DNA from: Rhabdophis nuchalis
Taxonomy: Eukaryota > Chordata > Lepidosauria > Squamata > Natricidae
Length of the DNA: 64,000 nt
Assembly: GCA_039707465.1 (NCBI GenBank)
Contig: CM077649.1
Coordinates: 11,406,501-11,470,500 of the forward strand
Reading direction: 5' to 3'
Position 1 is the first letter of the stretch. Every line of letters begins with the position of its first letter. This document shows, one piece after another, positions 1 through 64,000 of this stretch. The notes under the pieces were generated by a model, which saw only the letters and a program-made list of their open reading frames with translations, was not told where the DNA came from and ran no database searches. The translations under genes and the position numbers were made by a program.

Positions 1-58
1 TAGCAATTTGATCTTGTATTCTTCTGCCTTTTCTGAAAGTTGCCTGTTAATTTGACAT

Positions 59-92
59 CTCTCTCTCTCTCACCCCTCTCTCTGTCTTATTC
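59..92. repeat. CT-rich simple repeat
   Basis: A run of CT dinucleotides interrupted by a few C-rich bases. Nothing else is recognised before the LINE relic that begins near position 380; the rest of that stretch is AT-rich. Confidence 0.8.
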
Positions 93-379
93 TATTCTTT
101 GTAAAATCTTAAAAGCAAAACCTTAATGAGAGAAATTAGTGTCATGGTTTGATAATTCACACATTTTTCTTTCATTTTGGTTTTTGAGTATAGACTATAT
201 TTAATATACTTGAATGTTTTCATTCTCTATCCACACAATCTTTATGCATGTTTGTTGAAATAAAGCTATTAGTTTAACTTTTATGGCTTTAAACAATATT
301 TCAATGTTTTCTCATGTAACAACTTATTTATGTCCTGTTGTAAAGTTCTTTTAAATCATCTTTCCTCAACCTATTATCT

Positions 380-1760
380 CTATATAGTAATAATAATACT
401 ACCTCTACTATTTATTATTGCATTGATTCCTCTGAACAATACTGATCAAGTCAGGTTATGGTTAACAAACATTAAAAAAATGTCTGCCGGACTCTCCCAC
501 ATCATTTACATGATGATCTGAAGCTGAATAGATAACACCATCTGAATTGGAATCTGTCTGAATATACAGCCAACGTATTGCAGTGGAATTTGGACTGGAC
601 AAATGGGCCACCCTTACAATAAAGGGGGGAAATAGTGAAAACTGAAGGAATCAATATACGCTATGAAAACAAAATCAAGAGTCTGGATGAAGACAATCAC
701 TACCAATACTTGGTCATTCTTCAGGCTGACAGCATCAAGCAGACTGAAGTCAAGAAGAAGGTTAATACCATATTTTTCACTCCATAAGATGCACCTGACC
801 ATAAGATGCACTTAGATTTAGAGGAGGAAAAAAAGAAGAAAAATATCAGGCGGAGCCTGAGAGGACCACAAGTAGATGTCTTCCCAGCTCTGCCTGTTGA
901 CTCCTGCACTGCGGGAAAAGAAGAGGTGGGCAATGGCAGACACAAGAGGCGGGGTTCAGCTCTGTAAAAGGACTCCATCACAGTGGCCCAGCTGCTATTC
1001 ACGAAAGAATTTCCACCCATTTTGGGGGGCGGGGACGGACGGACGGGAGAGTGCATCTGATGGAGCAAAAAATATGGTACATAATCAGAGTGAAGATTTC
1101 AAAGTTCAAAGTTGGTGAAGGAAATACTTTCAAAGCAATTAACACCTGGACAGTTCAAAGTCCTTAGATATACAGTTGGAATAGCGGACTGGCCTCAAGC
1201 AGAATTAAAAGCTGAGTAAGAAAACAAATGGCAATCACATCATTCATTCACACAATAATGTACTTAATCAAGGAGTGGAGGTGGAGATAAAATATTACAA
1301 GTATACCAGACAATTTTAAGGGTTGGGGGAGAATATAAGAAGAAAATTTGAAGAATTGTGAAGAAGATCTACTGAAATTAGTACACCAAGAGAGACTGGC
1401 TTACAGGAAAGACTTAAGTGAAGAATAGAAAAGAGATATGGCAAGGCAAAGTATTCTATAGACACACACACACACATGCAGAGGAGATGACAAGATCTGG
1501 CAATGGCTAAGAGCAGGAAAGAGGCAGAGGGGTTAATTCTGGCTACACAAGACAAAGCCTTAAGAACAAATTCATATAAAGCCAGAATTCAGAATACAGC
1601 AACAGAGGGTAAATGATGCCTCTGCAAAGAAGCTGAAGAAATAGTGGATCACCTAGTTAGCTGTTGCAAGAAAGTCACAAAGACTAACTACAAACAACGA
1701 CATGACAAAGTAGCAACAATGGTACATTGGAATATTTGCATGGTATTGTTAATAAATAAT
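380..1760 (+). pseudogene. R4/Dong-like LINE reverse transcriptase relic, split by a MITE
   Basis: Decayed non-LTR retrotransposon. Broken frames on the plus strand resemble the R4/Dong clade in the expected order: a PLLFIIALIPL segment, a degraded SHIIYM box (the catalytic DD has been lost by frameshift), a FGLDK-like segment followed by KGGK, a YQYL-ILQAD-like segment, then after the inserted MITE an AINTW segment and RYTVGIADWPQAEL. Further on come an IWQWLRAG-like segment and a degraded VDHLVSCCKK segment near 1644-1680. Stops and frame changes occur throughout, so it is dead. A short AC repeat lies at about 1460-1476. The clade assignment rests on remembered motif order, not on an alignment. 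Confidence 0.7.
766..1079. mobile_element. TA-flanked MITE with terminal inverted repeats
   Basis: Begins TACCATATTTTTCACTCC and ends with the imperfect inverted complement GGAGCAAAAAATATGGTA, both bounded by TA. The terminus resembles the larger TIR/microsatellite family elsewhere in this window (15.0, 36.2, 42.3, 47.2 and 49.4 kb). It interrupts the R4/Dong-like LINE: the RT frame stops before it and resumes after it. No transposase is encoded. Confidence 0.75.
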
Positions 1761-1869
1761 TGTAATATTTATTTAATATTATTAAACAAGAATATCTGCC
1801 TATCCCAGGTCATTCGGAAAGACTTGTTATGTGGCAAAAAATGCCAAATTCCACCAAAAATCTGACTGA

Positions 1870-2200
1870 CTGTTTGACCAGCCATAATAATAGTATGTTG
1901 CCTTACTCCCAGTAAGTCTAAGTGGTTTACAATTGTTAAAAAACTTAAAACCAAAAATAGTTTCAATAGCGCACAAGACAAATCAACAAGGATGACAAAG
2001 AAAATAACCCCAGAGGGAAATAGAAAAAAAAGAAAGGGGCATCAGTCATCCTCTCCAAAGGCCTGGACGAAGAGCCAAATCTTCAGGACTTTTTGAAGTA
2101 GGGTGGGATCCATTCCTATCTTGGAAATATTATTCCAGAAGGCAAGCTTCTCTCTGCTACAGAGCATTGCCAAGATCCAGAAAATGAGATTGTTTAATTG
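1870..2200 (-). repeat. possible old LINE 3'-end fragment
   Basis: Minus-strand sequence has the look of an old L2-type 3' region: a degraded segment resembling the end of the ORF, followed by a non-coding tail. Too diverged for a firm call. Confidence 0.35.
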
Positions 2201-2223
2201 ATGGAACTTAAAATGGGTCAACT

Positions 2224-2458
2224 GGTATTCAGCAGGTTCTGACCAGTTCTGGAGAACCAGTAGCAGAAATTTTGACAGAGAACCGATAAATACCACTTCT
2301 TACTAGCCCTGCTCCCATCTATTCTCTGCCTCTCGAGTCCCAGCTGATCTGGAGGGAATGGGGATTTTGCAGTAACCTTCCTCTGCAACGCCCAAAAAGC
2401 CATGCTCACCAAGCCACGCCCACAGCACCGGTAGAAAAAATATATTAATCCCACCACT
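2224..2458 (-). mobile_element. hAT-like MITE of the CCACCACT-ended family
   Basis: Runs from GGTATTCAGCAGGTTC to AATCCCACCACT. Flanked by GGTCAACT and AGTCAACT (7 of 8 match), as expected of a hAT-type 8-bp target duplication. The same internal phrases (GGTTCTGACCAGTTCTGG, CCACGCCC) recur in copies at 35.7, 53.3 and 57.8 kb. Non-coding. Confidence 0.65.
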
Positions 2459-2704
2459 AGTCAACTCAGTTCAAACCAACCAGTTACTAGATACAGATAT
2501 CTAAATTACTATTCATACAGATTTCAGTATATTTCTATCTCTTACTGATTTTTCATCTGAATCTTTTGTTGGTTTCTGTTAAATCTTCATATAAAGAATG
2601 AAACTAACAGTGGTTCCCAGGATAGAGAGAAATGATGTGTCAACATAGACCCCATGGCTTCCAAAGCCATAAAGAGATTTAAACTTTGTATATTGTAGAG
2701 GGCA

Positions 2705-2830
2705 ACATGTGTGTGTGTGTGTGTAATCTATCTTGTATAATGTATGTATATGTTTGTGTGTATGTGTGTGTGTGTATAATATGTCTAATGTGTACTGTGT
2801 ACATTATATAATGTATATCTTGTCAGCAGT
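2705..2830. repeat. GT-rich microsatellite
   Basis: Two blocks of GT repeats separated by TA-rich sequence. Confidence 0.85.
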
Positions 2831-3159
2831 AAAAAGATTAATTTAGATTAATTTACTTCTTTGAGTTGTATCTGGGAGATTCTGTTGAATAAAAGTTGAC
2901 CATCACATTTTTTGGGGGTGTGTGAGAAAACAAATCTCACATAGCCCCTTTTTGGAAGTCTTTAAAACAGCTGTATTTTCTTACAGGCTTTCACAACTGG
3001 TCTTTTGCAGAGGCAATATAGTCCTAAATAGTGCTATGTGTATGCATGTATTTGTATATCTTACTCATACTGAAGCAGCTAATTACCTTTGAATGTAAGG
3101 GCTGTCAGCTGTCCTGCTAAACCACATAGGAAATAAGATCAGATGAGCTCAATTGGTAA
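2831..3159. other. no recognised feature
   Basis: AT-rich unique-looking sequence; no supported gene or repeat. Confidence 0.5.
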
Positions 3160-3167
3160 GGCTACAT

Positions 3168-3302
3168 CAGGGGTCTGCAAAGTCGGCCCTTTTAAGACTG
3201 GTGGACTTCAACTCCCAGAGTTCCCCAGCCAGCATAGATGGCTGGGGAATTCTGGGAGTTGAAGTCCACCAGTCTTAAAAGAGCCGACTTTGCAGACCCC
3301 TG
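3168..3302. mobile_element. foldback hAT-like MITE, subfamily CAGGGGTCTGC
   Basis: Almost completely self-complementary 135-bp element. Starts CAGGGGTCTGCAAAGTCGG and ends with its complement; the centre is GCCAGCATAGATGGCTGG. Perfect 8-bp target duplication GGCTACAT on both sides. The terminal CAG and 8-bp duplication are hAT characteristics; no transposase is encoded. Confidence 0.9.
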
Positions 3303-3310
3303 GGCTACAT

Positions 3311-4612
3311 TAACAGAATCTTGCAAAACTGAAAGTACAGACTTCCAACCTGTCACTTTGAATTGTTAGACCCATAGGATGAATCCTTTCTCAGTTTGTT
3401 TCTTTGATGGTTAACTGACTAGTAATGTCAAGGACTGCACAACCCTAAAGACTGCTCTGATTTTCTAAGTTTAACCCATGTATATATTACACAATACATG
3501 AAGGTTTGTTCTACAATATGTACTTTTAAGTATCTTATCTAGTTGGATTGTACAGTCTCCACCTTCTGTTTCCTTTACAATGCTACTCTATATCTTTTTA
3601 CAGATTCAACCAACTGGTTCATAAGCCAATCCTGGTTGCCTTTGGGAACAACTTTTAAATTTGAACACTAAAAGATGTAGCTGTTTAATGCTTCCGTGAA
3701 AGGTGCTTTGTATAGGGTTTTGTGCATTATGAAGCACCTCCTTTGAAAGGTTTGCACAAACCTATCACTATATATTCCATTTGATTTCAGTATTGTTTAA
3801 CATAAAAATAGTAGTAAGCATGCTAATTTAATAGTTCTTATGTAATTGTATAAAAAGTATTAAGTCAGTACTGTATGTCTATGGAGATTCTCAGTGATTC
3901 ATGTTGTGGTTGTCCCAAAGGTGCTTTTTCAAAAAACACCTTTGGGTCAGTACTGTATGTTTTTGCCCTGGTTGCTATTAGAGTAGTCAATATGTAAGAG
4001 ATGATATTTGTTGAAGAGTATTGTTAAAGTTATCTATTTCAGTAATGCAATGTTGAGGCATCGTACAATATTTTACAATCCCTGAACCTTAGTTATTTTG
4101 GATTTTAATACATTATATATTTCTGAAAATGGACTCAATTTTCAAGAGTAGGTCTTCATTTAGATTCCTTTATTACTTGGCAGGTACTGTTACTTATTAG
4201 TGTATATCTATTTCCTGAGTAGCCCACACACTGAAACTGCCTTTGAAAGCCCACGCTACCTAAAGGGCAAAGATGAGGAGGCTCTCTTTAGGAAAATGTT
4301 TCTAAAGAATCTTCATGTACAGAATTTTAAGTTCTTCCCAGTCTTGGGTGGTTCTCTTTGTGAAATTGGAGCACAGCCAGTGGCATAAAAAGGTGTAGGA
4401 CATTCTTGCTTGTGAAAATACTATGCACTCAGAACAGCTGAGACACTGGCTCCAGGACAGAAGCTCTTGGCAGGGGACTTGGTGAGGGAATTGGGAGAGC
4501 TGAAAAGGAAGTGTTTGACCCTTACTTTGCTTTGTATGCTTCTCTATAAGTGTGCCTCTTTTTCCCTTTGAAGGAAAGGTCATAGGAAAAGATTATAGTG
4601 TAGTCCTGCTCC
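3311..4612. other. no gene recognised; one short hairpin
   Basis: AT-rich non-coding sequence. The only structure noted is an inverted repeat CCCAAAGGTG...CACCTTTGGG at 3914-3946, lying between two copies of GTCAGTACTGTATGT. Confidence 0.5.
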
Positions 4613-4620
4613 TTTTATAT

Positions 4621-4757
4621 CAGGGGTCTCCAACCTTTTTTTAACTTTAAGTCTGAAGGACTCCAGCTCCCAGACTTCTCCAGCCAGCTTTGCTGGCTGG
4701 AGAATTCTGGGAGCTGAAGTCCTTCAGACGTAAAGTTGCAAAGGTTGGAGACCCCTG
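4621..4757. mobile_element. foldback hAT-like MITE, subfamily CAGGGGTCTCC
   Basis: Palindromic 137-bp element, CAGGGGTCTCCAACC to GGTTGGAGACCCCTG, with the core GCCAGCTTTGCTGGC. Perfect 8-bp target duplication TTTTATAT. A second subfamily of the element at 3168. Confidence 0.9.
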
Positions 4758-4892
4758 TTTTATATAATGACTGTTGCTTCCAGAAACTAAAAGAACAATG
4801 AAACGGAACCCTCTATAACTTTTCTTTAGTGCTAGCAAGCTTTTAAAAATTAACTGACTTCTACTGGGGGGGATCATTTGCTTTCATTAAAA

Positions 4893-5846
4893 TTAACAAA
4901 GTCGGAAGGGACCTTGTAGGTCATCTAATTCACCACCACCCTGCCCATGCAGGAGACCCTACCCCATTTCTGGCAAATGGCAGTCCAATCTCTTCTTGAA
5001 AGCCTCCAGTGATGAAGCTCCCACAACTTCTGTTCCATTGGTTGATTGTTCTCACTGTCAGAAAATTCCCCTTATTTCTAGGTTGAATCTCCCCTTGATC
5101 AGTCCATCCATTATTTCTTGTCTGGCCTTCAGGTGCCTTGGAAAATAGCTTGAACCCTTCCTCTCTGTGGCAGCCCCTCAGATATTGGAACACTGCTATC
5201 ACGTCTCCTCTGGTCCTTCTCTTCCCTAGACGAGCCATGCCCAGTTCCTGTAACTGTTCTTCAGGTTTTAGTCTCCAATCCCCTAATCATCCTGCTTGCT
5301 CTTCTCTGCACTTTTTCTAGAATCTCAACATCTTTTTTTTAAGTGCAGAGACCAAAACTGGATGCAGTACTCTAGGTGTGGTCTTACTAAGGATTTATCG
5401 AGTGGTATTAGTACTTCACTTGATCTTGATTGTATCTCTCTGTTAATGCCGTTTAGGATTGCATTGGCTTTTTTGGCTGCTGCTACACACTGCTGGCTCA
5501 TATTTAGCTGGTTGTCCACTAAGACTCCCAAAATCCCTCTCACAGTTACTGCTATTAAGCCTAGTTTCACCCAATCTATATTTGTACTTTTGGTTTTTCT
5601 TGCATAAGTGTAAGAATTTACTTTTCTCTATATTGAATTTCATTTTGTTACAAAGGGCCCAGTGTTCAAATCTGTCAAGATCAATCTAGATCTTGAGCCT
5701 GTCTTATTGGGTGCTAGCTATTCCTGCCAACTTAGTATCATCGGCAAATTTGGTAAGTTCCCCTTCTATTTCCTTATCTGAGTCGTTTATGAAGATATTA
5801 AAGAGTACTGGGCCTAAGATGGAACCTTGTGGTACCCCACTGCTTA
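4893..5846 (-). pseudogene. CR1 LINE 3' region, decayed, interrupted by an L2
   Basis: Minus-strand CR1 reverse-transcriptase C-terminal region plus 3' end. The 3' end reads in as AAGTCGGAAGGGACCTTG, the complement of the CR1 terminus. Frames contain the same landmarks as the intact CR1 copies at 38.7 and 54.9 kb: [61 protein letters not shown]. The frame is broken in several places. CR1 sequence stops at the poly-T-like tail of a nested L2 and resumes at about 6605-6675 (GTTGAGTATGGTTTGTCAGC), so the two parts are one element. Confidence 0.85.
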
Positions 5847-5849
5847 CTT

Positions 5850-6604
5850 ATTTTTTATTTTTTATTTTATTTTATTAAATTTATAGACCGCCCCCTCTCC
5901 CCCATGGGGACACGGGGCGGTGCACAGGAAATAAAAAATCCAATAAATACAACAATATACAAAATACAAAATATTAAAACAGAATTAAATTACCCCTGTG
6001 CTAAAATCAATATTAAAACCCTTAAAACCCTAACAATTACCCCTTAAAATTCAGATTAAACAATTTCTTTCTGCGGCTAGATATATAAAAAATTAGGCCA
6101 GGCCGGCCTGATGGAAGAAGTGAGTCTTTAACTTCTGGCGGAAGGAGCGGAGGTCCGTCGTTGTTCTGATTTCAGGGGGTAGGTCGTTCAAGAGGGTTGG
6201 GCCCACCACAGGGAAGGCCCTTCCCCTGGGCGTCGCCCGCTGGCATTGCTTAGTGGATGGCACCCGAAGAAGTCCCTCTCTGTGGAGCGAATTGGCCGAA
6301 GGGATGTATGGGGCAGGATGCGATCCTGCAGATAACTAGGTCCCGTGCCATGGAGCGCTTTAAAGCTGGTAACCAACACCTTGAAGCGCACCCGAAAGGC
6401 CACAGGCAGCCAGTGCAGCTCGCGCAGGAGCGGTGTTACGTGGGCAAACCTGGAGGTTCCCAGAACTGCCCGTGCGTCTGCATTCTGGACTAGCTGCAGT
6501 CTTCGGGTGCACATCAAGGGGAGCCCCATGTAGAGAGCATTGCAGTAGTCCAGACGGGATGTCACGAGTGCGTGAGTGACTGTGCGCAGGGCGTCCCAGT
6601 CCAA
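5850..6604 (-). mobile_element. L2-like LINE 3' end nested in CR1
   Basis: 5'-truncated minus-strand insertion. The 3' UTR starts with an ATTTT-rich tail and the signature TATAGACCGCC...GGGCGGTGCACAGG. The open frame at 6188-6604 (138 aa) carries L2-type RT C-terminal motifs: LVTSRLDYCNALYMGLP, LQLVQN, HVTPLLRELHWLPV, FKALHG. A direct repeat of about five bases (TACTT-like) at the junctions is consistent with target-primed insertion. Confidence 0.85.
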
Positions 6605-6675
6605 TACTTCCCTCCATGTAGACGTAGACCTTGTAAGGACTACGAGTTGAGTATGGTTTGTCAGCCAGTTATTTT
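6605..6675 (-). pseudogene. continuation of the CR1 LINE upstream of the nested L2
   Basis: Complement of the CR1 RT segment that normally lies directly upstream of the part ending at 5846. It includes the sequence encoding a degraded NHTQLVVL-like stretch. Supports a single CR1 copy split by L2. Confidence 0.7.
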
Positions 6676-6696
6676 ACTTTCATTTTAGTGTTGTTA

Positions 6697-6835
6697 TAGT
6701 TAATTTAATTTTAATTTATTTCAATTTATATACCGCGCCTTCTCCATCGAAATGGACCCAAGGCGGTGCACAGGAATTTAAAACCAACAATGATAAAATA
6801 CAATAAATAGCATTGTGATTAATTGTTGAATAATA
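6697..6835 (-). mobile_element. L2-like 3'-UTR fragment
   Basis: Minus-strand tail with TATATACCGCGCC...CAAGGCGGTGCACAGG, the diagnostic 3' end seen in the other L2 copies. No coding part remains. Confidence 0.75.
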
Positions 6836-6968
6836 TTATAATCCAATTTGAATTTCTTGCAATGTAGATTTTAGATGCTTTCCTCAAAACATTCAACATG
6901 CCTGTCCTTTTGCTTTCCCTAAGACAATTAATATGCCTCCATAGACTAGACTTTGGCAACCTGATATC

Positions 6969-8357
6969 CAGGGTGGATTTGATTTAAATCAAACTGATTT
7001 AAATCACGATTTAAATCACTAGCCAGTAAGGCTTGATTTAAATTATAGTTTTCTACATAAAGACTAATTCTTGCTGGTATAACTTATAATATGCAAGTAG
7101 ATGAAGATTTTTAGAATAACAACTTTTCATATTAGTTTTTTTATCCCCAGTTTAATAGGTTAATCATTCATATTTGGACAACTTTTCTGTTGTACTTAGG
7201 AAGGAGAAAAATAACCATTACCTTAATAATAACAATTTCAATAGATTTATTCAACTGAAACAATAACATTACAGCATATGTTTTTTGCTTAAACAAACAT
7301 CCATGTTTGTTAACTAATTTGGCTAAACAAATATATATTTTAAGAAACTTAGGCTGTCAGCCCAGCCTACACATGAAAAACTTAAATACTGTCCTCTGTA
7401 GCTCACTCGTCATCTTCATCTTCTTCTTTGTTCATAATCTGGAAAAGAAAACAAGCTTTCCTGCTTTATCGGGAGCCAAACGATTTCTCAATTTAGAATG
7501 AATGAGTCCAAAGGAAGAGAATATTCTTTCAACGCCTGCAGAAGAAGCTACTGCTGTTAAAAGTGAAATCATTACTTGAACAGTCTCTAAATCCAAGTGC
7601 TTAAGTGACTTCCACCAGTTCACTGGTGTGACTTTCTTTAAAATATTTTCAGCAAACATATATTTCTTGAATGGTTCCCCCTTAGCTTTGAAGTTTATTA
7701 TAGTTGGCATTACAGATGGATGATTAGCCATGTCATAGCTAACTCCTCCTCCTCAGCACTTAAGTTTTGACCCTGATACTGGATATTGACAATATTTGCC
7801 AAAAAATGAGCTGGAGACAGTCCTTGTCCCATTTGTTTTTTTAATGCTTGTAATTTAATTCTGTCCATGTGTAGTTCTGTTTTTAAGTGTTCACTCAGTT
7901 CCTTCCAAATTTCAACAGCATCAGCAATAAAACAACTATTTTTCTGTATTTTGTTTATAGGTTTGTAGAAGTTAGGATTAAGGTCTTTTTTTCAACTCTG
8001 TTCATGTTATATTATAACATTTTTGCTGTGAAGAAGAAGCATGTGATCTCTGCTGAGTCAAATTCAGTTTTGAGAACTGCAAATGCAAACCAAGCATCTG
8101 TGATAATATCTTGTAGGCAGAGAAACTGCCCAATAATCTTACAAAAACCTCTGGAAGAGCATGGCATTGTGAATGGATTAATGGAATTTATTTACCAAAA
8201 AAATTAAACATATACAGCCTTATTCTACATAATTAAAAAACTAATCTTTATTTCATGGTGGAATAACCTTTGGATGGTAATATATTTTCCTCAAAAAGCA
8301 TTTTATATAAAATAATCCGATTTTTTTAAAAAAAATCATTGATTTTTATCCACCTTG
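6969..8357 (-). mobile_element. hAT DNA transposon, internally deleted
   Basis: Bounded by short terminal inverted repeats CAGGGTGGAT and ATCCACCTTG, with AT-rich subterminal TTTAAATCA-type repeats. Target duplication CTGATATC / CTGATATG (7 of 8). Contains a transposase C-terminus in minus orientation. A shorter relative with the same termini is at 20947-21828. No full-length transposase can be read. Confidence 0.9.
7432..7731 (-). pseudogene. hAT transposase C-terminal (dimerisation) fragment
   Basis: 99-residue reading frame containing the hAT C-terminal signature: WW followed by SLLTAVASSAGVERIFSSFG and KLRNRL. In hAT proteins this region is the dimerisation domain that forms part of the transposase core (family knowledge). 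The N-terminal BED finger and catalytic domain are absent or unreadable. The frame probably extends a little beyond this ATG upstream but soon degrades. Confidence 0.85.
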
Positions 8358-8365
8358 CTGATATG

Positions 8366-9655
8366 TTGCACATATTGTAAAATATAACTCTCTTAACCTG
8401 ATTCCAGACTAGCTTCGAACATTGCAGCTGGGAAAAATGGAAATTGTAGTTGAAAGACTGGCTCTGGGACAACTGTTATATTTAACGTGTTGGAAATAAA
8501 TGCCATTGATCTCTGACATTTATCTATGACAAAAATATAGAATGGTTTTGTTGCATTTACAAAAAATGCTGTTATGACTTTAAAAAAACACAAATAGTTT
8601 TTCTGTAATGGCTGTGGTACCATATGTTATTAAAGGCAATATGCATGGATTTGCATGTCATACTAGGCCCAATACAAGCAAACTGCATTAGATGTGAAGA
8701 TATTAGGATTTTTAAAATAAATCATGGTTTACTAAATGATCAAATGGATAGAGTTCACATACCTGTTAAGCCAGAAGCTATGGTTTTCAAACCAGTGTAG
8801 CAGAACTCACACAATACATTAAGCTAAAAAAACAAACCTTTATTATTGTGTGAAAACAGCCTATGGCATATGCATTACAAGCCAGAAATGTATTCATTTA
8901 ATAGGTTTAAAGCGCACCTTTCATTTAGGAATTCAAGGCTGTGTACATAACACTCCTCTGCTTCTAATCCAAAATCTTAAAAGCTATATCATGCTGGCAT
9001 GGTGAATAATTTATTTGAATCAGGCCTTTGACATCTAGGGAGATTAATAGTGGTGGGTAAGGAATTTCATCCTAATTCCAGCAAGCAGATAACAGTGGTT
9101 ATTCATTGTGGGCAGGTAGTTAAGATCATAAAATTATTTCCTTCTTCCGTTATTAATATTCATATTATCTTTGAATGTGAGGAAACTTGGGACATGAATT
9201 TGGAAAATAGAGAGTCAATATATCTACAGTGAAGAAGAATTGTAATGTGTTCTTATCATGCTCCAACAATTCTTGAAAAGAGATTTTGGGAAGCAGCAAA
9301 AATATATACAAACTTGGAAAATACATGCACAGAAATCCAATTTCCACACTAAGTGTTTCTGGGCCATTTAAAAATATACCCACCTCCCCACAAAAAAAAT
9401 CAAGAGCTAGAAGAATGTTTTGAATATAGTTTTGATTGTTTCTTTGCTATGATGTGGTTTTCAATGAAAAAATCCCATTTCAACTGTCAGCATGGTTGCT
9501 GACACAGGAATCTTGTTCTACATGTCATTGCCTTTTTAAACACTGTCTGTTGACTCATGCTTTCCCAGAAGTGAAAGGCTTCAGATAAAACTAGAAAGAG
9601 CTTCCATCTAATTTTTGTATAGATTGGTAGACTGAAGCTTCTTGTGTAGTGTATT
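8366..9655. other. no recognised feature
   Basis: AT-rich sequence without supported genes, MITEs or LINEs. Confidence 0.5.
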
Positions 9656-9659
9656 CATG

Positions 9660-10345
9660 TGTCAAACTTATTAACCACCCATCTCTATCACAGAGGGGCT
9701 TTGGGCAGCGTACAATTTAATCAATACACTAAAACCAAATAATTTAAGATTAAAAATATAAAACAACATTATAAAATTGCAAGAGATGGAAAGATTTAAA
9801 ATCAGGAGATTAAGAGTTCTTAACGTGGGCAGGGGAGTTATGGGGCTTATACATCCCATGGCTAGGTGGACCCTTACGTCCCCCACGCAAGGCTACATAG
9901 CCAGGTTTTGACCCCTTTGTGGAAGACCAAAAGGTTGGAGGCTTTCCTCACCTCTGCGGACAAAATGTTCCACAAAGCAGGAGCACCAGCAGAAAAGGGC
10001 CTCATCCCTGGCCCCACCAGTCAGAATTCTGACCGACAAGGTCAATAGCGTGCCCTTCCCTGCCTGCATGAGTAGGACAGGACGAAGCCGGTTTCATAGG
10101 TAACTGGGCCCATGCCATGTAGGGCTTTATATGTAATGATCAACACTTTGAACTGGATCTGGAAACAAACCAGCACCCAGTGCAGTTCACAGAGAAGAGG
10201 TGTTATATGCGCCATTCTTTGGGCAGCCAATATATATCACACAGCCAATATATATGCGCCAGTTGAAGCTTCCAGATTCTTTTCAAGGGTAGCCTCAGGC
10301 AGAGCACGCTGCAGTAGTCCAACCGGGAGATGATCACAGCACTAG
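9660..10345 (-). pseudogene. older L2-like LINE 3' fragment
   Basis: Minus strand; diverged 3' UTR (AACCACCCATCTC, TTGGGCAGCGTACAATTT) followed by degraded RT C-terminal coding sequence with HITPLLCELHW, FKVL and YKALHGMGP. More diverged than the L2 copies at 6, 28 and 30 kb, so probably an older insertion. Confidence 0.7.
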
Positions 10346-11380
10346 TGACCAAATGGAGGGTACATGTAATGATTTACATGCCTTTTATATGCTCAAAGAT
10401 AATGCCAGAGGTAGTTTTGGAAATGTGAACCTTATAAACTAACATTTCAGTCATGCAACTGAACATTTATGCTGATACATTTTACTTCTAAGTGTCTTTT
10501 GATCCAAAGTTTGAATTAGAACTTGCTTTTAATTGCACACGGCAGTTAACATGCTGCATTTATTTATATGTGTGCATGCAGACTGTACAAGTGTATGTTA
10601 CAGGAAATTTATTATGTGAATTGGAACATTTAGAAGCTCTTCATAGAATGTAAGTAGGAAAAAAACAAATAGTAAAATTATACAGTTTTTCCACATTTAC
10701 ATAGCTTATTGTTTTATGCAAAATTGACTATTAGTGAGCTGATATTTTAATTATTTAACACAATGAAGTTTGTACTTTTAACTCTTTATACTTTAGGTAG
10801 AAGGATACAGAGAGAGATGTAATACTTAATCTGAGAATAAATCTTATTGAATTTAGTGAATCCTTCAGGATTGGATTTAGTCAGATAACAAATTTCATCA
10901 GCTAATTGGGAGAATCCTGAATGTCTGCAACATGTGGACTATGATTTGGACTGTGCTCTCAAGAGCAGAAAAATTACAGATGGATAGAGATTACTTTGAA
11001 AGCATACCAGTAGAATATTGTTTTATACCCTTAAGTTCTTTACAATGGAATGAATGGGATCATCTTTTGTTTTGTTTTAAATTAGAATGGATTGCCCGAT
11101 TGTTTCTGAAAATCTAGATCTCTAGATGTTTGCAAAAACAAAAACAAAACCCAACAACCTTCGTTTAGTTGAGTAAACTGCCTTTCTGGCCCAGATATGT
11201 GATTTCTCTTGATAATTCTGAACCCCAAAAAAAGCAATTAAAACCTGTAATCAGAGATAGGAAATTTGCTGTTTTCCAAATGTTGCTGTATTATTCTCCA
11301 GTAGTTCCACCCACCATGACCAAGGTTGTGCATCCTAGAAATGGTCATTTGGCAAAGGTAAGGGTTACCGCTTCCTCATC
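10346..11380. other. no recognised feature
   Basis: Unique-looking AT-rich sequence; short open frames here have no recognisable motif. Confidence 0.5.
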
Positions 11381-11384
11381 TCAG

Positions 11385-11610
11385 TATTTTTATTTATTTT
11401 CTTTGCTTGCGTTGGATGTTTAAGGCTGGCTAACTCGGAAAAGACTGGGTAGTTTACGATAATTTAAAACAATAATTTGAATAAAACAATAATATTAACA
11501 AAGGTTCGGCCTCAACAGCGGCTGAACAAGCACTTTAACTCCCAGCCCCCAGACCAGAACCAGGTCATAAAGAGACTTCTGAAACACGACAGAAGGGTAG
11601 AATATGGTCT
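11385..11610 (-). repeat. possible ancient L2-type fragment
   Basis: A segment with TTTAAAACAATAA-like and CTCAACAGCGGCTGAAC-like phrases has the layout of the older L2 3' ends but cannot be confirmed by eye. Confidence 0.25.
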
Positions 11611-13316
11611 GTTGTGTTTCATATACACATGGAACAAACTGCTTTCAGTCTCGTCTAGCTTTGTTTAACAGACCAGGCGTCTCTTTTGCTACACTTTTAT
11701 ACACAAAAATGCTGTAACGTCTTGCTAATACATTTCTTAAATTACTAAATTTGTGTTTATAAAATGGCTTTTTTATTAGAAGATTAGTAAAGAGTAGCAA
11801 AAATATACCAGAACAAAATTGGTTCTATGGGCACGTTTGGAATTTAAGAAGCATATAACGGGCACAGACTCAAAATGCGATTGGAAATTAACATTTTCAT
11901 AAAACTTGCCAGGATGAGCATGATCAAAATCACAAAATAACAAATTAATAGAAAGCATTTATCCCCAGGAATGATCCTACAGTCCCAGTGTGATTTTTGT
12001 GAGTTCCAGATACATTACTGAAAACAAATATGACAGATGCTGATGTTTGTTTTGCAATATTGTTTGACTGTGTATTTTTTTAAAATTAAAAATACTTTAA
12101 AAAGTCAGATAAATTAGATAGGTTAGATGGTGAATGACTTCCCAGTGCTGGTAACGGAATATAAATGATCTTTGCTGAAACCTGATTGAATCCAAAACAA
12201 TGTACATTCATAGTTTTTTAGTACTTACTTAACAGTCATTTGAAAGATTTTAAGATCTTTTGATTAAAGAGCTCCCAAACTTCTCATGTTGGGAAGAAGG
12301 AAATATATATATGTAATCTAACACAGTATCCTAAATATTTCATAAAACATTTCATTGAATTTATTAATCAAACAACAATAAAATAATGTTAAATAATAAA
12401 TTAAGTACTTCATTATATTGAAGGAGATTTAGACAGGTAAAATCGTTCAACTTCAGTCTATTGTTGGTGACTGCATGAACCACTACTTGTTATCAATAAA
12501 ATGGAACTAATTTATGTTGCCTTTTTCTGAAACTTTATTTTTAACCTCTTAGCTTTGCTAATTTCTTGTAGTCTGCCATCCAAAAGATAACTAGGCAATA
12601 TCCTGCTTAACTTTTTGAGTCAATTAGCTCATTGCTGTTTCTAAATAAATGCTAGGTTGCATTGAACTAATCTGAAATTAAATCCAATTGTAAAAGGCAG
12701 AATTTGTATTATTCTTCAATTGCAATAGGTCTCTGATACTTACTGTATGGCATCATTATATCCTCTTGCCAAGCGGAATAAAAATCTGGCACAGCAGAAA
12801 AGTTGGATAGTACTTTCCTTTTTTCTTGTTCTCTCCCAGCATTGCCAAGAACATTTTCATCCTTTGCTTTGCAGCCGATGATACAAAAGAACAACTTCAT
12901 GCAAGTCAAAATCTTAGGCATTTTGGAAGAGGAGGAAAAGACTGAAGACTGTGGATATTTAAAAATAAACTTAATTGCTGTTATTGCCTTGAAATAATAG
13001 TATTGGCTTGTGATGTTGCTAGAAATTAACTCTTCACAGTTATTTGAAGTGTGGGATACTGTCATTCTTTTCTGTAATGTTTCAGAGATTGTTCGACAAT
13101 GTGCCTCAGTTCCATTCCCTAGATCTTGTTAAATTACTATCTAAAAAATTGTGATGTGATGAAGGTGTTTTGGTTTTTTAATTTTACTTTGCTGTTGATT
13201 CTTTCAAGAAGGGCAGTGGTTTTGAGTGTAAACTGTTTATAGTGATGATCTGTAAGGGAGGAATTTTAAGGGCTTGTTTGAGAGTGGGGTTAGGAAACCA
13301 AATACCAAACTTTGTA
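11611..13316. other. AT-rich non-coding stretch with one weak exon candidate
   Basis: No repeats were recognised. The only coding-like signal is the minus-strand segment at 12744-12948, listed separately. Confidence 0.5.
12744..12948 (-). other. weak candidate exon for a small secreted-type protein
   Basis: On the minus strand an AG (TATCCACAG) at 12949 precedes an ATG at 12921. From there 59 codons stay open to a perfect GTAAGT donor immediately after 12744. The predicted start has a hydrophobic stretch (MPKILTCMKLFFCIIGC) followed by a charged region, which could be a signal peptide. I do not recognise the protein. The whole frame runs to a stop at 12709, so chance cannot be excluded in AT-rich DNA. 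Confidence 0.15.
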
Positions 13317-13324
13317 TGTTAACA

Positions 13325-13430
13325 CAGGGGTCTCCAACCTTTGCAACTTTAAGTCTGAAGGACTTCAGCTCTAAGAATTCTTAGAGCTGAAGTCCTTCAG
13401 ACTTAAAGTTGCAAAGGTTGGAGACCCCTG
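13325..13430. mobile_element. foldback hAT-like MITE, subfamily CAGGGGTCTCC, short form
   Basis: 106 bp, nearly perfect palindrome around AGAATTCT (CTCTAAGAATTCTTAGAG). Perfect 8-bp target duplication TGTTAACA. It lacks the central GCCAGC...GCTGGC core found in the 4621 copy. Confidence 0.9.
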
Positions 13431-13438
13431 TGTTAACA

Positions 13439-14560
13439 GATAGCCTCTCAATTCCATTTTCATCATACCCTTCTGCTCATTTCTGCATCATCTTTCACAT
13501 TGATGCTGGTAAATTTTCTTAAGGACCAGTACAGCCCAGAGATCACCCTCCTTAATCCTAATGCAACCATTCTGCCAACTTTGCTTTGACTGGCATTTGC
13601 AGTGGAGGTATTATCTGCATGTATAGACCATTAGGAATCAATTTGATTTTGAAGCATTTAAGCCTTCTGGGGGAAGCCTTTGCTTTAATACTTCAAGTGC
13701 CAGTTCACTTTCCAAAGTCCCCCTTTTGATATTTTCTACAGCTGTAATAGAATCCAGCAACTATATATGCACCTTTGATACATAAAAAAGCCAACTCAGT
13801 TACTTGTAAGCCAATCTCTGTTTAGTTGAGATGGCTCTATACAAGTATACAGTGCTCTTGGGGGTGTCAAAAAGTCAGACCAGACCAAGAGTCAGCTAAT
13901 ATTTCAGAGAGATGAAAAAATAAACTTTTAATAAAGGAGAATCTCAAAGAACCTCAACTATACAGCAGACTTAACTTGCTCCAAGATTATGGAAGATTAT
14001 GGAGGGCTAGAAATGGGAATTAAAAAACAAAAGAACAGAATCCACTTTGAAATGGAAAAAGCATTCTCTTGGTTGTAGAGCTCTCTAGGTTTACAACAAA
14101 TGCTATTTAGGTCCAAACTTGTCTATATTTCGATGCTTATCTAAGTTCCTGTAGGATTCTTGGGTCTTATGATTTTGGATCTTGTCATCCCCAAGATGCT
14201 GTAATTTTATAGGTTTGGGCTCTTGCCTTCATTTTTGTAAAATTTCTGCTTTCTTGTATGAAACTTCCTATAATTTGACTTTCTAATAGAAATAGAAATA
14301 GAAATATAAAGTTTATTACATAATTGCTCTGTGAAAGAGATGTGTGGTTCAGAAATATAAAAAACAAAGTCTGCAAATGCAGGCATATCATGAGTTTTCA
14401 CAATCTCAAATAGCAAATTTATTATTTTTATTTGGTTGGGAGTCCCCCATCAATATTGTCCTCAGGAATTATGTATTATCTGACAATATTAAATGCCATG
14501 CTACTAATTTGTAATGTCAGAACAGCTAAATAGATCAAACAGTTTGCTCTGTTCCTGTAA
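13439..14560. other. no gene recognised; short ATAGAA repeat
   Basis: Non-coding. A short ATAGAA tandem repeat lies at about 14285-14312. Confidence 0.5.
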
Positions 14561-14878
14561 AGATAAAAGTAAAGGTTCCCCTTGCACATATGTGCTAGTC
14601 ATGCCCGACTCTAGGGGGTGGTGCTCATCTCTGTTTCAAAGCCGAAGAGCCAGCGCTGTCTGAAGATGTCTCTGTGGTCATGTGGCTGGCATGACTAAAT
14701 GCCAAAGGCACATGGAATGCTGTTACCTTCCCACCAAAGCTATTTTTCTACTTGCATTTTTACATGCTTTCGAACTGCTAGATTGGCAGAAGCTGGGACA
14801 AGTAATGGGAGCTGACCTTTTTGATTGACAAGCTCAGCGTCTTAGTCTTAGCCACTGAACCACCTTTCCGCTCCTGTA
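14561..14878 (-). mobile_element. Sauria-type SINE (tRNA-derived head, Bov-B-like tail)
   Basis: Minus orientation. The tRNA-like head is the complement of CTTAGCCACTGAACCACC near 14850 and contains an A-box-like GGTTCAGTGG. The 3' part matches the Bov-B-type ending: GTAAAGGTTCCCC, GCCCGACTCTAGGGGGTGG, AAGCCGAAGAGCCAGCG. An internal deletion between GGGAGCTGACC and TTTTTGATTGACAAG removes the region where the B box should be. This copy therefore probably cannot be transcribed by Pol III. Confidence 0.8.
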
Positions 14879-15003
14879 CATTTTAAAAAATATGTCTAGA
14901 ATTACATTAACTTCCAGAATTGCAGTTAGGTTTAATGATGTTTATTTTTACATTTCAATATTTACCCTCAGTATATGTGAAATTTAGGGTAACAGCATGC
15001 TTT

Positions 15004-15795
15004 ACCGTATTTTTCGGAGAATAAGACGCACTGGAGTATAAGATGCAGCAAGGTTTTGAAGAGGCAAATTAAAAAAAAAGTAGGTAGGTAGATAGAGGGA
15101 TAGAGAGGGAGAGAAAGAAAGAGAAATGCAGTAAGTAAGTAGGTAGGTAGGTAAGTAGGTAGATAAAGGGATAGAAAGAGAGGGAAATAGAGATAGATAA
15201 ATACAGTAGATAGATAGGGACAGAGAGTGTGTAGGTAGGTAGAGGGATAGAGAGAGAGAGAAATAGAAAGAGAGAAATTCAGTAGATAGGGAGAGAGTGT
15301 GTAGGTAGAGGGATAGAGAGAGAGAAATAGAAAAAGAGAGAAATACAGTAGATAGGGACAGAGAGTAGGTAGATAAGTAGGTAAGTAGATAGAGGGATAG
15401 AGAGAGAGAGATACAATAGATAGATAGGTAGGTAGGGAGAGAGAGAAGTAGAGGGATAGAAAGAAATAGAAAGAGAGAGAGAAATACAGTAGGTAGGTAG
15501 GGAGAGAGAGAGAGAGAGAGTAGGTAGGTAGCTAGATGTTTCCAGGTGTATTTATCCATGTCCTGGAGAAGGAAATAGCTGACAAAGACTTTGTTTCTGC
15601 TGGCACAGTCCTTGATCAATGTAATTCTCATCAGCTAAAGAGCTTTCCAAAAGACAAAAAAAGTTTTTGCACTCTGCAGACCTCTAAAAAAGGACCGTTG
15701 TTTTGCGAAAACGGGCCCTTTTTTTCAAATAAAAGGCATGAATAGCCTTGTGGGGGCTTGCAGAGTGCTGGGGGGGGGGGCAAAAAGAGCAAAAA
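15004..15795 (+). mobile_element. TIR/microsatellite MITE, copy A (right end missing)
   Basis: Left end TACCGTATTTTTCGGAG, then ATAAGACGCAC and AAGGTTTTGAAGAGGC. A long tract of mixed GTAG/ATAG/GAGA repeats runs from about 15077 to 15535, followed by conserved sequence beginning GATGTTTCCAGGTGTATTT. Ends near an 11-base G run at 15770-15780 without the right terminal repeat. The Ser/Leu-rich minus-strand frame across it is a translated microsatellite. Confidence 0.8.
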
Positions 15796-15799
15796 AGAT

Positions 15800-16250
15800 C
15801 TCATTTTCTACTTCTCGGCATTTGTAATGCTGTCTCTTTTTTCTATTAAAAAGTTACTGATTTAGAACACAAAGCATATTTTAATATCAAATTGTCCTTA
15901 TCCTAATTGTTGTTCTAGTCGAATTCACTGATGATCTTTTCCCTCTCCTTGAGATTTTGTTGGCAAGATGAAGTGTACAATACATCATTTTTGTTGCTTT
16001 TCTGAGTTTTCCTACGACTACCTAATACATCAGCTTTCTTACGGAGTTTTATTATCAGCATCTTTTTCTCCTTCCTTCAGCTTTCTGCAAAAATCTGTTG
16101 GCATTTTTGACCTTTCAGCCTTGTTCCTTTGTTTTCTCTTTTGGGTTATTTCAGAACGTCCTCCCCGATCTCAGCCAAAGAAGATTAATGGCAATAACAG
16201 TTTGGCTCAACATTTTTCCAAATCAAAACCACTTTATAGTTTATTACTGA
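15800..16250. other. no recognised feature
   Basis: Open frames here show no motif; no repeat boundary was recognised. Confidence 0.4.
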
Positions 16251-16261
16251 TTGCCTTAGGC

Positions 16262-16396
16262 CAGGGGTCTGCAAAGTCGGCTCTTTTAAGACTGGTGGAC
16301 TTCAACTCCCAGAGTTCCCCAGCCAGCATAGCTGGCTGGGGAATTCTGGGAGTTGAAGTCCACCAGTCTTAAAAGAGCCGACTTTGCAGACCCCTG
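16262..16396. mobile_element. foldback hAT-like MITE, subfamily CAGGGGTCTGC
   Basis: 135 bp, self-complementary, nearly identical to the copy at 3168. Perfect 8-bp target duplication CCTTAGGC. Confidence 0.92.
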
Positions 16397-16512
16397 CCTT
16401 AGGCCCCTGAGGTTCTCTCAGGGGAAAAAACCCTATCTAATCTGTTTTGGATCAATATTTCTCACTGGCTCATCCTGGGCAGAAAAAAGTTTATAGTCTT
16501 CATATTCTAGCA

Positions 16513-16610
16513 CAGTGATGGCGAACCTCTGGCACGGGTGCCACAGGTGGCACGCGAAGCCATTTGTTAGGGCACGCGAGGCATTGCCCTGTCAGCTCCA
16601 GCGCGCATGT
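16513..16610 (+). mobile_element. hAT-like MITE fragment (GATGGCGAACC family)
   Basis: CAGTGATGGCGAACCTCTGG followed by GCACGGGTGCCACAGGTGGC and CCCTGTCAGCTC. Same family as the complete copy at 62231-62603; the right half is missing. Confidence 0.75.
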
Positions 16611-16844
16611 CCAACTGAACCAGTTGTTGGAAGAAATCTCATTTTGTTTTTCCTCACTTTACAGGGCTAATCCTGTAAGGAAAGCAGGAAGGAAACATTC
16701 TGGTGTTGTTTCTAGCCTAATCTTTATTGCCCTGCTTACAGAAACTGCCTCTCCGGTTAATCCTTATTACATTGTAACAGCTAAGGTGAAGTGCCCATCA
16801 ACATGAGTGATGTTTAGTTGCCCATGCCCACTCAGTCACATGAC

Positions 16845-17166
16845 CATTAAGCCACGCCTACTTCAGCTGGTCATTAGGGCAGAGAACCAGTTGTTATTTG
16901 AATCGCACCACTGATACTGGTGCATATTTTCATCTCTTGGTGTATTTGGGGAGGACTAAAGCTGCTATCATAATTCATCAAATTTAGAAAAATATCTGAA
17001 AGGAAAAAACTTCTTCCAACAACTGGTTCTCTGAACTGCTTAGAAAGTTAACAACTGGTTCTCCTGAATAGGTGTGAACTGGCTGAATCCCACCACTGAC
17101 TAGTAGCATAGCTGGCTGGGGAATTCGGGGAGTTGAAGTCCACAGGACTTAAAGCTGCCACGGTTG
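16845..17166. mobile_element. fragments of CCACCACTG-ended MITEs and half of a foldback MITE
   Basis: Pieces include CCACGCCTACTTCAG, GAACCAGTTGTT and two CACCACTG ends, matching the MITE family at 32.6 and 35.7 kb. From about 17102 GCATAGCTGGCTGGGGAATT and GGAGTTGAAGTCCAC match half of the foldback family. Boundaries cannot be fixed. Confidence 0.55.
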
Positions 17167-17177
17167 AGAAAAATTGC

Positions 17178-17448
17178 TTTAAACAATGAGACCGTCTGCT
17201 GCCCCATACATCCCTACCACCAATTCGCTCTCACAGAGAGGGTCTGCTCCGGGTGCCGTCAACCGGGCAATGCCGGTTGGCGACGCCCAGGGGAAGAGCC
17301 TTCTCTGTGGTGGACCCAACCCTCTGGAACGATCTACCTCCCAAACTCCGTGTCATCTCGGACCTCCGCCTGTTCCGCCAGGGTTTAAAAATGCACTTCT
17401 TCCACCTAGCCGGCCTGGCATGATTTTACTCGACACTGCACTGCTTTT
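17178..17448 (+). pseudogene. L2-like LINE C-terminal coding end, upstream of L1 insertion
   Basis: Plus-strand L2 RT tail: reading frames around LTERVCSG, GDAQGKSLLCGG and the equivalent of WNDLPPKLR...LFR. It is cut by the L1-derived element at a 15-bp target duplication and resumes at 19472. Confidence 0.8.
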
Positions 17449-17463
17449 AGTTATCAAAGTTTT
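17449..17463. repeat. left 15-bp target-site duplication of the L1-derived insertion
   Basis: AGTTATCAAAGTTTT here is repeated at 19457-19471. Joining the flanks restores a continuous L2 3' end. Confidence 0.9.
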
Positions 17464-17743
17464 TTTTTTTTATATTAAAAAAGTTTTATTGAGTTTACAT
17501 TTTTTTCGTGGGGTAGGGTAAGGGATACATAGAAATTTTGAGAGTGGTCACGTCAAAGTCGTCGGCTCCTCCGGGACCTCAAGTTACATTATTAAAAAGA
17601 AAGAAAAGAAACATTTCACATAACACTACAAGCTGGGAGCAAGTACATATTCCTAAATTTTTCAGTTATATACTGTCAGTCAATTACAAAAATCCAGATA
17701 CAAATATCATACAATATTACTCAAAAAAAAAACCAGGGCAAAG

Positions 17744-18592
17744 TTATTTTTTAGATCTAAGTCTTTTGGCAATTGTATCTTCCACCTTCTCCCCCGGGCC
17801 CCCAGCGGGCGGGGCCATGGCTCCCCCTGCCCCCCCTGGATCTTCTCCCAGGACAGAGGAATGTTTTTTAAGAAAGGCTTCCGCCTCAGCAACTGTTTTA
17901 ATCTTCACTCTTCCTCCTTCCCAGAACACCAGCATCCCTTCGGGTATCACCCACTTGAACCAGATCCCATGATCAAACAATGTTTTAGACAAGAAGGAAA
18001 ATTTCCTCCTCGCTTCTCTAATCTTTCTTGGGATCTGCTTCAAGATGGTAACCTCCTTTTGTTGGTAAATCATAGGACTCCCTCTTTGCGCCTTCAAGAT
18101 TTCTTCTCTGGTTGACCTTCTGACAAATTTAACATGTATCTCTCTGGGTACTTCATTCATCCTGGCATATGCAGAATTTATTCTGTAGACTAGGTCAATG
18201 TCCCCTCTGATCTCATCTTTAGGTTTATGTAAATAGTCTGCAATAATTGTACTCATAAGATCAGGGAGACATTCACCATCCATCTCAGAAACATTCTGAA
18301 ATCTCAAAAAATATGTCATCCTTTCCATATCTATCCTAGTCACATGCCCATTTATTTCCACAACCTCTTTAGAAACATTTTTAATCTCTCCCTTAGCCCC
18401 CTCCAGCCCCCCTTTCAATTCTTCATTCTTCTGTGTGTTCTCAAGCACTTGTTTTCGAGTGTCCAGTAATTCCTTTTTAAAATTGATATTTTCTGCCCTC
18501 TGGGCCTTAATTTCTAATACCAAATTTTGTATAACAGATTCAAGGGCAGTCATTCTTTGTTCAAGGCTTGCCAGCGTTGCTTCTTGTGCCAT
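17744..18592 (-). CDS. L1 ORF1p-like RNA-binding protein (282 aa, intact)
   Basis: Intact ORF starting MAQEATLASLEQRM. Residues about 5-95 form a coiled coil with heptad-like Leu/Ile/Val spacing (TALESVIQNLVLEI, ENTQKNEELKGGLEG). Residues about 100-180 resemble the ORF1p RRM, including YFLRFQNVSE, DIDLVYRINSAY and REIHVKFVRRSTREEIL. Residues about 185-240 resemble the C-terminal domain (KIREARRKFSFLSK, WFKWVIPEGMLVFWEGG). A Pro/Gly-rich linker and a basic tail (KRLRSKK) end it. In L1, ORF1p trimerises and coats its RNA as a nucleic-acid chaperone (family knowledge). The start was chosen because the ATG opens the coiled coil and is the first in frame. The absence of any ORF2 downstream is the notable feature. 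Confidence 0.9.
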   Translation of the reverse strand: MAQEATLASLEQRMTALESVIQNLVLEIKAQRAENINFKKELLDTRKQVLENTQKNEELKGGLEGAKGEIKNVSKEVVEINGHVTRIDMERMTYFLRFQNVSEMDGECLPDLMSTIIADYLHKPKDEIRGDIDLVYRINSAYARMNEVPREIHVKFVRRSTREEILKAQRGSPMIYQQKEVTILKQIPRKIREARRKFSFLSKTLFDHGIWFKWVIPEGMLVFWEGGRVKIKTVAEAEAFLKKHSSVLGEDPGGAGGAMAPPAGGPGEKVEDTIAKRLRSKK

Positions 18593-19456
18593 GATTAGCT
18601 ATTGAAATCCGAGCCAATAAAATGGCGTTTTTGGGGTGGGGCTGGTGAGGCAGATCAGGAGTCCAAAGTTCTCAGAGTTGTAGAGCTGCAGAATTCAGAA
18701 ACCAGAAGAGAAACACTTTTCCAACTCCACAGGTGTAATAACGAAGGTAATCCAGAAAAGAAAACACAAATCCAAAAGAAAAAAATTCTTCATCAATAAT
18801 TAGAGGAAGTCCAAGTCACAAAGAGACACTGGTAATTTTCCATAGGTCATAGTCAGTCGGGGACAAAGAGAAGCCATCTTCCACCGCCCAAACTCAGAGC
18901 CCGAGGGAGAGAGTGGTTAAAGAAAAGAAAAAAAACTGTTTCAGCCAGACCTAGAAACATAATTGCAAACAGACCGCAGAGTACTTTCCCTTGTTAAAGA
19001 CAGTCCGGATTAAAGGTTTCCGATTCCTCGCAACGAGGCATTTCCAAGTGCCGCTTTTAGTCCAAGGGGGTTTTTTTAGAAACAAACACCCCCCTCCAGT
19101 CCCTTTCAGCCCGGCTGACAGTACAAGAAAAAAAGTTTTAATCGCTCACTCTCCGCTCGCAGCTGAGGTCCCAAAAAGCCTCCCGACTCTTCCGATCATC
19201 TCTCTCCATGGAATTAAATGGTGCCGCCAACCTTTGGCGAAGGGAAAGCCCCCCGCAGCATGTCCTCTTCCGCCTAAGCCGAGGAGCAGGGTCGCTTTCC
19301 CCACTGCCGTGGGGGGGGGCTTCCCTGTCGAGCCGGCTTTACGGGAGAAGCCCCAAACAAAGGGCTTCTCGCCCCCGCGGGGGGGCAGGAAAAGGAGCAA
19401 AGCGGCGAGCGAACCCTAAGTTCGCCCGTCGCCGCTGGAGCCGGAACCGGAAGATC
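18593..19456 (-). promoter_or_regulatory. GC-rich 5' UTR / probable internal promoter of the half-L1
   Basis: The sequence upstream of ORF1 up to the target duplication becomes strongly CpG-rich towards the element's 5' end (GCGGCGACGGGCGAAC and GCGGGGGCGAGAAG on the element strand). L1 elements carry internal promoters in this position (established). Promoter activity here is inferred from position and composition only. Confidence 0.6.
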
Positions 19457-19471
19457 AGTTATCAAAGTTTT
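19457..19471. repeat. right 15-bp target-site duplication
   Basis: AGTTATCAAAGTTTT, identical to 17449-17463. Confidence 0.9.
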
Positions 19472-19641
19472 AATTCAGGGGTTTTAATTGGTTTTAGCGC
19501 AGGGTGGGTTAATTTAATTTAGTTTTAATGAATATTATTCTTGTATATATGTATTTATATTTTATATTCCCTGTGCGCCGCCCCGAGTCCCTTTGTGGTG
19601 AGATGGGTGCGGGTTATAAATGCGAATAAAATAAAATAAAA
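19472..19641 (+). mobile_element. L2-like 3' UTR, downstream of the L1 insertion
   Basis: Continuation of the L2 from 17178. Contains CCCTGTGCGCCGCCCCGAG, GGGTGCGGGTTATAAATGCG and an AATAAAATAAAA tail, the typical 3' end of this L2 family. Confidence 0.85.
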
Positions 19642-19644
19642 AAT

Positions 19645-19935
19645 GTCATAAACAGTCCTGGTAAAAATGGTGGATATTTCCTATGGGTTATTCACTTGTA
19701 TATATTTCTACTAGCTAGTCAGGAAAACATTCAGATTGTGCCCCATTCTTGAATATGGAAGTGTAAACCCAGCCAAGGCCATAAAGTAAACATTCCCAAA
19801 TCTGTGTGGCCTGAACACCCATAGCCACTTAATTTTCATAAGATTGACTTGGAGACAGATCCCTTCATCTAAACCTGCACATCCTCCAGGCACTGGGAAA
19901 AAAAACATGGCCAGTCTGGGGTGAAGATATATGAT
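19645..19935. other. no recognised feature
   Basis: Unassigned sequence. Confidence 0.4.
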
Positions 19936-19939
19936 TGGG

Positions 19940-20300
19940 TACCGTTTCTATACTGATGATAACAATCCCCACTTTGAAGAGGTAAATAACTTCTGTCTTT
20001 TAGGTTCAACTATCAACAGTTGATCCAAGGAATTAGAAGTCAAGACATAAACTACAATACAGCATATTGTAATGCAGCAATGAAAACCATAAGAATTATA
20101 TTTAGATACTGTGACATGTCTGTATCCATGATCAGTACCATGCAGGTAGCAGTTATCCTGTTGCATTCTATAGAAACAAAGGTTGGATGTAAAAGTAACT
20201 GATTAGAAAGGATATTAGTGATGTTGGAGAATATTCCTGAATATACCATGGACAATCAAGAAAAAAAAGGATGAAACACTAAATCTATCTAGAGTTCTCA
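19940..20300 (+). pseudogene. Bov-B/RTE-like LINE relic
   Basis: Broken plus-strand frames: FEEVNNFCLLGSTINS near 19975-20020 resembles the RTE FLGSKI segment, and WRIFLNIPWTIKKKK near 20224-20268 resembles the Bov-B WRRLLRVPWTARR segment. Many stops. Clade call from motif memory only. Confidence 0.5.
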
Positions 20301-20446
20301 TTTAAGATACAAATTATTAGGCTGAAATTATAAAATTTGGGATACAATATTTGAAGACTTAGTTCTCTTGTGAAGACTCTAATGCTGGGGATGGTAGAAG
20401 GAAAGAGAATAAGATGATTGTTAGCAAGATTAATGGACTTGACTGG

Positions 20447-20783
20447 TGTTGTGTCCTCAACCTGCGACTGGTCTCGACTTACGACCAGCCGCAGGTCTTC
20501 CAGTCTGCCGGATGGAACCTTGGCAACAGGCTGTAGCAAGCCTGTAAACCGCTAGTTGCGCCTGATTGGCCAAGACGTGACTGGCGGGAAGCCAGTCTTG
20601 CTGCGACCTGATTGGCTCCCTGTTTGACAGTTCACATATAAGTAGCTGTCAAACGCAAGAGCCCCTATCTACTGCGCTTATTATTTCTGTAAATAGTTTT
20701 CCTGCGTTTTCTCTCAGCCTGCTAATAAACGGCATTTGTTCTGGCTAACCTGGTCTGGACTCCCTCAATTACAAAGCTTAACA
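20447..20783 (+). mobile_element. solo LTR (retrovirus-like or Gypsy-like), plus orientation
   Basis: Starts TGTTGTGTCCTC and ends CTTAACA. Contains two inverted CCAAT boxes (GATTGG near 20558 and 20608), a TATA-like CATATAAGTAG at about 20635 and an AATAAA at about 20724. That is the U3-R-U5 order of an LTR. Related to the LTR at 41623-41970, sharing the CCTGATTGGC and GGCGGGAAGCC segments. The flanks ACTGG/ACTAC match only partly as a target duplication. No internal retroviral genes are present. Confidence 0.75.
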
Positions 20784-20938
20784 ACTACCATTGTGATGGG
20801 TTAGCTGTTGAAAAATGCAAGGCTGGAGACAGTTCATCCTGGGGAAGGCTTTTTTGAACATCCATTTTTTGGGGCTGGTTTGAGGATTCCTGCCTTAGAC
20901 AGGTAATTGGAATAGTCACTAGAAGATCTCTAATATCT
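20784..20938. other. no recognised feature
   Basis: Short unassigned spacer between the LTR and the hAT copy. Confidence 0.4.
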
Positions 20939-20946
20939 CTTCCAAC

Positions 20947-21828
20947 CAGGGTGGGTTTGATTGAAATCAAGTTGATTTAAATCCTCCTCTATCCCGCTGT
21001 TGACTCAGCAATAGTCCCATTCACTTTAAGAAAACGGCTGGTGATGCAGCAGTGAACCAACAAGGGACATGGCAGACAGTAGGTGTGGATGCCCACTAAC
21101 AGGCACTGCCATGAGGGATCTGAAATGACAGGTGTTCTTTAATATATTTATAAGCTGCTTAGAAGGTTTCACTTTCATTTTTACTGCTTGCCCTTCCTCC
21201 TTGTGCTTAAAAGCCTGGCGATATGGATACATTCCTCTTCAAGCAATCATATTTTGTAGTGTACATAGATTTGCAAAACAATAGGATAAAGAAATATTCC
21301 TGAATTTTGCTTTATGATTTATCTCATGGTTACTGGGAAATTGTGTGAATGCACCAATGTTAATGTTTATTGAATTTGTATACCGCCCTTCTCCCTTGCG
21401 GGACTCAGGGCGGTGAACAGGCATAATAAAAACAACAAAGACATGAATATATAAAATACTTTAAAATGTCAATTAAAATGTCAATTAAATTAGGGGCCTG
21501 TTCTAAAACCAAATAAAGTTACTAAATAAAATCGATTAAATGCAGTACACGTTATCTCAGCTTGCAGAATTTGGATTCTTTGAATGAGTTTACCAAAAAT
21601 GTAAATATTGCAGAATATACACCCTCGTGCTACATAAGTAAACTCCATTTCATGTTGAATAAACTAAATTTTTAATGCATCTTAAATAGAAAACTATCTT
21701 TAGAAAGATTTTTACTCCAAAAGCATTTTATTAAAATAAATTTGATTTAAAAAAAATGCAATTTAAATAAAAAAAATTAAAAATCTGATTTTAAAAAAAA
21801 ATGAATAAATTGATTTTTATCCACCCTG
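20947..21828. mobile_element. non-autonomous hAT copy carrying a nested L2 tail
   Basis: Termini CAGGGTGGGT and ATCCACCCTG match the hAT at 6969, and it has the same AT-rich subterminal sequence. Perfect 8-bp target duplication CTTCCAAC. The transposase region is absent. An L2 3'-UTR fragment lies inside it at 21361-21538. Confidence 0.9.
21361..21538 (-). mobile_element. L2-like 3'-UTR fragment nested in the hAT copy
   Basis: Contains TGTATACCGCCCTTCTCC and GGACTCAGGGCGGTGAACAG, the L2 3' signature, in minus orientation. Confidence 0.8.
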
Positions 21829-21875
21829 CTTCCAACCCTTTGATTCTTAAGTTTGTATATACAAAGAAAGCTCCT

Positions 21876-22000
21876 TTCTCCTAGATGCTGCTTGGAGTGT
21901 CCAAACGCGGGTTATCCTCAGCTTGCTGCCCATTGGACTGAGTTTCACTTTGATGTGTAGCCACGCCTCTTGCCTCTGCATAGGGCCAGTTCTAAAAACT
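21876..22000 (+). repeat. DIRS left inverted terminal repeat
   Basis: Starts TTCTCCTAGATGCTGC and runs to AGTTCTAAAAAC. It is the complement of 27665-27781 with only a small indel near the outer end (CTTGG versus CGG). Confidence 0.95.
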
Positions 22001-22748
22001 CAGTTGCCCTTATCGGACGCGTCTGGGGAGTCTGCAGTCCTTTGCCAGCAATCTGACCTCCCCAGCAGTGAGTTAGTGTAGCCTTGTTGTTATTTTTGTG
22101 TGTAGTTGTGTTAGATAGGTGATTTTTTGTTTTCGTTCCTGTCTTCGTTGTCTTCGTTGCGCGGAGCGGGCTGTTCAAACCGCGGCCGTTTCCCACTTTT
22201 TCTGCGGAGCGGCTTGGCACTGGGAGGGCTTGCCAGCGGCTGCTGGTAAGCTTCTAAGGGGGCTAGGTAGCTAGATAGGACCCCCCAACTTGACTATCGG
22301 GGGTTTCCCTCCCTAGGGAAGCCTCTACTGAGGCTTTTCAGCCCGTTGTTTCCCCAGTGCCGGTTTGAGCTTAGGCGGCCGTTCGCAAAGGAAAAAAGGC
22401 GCGCGTTTTAAACTTGCCGCCATTTTTCTGCCGCAGCCCGACTCCTCTTCGCAGATCGCCGCTGCTTCGTTCCTGGGGTGGTTCTAGTTCTGGGAGTCCC
22501 GGACAGGATCCCCTGGGGCAGCAGAAGAGATCCTTCCCAGCGGCTGCAGGGAGATTGGCAGATTCAGTTGCCATTCCCTGGTCTACTCCAGCGCAGATCT
22601 GCAACGCCTGAGACTTTTGGGTCTGATTTTGGCGCCAAAACCAGGTTCCAGTTTCTTCTTGTTTTAAAGTGTATATTGTTTCTTCCCTGGTGGGATTGGG
22701 GTGCCTTGACTGGATTTAATTGTTTGTTCTTGTTCTTTCAGCCACTCC
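22001..22748 (+). promoter_or_regulatory. DIRS 5' untranslated region
   Basis: GC-rich leader between the left ITR and the ORF1 ATG. It should hold the promoter, but no specific element could be fixed. Confidence 0.5.
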
Positions 22749-24506
22749 ATGGCTGATCCCAGTGAGCAAACAGGAGAACCTGCCTCCAAGCGTAGCAAGA
22801 CCAACCCTGCTGCCAAGGGCGATTCTGCACCCTGTCCTGACAAGGGGAAGAGGCCTGCAGCCAAGGCCACCAAGGCTGATGAGAGACTGGCGGATAGACG
22901 GCTGAGGATTCTAGAGCAGCAATTCCAGAAGGCTCTCTCTGCCCGGGACAAGGCTGTGACAGATAAGACCCCCCCTGCCCCGCAGCTTCGTAGGGAGACC
23001 CAACCCATTCCCACTGGTGATGGGGATTTTGGGTTTTCCCCCAATCACTCAAGGGTTTCCCTTGCCTCTCCAGTCCCCTCAATGGAAGTGGAGCTGGAGG
23101 AGGAGGAACCAGAGGAGGAGGAGTCCTCCATGGTGGGGGAGGGGGAGGAGTCAGTGGAGGAGGAAGAGGAGGCTCCGGCCACTCCCATTTCTGCACCCGC
23201 TGAGACTGCCTTGCCCGCGGCCATGCAGGAGGTTGTGTCCAAGGCCATTTCGCAGGGCATCACGGATTGCATGAAGCAATTAGTGGCTTCCTTGCCTCTC
23301 CTTTCTACCCCCAAGCCCAGGGCACCTAGGAAGGTGGTTCCTGCCCAGGGGGGTGGCGTTTCCCCTTCTGCCTCTTCTGCAGTCAGCGAGGCATCCGAGG
23401 GGGAGGATGATGAGGAGGTGGTTACCCAGGGGGCTCCCGACCTTTCAGGGGATGAGAGCTCCACCCCGGAGGCCCCCGCTTCCAAGGGGCTGTTTAACCC
23501 CATCATGTTCAAGGCTATCTTGACCAAGGCTAGGGAGTCGGCCGTGCAGATGGGTCTACCGGCTCAATCTGATAAGAAGGCCTCTGATCAGGACAATGCC
23601 ATCGTCATCGGTCCTGGACACCCTGGGGCGGGTCTCTTTAGGGAACCTACACCTCCCCAAGAATTGGTGCCGGCCCCTCAGTTGTTCCTCGACATTATTC
23701 AGCGCCAGTGGGTTCAGCCCGCTACTATGGCACACCCCAGCGGCGTGGATAAAAAGCTGTACGCTGTTGAGGACGCTATGGAGACCATTCTGGCTCTCCC
23801 GCAGGTTGATGACCCCATTGTGTCTTTGACCTCCACATCCTCACTCCCGGCCGAGCTGGTGGAGGGGCTTAAGGCGGAGGACAGGCGGATGGAGAAGTCT
23901 TGTCACAAGACACACCAGGCCACTGCCTGGGCCATGAAGGCCTCGTCCTCTGCCTCGTACTTTAGTAGGGCAGCCCTATTCTGGCTCAGGAAGCTATTGG
24001 CCTCCTTGCCTGAGAGACAGGTTAGATCGAGACAAAGGGTCAATAAGATCATCGCTGCGGTGGAATATTCTTGCGACGCCTCGCTCAATTCCACAAAGTT
24101 TTCATCCAGGGCTCTAGCATCCAATGTCACCTCACGCCGTCTGCTGTGGCTCCGCCATTGGCAGGCGGACATGAAGGCTAAGTGGAAGTTGGCGTCGGCC
24201 CCCTTCAAGGGTGGCAAGCTCTTCGGCGAGGCCTTGGACTCCTTCCTAATCGAGTCCAAGGATAAGCGGAAGATTCTGCCGGCTGTCACCAAGAAGCAGG
24301 ACCGGAAGAATCAGTCTTCCTACCGTAGACAGCCCTTTCGGTCTACGGAGGCTCCCTCTACCTCGGGTGGGGCCTCCAGAACCTACCCCCAGGCCCAAGA
24401 TCGTTCCCAGGACAGGCCGACCTACAGGGACAGGTCCAGGTTCCAGGGTCAGCGTAGGCCCTTCAAGGGTGGTCAGGCCAACCGTCCCTTCAAGAAGAGC
24501 AAGTGA
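22749..24506 (+). CDS. DIRS ORF1, Gag-like protein (585 aa, intact)
   Basis: Intact ORF starting MADPSEQTGEPASKRSK. Residues about 1-60 are Lys/Pro-rich. Residues about 110-150 form a very acidic Glu/Ser tract. Residues about 230-300 include LFNPIMFKAILTKARES. The conserved core at about 325-515 has KLYAVEDAMETILALP, HKTHQATAWAMKASSSASYF, ALFWLRKLLASLP and LLWLRHWQADMKAKWKLA. The end is Arg/Gln-rich. Such DIRS ORF1 cores are homologous to the alpha-specific C-terminal region of mammalian LAP2alpha (TMPO), reported as co-opted from a DIRS-type element. The protein is presumed to be structural and RNA-binding. It overlaps the downstream ORF by about 140 bp in another frame. The decayed copy at 44.0-47.0 kb has the same core. 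Confidence 0.92.
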   Translation: MADPSEQTGEPASKRSKTNPAAKGDSAPCPDKGKRPAAKATKADERLADRRLRILEQQFQKALSARDKAVTDKTPPAPQLRRETQPIPTGDGDFGFSPNHSRVSLASPVPSMEVELEEEEPEEEESSMVGEGEESVEEEEEAPATPISAPAETALPAAMQEVVSKAISQGITDCMKQLVASLPLLSTPKPRAPRKVVPAQGGGVSPSASSAVSEASEGEDDEEVVTQGAPDLSGDESSTPEAPASKGLFNPIMFKAILTKARESAVQMGLPAQSDKKASDQDNAIVIGPGHPGAGLFREPTPPQELVPAPQLFLDIIQRQWVQPATMAHPSGVDKKLYAVEDAMETILALPQVDDPIVSLTSTSSLPAELVEGLKAEDRRMEKSCHKTHQATAWAMKASSSASYFSRAALFWLRKLLASLPERQVRSRQRVNKIIAAVEYSCDASLNSTKFSSRALASNVTSRRLLWLRHWQADMKAKWKLASAPFKGGKLFGEALDSFLIESKDKRKILPAVTKKQDRKNQSSYRRQPFRSTEAPSTSGGASRTYPQAQDRSQDRPTYRDRSRFQGQRRPFKGGQANRPFKKSK

Positions 24507-27465
24507 CCCCTGGGGGATCCCTCCCATAGGGGGACGCCTACAGCAATATGCGTCCACGTGGGAGGCGACCACGACGGACGCCTGGGTCCGGAATGTGGTC
24601 CGACACGGCCTCACCCTCGACTTTCTATCCTTTCCCCCGCGGAGATTCATCCGCTGCCCCCTTCCCAGGTCCCCGCACAAGCAACAGCTCATGAGGGCGG
24701 AGATCGGTCACCTACTGGAGATAGCGGCCATAGAAGCGGTGCCGGGGGGGCAGGAGGGCAAGGGGTTTTATTCCATCCTCTTCCTAGTCCCCAAGTCATC
24801 GGGGGGGGGGGTCAGGGCCATTCTGGACTTGAAGAAGCTGAACCGGTATCTGCAATACAAGCGCTTCAAGATGCAATCCCTCCAGACGATCCTGGGATGC
24901 ATTCGACAGAACGACTTCCTGACCTCGATAGACCTGAAGGAGGCGTATCTGCACATTCCCATCCACCCGGCGCATCGCAGATACTTGAGGTTTCAGTTCG
25001 CCGGCCAGCACTTCCAGTACAAGGCCCTACCTTTCGGCTTGTCATCGGCTCCAAGGACCTTCACGAAGGTCCTCTCCGTAGTGGCGGCGCATCTTCGAGC
25101 CAGACCTGTGCGTTTGGTTTGTTACTTGGACGATATCCTGTTGATGTCACCTTCCAGGGACCAGGCCCTGAAGGACTTGGACTGCACCATCCGCTCCCTG
25201 GAGGACCACGGGTTCTCGGTGAATCGGGAGAAGAGTCACATGCAGCCCACCCTCTCCATACTTCATCTGGGTGCCGTCATCGACTCGAAGACCTGCAAAG
25301 TCTTTCTTTCACAGGAGCGCATCTGCAGCATTGTGAAGTTGGTGGGGTTGGTCCAGAATTCCAGACTGGTCCCACTTGTGACGCTTTCCCAACTGTTGGG
25401 GAAGCTGATCTCGTGCATAGCCATTGTTCCCTGGGCCCGCCTGCACGCACGGGAGCTACAATGGTTTCTGCTTCCTTTTCAACGACGCAAGATCAGCAAC
25501 TCCAGGAGACGGGTGACGGTCCCACCCCCAGTGCTTCGGTCCCTCAGGTGGTGGAGGTCTCCCGCCCTAAGAGGGGTCCCCCTTCAAGGAGCCAGACCGT
25601 GTCACCATCACGACGGACGCCAGCCTTTATGGCTGGGGAGCTCATCTGCATCACCATGTGGCCCAGGGCAGATGGTCTCAACGGGAGCTCGCCCACAACA
25701 TCAACTGGCTGGAGCTCCGGGCGGCCAGGCTGGCTCTGCGGCATTTCGGCAATCTCGTAGAAGGGTCCCATGTCCTTCTCCTGACGGACAACATCGCCAC
25801 CCGAGCATACGTGAACCACCAGGGAGGCACACAGTCGAGGGCGCTCATGACGGAGGCGGAGGCTCTGGGCAGGTGGGCAGAGAGGCATCTCCTGTCCCTG
25901 AGAGCGGACCACATCGCGGGCGAGGAGAACGTGACGGCGGACTGGTTGAGCAGGACCACCATCAACACCTCAGAGTGGCAGCTGCACCCGGATCTTTTCC
26001 AGCAGATTTCCCGGAGATTCGGCCTGCCCGTCCTGGACCTGTTCGCCAGCCCGCAGAACACGCACCTGCCAAGGTTCTTCACCCGTTTCCGGTGTCCGCA
26101 AGCAGAAGGGACAAACGCCCTCCGGTGTCGTTGGCCCGCAGGCCTGCTATACGCCTTCCCTCCTCTCCCGCTGCTTCCTCAGGTAGTCCGGAAAATCATC
26201 TCGGAGGGGGCGGAAGTCATCCTGGTCGCTCCCCATTGGCCCAGACGGTCCTGGTTCGCCGATCTAGTGGGACTGTCAGTAGAGAAGGCCTGGCGCATTC
26301 CTCCGAACCAGGTGTCACTAATACAAGGGGCCATTCGTCACCCGGACCCTCAGTGCTTCCAACTAGCCGTCTGGCACTTGAGGGGATCGTTCTGAGACGA
26401 ATGGGCTATTCGGACAAGGTGATAAGAACGATCCAGGCTTCCAGGCGTCCTGCCACCGTTCGCATTTACGAGACTACATGGTCCACCTTCTCTACCTGGT
26501 GCCGTCCCAGGCACATCGCTGCGGCTGAGGCCTCCACACCTCAGGTGATGGACTTCTTGCAGGAGGGTTTGGACAAGGGGCTCGCCCCCAATACCCTGAG
26601 AAGGCAGGTGGCTGCTCTCGCTACCATCCTGTCGCCCGGTGGGTCCCTGCCGCTCAGCAGACATCCAGGGGTTCGTGGTTTCCTGAAAGGGGCCTCGAAC
26701 ATTCGGCCACAAACAGTCCATAGATATCCGACCTGGGACTTACCCTTCGTCCTCCAGGCCCTGACTGAGGCGCCATTCGAACCATTGCGCTCCGTGTCAC
26801 TGCGCCACCTGACCTTGAAGACGGTGTTCCTCATAGCAATCACATCTGCAAGGCGAATTTCGGAACTCTCGGCCCTCTCCGTACGGGAGGACTTGTGCGT
26901 GGTCCACGCAAACAGAGTGGTTCTCAGACTAGACCCGACCTTTGTGCCCAAGGTCAACTCCTTGTTTCACAGATCCCAGGAGCTCGTCCTACCTGACTTT
27001 TGTCCGCACCCCTCTCACCCCAGGGAAAGGAGGTGGCACAAGTTGGACGTTCGCAGGGCGGTGCGGATGTACAAGAAGAGAACGGCTGAATTCCGCAAGT
27101 CAGAGTCCTTCTTCGTTTCCTTTCAGCCGGTGTCCATGGGTCGCAAGGTCACGTCTACCACGATTGGGCGCTGGCTGCGTGCCTGCATTACACTGGCATA
27201 TGAGCACCGGTCCAGAGCTGTACCTCCACGTATTACCGCTCACTCCACCAGGAGCGCTGCAACCACGGCTGCTTGGGCCACCCAGGCCCCCATAGACGAG
27301 ATCTGCAGGGCCGCTACGTGGTCCTCGCCTGTGCTGTTTATCAGACACTACAAGCTGGACGTATTTGCATCCTCGGAGGCCTCCTTCGGCAGACGTGTTC
27401 TCCAGAGGGTCCTTGATGCTCCCAGTTCCCACTCAGACGAATCTCCCCTCCCAGGGACAGCATAG
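24367..27465 (+). CDS. DIRS reverse transcriptase, and tyrosine recombinase in the same open frame (1032 aa frame)
   Basis: One open frame carrying two domains that are not contiguous in function. Residues about 50-395 are the RT: GFYSILFLVPKSSGG, ILDLKKLNRYL, SIDLKEAYLHIPIHP, KALPFGLSSAPRTF and the catalytic YLDD at 253-256. After a C5 run at 25578-25582 the biologically meaningful frame moves to the next frame (RNase H), while this frame stays open as nonsense (PQHQLAGAPGGQ and so on). From Met 679 (position 26401) this frame encodes the tyrosine recombinase. Its likely catalytic residues are Arg 830 (SARRISEL), His 959 and Arg 962 (AHSTRSAA) and Tyr 995 (FIRHYKLD). A long overlap between the RT/RH and YR frames is known in DIRS elements. 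Joining RT to YR in a single frame looks like the result of a one-base C gain. Confidence 0.9.
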   Translation: MGPPEPTPRPKIVPRTGRPTGTGPGSRVSVGPSRVVRPTVPSRRASDPWGIPPIGGRLQQYASTWEATTTDAWVRNVVRHGLTLDFLSFPPRRFIRCPLPRSPHKQQLMRAEIGHLLEIAAIEAVPGGQEGKGFYSILFLVPKSSGGGVRAILDLKKLNRYLQYKRFKMQSLQTILGCIRQNDFLTSIDLKEAYLHIPIHPAHRRYLRFQFAGQHFQYKALPFGLSSAPRTFTKVLSVVAAHLRARPVRLVCYLDDILLMSPSRDQALKDLDCTIRSLEDHGFSVNREKSHMQPTLSILHLGAVIDSKTCKVFLSQERICSIVKLVGLVQNSRLVPLVTLSQLLGKLISCIAIVPWARLHARELQWFLLPFQRRKISNSRRRVTVPPPVLRSLRWWRSPALRGVPLQGARPCHHHDGRQPLWLGSSSASPCGPGQMVSTGARPQHQLAGAPGGQAGSAAFRQSRRRVPCPSPDGQHRHPSIREPPGRHTVEGAHDGGGGSGQVGREASPVPESGPHRGRGERDGGLVEQDHHQHLRVAAAPGSFPADFPEIRPARPGPVRQPAEHAPAKVLHPFPVSASRRDKRPPVSLARRPAIRLPSSPAASSGSPENHLGGGGSHPGRSPLAQTVLVRRSSGTVSREGLAHSSEPGVTNTRGHSSPGPSVLPTSRLALEGIVLRRMGYSDKVIRTIQASRRPATVRIYETTWSTFSTWCRPRHIAAAEASTPQVMDFLQEGLDKGLAPNTLRRQVAALATILSPGGSLPLSRHPGVRGFLKGASNIRPQTVHRYPTWDLPFVLQALTEAPFEPLRSVSLRHLTLKTVFLIAITSARRISELSALSVREDLCVVHANRVVLRLDPTFVPKVNSLFHRSQELVLPDFCPHPSHPRERRWHKLDVRRAVRMYKKRTAEFRKSESFFVSFQPVSMGRKVTSTTIGRWLRACITLAYEHRSRAVPPRITAHSTRSAATTAAWATQAPIDEICRAATWSSPVLFIRHYKLDVFASSEASFGRRVLQRVLDAPSSHSDESPLPGTA
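25583..26395 (+). CDS. DIRS RNase H and adjoining C-terminal domain, frameshifted from RT
   Basis: In the second frame, starting at FKEPDR directly after the C5 run. RNase H motifs are TITTDASLYGWGAH (catalytic Asp codon at 25616), NWLELRAARLAL (Glu), VLLLTDNIATRAYVN (Asp) and HIAGEENVTADWLSR. The following 130 residues, with PVLDLFASPQNTHLP and ILVAPHWPRRSWF, match the region described in DIRS elements as a methyltransferase-like (DAM) domain; that function is inferred only. Ends at a TGA six bases upstream of the recombinase Met. With one C fewer at 25578-25582, RT and RNase H would read continuously. The first ATG in this frame is at 25658, inside the RNase H domain, so it is not a likely true start. 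Confidence 0.85.
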   Translation, partial: FKEPDRVTITTDASLYGWGAHLHHHVAQGRWSQRELAHNINWLELRAARLALRHFGNLVEGSHVLLLTDNIATRAYVNHQGGTQSRALMTEAEALGRWAERHLLSLRADHIAGEENVTADWLSRTTINTSEWQLHPDLFQQISRRFGLPVLDLFASPQNTHLPRFFTRFRCPQAEGTNALRCRWPAGLLYAFPPLPLLPQVVRKIISEGAEVILVAPHWPRRSWFADLVGLSVEKAWRIPPNQVSLIQGAIRHPDPQCFQLAVWHLRGSF

Positions 27466-27476
27466 CGTTGGCATGT

Positions 27477-27568
27477 CCCGCGTTTGGACACTCCAAGCAG
27501 CATCTAGGAGAATGACCATTGGTCTTACCTGTGAATGGTCTTTCTCTAGATGCTGCGGAGTGTCCAAA
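27477..27568. repeat. DIRS internal complementary region
   Basis: First part (CCCGCGTTTGGACACTCC to CTAGGAGAA) is the complement of the left end. The second part (GAGAATGACCATTGGTC to GAGTGTCCAAA) is the complement of the right end. They meet at GAGAA, the complement of the terminal TTCTC. In DIRS elements this region templates joining of the ends into a circle. It lies just after the recombinase stop at 27465. Confidence 0.93.
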
Positions 27569-27664
27569 TCCCACCCTGGGCGTGGTGGGAACTGGTCCCA
27601 TGTTTTGTTGAAGGTTAAGACTGGTGTTGTTCCAGTTGTTCTGCGTTTTTTCTGGTCTACCTTC

Positions 27665-27819
27665 GTTTTTAGAACTGGCCCTATGCAGAGGCAAGAGGCG
27701 TGGCTACACATCAAAGTGAAACTCAGTCCAATGGGCAGCAAGCTGAGGATAACCCGCGTTTGGACACTCCGCAGCATCTAGAGAAAGACCATTCACAGGT
27801 AAGACCAATGGTCATTCTC
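27665..27819 (+). repeat. DIRS right inverted terminal repeat with 3' extension
   Basis: 27665-27781 is the complement of the left ITR. 27782-27819 (AAGACCATTCACAGG to GTCATTCTC) is unique to the right end and is matched by the internal complementary region. Confidence 0.93.
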
Positions 27820-28091
27820 AGGACTGCTCTATGAATCTGATGAAGCAGATTATAATCCGTGAAAGTTTATGATATATAATATGTTAGTTGCTGTCCTGAT
27901 CCTGTTGGATGAGTCCTTCTCTTAAAATGAAAAGGGGAAAAAATATTCACAGAACCAGCCTCAGCTGTTCAGTTCTGAAGTCTGAACCCAACATTGGGAC
28001 ATACCTACAAGCTGGTGAGGGCATCAACCACTGCAGTAAAATGCTGAAGTGCCAGGAAGAAATGCTTTGTATGGGAGGAAAAAGAGAGTAA
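27820..28091. other. no recognised feature
   Basis: Contains a phrase GTGAAAGTTTATGATAT resembling widespread old reptile repeats, but I cannot assign it. Confidence 0.35.
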
Positions 28092-28949
28092 TACCAACTG
28101 TACGCTGATGACACTCAGCTGTACATATCCACCCCAGACCACCCCAACGATGCCGCCGAAGTGCTGTCCCGGTGTTTGGAAGCCGTACGGATCTGGATGG
28201 GTGGCAACAAACTCAAGCTCAACCCTGCCAAGACTGAGTGGCTGTGGTTTCCGGCACCCCGGTTCAGCCAGATTACTCCAACTCTGGCCATTGGGGGCGA
28301 AACACTGGCCCCCGTGGAGAGGGCGCGCAATTTGGGTGTCCTCCTGGATTCCCGGCTGTCCTTGGAGGACCATGTGGAGGCCGTGGCCAGGGGGGCGTTT
28401 CATCAGGTACGCCTGATGCGCCAATTGCGCCCCTTACTGGACCAGGCTGCCCTTCGCACAGTCACTCAAGCTCTCGTGACGTCCCGACTCGACTACTGTA
28501 ATGCTATCTACATGGGGCTTCCCTTGAGGTGCACTCGAAAGCTACAGCTAGTCCAAAACGCAGCCGCGCGGGTAATTACGGGAGCCACCAGATGCTCCCA
28601 CATAACACCGATCCTGCGCGAGCTACATTGGCTTCCTGTGGCCTTTCGGGTGCGCTTCAAGGTTTTGACGACCATCTTTAAAGCGCTCCATGGCTCGGGG
28701 CCTAGTTATATGCGAGACCGCCTCCTGCCCCATACATCCCTTAGACCGATCCGCTCCCACAGAGAGGGCCTTCTCAGGGTGCCGTCGGCCGGACAATGCC
28801 GACTGGCGACACCCAGGGAAAGAGCCTTCTCTGTGGCGGGCCCAGCCCTTTGGAACGACCTACCCCCTGAATTACGCACCATCACCGACCTCCGCCTCTT
28901 CCGCCAATGTCTAAAGACATACCTCTTCCAACAAGCCGACCTAGCCTAA
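28092..28949 (+). pseudogene. L2 reverse transcriptase, palm to C-terminus (fragment, uninterrupted)
   Basis: The frame opens inside the catalytic box, LYADDTQLYIS at about 28098-28130, typical of L2-clade RTs. It continues WLWFPAP, RNLGVLLDSRLSLEDHV, ALVTSRLDYCNAIYMGLP, LQLVQNAAARVITG, HITPILRELHWLPVAFRVRFK, FKALHGSGPSYM and ALWNDLPPELR to the stop. No internal stop in 286 codons suggests a fairly recent insertion. The endonuclease and the front of the RT are missing through 5' truncation, so it cannot act alone. Confidence 0.85.
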
Positions 28950-29150
28950 CCTCCCATGGGGACTTTTAGAAAGTTTTAAATTGGGTTTTTAATAATTTGG
29001 TTTTAGCATAGGATCAGGTAATTTAATATATATTTTAAATTATGTATTTATTTTGTATTTTTGTATATTTTTAAATTTCCTGTGCGCCTCCCTGGGTCCT
29101 CTGCGGAGAAGGGCGGGATATAAATATAAATAAAGAAAGAAAGTAAAGAA
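28092..29150 (+). mobile_element. L2-like LINE, 5'-truncated, long open RT end
   Basis: The coding part runs to 28949 and is followed by about 200 bp of 3' UTR with CCTGTGCGCCTCCCTGGG, GGGCGGGATATAAATA and a short AAAG/AAAT tail. It is one of the better-preserved L2 copies in the window. Confidence 0.88.
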
Positions 29151-29243
29151 AGCAGTCATTTTGTGGGGCCAGAAACTTCCAGTAAAGTGTTTATTTGACG
29201 ATTTCTTTTACAGTCATAATTTTTAGAAATCCTGGCCCTTGTG

Positions 29244-29345
29244 TACAGTAATTCCTCGTTTTTCGCGGCTTCGTTTTCCGCGGATATCCGGTTTTCGCGG
29301 ACGGGTGCGGTCCCGATTAGCCGCGAAAAACGAGGAATTACTGTA
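29244..29345. mobile_element. short palindromic TA-flanked MITE
   Basis: TACAGTAATTCCTCGTTTTT ... AAAAACGAGGAATTACTGTA with CpG-rich arms (CGCGG). About 102 bp; TA at both ends fits Tc1/mariner-type insertion. Non-coding. Confidence 0.85.
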
Positions 29346-29349
29346 GACC

Positions 29350-30526
29350 TCACACAATTTGTCAGTTGGTCTGGAGTTTACTTGCTAGCATTACTCTTTT
29401 TGTCTTGAGCACTGAATTAGATCATGAAGGTTATTTTTCTTCCTGATTGTACAGGATTTTCGACCTTGTTTGTTTGCCTATTTTCAGGGTATTATTTGAG
29501 ACAATTTGGCTGCTGTTGAGCAAGTAAAGATCCTTTCCCAATATGTCTAAACGGGCAGATCACTAATAACGAAAGTAAGGTGGTAAATTACAATGTACGT
29601 GAGGATCTTCTAGGGCAGGGAAGTGACCAGTCAACATATTAAAAGAATTTTAAGGAATAAAGTGACTTTATATTGGAAACACTGAATCCTATAACAAAAT
29701 GAGAAATGGACATGTGCTTATTAGTAGGAATCCCAGACTGCCTCCACACACACGTTTGTGTGCAGATCCACTTCTTCATTAGCTATCCTAATGGCAATAT
29801 CATTTGTGCAGGTACAATGTACACAGAACCTTCAGAAGATACGCTGCTTGGAGTCTTTGAGGAGGGCTATTATGTATAAAGAACAGTACATAGTTTTGGA
29901 TTAAAGCATATAACAGAATATAGAAGATACCTCTCAATCAGTGACTGGTACGCTTTTTGGAGTGGGGAAAAGTTATGACATATGAAATAGTTGAAGTGGC
30001 TAAGCAATATCAATAAGTATACGGTTGTTAAACAGATTGTTTAACCCTTTGAAATCCTATGAAATCTTCACAGAGAATCAGGTTGTGAAATTTGGCTAAT
30101 ATTATCTTATTAATATAGAATTGTGAAAAACATTGCATTGGATAGTTTGCACAAATAATATTTAAAAAATTAGAATAAATCTGGTAAGCAGCACATAAGA
30201 ATCCTGATATTCTCATTGCTTAAAAAATAATGAAACTGTACTACAATCTCAGCAGTGGTATCTGTTTCCCATGAGGGTGTTCCTTTAATTAACAGAGGTA
30301 AACACAATCTCAAATAGATCCCTAGAGAACTATTATAAAAATAAATATTGCAGTAAAGATTTGTTGCTGCAGCTTGATCTGAGTCTATATGATCCTAGTT
30401 TAATTAACTTAGAATAATACTTGTCCCTTGGTCCTATCCAAGCAATTATATATTCAAGGCAAAACATTCATTCTTCCAGCATATTTTTACCAAGAGACTG
30501 GGAAATGACTTCCATTGACATGATTA
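29350..30526. other. no recognised feature
   Basis: AT-rich sequence; no motif-bearing frame or repeat boundary. Confidence 0.5.
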
Positions 30527-30978
30527 TTTATTTATTTTATTTATTATTTTATTATTTAAATTTCTATACCGCCCTTCTCCCTTCTGGGACTCAGGGCGGT
30601 GTACAGGCAGCAATAAAATCAATGCTAAAAAAACATGAAATATATATTTAAAATGTATTAAATAATACACTTGTACTAAAACCATTAATAAAACCTACTA
30701 AAACCATTTAAAAATTATGCCAGGCCGGCCGCACGAAATAGATAGGTCTTCAGGGCCCGACGGAAGAGGCGCAGGTCCGTGGTCATATGTAGGTCGGTGG
30801 GTAGGTCATTCCAGAGGGCAGGAGCCGCCACAGAGAAGACTCTCCCCCTGGGGGTCGCCAGCCGACATTGCCTGGCCGACGGCACCCTGAGGAGGCCCTC
30901 TCTGTGGGAGCGCACTGGTCGGTGGGAGGTATTTGATGGCAGGAGGCGGTCTTGCAGGTAACCAGGTCCTGTAACCAT
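30527..30978 (-). mobile_element. L2-like LINE 3' end
   Basis: Minus strand. ATTT-rich tail, TATACCGCCCTTCTCCC, GGACTCAGGGCGGTGTACAG, then an 87-codon open coding end with GYLQDRLLP, REGLLRVPSARQCRLATP and APALWNDLPTDL. 5'-truncated at about 30978. Confidence 0.87.
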
Positions 30979-30979
30979 T

Positions 30980-31620
30980 ATGAAGCAATGACATTGTTTT
31001 TAATGGTAAATTTGCTTGGACCAAATATGGTCATTAATTAAATTATTATATCAGTGACAGGAATTCTGTGGCCCACCAGGTTGTTGAACTACAACTCATA
31101 ATATTCCTCACTATTGGCCGAGCTGGTTAGAGCTGTGAAAAGGACCACTGCTTATCCACCTCATAGTTTATTCTGACAGGAACATCTGTTTGTGTTCGTG
31201 CTTTAAGAAAAGGCTTTTATTGAGAAATTATTCTTCTTTGTTCAGAAAACTACATGTAGGTCAAGCACTATTTATAAATTTTACTGCATTATTTCTATCA
31301 CTGCTTTTATCTGGGAAAATTGTTAAGGTAACAATAGAATAATTGCACAAAATGTTTTATGTTATTGGGAGTCTTCTAACTGAAAATATCCTGTATTTTC
31401 AAAGTCCTTGATAAAAAATATTGAAATTGGCAAATATTTGTTGGTTGAGAGAATCATCAGCATAGTAGTTATTGATATTTTCGGAATTAAATGACTCAGG
31501 AAATCAAAATACTATTTCTCTATATCAAAATATAGACCGGCAAAACAGGCCAAAACTAGATGCTATTAATTGCAGTAAATCATACTGCAAACCAGAAAGG
31601 TAGAAAAAGACCATTTTCAA
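30980..31620. other. no recognised feature
   Basis: A phrase GGCCGAGCTGGTTAGAGC near 31115 resembles a tRNA A box, but no B box or cloverleaf follows. Confidence 0.45.
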
Positions 31621-31624
31621 CTAT

Positions 31625-32480
31625 ATATAGTCCTTGACTAATGACCATAGTTGGGACTAGAATTTCTGTCATAAGTCTAGTGGGACTCCATTTTACAATG
31701 ATTATGGCAGTCATTAAGCAAATTACAGGTTGTTAAGTCGCCAGTTTCCATAATGGGCACATTTCAATTTCAATTTCAATTTATTCGAATTTGTATACTG
31801 CCCTTTCTCCCTTGCGGGACTCAGGGCGGTGAACAGGCAATGATAAAAACAACAGTAAAAACAAATATAAATACCTATGCTAAAAATAAATTAAATTCTA
31901 AGCCTGCTCTAAAATGTACAATAAAACCCCAATAAAACCAGATTAAAAGCTACACCAGGCCGGCCGCACGAATAAGATGGGTCTTCAGGGCTCAGCGGAA
32001 CAGGTGCAGGTCCATAGTTGTGCGGAGGTCAGGGGGCAGGTCGTTCCAGAGGGCAGGAGCTGCCACAGAGAAGGCTCTCCCCCTGGGGGTCGCCAGCTGA
32101 CATTGACTGGCTAACAGCACTCTGAGGAGGCCCTCTCTGTGGGAACGGACTGGTCGAAGGGAAGTATTTGGTAGGAGGCGGTCTTGCAGGTACCGAGGTC
32201 CCTTGCCATGGAGCGCTTTAAAGGTTGTTACTTGCACCTTGAAGCGCACCTGGAAGACATTTTGGCAGACATTTTGCTTTTTTCCAGTAAGAAAAAGTTA
32301 TAGATAACCATCACATGACTGCAAGATACTTCAGTTCCAGTTGTAAATTGGAACTGGTTACTGACCATGGAGTAGTGCAACATCATAACAGAGAGTAGAG
32401 GTCATAAGTCACTTTTTCTGAGGCTGTCATAACTTTAAATCTTCGTTAAATAAATGGTCATAAGTCTAGGATTATCTGTA
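31625..32480. mobile_element. TA-flanked MITE (TAGTCCTTGACT family), split by an L2
   Basis: Left part 31625-31762 begins TATAGTCCTTGACTAATGACC. The right part ends GTCATAAGTCTAGGATTATCTGTA at about 32480, in segments shared with copies at 39769, 51181 and 61311. An L2 tail occupies the middle. Confidence 0.7.
31763..32260 (-). mobile_element. L2-like LINE 3' end nested in the MITE
   Basis: Minus strand; starts with a TTTCAA repeat tail, then TGTATACTGCCCTTTCTCCC and GGACTCAGGGCGGTGAACAG. The 85-codon open end carries FKALHGKGPRYLQDRLLP and APALWNDLPPDL. A shared ACATTT at both junctions may be a short target duplication. Confidence 0.82.
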
Positions 32481-32598
32481 TTATTACTGTAATGCAGTAT
32501 GTGAGGACACTTTCTATCGTGGACCAATAGAAAGTGGTCATCAGCCATTGTTCCATGTGATTTTTTCGCAGGACTCTAAGGAAGTGAAGTCTGTTGGG
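32481..32598 (-). pseudogene. Rex1-like LINE fragment, left of MITE
   Basis: The complement encodes a degraded segment resembling RVLRKNHMEQW followed by FYWSTIESVLTYCI, typical of Rex1/Babar-type RT C-termini. It joins to 33058-33330 if the MITE and one target copy are removed. Confidence 0.6.
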
Positions 32599-32798
32599 CA
32601 GTGGTGGGTTTCTGCAGGCTCGCACCTACTTGCAAGAGCCGGATGGTGAAATTTAGAGAGCCGGTGAGAGGGAGTTCCACCGGCGGACCCAGAAATAAGT
32701 CTGGCCTGCCGCTGTCGATAACCCAATGGGAAGGAAAGGAAAGGAAGGCAGAAAGTAAGAAAGGAAAGTAAGTAAGTATGTAAGTAAGTAAATAAGGA

Positions 32799-32878
<80 letters not shown>

Positions 32879-33057
32879 AAATTTATTATCACAATTGAGG
32901 CCAAAATTTTGGTTGCTAAGCAAGAGCGTTGTTAAATGAATTTCACCACATTTTACAAGTTGGCCACTCCCACCCTGTCACATGACTGCCAAGCCAAGCC
33001 CACAAAATAGGCCACACCTAGAGAGTGGGTTCTAAACATTTTTGAAACCTACCACTG
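32599..33057. mobile_element. hAT-like MITE with internal GAAA microsatellite
   Basis: CAGTGGTGGGTTT to AACCTACCACTG with a perfect 8-bp target duplication CTGTTGGG. Contains a GAAG/GTAA/GAAA tract at about 32733-32880, the likely source of the SFFL-repeat reading frames on the minus strand. Confidence 0.9.
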
Positions 33058-33330
33058 CTGTTGGGCCTTGCCAATCACTAGGGACGTGTTGTTTTTCCAG
33101 GTGAGATCTTGACTAATGAGCACTCCCAAGAATTTAAAAGAGGAAACTTTCTCCACACAACCCCCCTCGATATACAGTAGGGCAGGTTCCTCTCTGTGCT
33201 TCTGGAAATCTAGCACCATCTCCTTTGTCTTGCTAGTATTTAGATGTAAGTTGTTTTTTAAGCACCATGCGGATACCTTCTAGACTTCTTCCCTTTATGC
33301 CGATTCATTCCCTCCTATGCTGTAGAGCAT
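33058..33330 (-). pseudogene. Rex1-like LINE fragment, right of MITE
   Basis: Complement has MVLDFQKHREEPALLYIEGG, VEKVSSFKFLGVLIS and DLTWKNNTSLVIGKAQQ-like segments, characteristic of the RT region after the catalytic box. Frame broken; clade call by motif memory. Confidence 0.65.
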
Positions 33331-34155
33331 TTTGGGAACAATTACATACTTTGAGAGTAAAAGTCATGGTACATTCAGCTTCCCAAACACAGATTTTTAA
33401 GCAAGACTGCCATTAATTCAAAAATATGTTAATATTTTTTCTATGCTGTTTTCAAAAATCTGATTTATTTATAATCTAAAACAGAGAGCTATTTCTTACA
33501 TTGCTGATGCGTTTGAAAATGTTTGAGAAAATATTCAAGGGCAATAACTAAAAAAGAAGATAAGAACAAACCAGCTAGCTCATCTGTCTGCTTTGCAAGT
33601 CCTTTAAAGTTGATCTATTTCCAGAACTGGTATAAGTCAATAATGCCAACTAATAGGGACAGGTACATCTTCTGATCTTTGGCATTTACCATGTTAATGA
33701 AAATGACATGCAAATTGCACTAATCTGGTTCATGAGATATTTCTAACCCTAGCCTTTGGCATGGAGCAAGAGGATCACATCTGCATTAAAGGATTATGAT
33801 ACAGGATTATATTACATAAAATAAACAAGAGTAGTTGAGTGTATGATAATACTTAAAAATACTTTAAAAACTACTGGAAAGCTTTTGTGCTACAGGAGAC
33901 AGAAGTAATACCTTAACAGCTGCACACTGTGTTTGCTTAATTATCTTTTTCAGCCCTCCTACTTTTTACTAGCATTATATTCCAGAGAATAATCTGATGT
34001 TATTTGTTCTTTAGTGTTTTCACACCAGCTTCACACTATGCCAGGTTAGAAATGGAAAAGTAGCCTTTTGAAGGATAAAGAGGGGAGGGTATCCATGAAT
34101 TCTAACACCATTTGGAGCTGTTTGTGTTGAATGAGAAGGCCTTAAGTGCACATCT
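33331..34155. other. no recognised feature
   Basis: AT-rich non-coding sequence. Confidence 0.5.
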
Positions 34156-34158
34156 AAA

Positions 34159-34216
34159 CATACATACATACATACATACATACATACATACATACATACA
34201 TACATACATACATACA
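34159..34216. repeat. CATA tetranucleotide microsatellite
   Basis: About 14 tandem CATA/TACA units; the YVCM- and THIH-repeat frames across it are artefacts. Confidence 0.95.
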
Positions 34217-34219
34217 TGC

Positions 34220-35040
34220 GTACATAATCAGACCTTTCCTATTGAGAAGAGATTGATATATGAGAGGAGACAGAGATACGGCTTAACAATTGTTTAGCTG
34301 TCTTTTGCAGCCACATGTGTAGCTATCTCACACTCCCTGATTACATAATTTATATTTATAATTATATTAATTGTTCCCCATATTTTTTCCTGTCAGATTT
34401 CCCCCAGGACAAGTGAGGCGCTCTTCTTAGTCTTAATGTTGGGAAGTGAAATCATTTTGAATAATTCCGTAGGAACCCAGTATAATTACAAATGGTTATT
34501 TTATCACATCCCAAAATTTTAATACATATCTGACACATAATCCAGGACATATTAATAGCCCTTTTATATTTTAATTCCTTTTTTCTATTAATCAAAGTTT
34601 GGTATTAATCTCTGTTAAATAATCAGAACTATAAACCTTTTGGACATGTGCCTCTTTTTCTTGACTATAAGGTGTGGACATAGATCTCGGTGAAATTAAT
34701 AGGCTGTGTGTGTCCTTCCTAAGACAAGTATTGAGAATTTTGAAGTAACACATCCTGTCTCAGTTTGCTTATTTTGTAGATTTAATTCCGCTTCAGAAAC
34801 ATAATTTTAACATTATATAGACTGGAATTAGAATTAGGCTTCTTTTCAGCATGGTGAATAATGTTTATTGGTATATCTGGATCACTATCAGTGCAGCGTT
34901 CAGTCTATAATCTCTATCTGCGTTAAACAGAAGATCTCATAGTTGAATCACTATGGACAAATTGTTGCACTTTCTGGGGTTCTTCAACTTATGTGTGTTC
35001 CATCTTGCTTGGTGAAGCATTCTGCAGAACTAGCCTGTGC
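34220..35040. other. no recognised feature
   Basis: AT-rich sequence, no supported element. Confidence 0.5.
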
Positions 35041-35049
35041 CCCCAACAG

Positions 35050-35245
35050 CCTGCTCCATTATGGTGGCTGACTGGATAGGGAAGATCCCCACCCCCAAAC
35101 CACCCATTTTATTGGTTTTTAGCTTTTCTATTTAATTCCTCTAAATTTAATTGTCCTGTGGGACTTTTAAAAAAAATTTCTTATCATATTGTAAGACACC
35201 CAGAGTAGCCGTATCAGTGAGATGGACAGCATACAAATTTAACAA
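35050..35245 (+). mobile_element. old L2-like 3' end
   Basis: ATTGTAAGACACCCAGAGTA and GAGATGGACAGCATACAAAT are diverged forms of the L2 3' terminus. Confidence 0.55.
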
Positions 35246-35249
35246 AAAA

Positions 35250-35740
35250 CTTAGAAGCTTATTTCTGTGTTAGCATGCCAGTTATACAGTGGATATTGAT
35301 ATATTTTTTTCCTTGTGAGCCAACATGGGTTTGGTTTTTACTAATTATGGGTGCTGCCTAAGGATTCCTGAAGAACTTTTCTTGCAGATGGGCAAGATCT
35401 TACTTTTCTTGAAGATTGAAAATGTGGGCTTTCTTCATCACAAGTACTGTGTGTTTTTATGATTGAGCAGAAACTGAAAAAGAGCAGTGGGATACATCTG
35501 TCTTTTTTTGCTTCTTATCCTCCAGATCAGGTTGCCTAAAGAAATTTGGGAAAAAGAGCGAGAGCAAGCAGTTCAACTCTTCCCTCTAAGTCTGCGGATA
35601 GTCAGTTTGTGAAAATGATAAAAGTCATTAGTTAGCTGCTCATATCACTATCGGAAAGCCATCATCTGGCTCACCCCAACCACCGTGCAAGGTCATCCAT
35701 ATTCATATACAGAGGGAAAGCTGCAATATTCTGAACCAAC
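35250..35740. other. no recognised feature
   Basis: Unassigned. Confidence 0.45.
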
Positions 35741-35741
35741 A

Positions 35742-36018
35742 AAGTAGTGGTGGGATTCAAAAAATTTGCTGCCGGTTCTGTGGGCATGGCTTGGTGGGCA
35801 TGGCAGGGGAAGGATACTGTAAATCTCCATTCCCTCCCCACCCCAGGGGAAGGATACTGCAAAATCCCCATTTCCTCCTGATCACCTGGGACTCAGGAGG
35901 CAGAGAATAGATAGGGGTGGGACCAGTCAGAGGTGGTATTTACCAGTTCTCCGAACTCCTGAAAATGTCCGCTACTGGTTCTCCAGAACTGTTCAGAATC
36001 TGCTGAATAGCACCTCTG
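35742..36018. mobile_element. GGTGGGATTC-type MITE pair
   Basis: Starts TAGTGGTGGGATTCAAA with GCCGGTTCTGTGGGC and a duplicated GGGGAAGGATACTG segment. From 35927 a foldback-like unit CAGAGGTGGTATTTACC ... GAATAGCACCTCTG follows. Same family as 2224, 32599 and 53340. Confidence 0.65.
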
Positions 36019-36181
36019 CTACAAAGGCAGAAAGTTCAGTGTTTTTTTGAATCACTTTTGTATCTCTCTGATTGATTTGATACTACACATTAAATAACTA
36101 ATTTAAAGCTTTTCACAATAGGTGGATGCCATACACATAAATACAGTAATTGAGGTAGCTATATGAGCTGTATCCATATAT

Positions 36182-37097
36182 GCTGTATTTTTCAGACTAT
36201 AAGATACACCAAGGTTTTGAAGAGGCAAATTAAAAAAAAAGTAGGTAGATAGATAGAGGGATAGAGAGGGAGAGAAAAAGAGAGAAATACAGTAGGTAGA
36301 TAGGGAGAGAGAGAGAGTAGTTAAGTAGGTAGATAAAGGGAGAGAGAGAGAAATACAGTAGGTAGAGGGAGAGAGTATAGGTAGAGAGAGAGAGAGAAAT
36401 ACAGTAGATAGATAGGGAGAGAGAGAGTAGATAGGTAGAGGGAGGGAGGGAGAGAAAGAGAAATACAGTAGGTAGGTAGGGACAGAGAGTAGGTAGGTAG
36501 GTAGATGTTTCCATGTGTATTTATCCATGTGCTGGAGAAGGAAATTGTTGACAATCTGCAGCACCTAAGTCTTTGTTTCTGCTGGCACAGCACTTGACCA
36601 ATGTAGTTCTCATCAATCAGTTAAAGAGCTTTCTGAAAAGGGGGGAGGGGTTGCACTCTGCAAACCTCCCAAAAATGGCCCATTTTTCACAAAAACGGAC
36701 CTGTTTCCTCCCCCCCCCCCCACAAAGACATGAATAGCCTTTAGGGGGCTTGGAAGGTGCTCCTGGGAGGGGTGTGTGTGAATGGGGTATGTTTCTGTTT
36801 TTCACAAAAATGGGCCCGTTTTTTTGTAAAGAAAATTGCATGCGTAGCCTTTAGGAAGCTTATAGAGTGCTGCTGGGGTTGGAGGAGCAAAAACCGGCCC
36901 GTTTGTTGCTCTTTTCTGCCCTCCCCAGTCCCCAGGAGCTCTCTGAAAGCCTGCATAAGGGTATGCAGGGCCATTTTGGGGAAGGGGCGGGGCTTCAGGA
37001 GGCAAAAAAAGGCTGTATTCAGTGTATAAGACGCACCCATATTTTCAGCCTCTTTTTTGAGGAAAAAATCTGCGTCTTATACTCCGAAAAATACGGT
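36182..37097 (+). mobile_element. TIR/microsatellite MITE, copy B, complete
   Basis: Left end TGCTGTATTTTTCAGACTAT and right end CTCCGAAAAATACGGTA are inverted repeats. Internal order: AAGGTTTTGAAGAGGCAAAT, a GTAG/GAGA/ATAG tract at 36238-36507, GATGTTTCCATGTGTATTT, several AAAATGGGCCC-like blocks, and a C12 run at 36710-36721. No transposase. Confidence 0.88.
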
Positions 37098-37099
37098 AT

Positions 37100-38710
37100 G
37101 TATTTTATTCAACAGACTTGTATTGTTTAAGCTACTAGTAGCTTATTAAACAATAAACAGTTTAAAAATTATTTCTCCTGTTTTTATTCCAAAGCCTTGA
37201 TTTTGTTATGTTGTACACATTTCTTTTATGAATCTATTTTAAAGTAATAATTGTTCCTGTTTATACTGTGATTATAAATGCAAATGTTTCTAATTAAAAG
37301 CATAATATAAATAAATTTAAAGGTAGGTTTTTTAAAAGCAAAAGTTAATTCTATTATGAGTAAATTATAAAAATGTCCATATCTACACTACTCCATTTAT
37401 TATCTTATCCTTTGCTGTCCACACACCCCACCCTCCGTTGTGCAACACAAGATCTTGTGAAGCTTTGCATTGCAGTTTTCCCTAAGGCAATTATTGGATT
37501 AAGTCAGTGACTCAATATATCAGTGCTGACCGTAACATTTATTATAAGGTCTTTATGGTTTTCTTTACTTTTATTGTGGTTCTTTAAATTTTAGTTAAAT
37601 ATTTGGATTGTTTAACAATCATGCTATTGAGAAAAGAAATGGTGCTAGGAGAATAGACCGTTTCTGAGAAGGCAGTTTTAGTAGCTGCAGTGTTTTCAGA
37701 TTTGCTACTCTGTGTTTTTGTCACCATAATCCTCCTTTCATGTCAAGGAAGATTTGTTCTTCAAGCAAGGACTACTAAATTCCTGGGTTCCCTGTTGCTT
37801 TTTCTTGCCATTATCTGGAAAGGAAACGAAAAATATATTTAAAATATGCTGACAAACCGATCAGGAATGTTTTTGTTAACAGGTGTTTGTTCAATGCTGA
37901 TCGTCCTGGCTCTTTCCTATTACTTGTATTGGTAAGTACTGTAGCATCTTGCTCAGTAATTGCTTAAAAAGATTGGGGTCACATGGGTTTTAAACTCTGT
38001 GCTTATAACTGATATGATTTAGTATAGTAGCTAATAATTTAATATGGATTTTCTTTTTTTCATGTTGGCGCTGGTTAGAGGAATCTTTTGGACGAAATAG
38101 AAGGAAACGCCTTATATCTTTAATTCTGCTTCAGCTGGGCATAAGTATTTTTACTTGTGAATGTAGTTCAGGAATATCCGTCCAAGAAACTGGAAAGTGC
38201 TTTAGAAATGCACAGAATTTCGATTAGTTTGTCAAGCTTTTCTTTTTGTCAAAGATTCTTCAGAGTACTCTTTGAAATGCTAGAGTTTATGTAATACAGA
38301 GGGGGTAGGAACCGGCAGGAAATCCCAATGGAATGATTCATTCTTTGGATGTGTGATGATGGGTTGTGATCACCATAAGTAGGCTGTCCTATGAACTATA
38401 GGGAGCACCTCTGAATTCCAACATCCACAAACTGTTTTGTTTAATTCCCCCCCCCCCCCATTCTGTTATTAATTATCTATGTAATCATGATAATTTTGGT
38501 TAACTACAGACAAACAATAAGGGGTGTAACAGCTGACTGTATAATCAAGGAATTATTTTTGAAGTAATGTTAGGCAACATTACTAGTCATAGAACTGCTA
38601 TAAAAGTTGTTGGGAAGGTGGAAACCAGTGCTCTTCAGACCAGAGAAAGTAGTCAAACAAACACTGAGCATCCTCTTTGGGAGCTAGGAAAAGGATAAAT
38701 AAGAGTCCTT
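37100..38710. other. no repeat recognised; one candidate micro-exon
   Basis: AT-rich. Contains a C13 run at 38447-38459 and the candidate exon at 37883-37931. Confidence 0.45.
37883..37931 (+). other. weak candidate exon encoding a transmembrane-like segment
   Basis: Preceded by TTTTTGTTAACAG and followed by GTAAGTACT, a near-ideal donor. In one frame the 49 nt encode VCSMLIVLALSYYLYW, a hydrophobic membrane-like stretch (entry phase 1, exit phase 2). No neighbouring exon was identified and I do not recognise the protein. Confidence 0.2.
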
Positions 38711-39409
38711 CATGCTCAATAGTAGCAACTGTGAGAGGGATCTTGGAATCCTAGTGGACAACCATTTAAATATGAGCCAGCAGTGTGCAGCAGCTGCCAA
38801 AAAAGCCAACACAGTTCTAGGTTGCATCAACAGAGGGATAGAATCTAGATCACGTGAAGTGTTAATGCCACTGTATAGTGCCTTGGTAAGGCCACACTTG
38901 GAATACTGCATTCAGTTTTGGTCGCCACGATGTAGAAAAGACGTGGAGACTCTGGAAAGAGTGCAGAGAAGAGCAACCAAGATGATTAGAGGACTGGAGA
39001 CTAAGACATATGAAGAACGGCTGCAGGAGCTGGGTATGTCTAGTTTGATGAAGAGAAGGACCAGGGGAGACATGATAGCAGTGTTCCGATATCTCAGAGG
39101 GTGCCACAAAGAAGAGGGAGTCAAACTTTTCTCCAAGGCACCTGAGGGTAGGACAAGAAGCAATGGGTGGAAACTAACCAAGGAGAGAAGCAACTTAGAA
39201 TTAAGGAGAAATTTCCTAACAGTAAGAACAATTAACCTCTGGAACAGCTTGCCTCCAGCAGTTGTGAATGCCCCAACCCTGGAAGTCTTTAAAAAGATGT
39301 TAGACAGCCATTTGTCTGAAATGGTATAAGGTTCCTGCCCATGCAGGGGGTTGGACTAGAAGACCCACAAGGTCCCTTCCAACTCTGCTATTGTATTGTA
39401 TTGTATTTT
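38711..39409 (+). mobile_element. CR1 LINE 3' end, recent copy
   Basis: 5'-truncated insertion ending AGGTCCCTTCCAACTCTGC followed by ATTGT repeats, the CR1 terminus. Nearly identical over its full length to 55014-55702, with only scattered substitutions by eye. Confidence 0.92.
38712..39329 (+). pseudogene. CR1 reverse transcriptase C-terminal fragment (205 aa, open)
   Basis: Open from [20 protein letters not shown] through [71 protein letters not shown] and [20 protein letters not shown] to SEMV. This is the RT thumb and C-terminal region. The endonuclease and catalytic palm were lost by 5' truncation. The ATG is probably accidental, since the CR1 frame continues upstream in longer copies. 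Confidence 0.88.
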
Positions 39410-39768
39410 AAAAAGGTGGGAGAAAACAACTAATGATTTGCTGGAGCTGACATATATATAAAACTTGATTTTTCTACTTTGCATTATGTTAATCTTCAGT
39501 TTATAACTGACTTTCCCCCCCCCCCCCCATCTAAACTGAAATAATACATCTAGCAGCATGGGAGTCCTTAAAGTTTAGCTGAATGTGGGGATAGGTTCTG
39601 GAAGAACAGAAATTTAGAGTCATCCTTAACCTGAATGTCAAGTGTGCAGTGATAGACTTGGTAGCGGCCACTTAGAATATGGAATGTAACCTCTGCTTAG
39701 TACAGGAATCCACATTAAAGCATCCCAGAACCTGGTTGCCCAGGCTCCAAATGTTGGTAGAAAAAGTT
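39410..39768. other. no recognised feature; poly-C run
   Basis: A C14 homopolymer lies at 39515-39528; nothing else recognised. Confidence 0.5.
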
Positions 39769-40115
39769 AATAGTCCTCGACTTATGACCAAAATTGAGCC
39801 CAAAATTTCTGTTGCAGTTTTGCCCCCATTTTATGACCTTTGTTGCCATGTTTGTTAAGAAAAATCACTGCAACTGTTAAGTTAGTAACACACTTGCAAA
39901 GTGAATTTGTCTTCCCCATGGACTTTGGTTATCAGAAGGTCACAAAAGGGCATTGCATGATCCTGGGATACTGCAACCTTCATAAATATGACACAGCATC
40001 TGACTTTTGACCACATGACCAAGGGGATGCTGCAATGGTCATGAGTGTGAAAAATGGTCACTTTTTGCAGTTTTGTAACTTCAAATGAACTGTTGTAAAT
40101 CAAGGACTACCTGTA
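39769..40115. mobile_element. TA-flanked MITE (TAGTCCTCGACTTA family), near complete
   Basis: Begins AATAGTCCTCGACTTATGACC and ends AAATCAAGGACTACCTGTA, inverted relative to each other. Internal phrases AATTGAGCCCAAAATTTCTG, GTTAAGTTAGTAACAC and CTTCCCCATGGACTTTG recur at 51181 and 61311. Confidence 0.8.
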
Positions 40116-40573
40116 TATGTTTGGTTATGTGGGATGAATATTTTTAAAAGAAGCACAAATGGCATCTTTCTGCTTTGTTTTATGGAAATGAACATTAGGT
40201 ATTTTAGGAGAAATATAAAAGTAGCAAATAGAATGAAAATGTGGTATTCCAGAAGCGTGTGGTAAAATAAGAGGATCAGTAATAAATAGTTGCCAAAGTC
40301 ATACGAAAATGAATGACTAGTACAAAACCTGTGTTGATGTGATGGGTTAGATAGAAAAAGGCAATGAGAATTCAATTGCAAAATCTACATCTATGAAGAA
40401 AGAATGCCTCAATCAAGAGTATGGTGAAGACTGAGAAAATCACACTTGGGTGGGGTTCATGTGATCTTCAGAAAGAGAAAATGAGAACTTAAAAAAACTG
40501 CAATGAATGAAGCAATGAATAAACATCATAGAGATAAGGATGTTTACAATGATAGATGCAGTGCAATATAGTG
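40116..40573. other. no recognised feature
   Basis: Unassigned AT-rich sequence. Confidence 0.45.
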
Positions 40574-40707
40574 CAGGGGTCTCCAACCTTTGCAACTTTA
40601 AGTCTGAAGGACTTCAGCTCCCAGAATTCTTTGGGAGCTTTGCTGGCTGGAGAATTCTGGGAGCTGAAGTCCTTCAGACTTAAAGTTGCAAAGGTTGGAG
40701 ACCCCTG
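40574..40707. mobile_element. foldback hAT-like MITE, subfamily CAGGGGTCTCC
   Basis: 134 bp; perfect 8-bp target duplication ATATAGTG. The arms match the copy at 4621 but the centre differs (TTTGGGAGCTTTGCTGGC). Confidence 0.9.
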
Positions 40708-40715
40708 ATATAGTG

Positions 40716-41517
40716 AATACTCTTGAAGTAACCTAGATTTAACAGTATTTCCTTTTCTTATTTCATCCCTTTAACCACTTCAATTTACTATTTCTTTCTT
40801 CCATTCTGTGTTTTACATATTACCCTGACAGAAAAGAACATGAAGAGGTATGTATCCATATATGGATATCAAACATTTTTTAAAAAAATGAACAGAGAAC
40901 TGCATCTCTTAAAACCTCTTTTTTAAACAAAGCTATTTCATTTTGAAGAATAAATCAAATGGAAATATTTTTATTCTAAAAATATTCCAGTTCACATATA
41001 TAATTTTTGCGCAGCATTACATACTATCAAAACATGATAGGTTTCTTCAATTAAAGTTAGATCATATAAAATTCTTTACTGCTGTGTTCAGATATAAGAG
41101 GAATATAGAAATCTGTTGCCAAGTTCTTTATTATGCAAATGATAGCCTAAAATAGATGTGCAAAATAAGGTACTAAATGTAGCTTTTTCTATAGCCATAA
41201 ACATTTCTTACCATTTCAATTTTTTAAAAATGAAAAAAATTAAATTAAAAACGCACAAGTTTATTTTAAAAGTATGATAAACAACTGTATCCTGTCCTAG
41301 GACATTTAATGTAATGTGAGTTCTGAAATCTAATTGTAAGAGAAAGAAACATGGTACATTACTTGGTTCTATTCATATGTACCCTTATATTGAAAATTCA
41401 TGTATCTATAAAGTAGCTTAATATTTGGCATAGAGGATTATCTGTAGCAGGTATTCAAATCTCAGACAAATTTCCCCCCCCCCCCTTTTCTGAAGGAAAA
41501 TAGCTCAGCTTTTAAAA
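40716..41517. other. no recognised feature; poly-C run
   Basis: AT-rich; C12 run at 41474-41485. Confidence 0.45.
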
Positions 41518-41518
41518 A

Positions 41519-42150
41519 TACAGGTAGTCTTCACTTAACAGCCACAGTTGGGACCAGGACCTCAGTCACTCAGTGACATGTTTAAGTAAAATGTAATCAT
41601 GCTGGATTTAAGACATTAGTTCTGTTAGATTCTCACAGGGTTGAGAATAGAGGGAGTCCAGCCAGGTTTGCTCAATAACAACAGCCTTTTATTTTAGGCA
41701 GATTAAAATGAACAGCAAGAACAAGTACAGAAAATAGGCGGTAGACAGGGGCTCCCGCGCTTTGACAGCTCTTTATATTTGGAGCTGTCAAAGGGGAAGC
41801 CAATCAGGCTGCGGCAAGAGCCGGCTTCCCGCCAGGCGCGCCTCAGCCAATCAGGCGCGTCTGTCGGACAGCCTACTTGCTACAGCCTGTCTCCATGGCT
41901 TCTCGGAGGCAGCCTGGAAGACCTGCAGCCGGTCGTAACTCGAGACCGGTCGCAGGTCGAGGATATAACAAGTTCCACTGCAGCCATTAAGCGAATCACC
42001 TGTGGTTGTTAAAGGGAAACATCATGTGGTTGCAACTTGCAATTTTTTTTATTGCTAGCTTTTCCATTGACTTGCTGGGCAGAAACTGGCTGAAGAACCA
42101 AATGGCAGTCACAAGTCACTGTGACCATCGTAAGTTCAAGGACCAGCCAT
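41519..42150. mobile_element. TA-flanked MITE (ACAGGTAGTCTTCACTTA family) split by a solo LTR
   Basis: Left part 41519-41622, right part 41971-42150. It ends with ACCATCGTAAGTTCAAGGACC, related to the 39769 copy. The LTR sits in the middle with its 5-bp duplication. Confidence 0.65.
41623..41970 (-). mobile_element. solo LTR, minus orientation
   Basis: 348 bp, TG...CA type: in element sense starts TGTTATATCCTCGACC and ends GAGAATCTAACA. Perfect 5-bp target duplication AGTTC at 41618-41622 and 41971-41975. In element sense it contains CCTGATTGGC boxes, a TATA-like ATATAAAG (complement at about 41771) and an AATAAA (complement at about 41687). A related LTR is at 20447. No internal genes are present, so it formed by recombination between LTRs. 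The 5-bp duplication allows ERV or Gypsy origin. Confidence 0.85.
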
Positions 42151-42256
42151 AAAACCAATTTTCCAGCATTGTTATATATTTGAACAGGCCAGTTGTTAAC
42201 CAAGGTTTTCCTGTAGCATCTTTAGTCTCTGATGTATATGTCTACAAAAGCAATTA

Positions 42257-42793
42257 CCATATTTTTCGGAGTATAAGATGCACCTTTTTCCCTCAAAAAA
42301 GAGGCTGAGAATCTGGGTGCGTCTTATATACTGAATACAGCATTTTTTTGCTGAAACCCCACCCCCTTCACCAAAATGGTTGTGCAGAGCCTGTAGGAAG
42401 CTTTCAGAGTGCTCCTTGGAGCTGGGGAGGGCAGAAATGAGTGACAAATGGGCCATTTTATGCTCAATGTTTCCCCCACAGACCCCAGGAGCACTTTATA
42501 AGCCTCTTAAAGGCTATGCATGCAATTTATTTGACAAAAAATGGGCCCGTTTTTGCAAAAAATGGGCCATTTTTTGCTCATTTTTGGAAAAAAACAAACC
42601 CACGGCCCAGGAGCACTTCTACAAGCCTCCTAAAGGCTATTCATGCCTTTTTTGGAAAAAAATGGGCCTGTTTTTGCGAAAAATGGGGTGTTTTTAGGAG
42701 GTCTGCAGTGTGCAATTTTTTAAAAAATTTGCCTCTTCAAAACCTTGGTGCGTCTTATACTCCGGTCGTCTTATAATCCCAAAAATATGGTAT
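42257..42793 (-). mobile_element. TIR/microsatellite MITE, copy C (lacks the microsatellite)
   Basis: Starts ACCATATTTTTCGGAGTATA and ends TCCCAAAAATATGGTA. Carries the AAAAATGGGCC blocks and CCTCTTCAAAACCTTGGTGC, but no CTAC/CTCT tract. The short frames with NGPF- and KNGP-like repeats are non-coding artefacts. Confidence 0.85.
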
Positions 42794-42794
42794 A

Positions 42795-43519
42795 GGAATT
42801 TTAAATAGCATATTTATTATGCCTTGTGCTCTTATTTTATGTATTTTATTTGTTGAAGTGATACTTGTGGCTTTCGTATTTTTATAAGCTTCGTTTAAAC
42901 TGAGGATAGATATAAATATTTGGAATAAAACTTAAATACATTTTAGACAATAAAATGTCTCCCCCTACCTTGGTGCTCTGCAGCTTTGTTGGATTTATTT
43001 TTTGGTGTACATAGTCTAATGGGCAGTTGCACTAACTGCACGGGCTTCAAGTTTTCTTTCGTCAAAATGTTGCTATTACTTTTAAACCCCTCCATGGCAC
43101 AAGAGTAGATTAGTTGTGGGATCATCTCTCCCACAGGGCATGTGCCCTTCTTACCAGATCAGATAGCATAGGCACTCTCCAGATTCCTTTCCTTAAATGT
43201 TGTTCTATGACTGGACCTAGGAAGTGTATCCTTTTTGGGATTGTCCTTGCTCAATAGAACATGCTTCCATGAAAATCTGGCAAGCCGTTGGTCCTTTAAC
43301 CTTCCAGAAAACTGCGGAGTGTTGAGATATCTGAAGACAGATTTGGAAGAGAGAGTATTCTGGATTGCATCACTTTTGTGCAAATTTGGATATGGCACTA
43401 TACAGATATCCCCTATCAGTTAATAAAATAAGTGAAGGCTCATTTTAATGGAATATGTGTTTAAGATCCAGGTTGCAATGTTTTGGGGTCCGTGAGTGTA
43501 GATATAATGTCTTCTGTGG
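42795..43519. other. no recognised feature
   Basis: Unassigned. Confidence 0.45.
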
Positions 43520-43527
43520 TACTAAAC

Positions 43528-43622
43528 CAGGGGTTTAAGTCTGAAGGACTTCAGCTCCCAGAATTCTCCAGCCAGCAAAGAAGTCCTTCAGACTTAAAAG
43601 TTGCAAAGTTTGCCCACCCCTG
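43528..43622. mobile_element. foldback hAT-like MITE, short diverged copy
   Basis: 95 bp from CAGGGGTTTAAGTCTG to CCCACCCCTG; 8-bp duplication TACTAAAC/TATTAAAC (7 of 8). It has lost part of the left arm. Confidence 0.8.
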
Positions 43623-43630
43623 TATTAAAC

Positions 43631-43999
43631 CATAGCTAGAGGTTTGTTTCTTTTTTATGTAGGATGATTGCTTGTCAGTGAAGCATGATTTATTTAGAAC
43701 AGTCAATGAAGACTGTTTTCTAAAATCTCATAACTAGCTAAAAATGCCTATACTAATATCTATTATCTATACCTATAGCTGCCCACACACTAAATACATG
43801 TAGCCAAGATATCCCTTTTTTTTCAATTTTTCAACCTGCTGCTGCTACTACTGCTTTTTAAATTTCTTCTTCTAAGCTTCTTGCATAGGTGCTGTTTCTT
43901 TAAAAGTTATTCTTATCTTTGATAGTCATTCAGCCTGGAGAATTATTAACCGTGTATCAGTTAAACTTTTATCAGTTTACTGTATTCATTTGATAACTG
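43631..43999. other. no recognised feature
   Basis: AT-rich, with CTG/CTA triplets near 43840; no gene. Confidence 0.45.
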
Positions 44000-46993
44000 T
44001 TCTCCTGTGCGCTGCTTGGAGAGTCTTAAGCATGGATTAACTTCTATTTATCTGCCCAAATTGTAAAGCTTTGGCCATGCCTCCTCTGCTCCACTGAGTC
44101 CAGTTTTCAATTCGATCTAGCCCAGGAGCAAACATATCCAAAACCTCTCTGCACTCTCTAAGCCGATAGATAGCTTGGATTTTCAATTTCTTTTATTTCT
44201 TTAGTGTTTCTTTCTTTTTCCTCTTTTTTCCTTTTTAAAGGCATCATTCTTGTTTCAGAGGCAGGTTTCTAGGAGGGGGTTTCCTTTGATGCCACATGCT
44301 GCCTAGGCCTCCTTCCCCTTAGTTGCCAGTGGGCCACCACTATTGGCCTTACTGGGTTGCCAGTGGGCCACCACCACCATGGACTCCTGAACAAAACAGG
44401 CAGCCTTAGCGCAATGCACCAGATCGACTGCGGCATTCCGGCAAATCATCATCGGTGCCGGGCATGTCAGATTTGACTTTTGCAAGCCTGCCTCTTAACC
44501 TTGCCGCTTTTTGCCGCGCATAGGTGGACTGGTCCCTTTCTGGTTGCCGGCAGAGCCACCAACACCTCATCAGGCTAGCACATCCAGAGTCTTTGGCCAG
44601 CACAGGTCATACTCTGTGGATTGAAAGGAGGGCTTCCATTTTGGCGCATCAGAGTCGTTTGGGCAGTTCACGCTATTTTTGTTTCTCCACAATTGCACCT
44701 TGTTGGTGAGTGGAACTCCAATCCACTGGTCCTCCCTGGGACTCATTCCAACTTCGGCAAGGCCTGAAGGCTTCCCATCCATCAGCCTAGGCCTCATTTT
44801 CAGCCAGTTAACCTCGTGATCATAGGCCTGACTCCCCCTTTTTTCAAAATGGCGGAGAGAAACCTACTAGGGAGTGGCGACTAGGCCAAAGCCTCTTCTA
44901 GCCAACACCCAGTTCAGATGCCCCAACCCAGAGGAACTGGTACTTCCCCCAGGAAGGCCTTGAGCGGAGTTAGGCCCCTACGTTCCAGAGGCAAATCCAC
45001 TACCCCTGATGGGAATTCCAGGAGCCCCAAAAGGTCTTAGAAAAATATTTAGCAAAGACCCAAAGGCAGATCAGAGTTCAAGATCATCAGGAATCTCCAT
45101 CAAGGGAGCAGGAAATGGACTGTCCCCTGCAATCTGAACTTTTCTCATCTATAATGGAGGAAGAACATCAGGATTTGTAACCTGATGGCTCCGTAAGAAC
45201 CTAGGAATCTAAAGTCCCCTCCCCTGTGGAGGACGTTGATCCCTTTGCCTGCTCAGCACCTGCAAAGCTGGAAGTGACTGGCCCTATCAGGCATCCAGCC
45301 CCAGAGGCAAGATTCAACCCCACTGCGGCAGGGTTCTGCCCAGTGGAGGATCAGGGCCCGGCCGTGTCACAAGAGATGCATAGTATCATCTCCCTGGCCA
45401 TTTCTGAGGGAATTGCGGAAGGGCTCCAACAGCGAGACGAGTGCTCTGCCCATTTTGCCCTTAGCTGCGCACTGGTACAAGGTTCCAATACTAGGGAAAT
45501 TATGCAGCCCCCCCCCCCATCTTCGTGCCCATCCCTGGACAGTGACAAGTCCATTTGGGGTGAAGAAGAGCAGGCTGATCAGGACCTATCTGAGGACAAA
45601 GATCTCTAAATAAACCCGCATTCACTGGTCTTTTTAAGACAGCCTTTTTCAAATTCCTACTTTACAAGGCCAAGACTACCACCCACATGGGTGTGTTGGC
45701 CGAACCCAGGGAAGCAACTGTGGATCTTCAGGATCCAGTGAGGGGTTGTTTAACGAACCTGCTCCGGCGCAGAACATTATCCCCTTACCTAAACTGTTTG
45801 CAGACGTAATCCAATATCAGTGGTTACAGCCAGGCTCCCTAGCAGCACCCAGCAGGAATGATAAGATGCTCTATATGGTGGACCCAAACATGGAGGAGCT
45901 ATTACAGTTGCCCTCCATGGATGCCTCAGTGGCGTCTCTTCAGCTTCAATTCTACTACCAGATCTAATGGAAGAACTAAAGGCAGACGATAAGAGAGCGG
46001 AAAAATCTATTCATAAGACACATCAGGCAACAGCCTGGGCCATTTAAGCGGCCACCTCTGCCTCATTTTTCAACAGGGCTTCCCTCCTTTTGGCTTTGCC
46101 AGATGCAATCTAGATTACCCCCAGAGGACACCAGGCTACGCCAGGACATTAATAAGCTATTGGAGGCAGCCGAATATTCTGCGGATGCTACCCTCAATTT
46201 GCGTCCAGGGCTTTAGCCCTCTTATGGCTTCGCCATTGGCAAGCGGACATGAGATCAAAGTGGAAGTTGGCTTCTGCTCTCTTCAAGGGAGGAATCTCTG
46301 GACCCCATCCTAATTGAGAACAAAGATAAGAGAAAAGTTTTGCCCCATACCAATAGGACAGTGGACCATAGGACCCCCTCCTTATTTTTGTAGGCAGCCA
46401 TTTCGTTCCCCCGAGACAGACCATCATGCCCCTTCCTTTCACTGCCTCTATTTCTAGGGCACTGATTGTCCCCAGGACAGACAGTCCTTTTGGGACAGGG
46501 AAAAACAGCAAGCTGCTCCGAGATGGCCATTTGGAGGGTCCGGCAACAGACTCTTTCGTAGATCCAAGTTACGCCCTACATCCTCCTCTCATTGGAGGGC
46601 GGTTACAGCTTTCCGCTGGCCATTGGGAGTTGATCACCACAGACACGTGGGTTCTGCAAACCATAAAGCTAGATCTCTCCTTGGAGTTCATCTCCATACC
46701 CCCGAGGTACTTCATTCAATGTCCCACTCCAACCTGCATCACCAAAAAAGGTCTCATAGAGACCGAGATTTGGCATCTCTTAGAGATCAGGGCCATAGAG
46801 CAGTTTCCTGTAGGGCAGGAGGGGCAGGGGTTTTACTCTATCTTTTTTCTAGTGCCAAAGAGCTCAGGTGGTGAGCTATCCTGGATCTGAAGAAGCTCAA
46901 CGTACACCTGGTGTACAAGCGCTTCAAAATGCAGTCCCTCCAATCCCTCCTGGGGTGCGTTCAAGAGAGTGACCTCTTAATGTCAATAGATCT
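44000..46993 (+). pseudogene. second DIRS-type element, decayed and 3'-truncated
   Basis: Begins TTCTCCTGTGCGCTGCTTGG, the same outer motif as the DIRS at 21876 (TTCTCCTAGATGCTGCTTGG). ORF1 core remnants: AISEGIAEGLQQRD, KLFADVIQYQWLQPG, KMLYMVDPNMEELLQLPS, KTHQATAWA followed by a stop, and WLRHWQADMRSKWKLA. RT remnants: PPLIGGRLQLSAGHWE, LEFISIPPRYFIQCP, GFYSIFFLVPKSSGG, then a frameshift, and KKLNVHLVYKRFKMQSLQ. It breaks off at the SIDL segment near 46993. Several stops and frameshifts; a different, older family from the 21.9-kb element. No recombinase or right end is present. Confidence 0.88.
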
Positions 46994-47224
46994 ACATGTA
47001 TCTACTGTATGTATGTATGTTTGTTTGTTTGTTTGTTTGTTTGTTTGTTTGTTTTCGTAGATTTTCACGGGTGTAGGTATGCTGGTCTTGTTGTATTTGG
47101 GTGTTTTCCCGTGTAAGCATGAGATTGTTTTTGCAACATTTTGGCAAGATCTCACTTGCCATCTTCAGGCTTCGAAGGTGCCGCCCTTTCTTAAATCTTG
47201 GTGGGGGTGGGTGGGGTGCTGACT
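46994..47224 (-). pseudogene. Penelope-like element terminal fragment plus TTTG repeat
   Basis: Complement encodes LKMASEILPKCCKNNLMLTR and ENTQIQQDQHTYTRENLRK, in the style of Penelope-like terminal sequence (GGCAAGTGAGATCTTGCC, AAACACCCAAATACAACAAG). A TTTG repeat at about 47020-47054 borders it. Assignment by motif memory. Confidence 0.5.
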
Positions 47225-47772
47225 CTGTTGGTGAATACAGCATTTTTTCCTCCTGAAACCCCACCCTCTTCACCAAAATGGCCGTGCGCATACCCTTATG
47301 GAGGCTTCCAGAGACCTCCTGGGGGCTGGGGAGGGCAGAAATAAGCAAAAAACAGGGCTTTTTTTGCCCCCCCCCCCAAGTCTGCAGCAGCACTCTACAA
47401 GCCTCCATAAGGCTATGCATGCAATTTTTTTGACCAAAAAATGGGCTGTTTTCATGAAAAAAATGGGCTGTTTTTCTTCGTTTTGGGCCCCCCCACGCCC
47501 CCAGGAGCACTCTGCAAGCCCCCCCAAGGCTATTCATGCCTTTTATTTTTTAAAAACGGGCCCATTTTCGTGAAAAACAGGCTGTTTGGGGGAGGTTTGC
47601 ACAGTGTAAAAAGGGTTTTTTCCCCCTTTTCGGAAAGCTGTTTAATTAGAGTGATTGTTGAGAATTACGTTGGTCAAGTACTGTGCCTGCAGAAACAAAG
47701 ATTTGTTCCAAAGGTGTTCAGTGATTTCTTTCTCCAGCACATGGGTAAATATACCTGGAAACATCTACCTAC

Positions 47773-47813
<41 letters not shown>

Positions 47814-48330
47814 ACTTATCTACTGTATTTCTCTCTCTCTATTTCTCTATTTTTCTCTCTCTATCCCTCTACCTACCTACCTATCTACACTCTCTCTCTC
47901 CCTGTCTACCTACTGTATTTCTCTCTCTCCCTTCTATCTACCGATCTACCTACTCTCTCTCTCCCCCTACCTATCTACTGTATTTCTCTCTCTATTTCTC
48001 TCTCTAATCTATCTACACACACTCTCTCTCCCTACTTACCTACCTACTGTATTTCTCTCTCTCTCGCTATCCCTTTATCTACCTACCTACCAAACTACAC
48101 ACTCTGTCTCCCACCCTACCTGCCTACCTACTGTATTTCTCTCTCTCCCTCTCTCTCCCCCTCTACCTACCTACCTACCTACCTACCTACCTACTACTCT
48201 CTCTCTCCCTACCTAACTACTGTATTTTTCTCTCTTTCTCTCCCTCTCTATCCCTCTATCTACCTACTTTTTTTAAAAAATTGCCTCTTCAAAACCTGGG
48301 TGCGTCTTATACTCTGAAAAATACGGTATG
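47225..48330 (-). mobile_element. TIR/microsatellite MITE, copy D (one end missing)
   Basis: The right end GTCTTATACTCTGAAAAATA is intact; the other terminal repeat is missing and starts inside the element at ATACAGCATTTTTTCCTCC. A large CTCT/CTAC/TATC tract spans about 47764-48265. AAAATGGGCTG blocks are shared with copies B, C and E. Confidence 0.85.
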
Positions 48331-48790
48331 TTGTGACTGCAAAAGACCTTTTTCATTTTGAAGAATGCTGTTTGAGCTTTCTCTATCCTTGTCTTTACTT
48401 CACTGATCATGTTCCAGCTTTCATGTAAATTAAAACCGAGGTACGTGATCCTTTCAACTTTTTCTAGTGGTATTTCTTCTGAATTTATCGGTGGTAAATT
48501 AAAGGGTTTGCTGATGGCCATGATCTTGGTTTTTCAGGTGTTAAGCTTCAAGACATACGTTTCACATATATCTGAGACTCTGTTGATGAGGAGCTGAAGG
48601 TCTCCATGCTTACTGGCAAGCAGAACTGTATCATTAGCATATCTTAAATTGTTGATCTGAACACCATTTACTTTGAGGTCAGCATCAATGTTTTCCAGTG
48701 CTTCATTGAAAATTTACTCAAGAGTAGATGTTAAACAACAGTGGAGACAGAATACAGCCCTGTCTGACCCCTCTTCATATTTCTGCATCA
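48331..48790 (-). pseudogene. non-LTR reverse transcriptase fragment (RTE-like, uncertain)
   Basis: Minus-strand segments in order: VNGVQINNLRYANDTVLLA (catalytic YADD altered to YAND), LLINRVSDICE, LKLNT followed by a stop, KTKIMAISK, then VERITYLGFNLHESWNMISE and VKTRIEKAQTAFFKMKKVFC. Ends at the junction with MITE copy D. Clearly RT; the clade is not certain. Confidence 0.7.
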
Positions 48791-48794
48791 TCTG

Positions 48795-49384
48795 ATTATT
48801 TTTGATCTAGTAGCCTTAAAGCAGCTGTAAATTATCAAAGCTATTGCAACATCATTCTAAGGACTGTTCACTCAAAAGATTTGCTCGGAGCTTGAATGCT
48901 GAAAGATATAGAAGCTTAAACTGGGTATTTCTTCCATGCTGTTTTACACCTTGTTTTGAGTAACATGACAAGTCTTCCAGAAGAATCCTGGAATTCCTGG
49001 CTATTTAGTGAATCCTATTTTGTTGCCTTTCTAAACTTTCAGATTACACATCTTCAGAGACATCTGTAGCTGAGAACCTTCCCCAGAGCACTTTTAAACC
49101 ATGTTTAAATCATTTCTGTGGAAGATTCTTGTAGCAGCAAGCATATGAGTTGGCATAAAAGGAAAGACAAGGGCTATGTATAAGTGACCTAATGGTAAAA
49201 GGCATTCTGACTGTTTTCTCTAACGCGTTTTTCTTTCTATAACAATAGAAAAACATTAGAGTTTGTTTTACATTTGTATTAGTTTATCAAAATATAAAAT
49301 ACAAAGAAAAATGAAAATAACAGGGATTTTGAATAGCGAAGAGGAAAAACAACACATAAGGAAACATCACTCTGATAATCTAGC
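48795..49384. other. no recognised feature
   Basis: Unassigned. Confidence 0.45.
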
Positions 49385-49385
49385 T

Positions 49386-50342
49386 ACCGTATTTTTCAGA
49401 GTATAAGACTTACCTTTTTTCCTCAGAAAAGAGGGTGAAAATCTGGGTGCATCTTATACACCGAATACAGCATTTTTTGCCTCCCGAAGCCCCACCCCTT
49501 CACCAAAATGGCCTTTCATACCCTTATGGAGGCTTTCAGAGAGTCTTGGGGGCTGGGGAGGGCAGAAATGAGCAAAAAAGAGGCTGGTTTTTGCCCTCCC
49601 CCTAGCCCTCAGCAGCACTATAAGGCTCCATAAGGCTATGCATGCAATTTTTTTTGACAAAAAATGGGCCCATTTTCATGAAAAACAGGCCGGTTTTGCC
49701 CCCCCTAGGAGCCCTCCACAAGCACCCTCAAGGCTATTCATCCCCTTATTTATTTATTTTTTGGGGAAAAAATGGGTCCATTTTCGGGAGTTGTGCAGAG
49801 TGCAAAAACTTTTTTTCCCCCTTTTGGAAAGCTCTTTAACTGATGGATGAGAATTACATTGTTCAAGGGCTGTACCAGCAGAAACAAAGGTGCTGCAGAT
49901 TGTCAGTGATTTCCTTCTCCAGCACATGGATAAATACACCTGGAAACATCTACCTACCTTCCTACTCTCTCTCTCCCTCCCTACCTACTGTATTTCTCTC
50001 TATCTCTCTACCTACCAACCTACCTACTCTCTCTCTCTCCCTCCCTACCTATCTACTGTATTTCTTTCTCTCTCTCTTTCTATTTCTCTCTATCCCTCTC
50101 CCTCCCTACCTACACACACATTCTCTCTCTCCCTCCCTCCCTCCTGTATTTCTCTCTCTCTTTCTATTTCTCTTTCTTTCTATCTCTTTACCTACCTATC
50201 TATCTACCTACCTACTTACTGTATTTTTTCTCTTCCTCTCTATCCCTCTATCTATCTACCTACTTTTTAAAAAAAATTGCCTCTTCAAAACCTTGGTGAG
50301 TCTTATACTCCGGTGCGTCTTATACTCTGAAAAATACGGTAT
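49386..50342 (-). mobile_element. TIR/microsatellite MITE, copy E, complete
   Basis: ACCGTATTTTTCAGAGTATA to TATACTCTGAAAAATACGGT, bounded by TA. CTCT/CTAC/TATC tract at about 49952-50262, in the reverse order to copies A and B. Internal AAAATGGGCCC blocks. Confidence 0.9.
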
Positions 50343-50344
50343 TT

Positions 50345-50892
50345 TACATTGTATTACCAAATCTGTAACCAAATTACCAAAGCAGTGGAATTCCAGAAGT
50401 CAAGCCTTTTCTTATGTTTCCAGGTAAGAATAAAAGAAAAATTATTATATCAACAGTAATGCCCCATCCTTGAAATCATATTATATTAAAGTGGAATTCT
50501 ACAAGCTGGAAATACTTGAGCACTTAAAGAAAAGGAACCTCTTCAGTTTCCCATGGTAAAATTATACATACCAATATATATATATATATTTATTGCTTGT
50601 TATGGTTTGAAGTATCTCTAAACAATATTCTTCATGTTTTTCTTTACATTTAAGTGGGGAATATCCAAAGTATTGATCTCTAGAGATAATTGAGTGTATC
50701 TTAATGTACTTTAGCTGATTTCATGAATCTTATTAGGTTATATTAGTAGTAAGAACTTCTTTCAGTGCTAAGAAGGCTAACGTGACAGGAAGGTCTAAAA
50801 ATAAGCACTGAACGTTTGGAGCATTCTAAATATGCGGAGTCTATTTCTAATTATAGAAATTAATTTAGTTATAGACCAAGGATCTCAACTTG
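50345..50892. other. no gene recognised; short TA repeat
   Basis: TA dinucleotide run at about 50573-50590; otherwise nothing recognised. Confidence 0.45.
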
Positions 50893-50900
50893 CCTTAGAC

Positions 50901-51094
50901 CAGTGCTTCTCAAATAGTGGGGCGGGCCCCCCAGGGGGGGTGCGAGGCTCCGTAAAGGGGGGCGCGTTTGACCTCGGCAGAGGTGTACTTATAACAATTT
51001 TATAGACAAATGATACTATTTACAGTCGCGCGGGGGGCGCGAAATGTTTTCTTCTTCCTAGGGGGGCATGACAGAAAATAATTGAGAAGCACTG
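50901..51094. mobile_element. hAT-like MITE (CAGTGCTTCTCAA family)
   Basis: CAGTGCTTCTCAAATAGTGG to ATAATTGAGAAGCACTG, 194 bp, with perfect 8-bp target duplication CCTTAGAC. Internal GGGGGG-rich blocks. Non-coding. Confidence 0.92.
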
Positions 51095-51180
51095 CCTTAG
51101 ACTGTGGTGTTCCTTAAAACTAGTGCAAAGAATGACAATAAATTAGTTGGATTTAAATTTAAGTTTCAATATGAATAATA

Positions 51181-51549
51181 TAGGTAGTTCTTAACGTATC
51201 ACTATAATTGAGCCCAAATTCTATTGTTAAGTGAGACAATTGTTAAATGTATTTTGCCCTATTTTACAACCTTTTTTTGCCACAGTTGTTAAGTTAGTAA
51301 CAAGGTTGTAAAGTGAATCTGGCTTCCCCATTGACTTTGCTTGTCAGAAAGTTGCAAAAGGTAAATCACATAACCCCAGGACACAGCAAATATGAGTCAG
51401 TTGCCAAACATTTGAATTTTGATCATGTAACTATGGTAATGCTGTAACAATCGTAAATTTAAAAAATGGTAATAAATCACTTTTTTTAGTGCAGTGGTAA
51501 TTTCGACTGGACACTAAAGGAAAGGTTGTAAGTCGAGGACATTCTGTAT
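51181..51549. mobile_element. TA-flanked MITE (TAGTTCTTAACG family)
   Basis: Starts TAGGTAGTTCTTAACG; ends GTAAGTCGAGGACATTCTGTA. Shares AATTGAGCCCAAATT and CTTCCCCATTGACTTTGC with 39769 and 61311. Confidence 0.78.
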
Positions 51550-51589
51550 GACTATTTGCCAATCGTGTGTGGTTGGATAAAGAGTCTTC

Positions 51590-51973
51590 CGGACAGAGAG
51601 TCTTCTGGCAGCCTGCCCACAACCATAGAGTGCACTCCTAGAGCGGCCGCTGCTGGAAGAATCGGAAGCTGAGTTCTGGAGTTTGGAAGCCAGAGAAGTT
51701 TTTCTCAGAGTGTGGCGGCGGTGGCGCCCTGCCCCTACAGGGGGCATGGTGAGGCTGGGAGGCATGCGAGCTGGGGGCGGAACAGGCACTCGCGCAACAA
51801 CCCCCCTCTCCAGCCGGACAGAGCACCATACACTGACCTAGGGGGTATCCCAAATGTGCCAAGCCGCGGGAGCTGTGGGGCGGGCAGAATGCCACATGGC
51901 TTGACGCCTTAGGGATACCCCTAGGTCAGTGAATGGTGCTCTGCCTGGCTGGAGAGGGGGTTTGCCAGGCAGC
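51590..51973. repeat. GC-rich block with a long imperfect inverted repeat
   Basis: Left arm about 51795-51851 (CCCCCTCTCCAGCC ... GAGCACCATACACTGACC) pairs with right arm about 51911-51966 (CCTAGGTCAGTGAATGGTGC ... GGCTGGAGAGGGGG). Spacer about 60 bp, CpG-rich. I cannot assign it to a known family; it abuts the Penelope-like region. Confidence 0.65.
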
Positions 51974-52622
51974 TACTCGTGAGCGTGCGCATTTCATGGC
52001 TGCTGTGTGTTCTGATTGGTAGGAGGTTTGGCTGTGCTCTGATTGGATGGGGGCGTGTTCTGTTTGGGAGGGGGCCTGGTTGTGCTTGTGTTAGTCCGAG
52101 TTGCAGAGGGATTTGACCTGGTGAGCTGCGCTACTGTTGTTTGGCTTCGCATTTGTGGTCGTGCCACATCTCCGTGGTGGGCATCAGTTTGCTTCATGTA
52201 TGGATTGGAGGGGTTTAAAGTGGCTAATAATGCAGCTGTGGTCTGGCTTCTGGTTTGTGGTCGGGCTTCTGGTTTGTGGTCATCATCGGTGTGAGTTTGG
52301 GCTTGCTTTTTGCATGGATGTGTGATAGTGACATCCTGTGTGGTTTTCGTGAGTGTGAGTCTGGTATCGTTCTTTGTGTTAGGGACTCGTTTGTCAGTGA
52401 GGGCGGGTTTCCAAAAGGCTGGTAGGCGGGAGGTATCATCTCGTTTATTCATGCTGTGTGGCCGTTTTTCTATCTCAATAGCTTCTCTGATTATTCTGTT
52501 GTTAAAGTGTTCAATATATATATATATTGAACACTTTAACAACAGAATAATCAGAGAAGCTATTGAGATAGAAAAACGGCCACACAGCATGAATAAATGA
52601 GATGATACCTCCCGCCTACCAG
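51974..52622 (-). mobile_element. Penelope-like element end with flanking inverted duplication
   Basis: The minus-strand frame contains NRIIREAIEIEKRPHSMNKR, a segment like the end of the Penelope GIY-YIG endonuclease domain, then RLPAFWKPALTDKRV. A long Thr/Pro/Gln-rich tail follows with repeats of KPEARPQTRSQTT type to the stop near 51994. The first 60 or so codons of the frame read through the inverted duplication and are not real coding sequence. 5'-truncated; the RT domain is absent. Confidence 0.65.
52419..52622. repeat. 204-bp near-perfect palindrome
   Basis: Two 102-bp arms centred on TCAATATATATATATATTGA at 52511-52530. The only mismatch seen is CGTTTATT against AATAAATG, consistent with CpG decay in the right arm. 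The arms are the start of the truncated Penelope-like segment in opposite orientations. Confidence 0.92.
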
Positions 52623-52639
52623 TATATATATATATACGT

Positions 52640-53320
52640 TTTTGTTTTCCCCCCAAGATGGCGGTGCGCTTAGACGCTGCGGCTTTGAGCTCCTGGTGTC
52701 ACAGTAGAGTTAGGCAAAAACTAGTCTATACCCGCAGGGAGTTATTAAGTTATTATTAAAGATTGGATCTTCTAGTCGACTCGATATTACCAGCGACTTC
52801 CAGCAGTCTCATAATATACCGAGTGACATAGTAAGACTGCCAGGCTCTCCATGGATCGTTGTTTGGCCTAGGAGGCAGCGAAGAGAGCCGAAGCAGAAGC
52901 AGGGATGCAGAGCAGGTTTGCTAGTTCGATTACGGAAGCAGCCTCACAGACCAGCATTACCAAGCATTTCCTAACCAACTCTAGATCCTTTGACCACAAA
53001 ACCGATGAACTAGAGCTATGGATGGCAGCGAATAAGCTCATTGGTGACTGCTGTGTGATGATCATCACAGAGACCTGACCTCATCCACTTGTACTGGATG
53101 CGTCTGTGGAGCTAACTAACCGCACCACACACCGCTTTGACAGAAACAACAACTCTGGTAAAAGCAAAGGTGGAGGACTGTGTATTTACACACATAATAA
53201 CTGGTGCACTAACAGTAGAGTTGCTTATACACACTGTTCTGCAGACTTGGAATTCTTAACTGTCATTTTATTTACCTAGAGAGATTTCTGTTATAGTTAT
53301 CACTGCTGTCTATAACCAAT
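52640..53320 (+). pseudogene. LINE 5' end with partial APE endonuclease (Rex1/L2/CR1-like)
   Basis: 5' leader including AAGATGGCGGTGCGC, then plus-strand frames with MAANKLIGDCCVMIITET, a stop, and segments resembling VELTNRTTHRFDRNNNSG, KSKGGGLCIYTHNNW and LEFLTVIL. These fit the N-terminal half of an AP-like endonuclease in the Rex1/L2/CR1 group. It ends at an AATTAAATT-rich stretch near 53330. This is one of the few 5' ends in the window; most other LINEs here are 3' fragments. Confidence 0.65.
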
Positions 53321-53339
53321 TAAATTAATAAATTAAATT

Positions 53340-53455
53340 AAATTAAATGGGGGTGGGGCCAATCAGAGGTGGTATTTACCGGTTCTCCAAACTACTCAGA
53401 ATTTCCACTACCAGTTCTCCAGAACTGACCAGAACCCGCTGAATACCACCTCTGG
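53340..53455. mobile_element. MITE fragment, CAGAGGTGGTATTTACC unit
   Basis: CAGAGGTGGTATTTACCGG to GAATACCACCTCTG, a foldback unit identical in plan to 35927-36018. Confidence 0.7.
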
Positions 53456-53459
53456 TGTA

Positions 53460-54375
53460 TATGTGTGTTATGCATGTGATTGGGTAAGATATACACATTC
53501 TCTTGAGAACAGGCAACAGAGTTTCATTTTTAAAGTGGGCTGGTGTGCTGACAGTAAAAAATGGCAATAAAGTTATCTTATTTTATCAAAGGACTGGGTG
53601 GTGCGTTTAATAACTTTAATAACCTATGTAAAGAGAGGGAAAACATACTGTGTAAGTAAATGGTTTGAATAAATGAAGATTGGTTTTGGTGGTCAGAAAA
53701 GCAATTTGTCAGCATTTCTTTTTAAATTTAAAGATTGGTGGGGAAGACTTCTTTGGGAGGAGTTAAAAAATATGAATGCAAGTCCAACCTGCAAAGAAGC
53801 TTGGTTGAGCACAGAAGAATGACTGCTAATTAAAAGCATAAATATTGAATATATGTCTAAGAAACGTACAATGTCTGGCAAAGAGATTTCCATGTTTAAA
53901 ATGAGCTTTAAAAATAAATAATTAAATCAGTGTACAAACTAGTGGGGCAACTAGGGAGTACAAATATTTGCAAAGTATTGAGCCAGATATGAAAAATGCC
54001 AACAACTTTAATGCTCCAAAGAGACACAGTAACTTTCTTTTGTCTACTGTTGTTTGTTTTCCCATAAATATAATAGAAAGTATGTGAGATTTCTGGAAGT
54101 AATGTGCTCAAATTTATGTAAAGAAGCAAATTGTGTTCACATTTATATAAAGAAGCAAATCTATATTTATTTATACATCTATACATTAATAATAGTACTA
54201 AGATAATAAAAAGAAATCAATCTGCAACATAACCGGACTTGATCAATATTATCATTCAATAAACAAAACAAGTGGAAGTGTCACCACAATCTATAAACGC
54301 TCAATGAATGAACTTAAGTTTTATGTGATTTTCTGAGTGACATCAAGGAGGTAGCAAGGCAGATTTCAACTGAAA
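53460..54375. other. no recognised feature
   Basis: AT-rich, unassigned. Confidence 0.5.
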
Positions 54376-54379
54376 TGAT

Positions 54380-54720
54380 GTTCCAAAGTATATGTTGTGT
54401 CACTAAAACAGGACCATATTAGATGTGTTTCATTAGAGAACTGCATTGACAGGGACAAATCTAATTGGAGGAGGCAGACTTTAAAGTACCTAGATGCCAA
54501 GCCATATGTGGTTTTCTAGATCTAAACCAAAATTTTTGAATTATCTGTTGGAAGCCAGTGCACGGCCGATAGCATAGGGGTAACATCTGGAGTTAACACA
54601 TGGGCCACTCCATTCTGGACAAAGCACAGCTTCTTAGCAGTCTTTAAAGGCAAGTATTATGTCTTGCAGGAATTCAACTGGATAGTGATGAGTTACCACG
54701 ACAAGCTCCATCCATTTCAA
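54380..54720 (-). pseudogene. old L2-like LINE fragment
   Basis: The layout parallels the L2 at 9660: GGAAGCCAGTGCACGGCC, GGGGTAACATCTGG, TGGGCCACTCCATTCTGGAC and TCTTTAAAGGCAAG correspond to the RT C-terminal coding region in complement. Heavily diverged. Confidence 0.5.
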
Positions 54721-54878
54721 GTAGAATTGAAATTGCCACACTAGCCAGAGTTGAATAAAAGTCCCTCTGGCTAAGACTTCTAGTGCAACTCTATAGTAGG
54801 AGCTGTGCAAGAAAATGCAAAATAAGTTACGAAACATTTCAGGAGTGTTTTTATAGAATAATAAAAGCAAGATAGGCT

Positions 54879-55702
54879 TAAGATACAGAAGGATCTTAAC
54901 AAACTTGAACATTGGGCACTATCTAATAAAATGAAATTCAATTGTGAAAAAAGTAAGGTTCTACATTTAGGCAAGAAAAACAAAATGCACAGGTACAGTA
55001 TAGGTGGTACCTTGCTCAATAGTAGCAACTGTGAGAGGGATCTTGGAATCCTAGTGGACAACCATTTAAATATGAGCCAGCAGTGTGCAGCAGCTGCCAA
55101 AAAAGCCAACACAGTTCTAGGCTGCATAAACAGAGGGATAGAATCTAGATCACGTGAAGTGTTAATGCCACTGTATAGTGCCTTGGTAAGGCCACACTTG
55201 GAATACTGCATACAGTTTTGGTCGCCACGATGTAGAAAAGACGTGGAGACTCTGGAAAGAGTGCAGAGAAGAGCAACCAAGATGATTAGGGGACTGGAGA
55301 CTAAAACATATGAAGAACGGTTGCAGGAGCTGGGTATGTCTAGTTTGATGAAGAGAAGGGCCAGGGCAGACATGATAGCAGTGTTCCGATATCTCAGAGG
55401 GTGCCACAAAGAAGAGGGAGTCAAGCTATTCTCCAAGGCACCTGGGGGCAGGACAAGAAGCAATGGGTGGAAACTAATCAAGGAGAGAAGCAACTTAGAA
55501 CTAAGGAGAAATTTCCTGACAGTTAGAACAATTAACCTCTGGAATAGCTTGCCTCCAGAAGTTGTGAATGCCCCAACCCTGGAAGTCTTTAAAAAGATGT
55601 TAGATAGCCATTTGTCTGAAATGGTATAAGGTTCCTGCCCATGCAGGGGGCTGGACTAGAAGCCCTACAAGGTCCCTTCCAACTCTGCTATTGTATTGTA
55701 TT
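54879..55702 (+). mobile_element. CR1 LINE 3' end, second recent copy
   Basis: 5'-truncated and longer than the 38.7-kb copy by about 130 bp at its 5' end. Ends AAGGTCCCTTCCAACTCTGC then ATTGTATTGTATT. Confidence 0.92.
54931..55629 (+). pseudogene. CR1 reverse transcriptase C-terminal fragment (232 aa, open)
   Basis: [85 protein letters not shown] and [20 protein letters not shown], with no internal stop. It differs from the 38.7-kb copy by a handful of residues (for example RARAD versus RTRGD). Frame upstream of this ATG (LEHWALSN-like) is also CR1. RT palm and endonuclease are missing. Confidence 0.9.
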
Positions 55703-55704
55703 AT

Positions 55705-57226
55705 AGCTATCATGAAAGTAGCTATCTCAATCATAAAAATAGTGTTCATTATCAAAATGTTTATATTCCATTACAGTGTTAAAACTGCTATAAAACATGG
55801 TAGCTACCCCTCATGTTTTATTTGAATATTTAGAAGAGAATACAAATTTAATTGTCACTTTGAATGTACACTAATCAGCATACATTAAAATAAAATTTCA
55901 TTGTATTCAGCTCTCAAAAGATAACCATTATGCACACACGCACACACGACACAAAGAAACATCACAGTCTAGTTCGGATGTGTACATATACATGGCAAAA
56001 AAATCACCAAGGGTTCCAAAATAGCTAAAAACACGATGTGCCAATAAAGACTGTTGGTCATATCTTAACTTAATCAGACTACCTTGCTCAAACGCACCAA
56101 GACCTTCCAATCCATGTGGCCTATATCCCTTATATCTATATTTCCTGTAGCTAATAATATCAGATTATAATTTGTGAAATTTGTTACAGATTTGCCAGCT
56201 GAGTACTTATGTACCATTCTTCTTTGTAGATAAAATATTCCTCACCGTCAGTTCCCCAATATTAGAAACTTTCAGGTGCGCCAAAGGCATTCTAAATGAA
56301 CAGTGTGCAATAGAATGGGGTTGGTCTATGAATCTTTTATTTATATATACATTATTTATATATACATTCATCAAAGTTCCCACTTACCATATTAATTTTA
56401 AAAATAAGGCTCCATAGCTTTTAGACATTTCAGGAAGAAGAAAGGATAAGACAACAACGAAACAGAACTGTTACTTATTAGACAAAAGAGACAAAAGATA
56501 GCTGGATATAGGGGAGAAAATTAACTTTCTTCAATCTTGCAAGCATATGTGCCAAATGATAATATTTGTGACATTGAAGCATTTGCAAGATAAGGATAAA
56601 TCATAATTTTATGCCTATCGCATTTTAGTTCAGTGGCTTACTGGGAAAGTTGTTCAAGATTACCTTTAATGCAGATCTCCATGAAAGATTGCTTCTAACT
56701 CTTAAGCGTCTGTGATCTCAAGTTGAAAATCAACTGGCAAATAAGATTTTTTTAAATCATTTTTCCATGGAATTTAACAAGGGCTTCTGCTGTTCGATAT
56801 CTAGGGCTAGGTTAATTATTTTAAAGTTATTTCTGGTGAGTTGCTCTGTATCTAGGTGATACAGATTGTAAATTAATGAACCTATTCTAAAACTCAAGCC
56901 TTAATTCTGATTTCAGGGGAAATAAACAATAATTACCTTCAGTGCTTCCAACTATCAAATTTGAGAGCTTGTGCTTTCTTGTTTTAATATTCCCTTAGAT
57001 CTCTGATATGCCCGATTCCAAATGTATAAATGTTCTTCTAGTCAGAAATAGCTTGAAATTTCATCGTTAACTCCATTAATTTTATCTGACCTTACTGGGA
57101 GGTATCAGAAATTAATGTAGTTCAATCTAACTCTTCAGAATTTGAGGAGGCTAACACTATTTCATCTGAGTCCAGGATTACAGGAGAATGCACGCTTTAT
57201 TAATTTGTCAGCATCAGGAGGGGAAC
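55705..57226. other. no recognised feature
   Basis: AT-rich with a short ACAC tract near 55932; no motif-bearing frame. Confidence 0.5.
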
Positions 57227-57234
57227 CTCTACCT

Positions 57235-57458
57235 CAGGGGTAGTAAACCTTTTTATACCTACCGCCTACTTTTGTATCTCTGTTAATAGTAAAAAATTTA
57301 ACCGCCCACCGGTTCCACAGTAATGGTGATTTATAAAGTAGGGAAGTCAATTAAATTTAAAAAAGGAAAGTGCTTCAGTATCGGACAAAACCCTTACCAC
57401 CCACCATAAAAGTGGAACGCCCACTAGTGGGTGGTAGGGACCAGGTTGACTACCACTG
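57235..57458. mobile_element. hAT-like MITE (CAGGGGTAGTAAACC family)
   Basis: CAGGGGTAGTAAACC to GGTTGACTACCACTG; 8-bp duplication CTCTACCT/CTCTAGCT (7 of 8). Internal ACCGCCCACCGG and ACCACCCACC blocks. Confidence 0.85.
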
Positions 57459-57466
57459 CTCTAGCT

Positions 57467-57841
57467 TATGATGACAAAACATAAGCCATCTTCTTCATTA
57501 TTTGAATGATGATATTGAAATATTATTAAATTAGTGAGGAACAGTGAAACTATTTAGGAATAAATGCAGGTATCTGTAAGGGTATCTTAATGGTATATAT
57601 ATTTATTTTTTCTTTACCATATTTTCAATTTATTTTCTATTTTCCTTTCCCCCCCCCCTGCACTTTCTATGTTTTCATTCTGTCTTAGTTAATATTAGCT
57701 TTTATCGTAATTTTTAATAAAATTATTTTTAAAAAATCAAGAGCAATTCCATGCACAGGGTTGGTGCCAGTAGTGCCCTACTGGCTTCTTGTAGTCTTTT
57801 AAGGACTATTTCAACATAGTTTCTGTAAGGTGTGGCAGGAG
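57467..57841. other. no recognised feature; C10 run
   Basis: Unassigned; C10 at 57649-57658. Confidence 0.45.
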
Positions 57842-58047
57842 CAGTGGTGGGTACCTACCGGTTTGGGCCAGTTTGGCCGAACCAGTAGTGATGTGGCAGC
57901 CTGGGTCGCTGGAACCGGCAGTGACCCAGGCCTGCCACGTCCCCGAACCTACCGGCACTGTAGGCACCGTCATCTTGGTTTTTTGCTTCTGCGCATGCGC
58001 AGAACAACTTTTATTGCATTGCGCATGCACGGACAGCTGGAAGATTT
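57842..58047 (+). mobile_element. CAGTGGTGGG-type MITE fragment, interrupted by half-L1
   Basis: Begins CAGTGGTGGGTACCTACCGG and runs into the target duplication of the half-L1. The right end was not found after the insertion. Confidence 0.65.
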
Positions 58048-58603
58048 TTTTTTTATATATTGCAAAAGTTTTATTGGTTTTTACAAATTTTTTCAGGTAG
58101 GATAGGGTAAGAGAAGTACAGAAATATTTTGAGAACTTTCACGTCGAGATCGTTGGCCCCTCCAGGGCTTCTTAATAAGACATTGGTAATACATTTTTCA
58201 ATAATACTACAAGGTGAAAATAAATGCATACATCATAAATTCTAAATTCTATGCTGGCAGTCGTGTACAAACATCCAGATAAAAGTTATACTGTATTAAT
58301 AAAAAGAAAAGTCATTTTTTAGATCTAAGTCTCTTGGCAATTGTGTCTTCTTGTTCTCCTTCCTGGCCCCCAGTGGGCGGGGCTGTGGCCCCCTCTGCCC
58401 CTCCTGGATCATCCCCCAGGGTAGAGGAATGTTTTTTAAGAAAGGCTTCCGCCTCAGCAACTGTTTTAATCCTTACTCTTCCTCCTTCCCAGAACACCAG
58501 CATCCCTTCTGGCATCGCCCACTTAAACCAAATCCCGTGTTTAAACAATTTTTTAGATAAGAAGGAATACTTCCTCCTCACCTCTCTAATCTTTTTTGGG
58601 ATC
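58048..58603 (-). mobile_element. half-L1 (HAL1-like) copy, 5'-truncated
   Basis: Same family as 17464-19456: poly-A, CAATAAAA, the same 3' UTR and ORF1 C-terminus. The target duplication is GACAGCTGGAAGATTT versus GACAGCAGGAAGATTT (15 of 16). Truncated within ORF1 at the KIREV segment. The ORF1 stop is followed directly by the same 3' UTR as in the longer copy, with no ORF2. Confidence 0.9.
58312..58581 (-). pseudogene. L1 ORF1p C-terminal fragment
   Basis: 89 open codons: RRKYSFLSKKLFKHGIWFKW, PEGMLVFWEGGRVRIKTVAE and a C-terminal KRLRSKK. This is the C-terminal domain of the ORF1p encoded at 17744-18592, with scattered substitutions. The coiled coil and most of the RRM are missing through 5' truncation; the ATG is accidental. 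Confidence 0.85.
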
Positions 58604-58619
58604 GACAGCAGGAAGATTT

Positions 58620-58791
58620 AAGGGCGAAGAAGAACCCAGAAAGCTGGGTTGATGTATAATTTCAAACAATAATGTGTGAAATCATTTCAATAGAGAAAAA
58701 CGTTTAATTCCTTGCTAAGTGCTTTTAGCAGGTATACAGCTGGATTGATAAACTGACTGTTAACCTGGCAATCCTGGCTCTGTGTTTATAA
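58620..58791. other. no recognised feature
   Basis: A segment GTGAAATCATTTCAATAGAG...TTTAATTCCTT resembles one at about 59807-59842; origin unknown. Confidence 0.4.
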
Positions 58792-58799
58792 TAGAAAAT

Positions 58800-59108
58800 C
58801 AAAGGTGGGTTGCTGCCGGTTGGGCTGAACAGGTAGTGGCACGGAGCAGCTGAGAGTGAACAGGTAGAGTGGCTCTTTTGGCCTGCCCGCCCGCACTCTA
58901 TACCTGTTTTTATGGCAAAAGGCAAATTGCGCACGCACACACAGCATGCGGCGCCTACATAAACCCTGACAATCAGCTGGTTGTAGCAGGGGCGCTGCAT
59001 GCATGGTTTATGCACACGCACGCACCGCATGTCGGGCACACGTATGAATGGGACATGCGCCTGCACAATCAGCGAACCAGTAGTGAAGATAAGTGCAACC
59101 CACCACTG
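58800..59108. mobile_element. hAT-like MITE (CAAAGGTGGGTTG to CCCACCACTG)
   Basis: 309 bp with a perfect 8-bp target duplication TAGAAAAT. Ends and GCCGGTT/AACCAGTAGTG segments match the CAGTGGTGGG family. Confidence 0.9.
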
Positions 59109-59116
59109 TAGAAAAT

Positions 59117-59447
59117 GTCACAATTCTTAGCATACTGATCACTTTCCAAAAAGCAATGTTATGTAACTCATCTTGATGTGTCTTTCTGCTCTTAATGTTC
59201 ATAACTCTTCATGTGTGTGAGTTGCAGAGATACTTAATCCTAACCAATAGAATTGGCAACCTTTCCTGTTATTTGAATTGGGAAACTTCTGTTGCTAAAG
59301 TGCCTTGTGAAAAATCTCCTGATAGCAATAGTGATCAGGCAAGTAGATTAGATATTTTACAAAAAATATTACTAGGAATCTGATTTCTGTAATGTAGACC
59401 TGGTAAAATAAAGATCTGTCTATAATACAATTAAACAAATAAAAGAT
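59117..59447. other. no recognised feature
   Basis: Unassigned. Confidence 0.45.
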
Positions 59448-59685
59448 TACAGTGGTACCTTGGTTCCAGGAGACGCGATGGGTACCAACAAAGATGAGCA
59501 CCAAATAGATTTTTCACATAGGGAATAATGTAGTAAATCACAAGGCAGCCAATACTGACAGGTTCAACGGTGTGTATTGAGTACCAAGCAAATGATGAGT
59601 GCTGGGACAAAATTTTCATGTCAAAATGTGTTAAGTACCAAATTTGATGAATTTTGAAGCAATTGAGTACCAAGATACTACTGTG
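59448..59685. mobile_element. TA-flanked MITE (TACAGTGGTACCTTGG family)
   Basis: TACAGTGGTACCTTGGTTCC to GAGTACCAAGATACTACTGT. The arms are imperfect inverted repeats and GAGTACCAA recurs internally. Mariner-type look. Confidence 0.78.
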
Positions 59686-59689
59686 GTTA

Positions 59690-60268
59690 GCTATTCAAGG
59701 CGTGAGAACTAGATATTAAGAACTCTTTGCCTCTCTGTTTTTTTCCTTGCCTTTCGCAGTGAAATGAAGTTGCCTTCCTTCCTGTTCCAAACCTCATTAT
59801 AATGTATGAAATCATTTGAGCAGAGAAAATGATTTAATTCCTCAACATCCAATGTTTTGAGTTTGAGCGAATCACAAAATGATTGACTAAATCAGGGTAC
59901 TATTAAACTTATTAGTTGCAGCAGAGATACTGCATTGCTCAGATAAGATGCTGTACGAAAGTAAACTTCCTTCCTTTTTAAGACTTCTGGGCAACTAAAT
60001 GTTATGATCATCCATACAAAAGGGTAGCATGCCAATTTTTGCACAGCATTCCTATTTACGTCTGTGGCTGAGTAATCAAATGAAGCAGGGGACAGAAAGC
60101 AGCGAGTACATGAGACAGAAGGAAAAGAAACTACTTATAGAATGCTTGTTATTGATGCTATATAGATTCAGTATAAAATGAGCATTAGACTTAATTTAAT
60201 GTTTGTAAAACGTAAAACTTTTTGTTAGAACAGCGTATACATATAAATGTGCTGACCAGAATTTTTTG
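59690..60268. other. no recognised feature
   Basis: Unassigned AT-rich sequence. Confidence 0.45.
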
Positions 60269-60276
60269 CTCTAGCC

Positions 60277-60416
60277 CAGGGGTCTGCAAAGTTGGCTCTT
60301 TTAAGACTGGTGGACTTCAACTCCCAGAATTCCCCAGCCAGCATAGCTATGCTGGCTGGGGAATTCTGGGAGTTGAAGTCCACCAGTCTTAAAAGAGCCA
60401 ACTTTGCAGACCCCTG
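60277..60416. mobile_element. foldback hAT-like MITE, subfamily CAGGGGTCTGC
   Basis: 140 bp, arms almost perfectly complementary, core GCCAGCATAGCTATGCTGGC. Flanks CTCTAGCC/GGCTAGCC match at 6 of 8. Confidence 0.88.
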
Positions 60417-60424
60417 GGCTAGCC

Positions 60425-61305
60425 AAATTGGTTGCTAAATTGTAGACTTGGGAAGGGAACTTTATTTTCTTTTCCCACTATGCTGTTTAGTAATATTCAT
60501 ACCACTAACAAAAACATTTTTCAAATACCCACTTTTAAAAATAGTTTTGGAATTTGCTTATATGGATTGAAATATTTTTAGATGGCCATTTTTAAAGTCC
60601 TCTCTCTACACGGTACATCTACAAATTGGAAAAAAAAAATCTTGCTTCTCTTAACATACACAGCATAAAAATGTACCAGCCCCCCCCCCCCCTTCTTGAC
60701 AACACTACATCATTTCAATGCAAAGGAAATTATTTCTAAACTCTTATTGTCAAAATGGATGTATGTGGCTTTTGTTCAGGGTAAACAAGAGAAACTCTTT
60801 AGGTTATACGAAAAATATACTGATTGTCGTAAACACCTTTGCTCTTGTTTTTAAAGGGAAAACAACTGTTCTGAATATCTTAGTGCTGAATATGGAATGA
60901 CTTTACAATTACAAATTTTGCTCATTTTTTTCTGCCTAGAATTAATGGAATTGCCATGAGTCATAGAGCCAGGCTGGTGATATTTTATGAACATATAAAA
61001 ACCCAACGTGCATGTGTTGTGTTTGTATGTATATATGTGTACAAATAATCCTTCACACAAGTAATCCTTTAATCTATTGGTAAGAAAGTAGGGAAAGTAC
61101 TATAGTGAGCAGGGCTAAGGAGATAGTTGGAGATCTTTAACTTACTGTTTGCAAGAAATTTGGGTGTTTATACTTTGGCTCCACCCCAGGAGTTTCCAGT
61201 GCTTTACACCTGTCTCAATTTCTAAGTATTGTATTTTGAAATTTAATGAAATTTAAGTTTTTGTATACATTTTATTATATTGAGGTAAAAATTATTTAGT
61301 TTACG
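60425..61305. other. no recognised feature; C13 run
   Basis: AT-rich; C13 at 60680-60692. Confidence 0.5.
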
Positions 61306-61310
61306 ACCAA

Positions 61311-61710
61311 GTAGTAGTTCTCAACTTAACAACTACAATTGAGCCCAAAGTTTCTGATTCTAAGCAAGACAGTTGCTAAGTGAGTTTTGTCCCATTTTAT
61401 GGCCTTTCTTGCTACAGTTGTTAAGTGAATCACTGCACTTGTTAAATCAGTAACACTGTTGTAAATTGAATCTGGCTTCCCCATTGACTTTGCTGGTGAG
61501 AAAGTTGCACAAGATGATCACATGACCCTGGCATACTGCATACATCATAAATATGAGCCACAAAAGTCAAATGTCTCAATCTTGATCACATTTCCATGGG
61601 GATTCGGCAGCAGTCTTAAGTGTTAAAATGATCACGTGTCACTTTTTTGAGTGACGTTGTAATTATGAGTGGTCACTAAATGAATAGTTGTCAATTGAGG
61701 ACTATCTGTA
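61311..61710. mobile_element. TA-flanked MITE (TAGTTCTCAACTTA family)
   Basis: GTAGTAGTTCTCAACTTAAC to GTCAATTGAGGACTATCTGTA; internal AATTGAGCCCAAAGTTTCTG and CTTCCCCATTGACTTTGC as in 39769 and 51181. Confidence 0.8.
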
Positions 61711-61774
61711 TTGTGTTTTTGTTATCTGGTATTTTGTGTAGCATCTGTGCTTATTCAAGTATGAAACCTTAGGG

Positions 61775-61968
61775 CAGGGGTCTCAACTCAATTTACCTGG
61801 GGGCCGCTGGAGGCAGAGTCTAGGTGAGGCTGGGCTGCATAAGGGATTCCACAAAAACATTGTTAAAAAAATATCCTCAAATATTATACTTTCATATCAC
61901 GGTGGGGGCCACAAGACACCGTCCTGCGGGCCGCAATTGGCCCGCGGGCCGCGAGATTGAGACCTCTC
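61775..61968. mobile_element. hAT-like MITE (CAGGGGTCTCAACTC family)
   Basis: CAGGGGTCTCAACTC to GAGATTGAGACCTCTC, with a perfect 8-bp duplication CCTTAGGG. Internal GGGGGCCGC and CCCGCGGGCCGCG blocks. Different from the foldback family despite the shared first seven bases. Confidence 0.9.
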
Positions 61969-61976
61969 CCTTAGGG

Positions 61977-62222
61977 TTTATTCTTTAAAACCCCATTGGC
62001 AACCCTGATCCGCATCCTAACTGGAGTACAGCTTCTTGTTCCTATTTCTCACCTGTCTTTCAAGAAATCACAACATTCAGCATTCTCCCTCCCAAACTGG
62101 CATCTCAAGAATTGTCTTTATTGCGTTGTTTGTTTTCTGTTTTCATTATGCGGGTTATGTGAAACACAGACAACTCTAGGAATGAAGAATAATAGGAGTA
62201 TCTCATAAGATTTTTTTAAAAA
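61977..62222. other. no recognised feature
   Basis: A short open frame (61996-62208) has no motif. Confidence 0.4.
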
Positions 62223-62230
62223 GCCTAGTG

Positions 62231-62603
62231 CCATGATGGCGAACCTATGGCACGGGTGCCACAGGTGGCACGTGGAACCATTCTTTAGGGCACGCGAGGC
62301 GTTTCCCTGTCAGCTCGTGCGCGCATGTGTGCACTGGCCATCTGATTTAGGTTGTCTTTTGAGGCTGTTTTTCACCATCTGGAGGCTTCAGGGAAGCTCC
62401 TGAAGCCTCTGCAGGTGGTGGGGGAGGCTGTTTTCACCCTCCCCGGGCTTCTAGAACGCCTCTGGAGCCTGGGGAGGGTGAAAAAAGTGTGCCAAAAGCA
62501 GGGGGTCACGCACATAGCATTCTGGGTGTGGAACGCCCATGCACGACCCCCCTGCGCTCCCTCTGCTTTTGGCACGCGAGCCAAAAAAGGTTAGCCATCA
62601 CCG
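62231..62603. mobile_element. hAT-like MITE (GATGGCGAACC family), complete
   Basis: CCATGATGGCGAACC to GGTTAGCCATCACCG, 373 bp, duplication GCCTAGTG/GCCTAATG (7 of 8). The interior is partly self-complementary (GAAGCTCCTGAAGCC, CTTCTAGAACGCC). The open frames on both strands are by-products of this. A fragment of the same family is at 16513. Confidence 0.87.
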
Positions 62604-62611
62604 GCCTAATG

Positions 62612-63240
62612 TGTTCAATTTGTTAGTAACAATATTTAGTACCTGTAGTCATTTGATGGGATTTTAAATTCGCCATAATGTATTTATTTATTTATTTATT
62701 ATTTTCTATTTTTATATTTGCTGGGAATTTTTGGACTTAGAATTTGAAAAATACTGACTTAGATGTTACAGATGTCGTGTTTATGTTGCTTAGTAAATAT
62801 TGACTCCAAGTCCCACTGCCATCACTGTAACATATGAAAAGGGCAATATAGAAGTGTACTGCTATAAACAGCCAATGTTTTTTCATTCAAGCCAATGTTT
62901 CCTACTACTTATTAGTATTAGTATATTAGTACATACATTAGTATGTAATACTAATAAAAAGAAAGCTAAGAAAAAGTAAGTGAATATAAATATCCAGAAC
63001 ACACGATGTATGTATTATCCTAACGTATTTATTTGTTCATATTTATGCAAAAACAGTGAGTATCTAGCTCTTCGTTTCTATATCTGCTTGCAGGGAAAAA
63101 GATAAATCTGAACTTGGGAAACTTTAAAAATGATAGAGGAAAAGTCATAATTTCTTCTTTTTAGCAGCATCACAATGGGAAAAGAAAAAAGGGCAGAAAT
63201 TGGAAAGTCTTGATACAGTAGATTCAAAGATCTATTTGCG
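62612..63240. other. no recognised feature; short ATTT repeat
   Basis: TATTTATTTATT at about 62680-62700. Confidence 0.45.
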
Positions 63241-63249
63241 CTAGACAGA

Positions 63250-63505
63250 TCAAGGTATTAGTAACTACCTTTAAAGCGCTCCATGGCAAGGGACCTGGTT
63301 ACCTGCAAGACCGCCTCCTGCCATCAAATACCTCCCACTGACCAGTGCGCTCCCACAGAGAGGGCCTCCTCAGGGTGCCGTCGGCCAGGCAATGTTGGCT
63401 GGCCACCCCCAGGGGGAGAGCCTTCTCTGGCGGCTCCTGCCCTCTGGAATGACCTACCCACCGACCTACGCATGACCACGGACCTGCGCCTCTTCCGTGT
63501 CCCTC
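63250..63505 (+). pseudogene. L2-like LINE C-terminal fragment
   Basis: FKALHGKGPGYLQDRLLP-type coding (with stops and frame changes), REGLLRVPSARQCW-like and ALWNDLPTDLRMTTDLRLFR, the normal L2 C-terminus. It stops at the LFR codons near 63500, just before the usual end. Confidence 0.8.
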
Positions 63506-63670
63506 CTGGCTTGTACTGGCTTCCCGGGAGGTCACACGAGGCTGGCTCCAGGAGATTGTTAACGCTTCCTTGAGTGAGGGGCTCCTACTGACCGTCCTGA
63601 AAGAGGCGGTGGTGAGGACCCTCCTCAAGAAGCCTTCCCTGGACCCAGCTGTGTTATCTAATTACCGTCA
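63506..63670 (+). pseudogene. L2-like LINE, start of reverse transcriptase domain
   Basis: Encodes EIVNASLSEGLLLTVLKEAV and VRTLLKKPSLDPAVLSNYR, the entry of the L2 RT domain. In an intact L2 it lies far upstream of the part at 63250. Cut off after NYR. Confidence 0.8.
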
Positions 63671-64000
63671 TTTTTACTGTTCATTTTTAACTATAATTAT
63701 TCAAAATTCTTAACAAACTGTTTAAAAAAAAATACATTCAACATTCATTTCATTTATTATCAAAACCTTCAGATTACACGGAGCCATGTTTCCCTGTGCT
63801 CCTGCCCACTGATGTGTTCAACTAAATCTTCCCTGTGGAAGAAGATACAAATCAAGGACATCTGAACCTCTTCTGTTTCCCTCCGCCTTCTGAAAGAAGC
63901 TGTGAATTTTCTGGAATGAGCAGAAACCGAACAACAAAAGAATGGCAGCATAAGATGATAGGCTGTATATTTCCGTATTTTGCATAGTATAGTTTTACTC
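63671..64000. other. unassigned end of window with a weak minus-strand exon candidate
   Basis: On the minus strand a pyrimidine-rich tract with CATTCCAG precedes an open stretch KFTASFRRRRETEEVQ, ICIFFHREDLVEHISGQEHR, ETWLRVI and a stop (about 63772-63905). An AATAAA (complement near 63753) follows within about 25 bp. The H-x5-H spacing loosely recalls a U1-type zinc finger but the second Cys is missing. Not a firm gene call. Confidence 0.2.

Follow-up and report, generated by a model that had tools for sequence, protein, structure and literature searches.

We found that the element at 17464–19456 of the window (the whole 64-kb stretch of DNA that was analysed) is very probably one copy of a half-L1 (HAL1-type) family, that is, an L1-derived non-LTR retrotransposon that consists of a 5′ UTR, ORF1 and a 3′ UTR with poly-A and that has lost ORF2. 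The element shows the features of HAL1s, namely an L1 ORF1p, no ORF2, poly-A together with target duplications, and membership of a multi-copy family with one junction, and the ORF2 with EN and RT that marks a complete L1 is absent from it. No report of a squamate half-L1 was found in the open literature searched, and as far as that literature shows, half-L1s in squamates would be new.

Structure of the two copies in the window

The features of copy 1 and of the host repeat that surrounds it are as follows.

17188–17448, plus strand: 3′ part of the host CR1, interrupted by copy 1 and resuming at 19472 (empty-site alignment to 28714–29125)
17449–17463, no strand: target site duplication on the 3′ side of the element, AGTTATCAAAGTTTT, an exact match to 19457–19471
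17464–17743, minus strand: 3′ UTR with AATAAA and poly-A tail, 280 nt, no frame open through
17744–18592, minus strand: ORF1, an L1 ORF1p (coiled coil, RRM, CTD) of 282 aa with profile and fold matches
18593–19456, minus strand: 5′ UTR, GC- and CpG-rich at its far end (presumed internal promoter), common to the scored genomic copies
19457–19471, no strand: target site duplication on the 5′ side, in element orientation TT|AAAACTTTGATAACT
19472–19644, plus strand: 3′ end of the host CR1 on the other side of the insertion (empty-site alignment)

In element orientation, copy 1 runs from AAAACTTTGATAACT through a 5′ UTR of 864 nt (CpG observed/expected 0.73), the 282-aa ORF1 and a 280-nt 3′ UTR with a short poly-A to the duplication again. 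The two duplications are identical at 15 of 15 bases, the identity ends there, and they lie just outside coordinates 17464–19456. There is no ORF2; the ORF1 stop leads directly into the 3′ UTR and poly-A. The structure claimed in a preliminary description of this DNA (15-bp duplications, a 5′ UTR, an intact 282-aa L1 ORF1p-like ORF, a 3′ UTR, poly-A and no ORF2) was thus confirmed in every part. Copy 1 interrupts the 3′ end of a CR1, and when the empty site is reconstructed from the flanks and one duplication, it aligns across the join to the CR1 at 28714–29125 with 75% identity. The element alignment starts at base 4 in 32 of 40 genomic copies and at base 5 in three more; because most copies align only from base 4, the first three bases (GAT, 19454–19456) are probably outside the shared element.

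A second copy lies at 58048–58603 and consists of the following features.

58032–58047, no strand: target site duplication of copy 2, 3′ side, 15/16 identical to 58604–58619
58048–58311, minus strand: 3′ UTR with AATAAA and poly-A, the same kind of 3′ UTR as in copy 1
58312–58603, minus strand: 5′-truncated ORF1, frame open to the stop, joining the 3′ UTR directly
58604–58619, no strand: target site duplication of copy 2, 5′ side, in element orientation TT|AAATCTTCC...

Copy 2 has the same ORF1-3′ UTR junction as copy 1, and its 5′ end is cut inside ORF1. It has a target duplication of its own (15/16), which rules out a local duplication of copy 1, and sensitive searches of the 64-kb window found no third copy. 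In neither window copy is any frame open through the 3′ UTR, so no ORF2 begins there. The same observation, together with the indels at which the two copies differ in this part, rules out an origin by premature polyadenylation within a complete L1. The truncation point of copy 2 corresponds to 18035, which is inside an imperfect palindrome within ORF1 (17949–18049; 67% self-inverted match, E 5e-5); the palindrome could be a stop for reverse transcription.

By profile comparison and fold comparison, the window ORF is an L1 ORF1p. A profile of 12 relatives matched human LINE-1 ORF1p (2ykp) with E 4.9e-12, and the next three matches were also LINE-1 ORF1p. A single-sequence Pfam scan of the window protein gave no significant L1 domain; Pfam Transposase_22 matched 6 of the 12 relatives (best E 0.0055) and left the window protein unmatched. 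The AlphaFold2 model of ORF1 is of modest confidence (mean pLDDT 69, pTM 0.39) and shows a long N-terminal helix, an RRM-like domain and a C-terminal domain. Foldseek placed human LINE-1 ORF1p at ranks 1–10 with E 1e-6 to 4e-5 and with low global TM-scores (0.27–0.37 by query), perhaps from a different placement of the long helix in the model. Every relative of ORF1 that carries a species name (10 of 10) comes from a squamate, with snakes as the closest: Ahaetulla, Crotalus, Micrurus, Erythrolamprus, Ophiophagus, Sphaerodactylus and four from Sceloporus. The window protein clusters with the snake ORF1s in a midpoint-rooted tree, which points to a squamate host, probably a snake. No ORF1 relatives were found in viral contigs.

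Elsewhere in the window, positions 21874–27787 hold a near-complete element, which we take to be DIRS-like, with terminal inverted repeats at 21874–21999 and 27665–27787 (97.6%) and with frames of 585 aa (LAP2alpha-like domain) and 1032 aa (RVT_1).

Young copies across the genome and selection on ORF1

We searched the window's own assembly (1,917,733,297 bases, or 1.92 Gb, in 348 contigs) with the full 1993-bp element; of 7,666 first-look candidates, 40 were scored, among them the copy in the window. All 40 scored places are collinear ORF1-only copies of nearly the whole element, 96–100% identical, although a query of full length favours young, intact, collinear copies and these best 40 overstate how intact the family is as a whole. 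For L051 the single-piece alignment begins only at base 318. ORF2 was found in none of the 40, and the ORF1-3′ UTR junction is common to a multi-copy family. With squamate hosts for every named ORF1 relative and no exception to the ORF1-only plan among the scored copies, the earlier claim of a HAL1-like element in a squamate is supported.

Taking a score of at least 10 as the cut-off, we found a target duplication in 36 of the 40 copies (27 of 30 in the first batch and 9 of the remaining ten) and no convincing one in L024, L025, L029 and L051. Four of the 36 are doubtful, those of L009 and L045 lying away from a clean poly-A and those of L002 and L049 being A-rich. In the first 30 copies the target sites are TY|AARA-like: 23 of the 27 duplications begin with A and 24 come after a pyrimidine, counts that take in two sets of segmental duplicates. 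Duplications that begin with A after a pyrimidine fit the L1 endonuclease site. Of the 40 copies, 35 have an open ORF1 of at least 270 aa (29 of the first 30 and 6 of the other ten), and three of these 35 (L008, L014 and L028) have an altered end or no ATG.

L010, L013 and L016 (C1 at 1.9, 3.6 and 11.2 Mb) share one target duplication, and L021 and L022 (C13 at 18.2 and 19.6 Mb) share another; we took both sets as segmental duplications of the host genome or as assembly duplicates. With segmental duplicates removed, the first 30 copies represent 27 independent loci. The mean pairwise divergence across these 27 loci is 1.4% (0.45–2.6%), and the sampled copies are therefore young.

Purifying selection on ORF1 is clear between diverged copies and modest among young ones. 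Between the two window copies dN/dS is 0.30 (bootstrap 0.14–0.64) over 94 codons; third positions differ at 21 of 94, and the 3′ UTRs differ at 72 of 256 aligned sites with 31 gap columns besides. Among ten pairs of diverged ORF1s, four were unsaturated, with dN/dS of 0.24 (copy 1 and an older copy in L055), 0.23 (a pair within a second group of loci, described below) and 0.21 and 0.19 (second group and L056). The comparison of dN/dS across copies proposed in the preliminary description thus gives 0.19–0.30 where it is measurable.

In the 27 young copies, singletons outside CpG are rarer at ORF1 positions 1 and 2 than in the UTRs (31 of 14,958 and 92 of 28,054 cells; odds ratio 0.63, P 0.029), and at position 3 their rate is that of the UTRs. 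When whole ORF1 is compared to the UTRs, the singleton difference has P 0.096. For variants found in two or more young copies, the frequency in ORF1 is about a quarter of that in the UTRs (27 of 22,437 and 145 of 28,054, counted as cells and not as events). The synonymous excess has P 0.064 for singletons and P 0.081 for shared variants; the synonymous fraction is no higher in shared variants than in singletons (P 0.34). The preliminary description had offered either selection or a very young copy as the reason for the intact ORF1, and both apply here, given the 1.4% divergence and the purifying selection.

A second group of loci and the origin of the ORF1-only plan

We also searched with the ORF1 protein P0005, a query indifferent to the sequence downstream of ORF1; of 32,791 candidates, 134 were scored as hits. 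We fetched 14 of the 134 loci and read 13 of them downstream (L031–L042 and L056); in L055 the match ends before the ORF1 C-terminus, so this locus was excluded from the downstream reading. This revealed a second group, with ORF1 about 50% identical to that of the first, the group of copy 1, and with the ORF1-only plan in 11 of the 11 readable loci of the 13. In all 11, the ORF1 stop is followed by about 230–310 nt up to the end of a shared 3′ UTR and a poly-A or A-rich end, which L041 reaches after a later insertion. L035 and L040 are unreadable because a rearrangement or a further insertion has disrupted them. None of the 11 readable loci (13 read, of 134 scored hits) has an ORF2 that belongs to the element.

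Pieces of ORF2 do lie beside some of these loci. When the 134 ORF1 hits are set against the 97 listed RT places, a single same-strand pair within 8 kb emerges (L054), and at L032/L054 an L1 RT follows the poly-A; however, L032 is flanked by a 114-bp direct repeat of an older L1's ORF2, 111 bases identical (376–489 and 2535–2648), and ORF2 is present on both sides. An L1 endonuclease likewise follows L042, which has a flanking repeat of 14 of 16 bases, with an older ORF1 before the insertion and the endonuclease after it. Because flanking direct repeats mark nested insertions, we assigned these ORF2 pieces to older L1s and rejected both loci as ORF2-bearing members. The 114-bp repeat of L032 far exceeds the 13–20 bp usual in the first group.

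Three older first-group copies that reach the end of ORF1 were met by chance (window copy 2, L055 at 74% aa and L057 at 71% aa), and in each AATAAA stands 239–249 nt past the stop and there is no ORF2. Next to L012 there is a further chance find, this one of the second type; it becomes A-rich 217 nt past ORF1 and shows no ORF2 within 460 nt. The junction between ORF1 stop and 3′ UTR, whose sharing the preliminary description had made a point to check, is therefore present in the 40 scored copies, in the second group and in the three older chance copies. That description had also allowed that most copies might carry ORF2 at this junction, which the counts speak against (0 of 40 scored copies, from a full-length query that favours collinear ones, and 0 of 11 readable loci among the 13 read of 134 hits).

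As a complete L1 for comparison we read L058 (C6:55174600–55181600), which has an ORF1 with one frameshift, an intact 1242-aa ORF2 and poly-A, and which lies within or beside another L1. The ORF1 of L058 shares no more than about 38–47% identity with the half-L1 ORF1s, and the L058 3′ UTR is absent from the 25 best rows of the 3′ UTR profile of either half-L1 group.

First- and second-group ORF1s are 50–58% identical, L056 being closest, and dS between them is saturated. The first-group 3′ UTR profile matched L056 (E 7e-12) and L042 (5e-9) and, weakly, seven other second-group members (E 0.003–0.17), with L036 not listed and the best of 225 decoys, which were pieces of fetched flanks, at 1.5. 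Conversely, the second-group 3′ UTR profile matched L056 (2e-13) and three of four first-group 3′ UTRs (5e-5 to 1e-3), with the best decoy at 0.74. The 5′ UTRs match in 5 of 8 second-group loci tested (L036, E 6.6e-17; L035, 3.7e-16; L039, 2.5e-13; L032, 7.9e-13; L042, 8e-7); in the other three there was no significant match, L037 being not significant and L033 and L034 giving no hit. In a midpoint-rooted tree of 21 ORF1s, both groups fall together with L056, P0001 and P0002 (support 100/99), and the ORF1 of the L1 with an intact ORF2 from the same genome falls outside. Because the UTRs are detectably homologous and the ORF1s form a joint clade that excludes the complete L1, ORF2 was probably lost once, before the split of the two groups, and a long life as a half-L1 would have followed.

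On balance we lean towards the view that the ORF1-only lineage arose once in a squamate ancestor and has been a stable L1 parasite since, the groups being 50% apart and ORF1 being under purifying selection. The lineage possibly originated before the split from Ahaetulla-like snakes; P0003–P0005 are sister to it. A separate origin of half-L1s in each group from related complete L1s, which would make them short-lived derivatives and not one old lineage, is unlikely. Mammalian HAL1s are said to have arisen independently several times (PMC5753468), and the saturated dS between the groups could hide many events; however, the ORF1 stop joins a 3′ UTR that is detectably homologous between the groups via the intermediate L056, the 5′ UTRs agree in the majority of loci tested (5 of 8), and the ORF1s form one clade without a known ORF2-bearing member (13 of 134 ORF1 hits read downstream).

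Other origins of the copies themselves are weaker still. We regard it as very unlikely that they are by-products of a complete L1 with these UTRs from which splicing or internal deletion repeatedly removes ORF2, each copy being dead on arrival. Spliced L1 mRNAs do retrotranspose (PMC5860796), and the downstream reading covers 13 of the 134 ORF1-protein hits; nevertheless, the analysis, in which L058 was the only L1 with intact ORF2 to be read, turned up no complete L1 carrying these UTRs, L058 is remote in both its 3′ UTR (outside the 25 best profile rows) and its ORF1 (about 38–47%), and a same-strand RT lies within 8 kb of 1 of the 134 ORF1 hits (97 RT hits compared), which is a nested insertion. 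That shared variants are about four times rarer in ORF1 also speaks against by-products, but selection on a complete parent could give the same result, so this is not decisive. More improbable again is descent of the copies, as processed pseudogenes, from a host gene that was domesticated from an L1 ORF1, as L1TD1 was in placental mammals. UTRs, poly-A and target duplications would be expected of a retrocopied mRNA too, and there is an amplified intact 299-aa ORF1 frame on C14, yet the 40 scored copies carry a GC-rich 5′ UTR with homologous 5′ UTRs in the second group, their mean divergence is 1.4%, and the C14 copy itself is followed by a 3′ UTR of the same kind and an A-rich end. We thus retain a half-L1 family as the classification of the copies.

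The C14 frame belongs to a cluster at 6.61–8.09 Mb, where eight hits of equal or nearly equal score fall on ORF1 in a 299-aa open frame within 1.5 Mb, one of them in L056. This cluster is probably a segmentally amplified ORF1 of the intermediate type; it could be just duplication, or it could reflect a host role.

Comparison with known elements and mobilisation

HAL1 is described as a non-autonomous L1 derivative that encodes only ORF1p and that arose several times in mammals (PMC5753468), with nearly 2,100 copies in human (PMC5322556). In guinea pig, the coding capacity of HAL1 ORF1 was kept for about 29–44 Myr, which is taken as a need for both ORF1p in cis and ORF2p in trans (PMC3627910). 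SpIREs, which lose parts of the 5′ UTR or ORF1, are described as dead ends (PMC5860796), and L1TD1 as a host gene of placental mammals built from two ORF1 copies (PMC4161310).

Like mammalian HAL1s, the squamate element is L1-derived, encodes only ORF1p, has poly-A and target duplications, and presumably uses L1 EN and RT in trans. In contrast to the HAL1s of those descriptions, it has a squamate host and an ORF1 clade of its own beside snake L1-type ORF1s, and its two groups, about 50% identical in ORF1, share a plan and traces of UTRs, suggesting a long-lived, radiating lineage. Because mammalian HAL1s are said to have arisen several times, descent from mammalian HAL1 families would not be expected. 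The half-L1 shares with L058 a homologous ORF1p and L1 ancestry, whereas L058 has a 1242-aa ORF2, a 3′ UTR without detected likeness and an ORF1 outside the half-L1 clade. SpIREs are likewise L1-derived copies missing an internal part; in the half-L1, however, the 5′ UTR and ORF1 are complete, the family is amplified and ORF1 shows selection. L1TD1 is also a protein derived from L1 ORF1 and kept by selection, but the half-L1 is a mobile, multi-copy element.

A half-L1 that keeps its ORF1 intact under selection amounts to a natural experiment in which the two L1 proteins are uncoupled. It would imply that ORF2p can be borrowed, whereas the element has to make ORF1p in cis or at any rate gains from doing so. 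If the single old lineage is true, then ORF1p, not ORF2p, is the part that an L1 RNA must make for itself. An apparently old and recently active family outside mammals would show that the half-L1 niche is not restricted to mammals, and it offers a second animal group for testing cis-preference.

Judging by the poly-A, the target sites and the duplications, which point to L1 as the supplier of EN and RT, the half-L1 family is presumably mobilised in trans by L1. Half-L1 RNA would be transcribed from its own 5′ UTR (presumed internal promoter), the half-L1 ORF1p would coat its own RNA in cis, and the EN and RT of a complete L1 would copy this RNA by target-primed reverse transcription at TY|AARA-like sites. 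A search of the genome for L1 RT gave four frames of exactly 1242 aa among the places listed, one of them that of L058, and L1 ORF2 potentially able to supply EN and RT is thus present in the genome.
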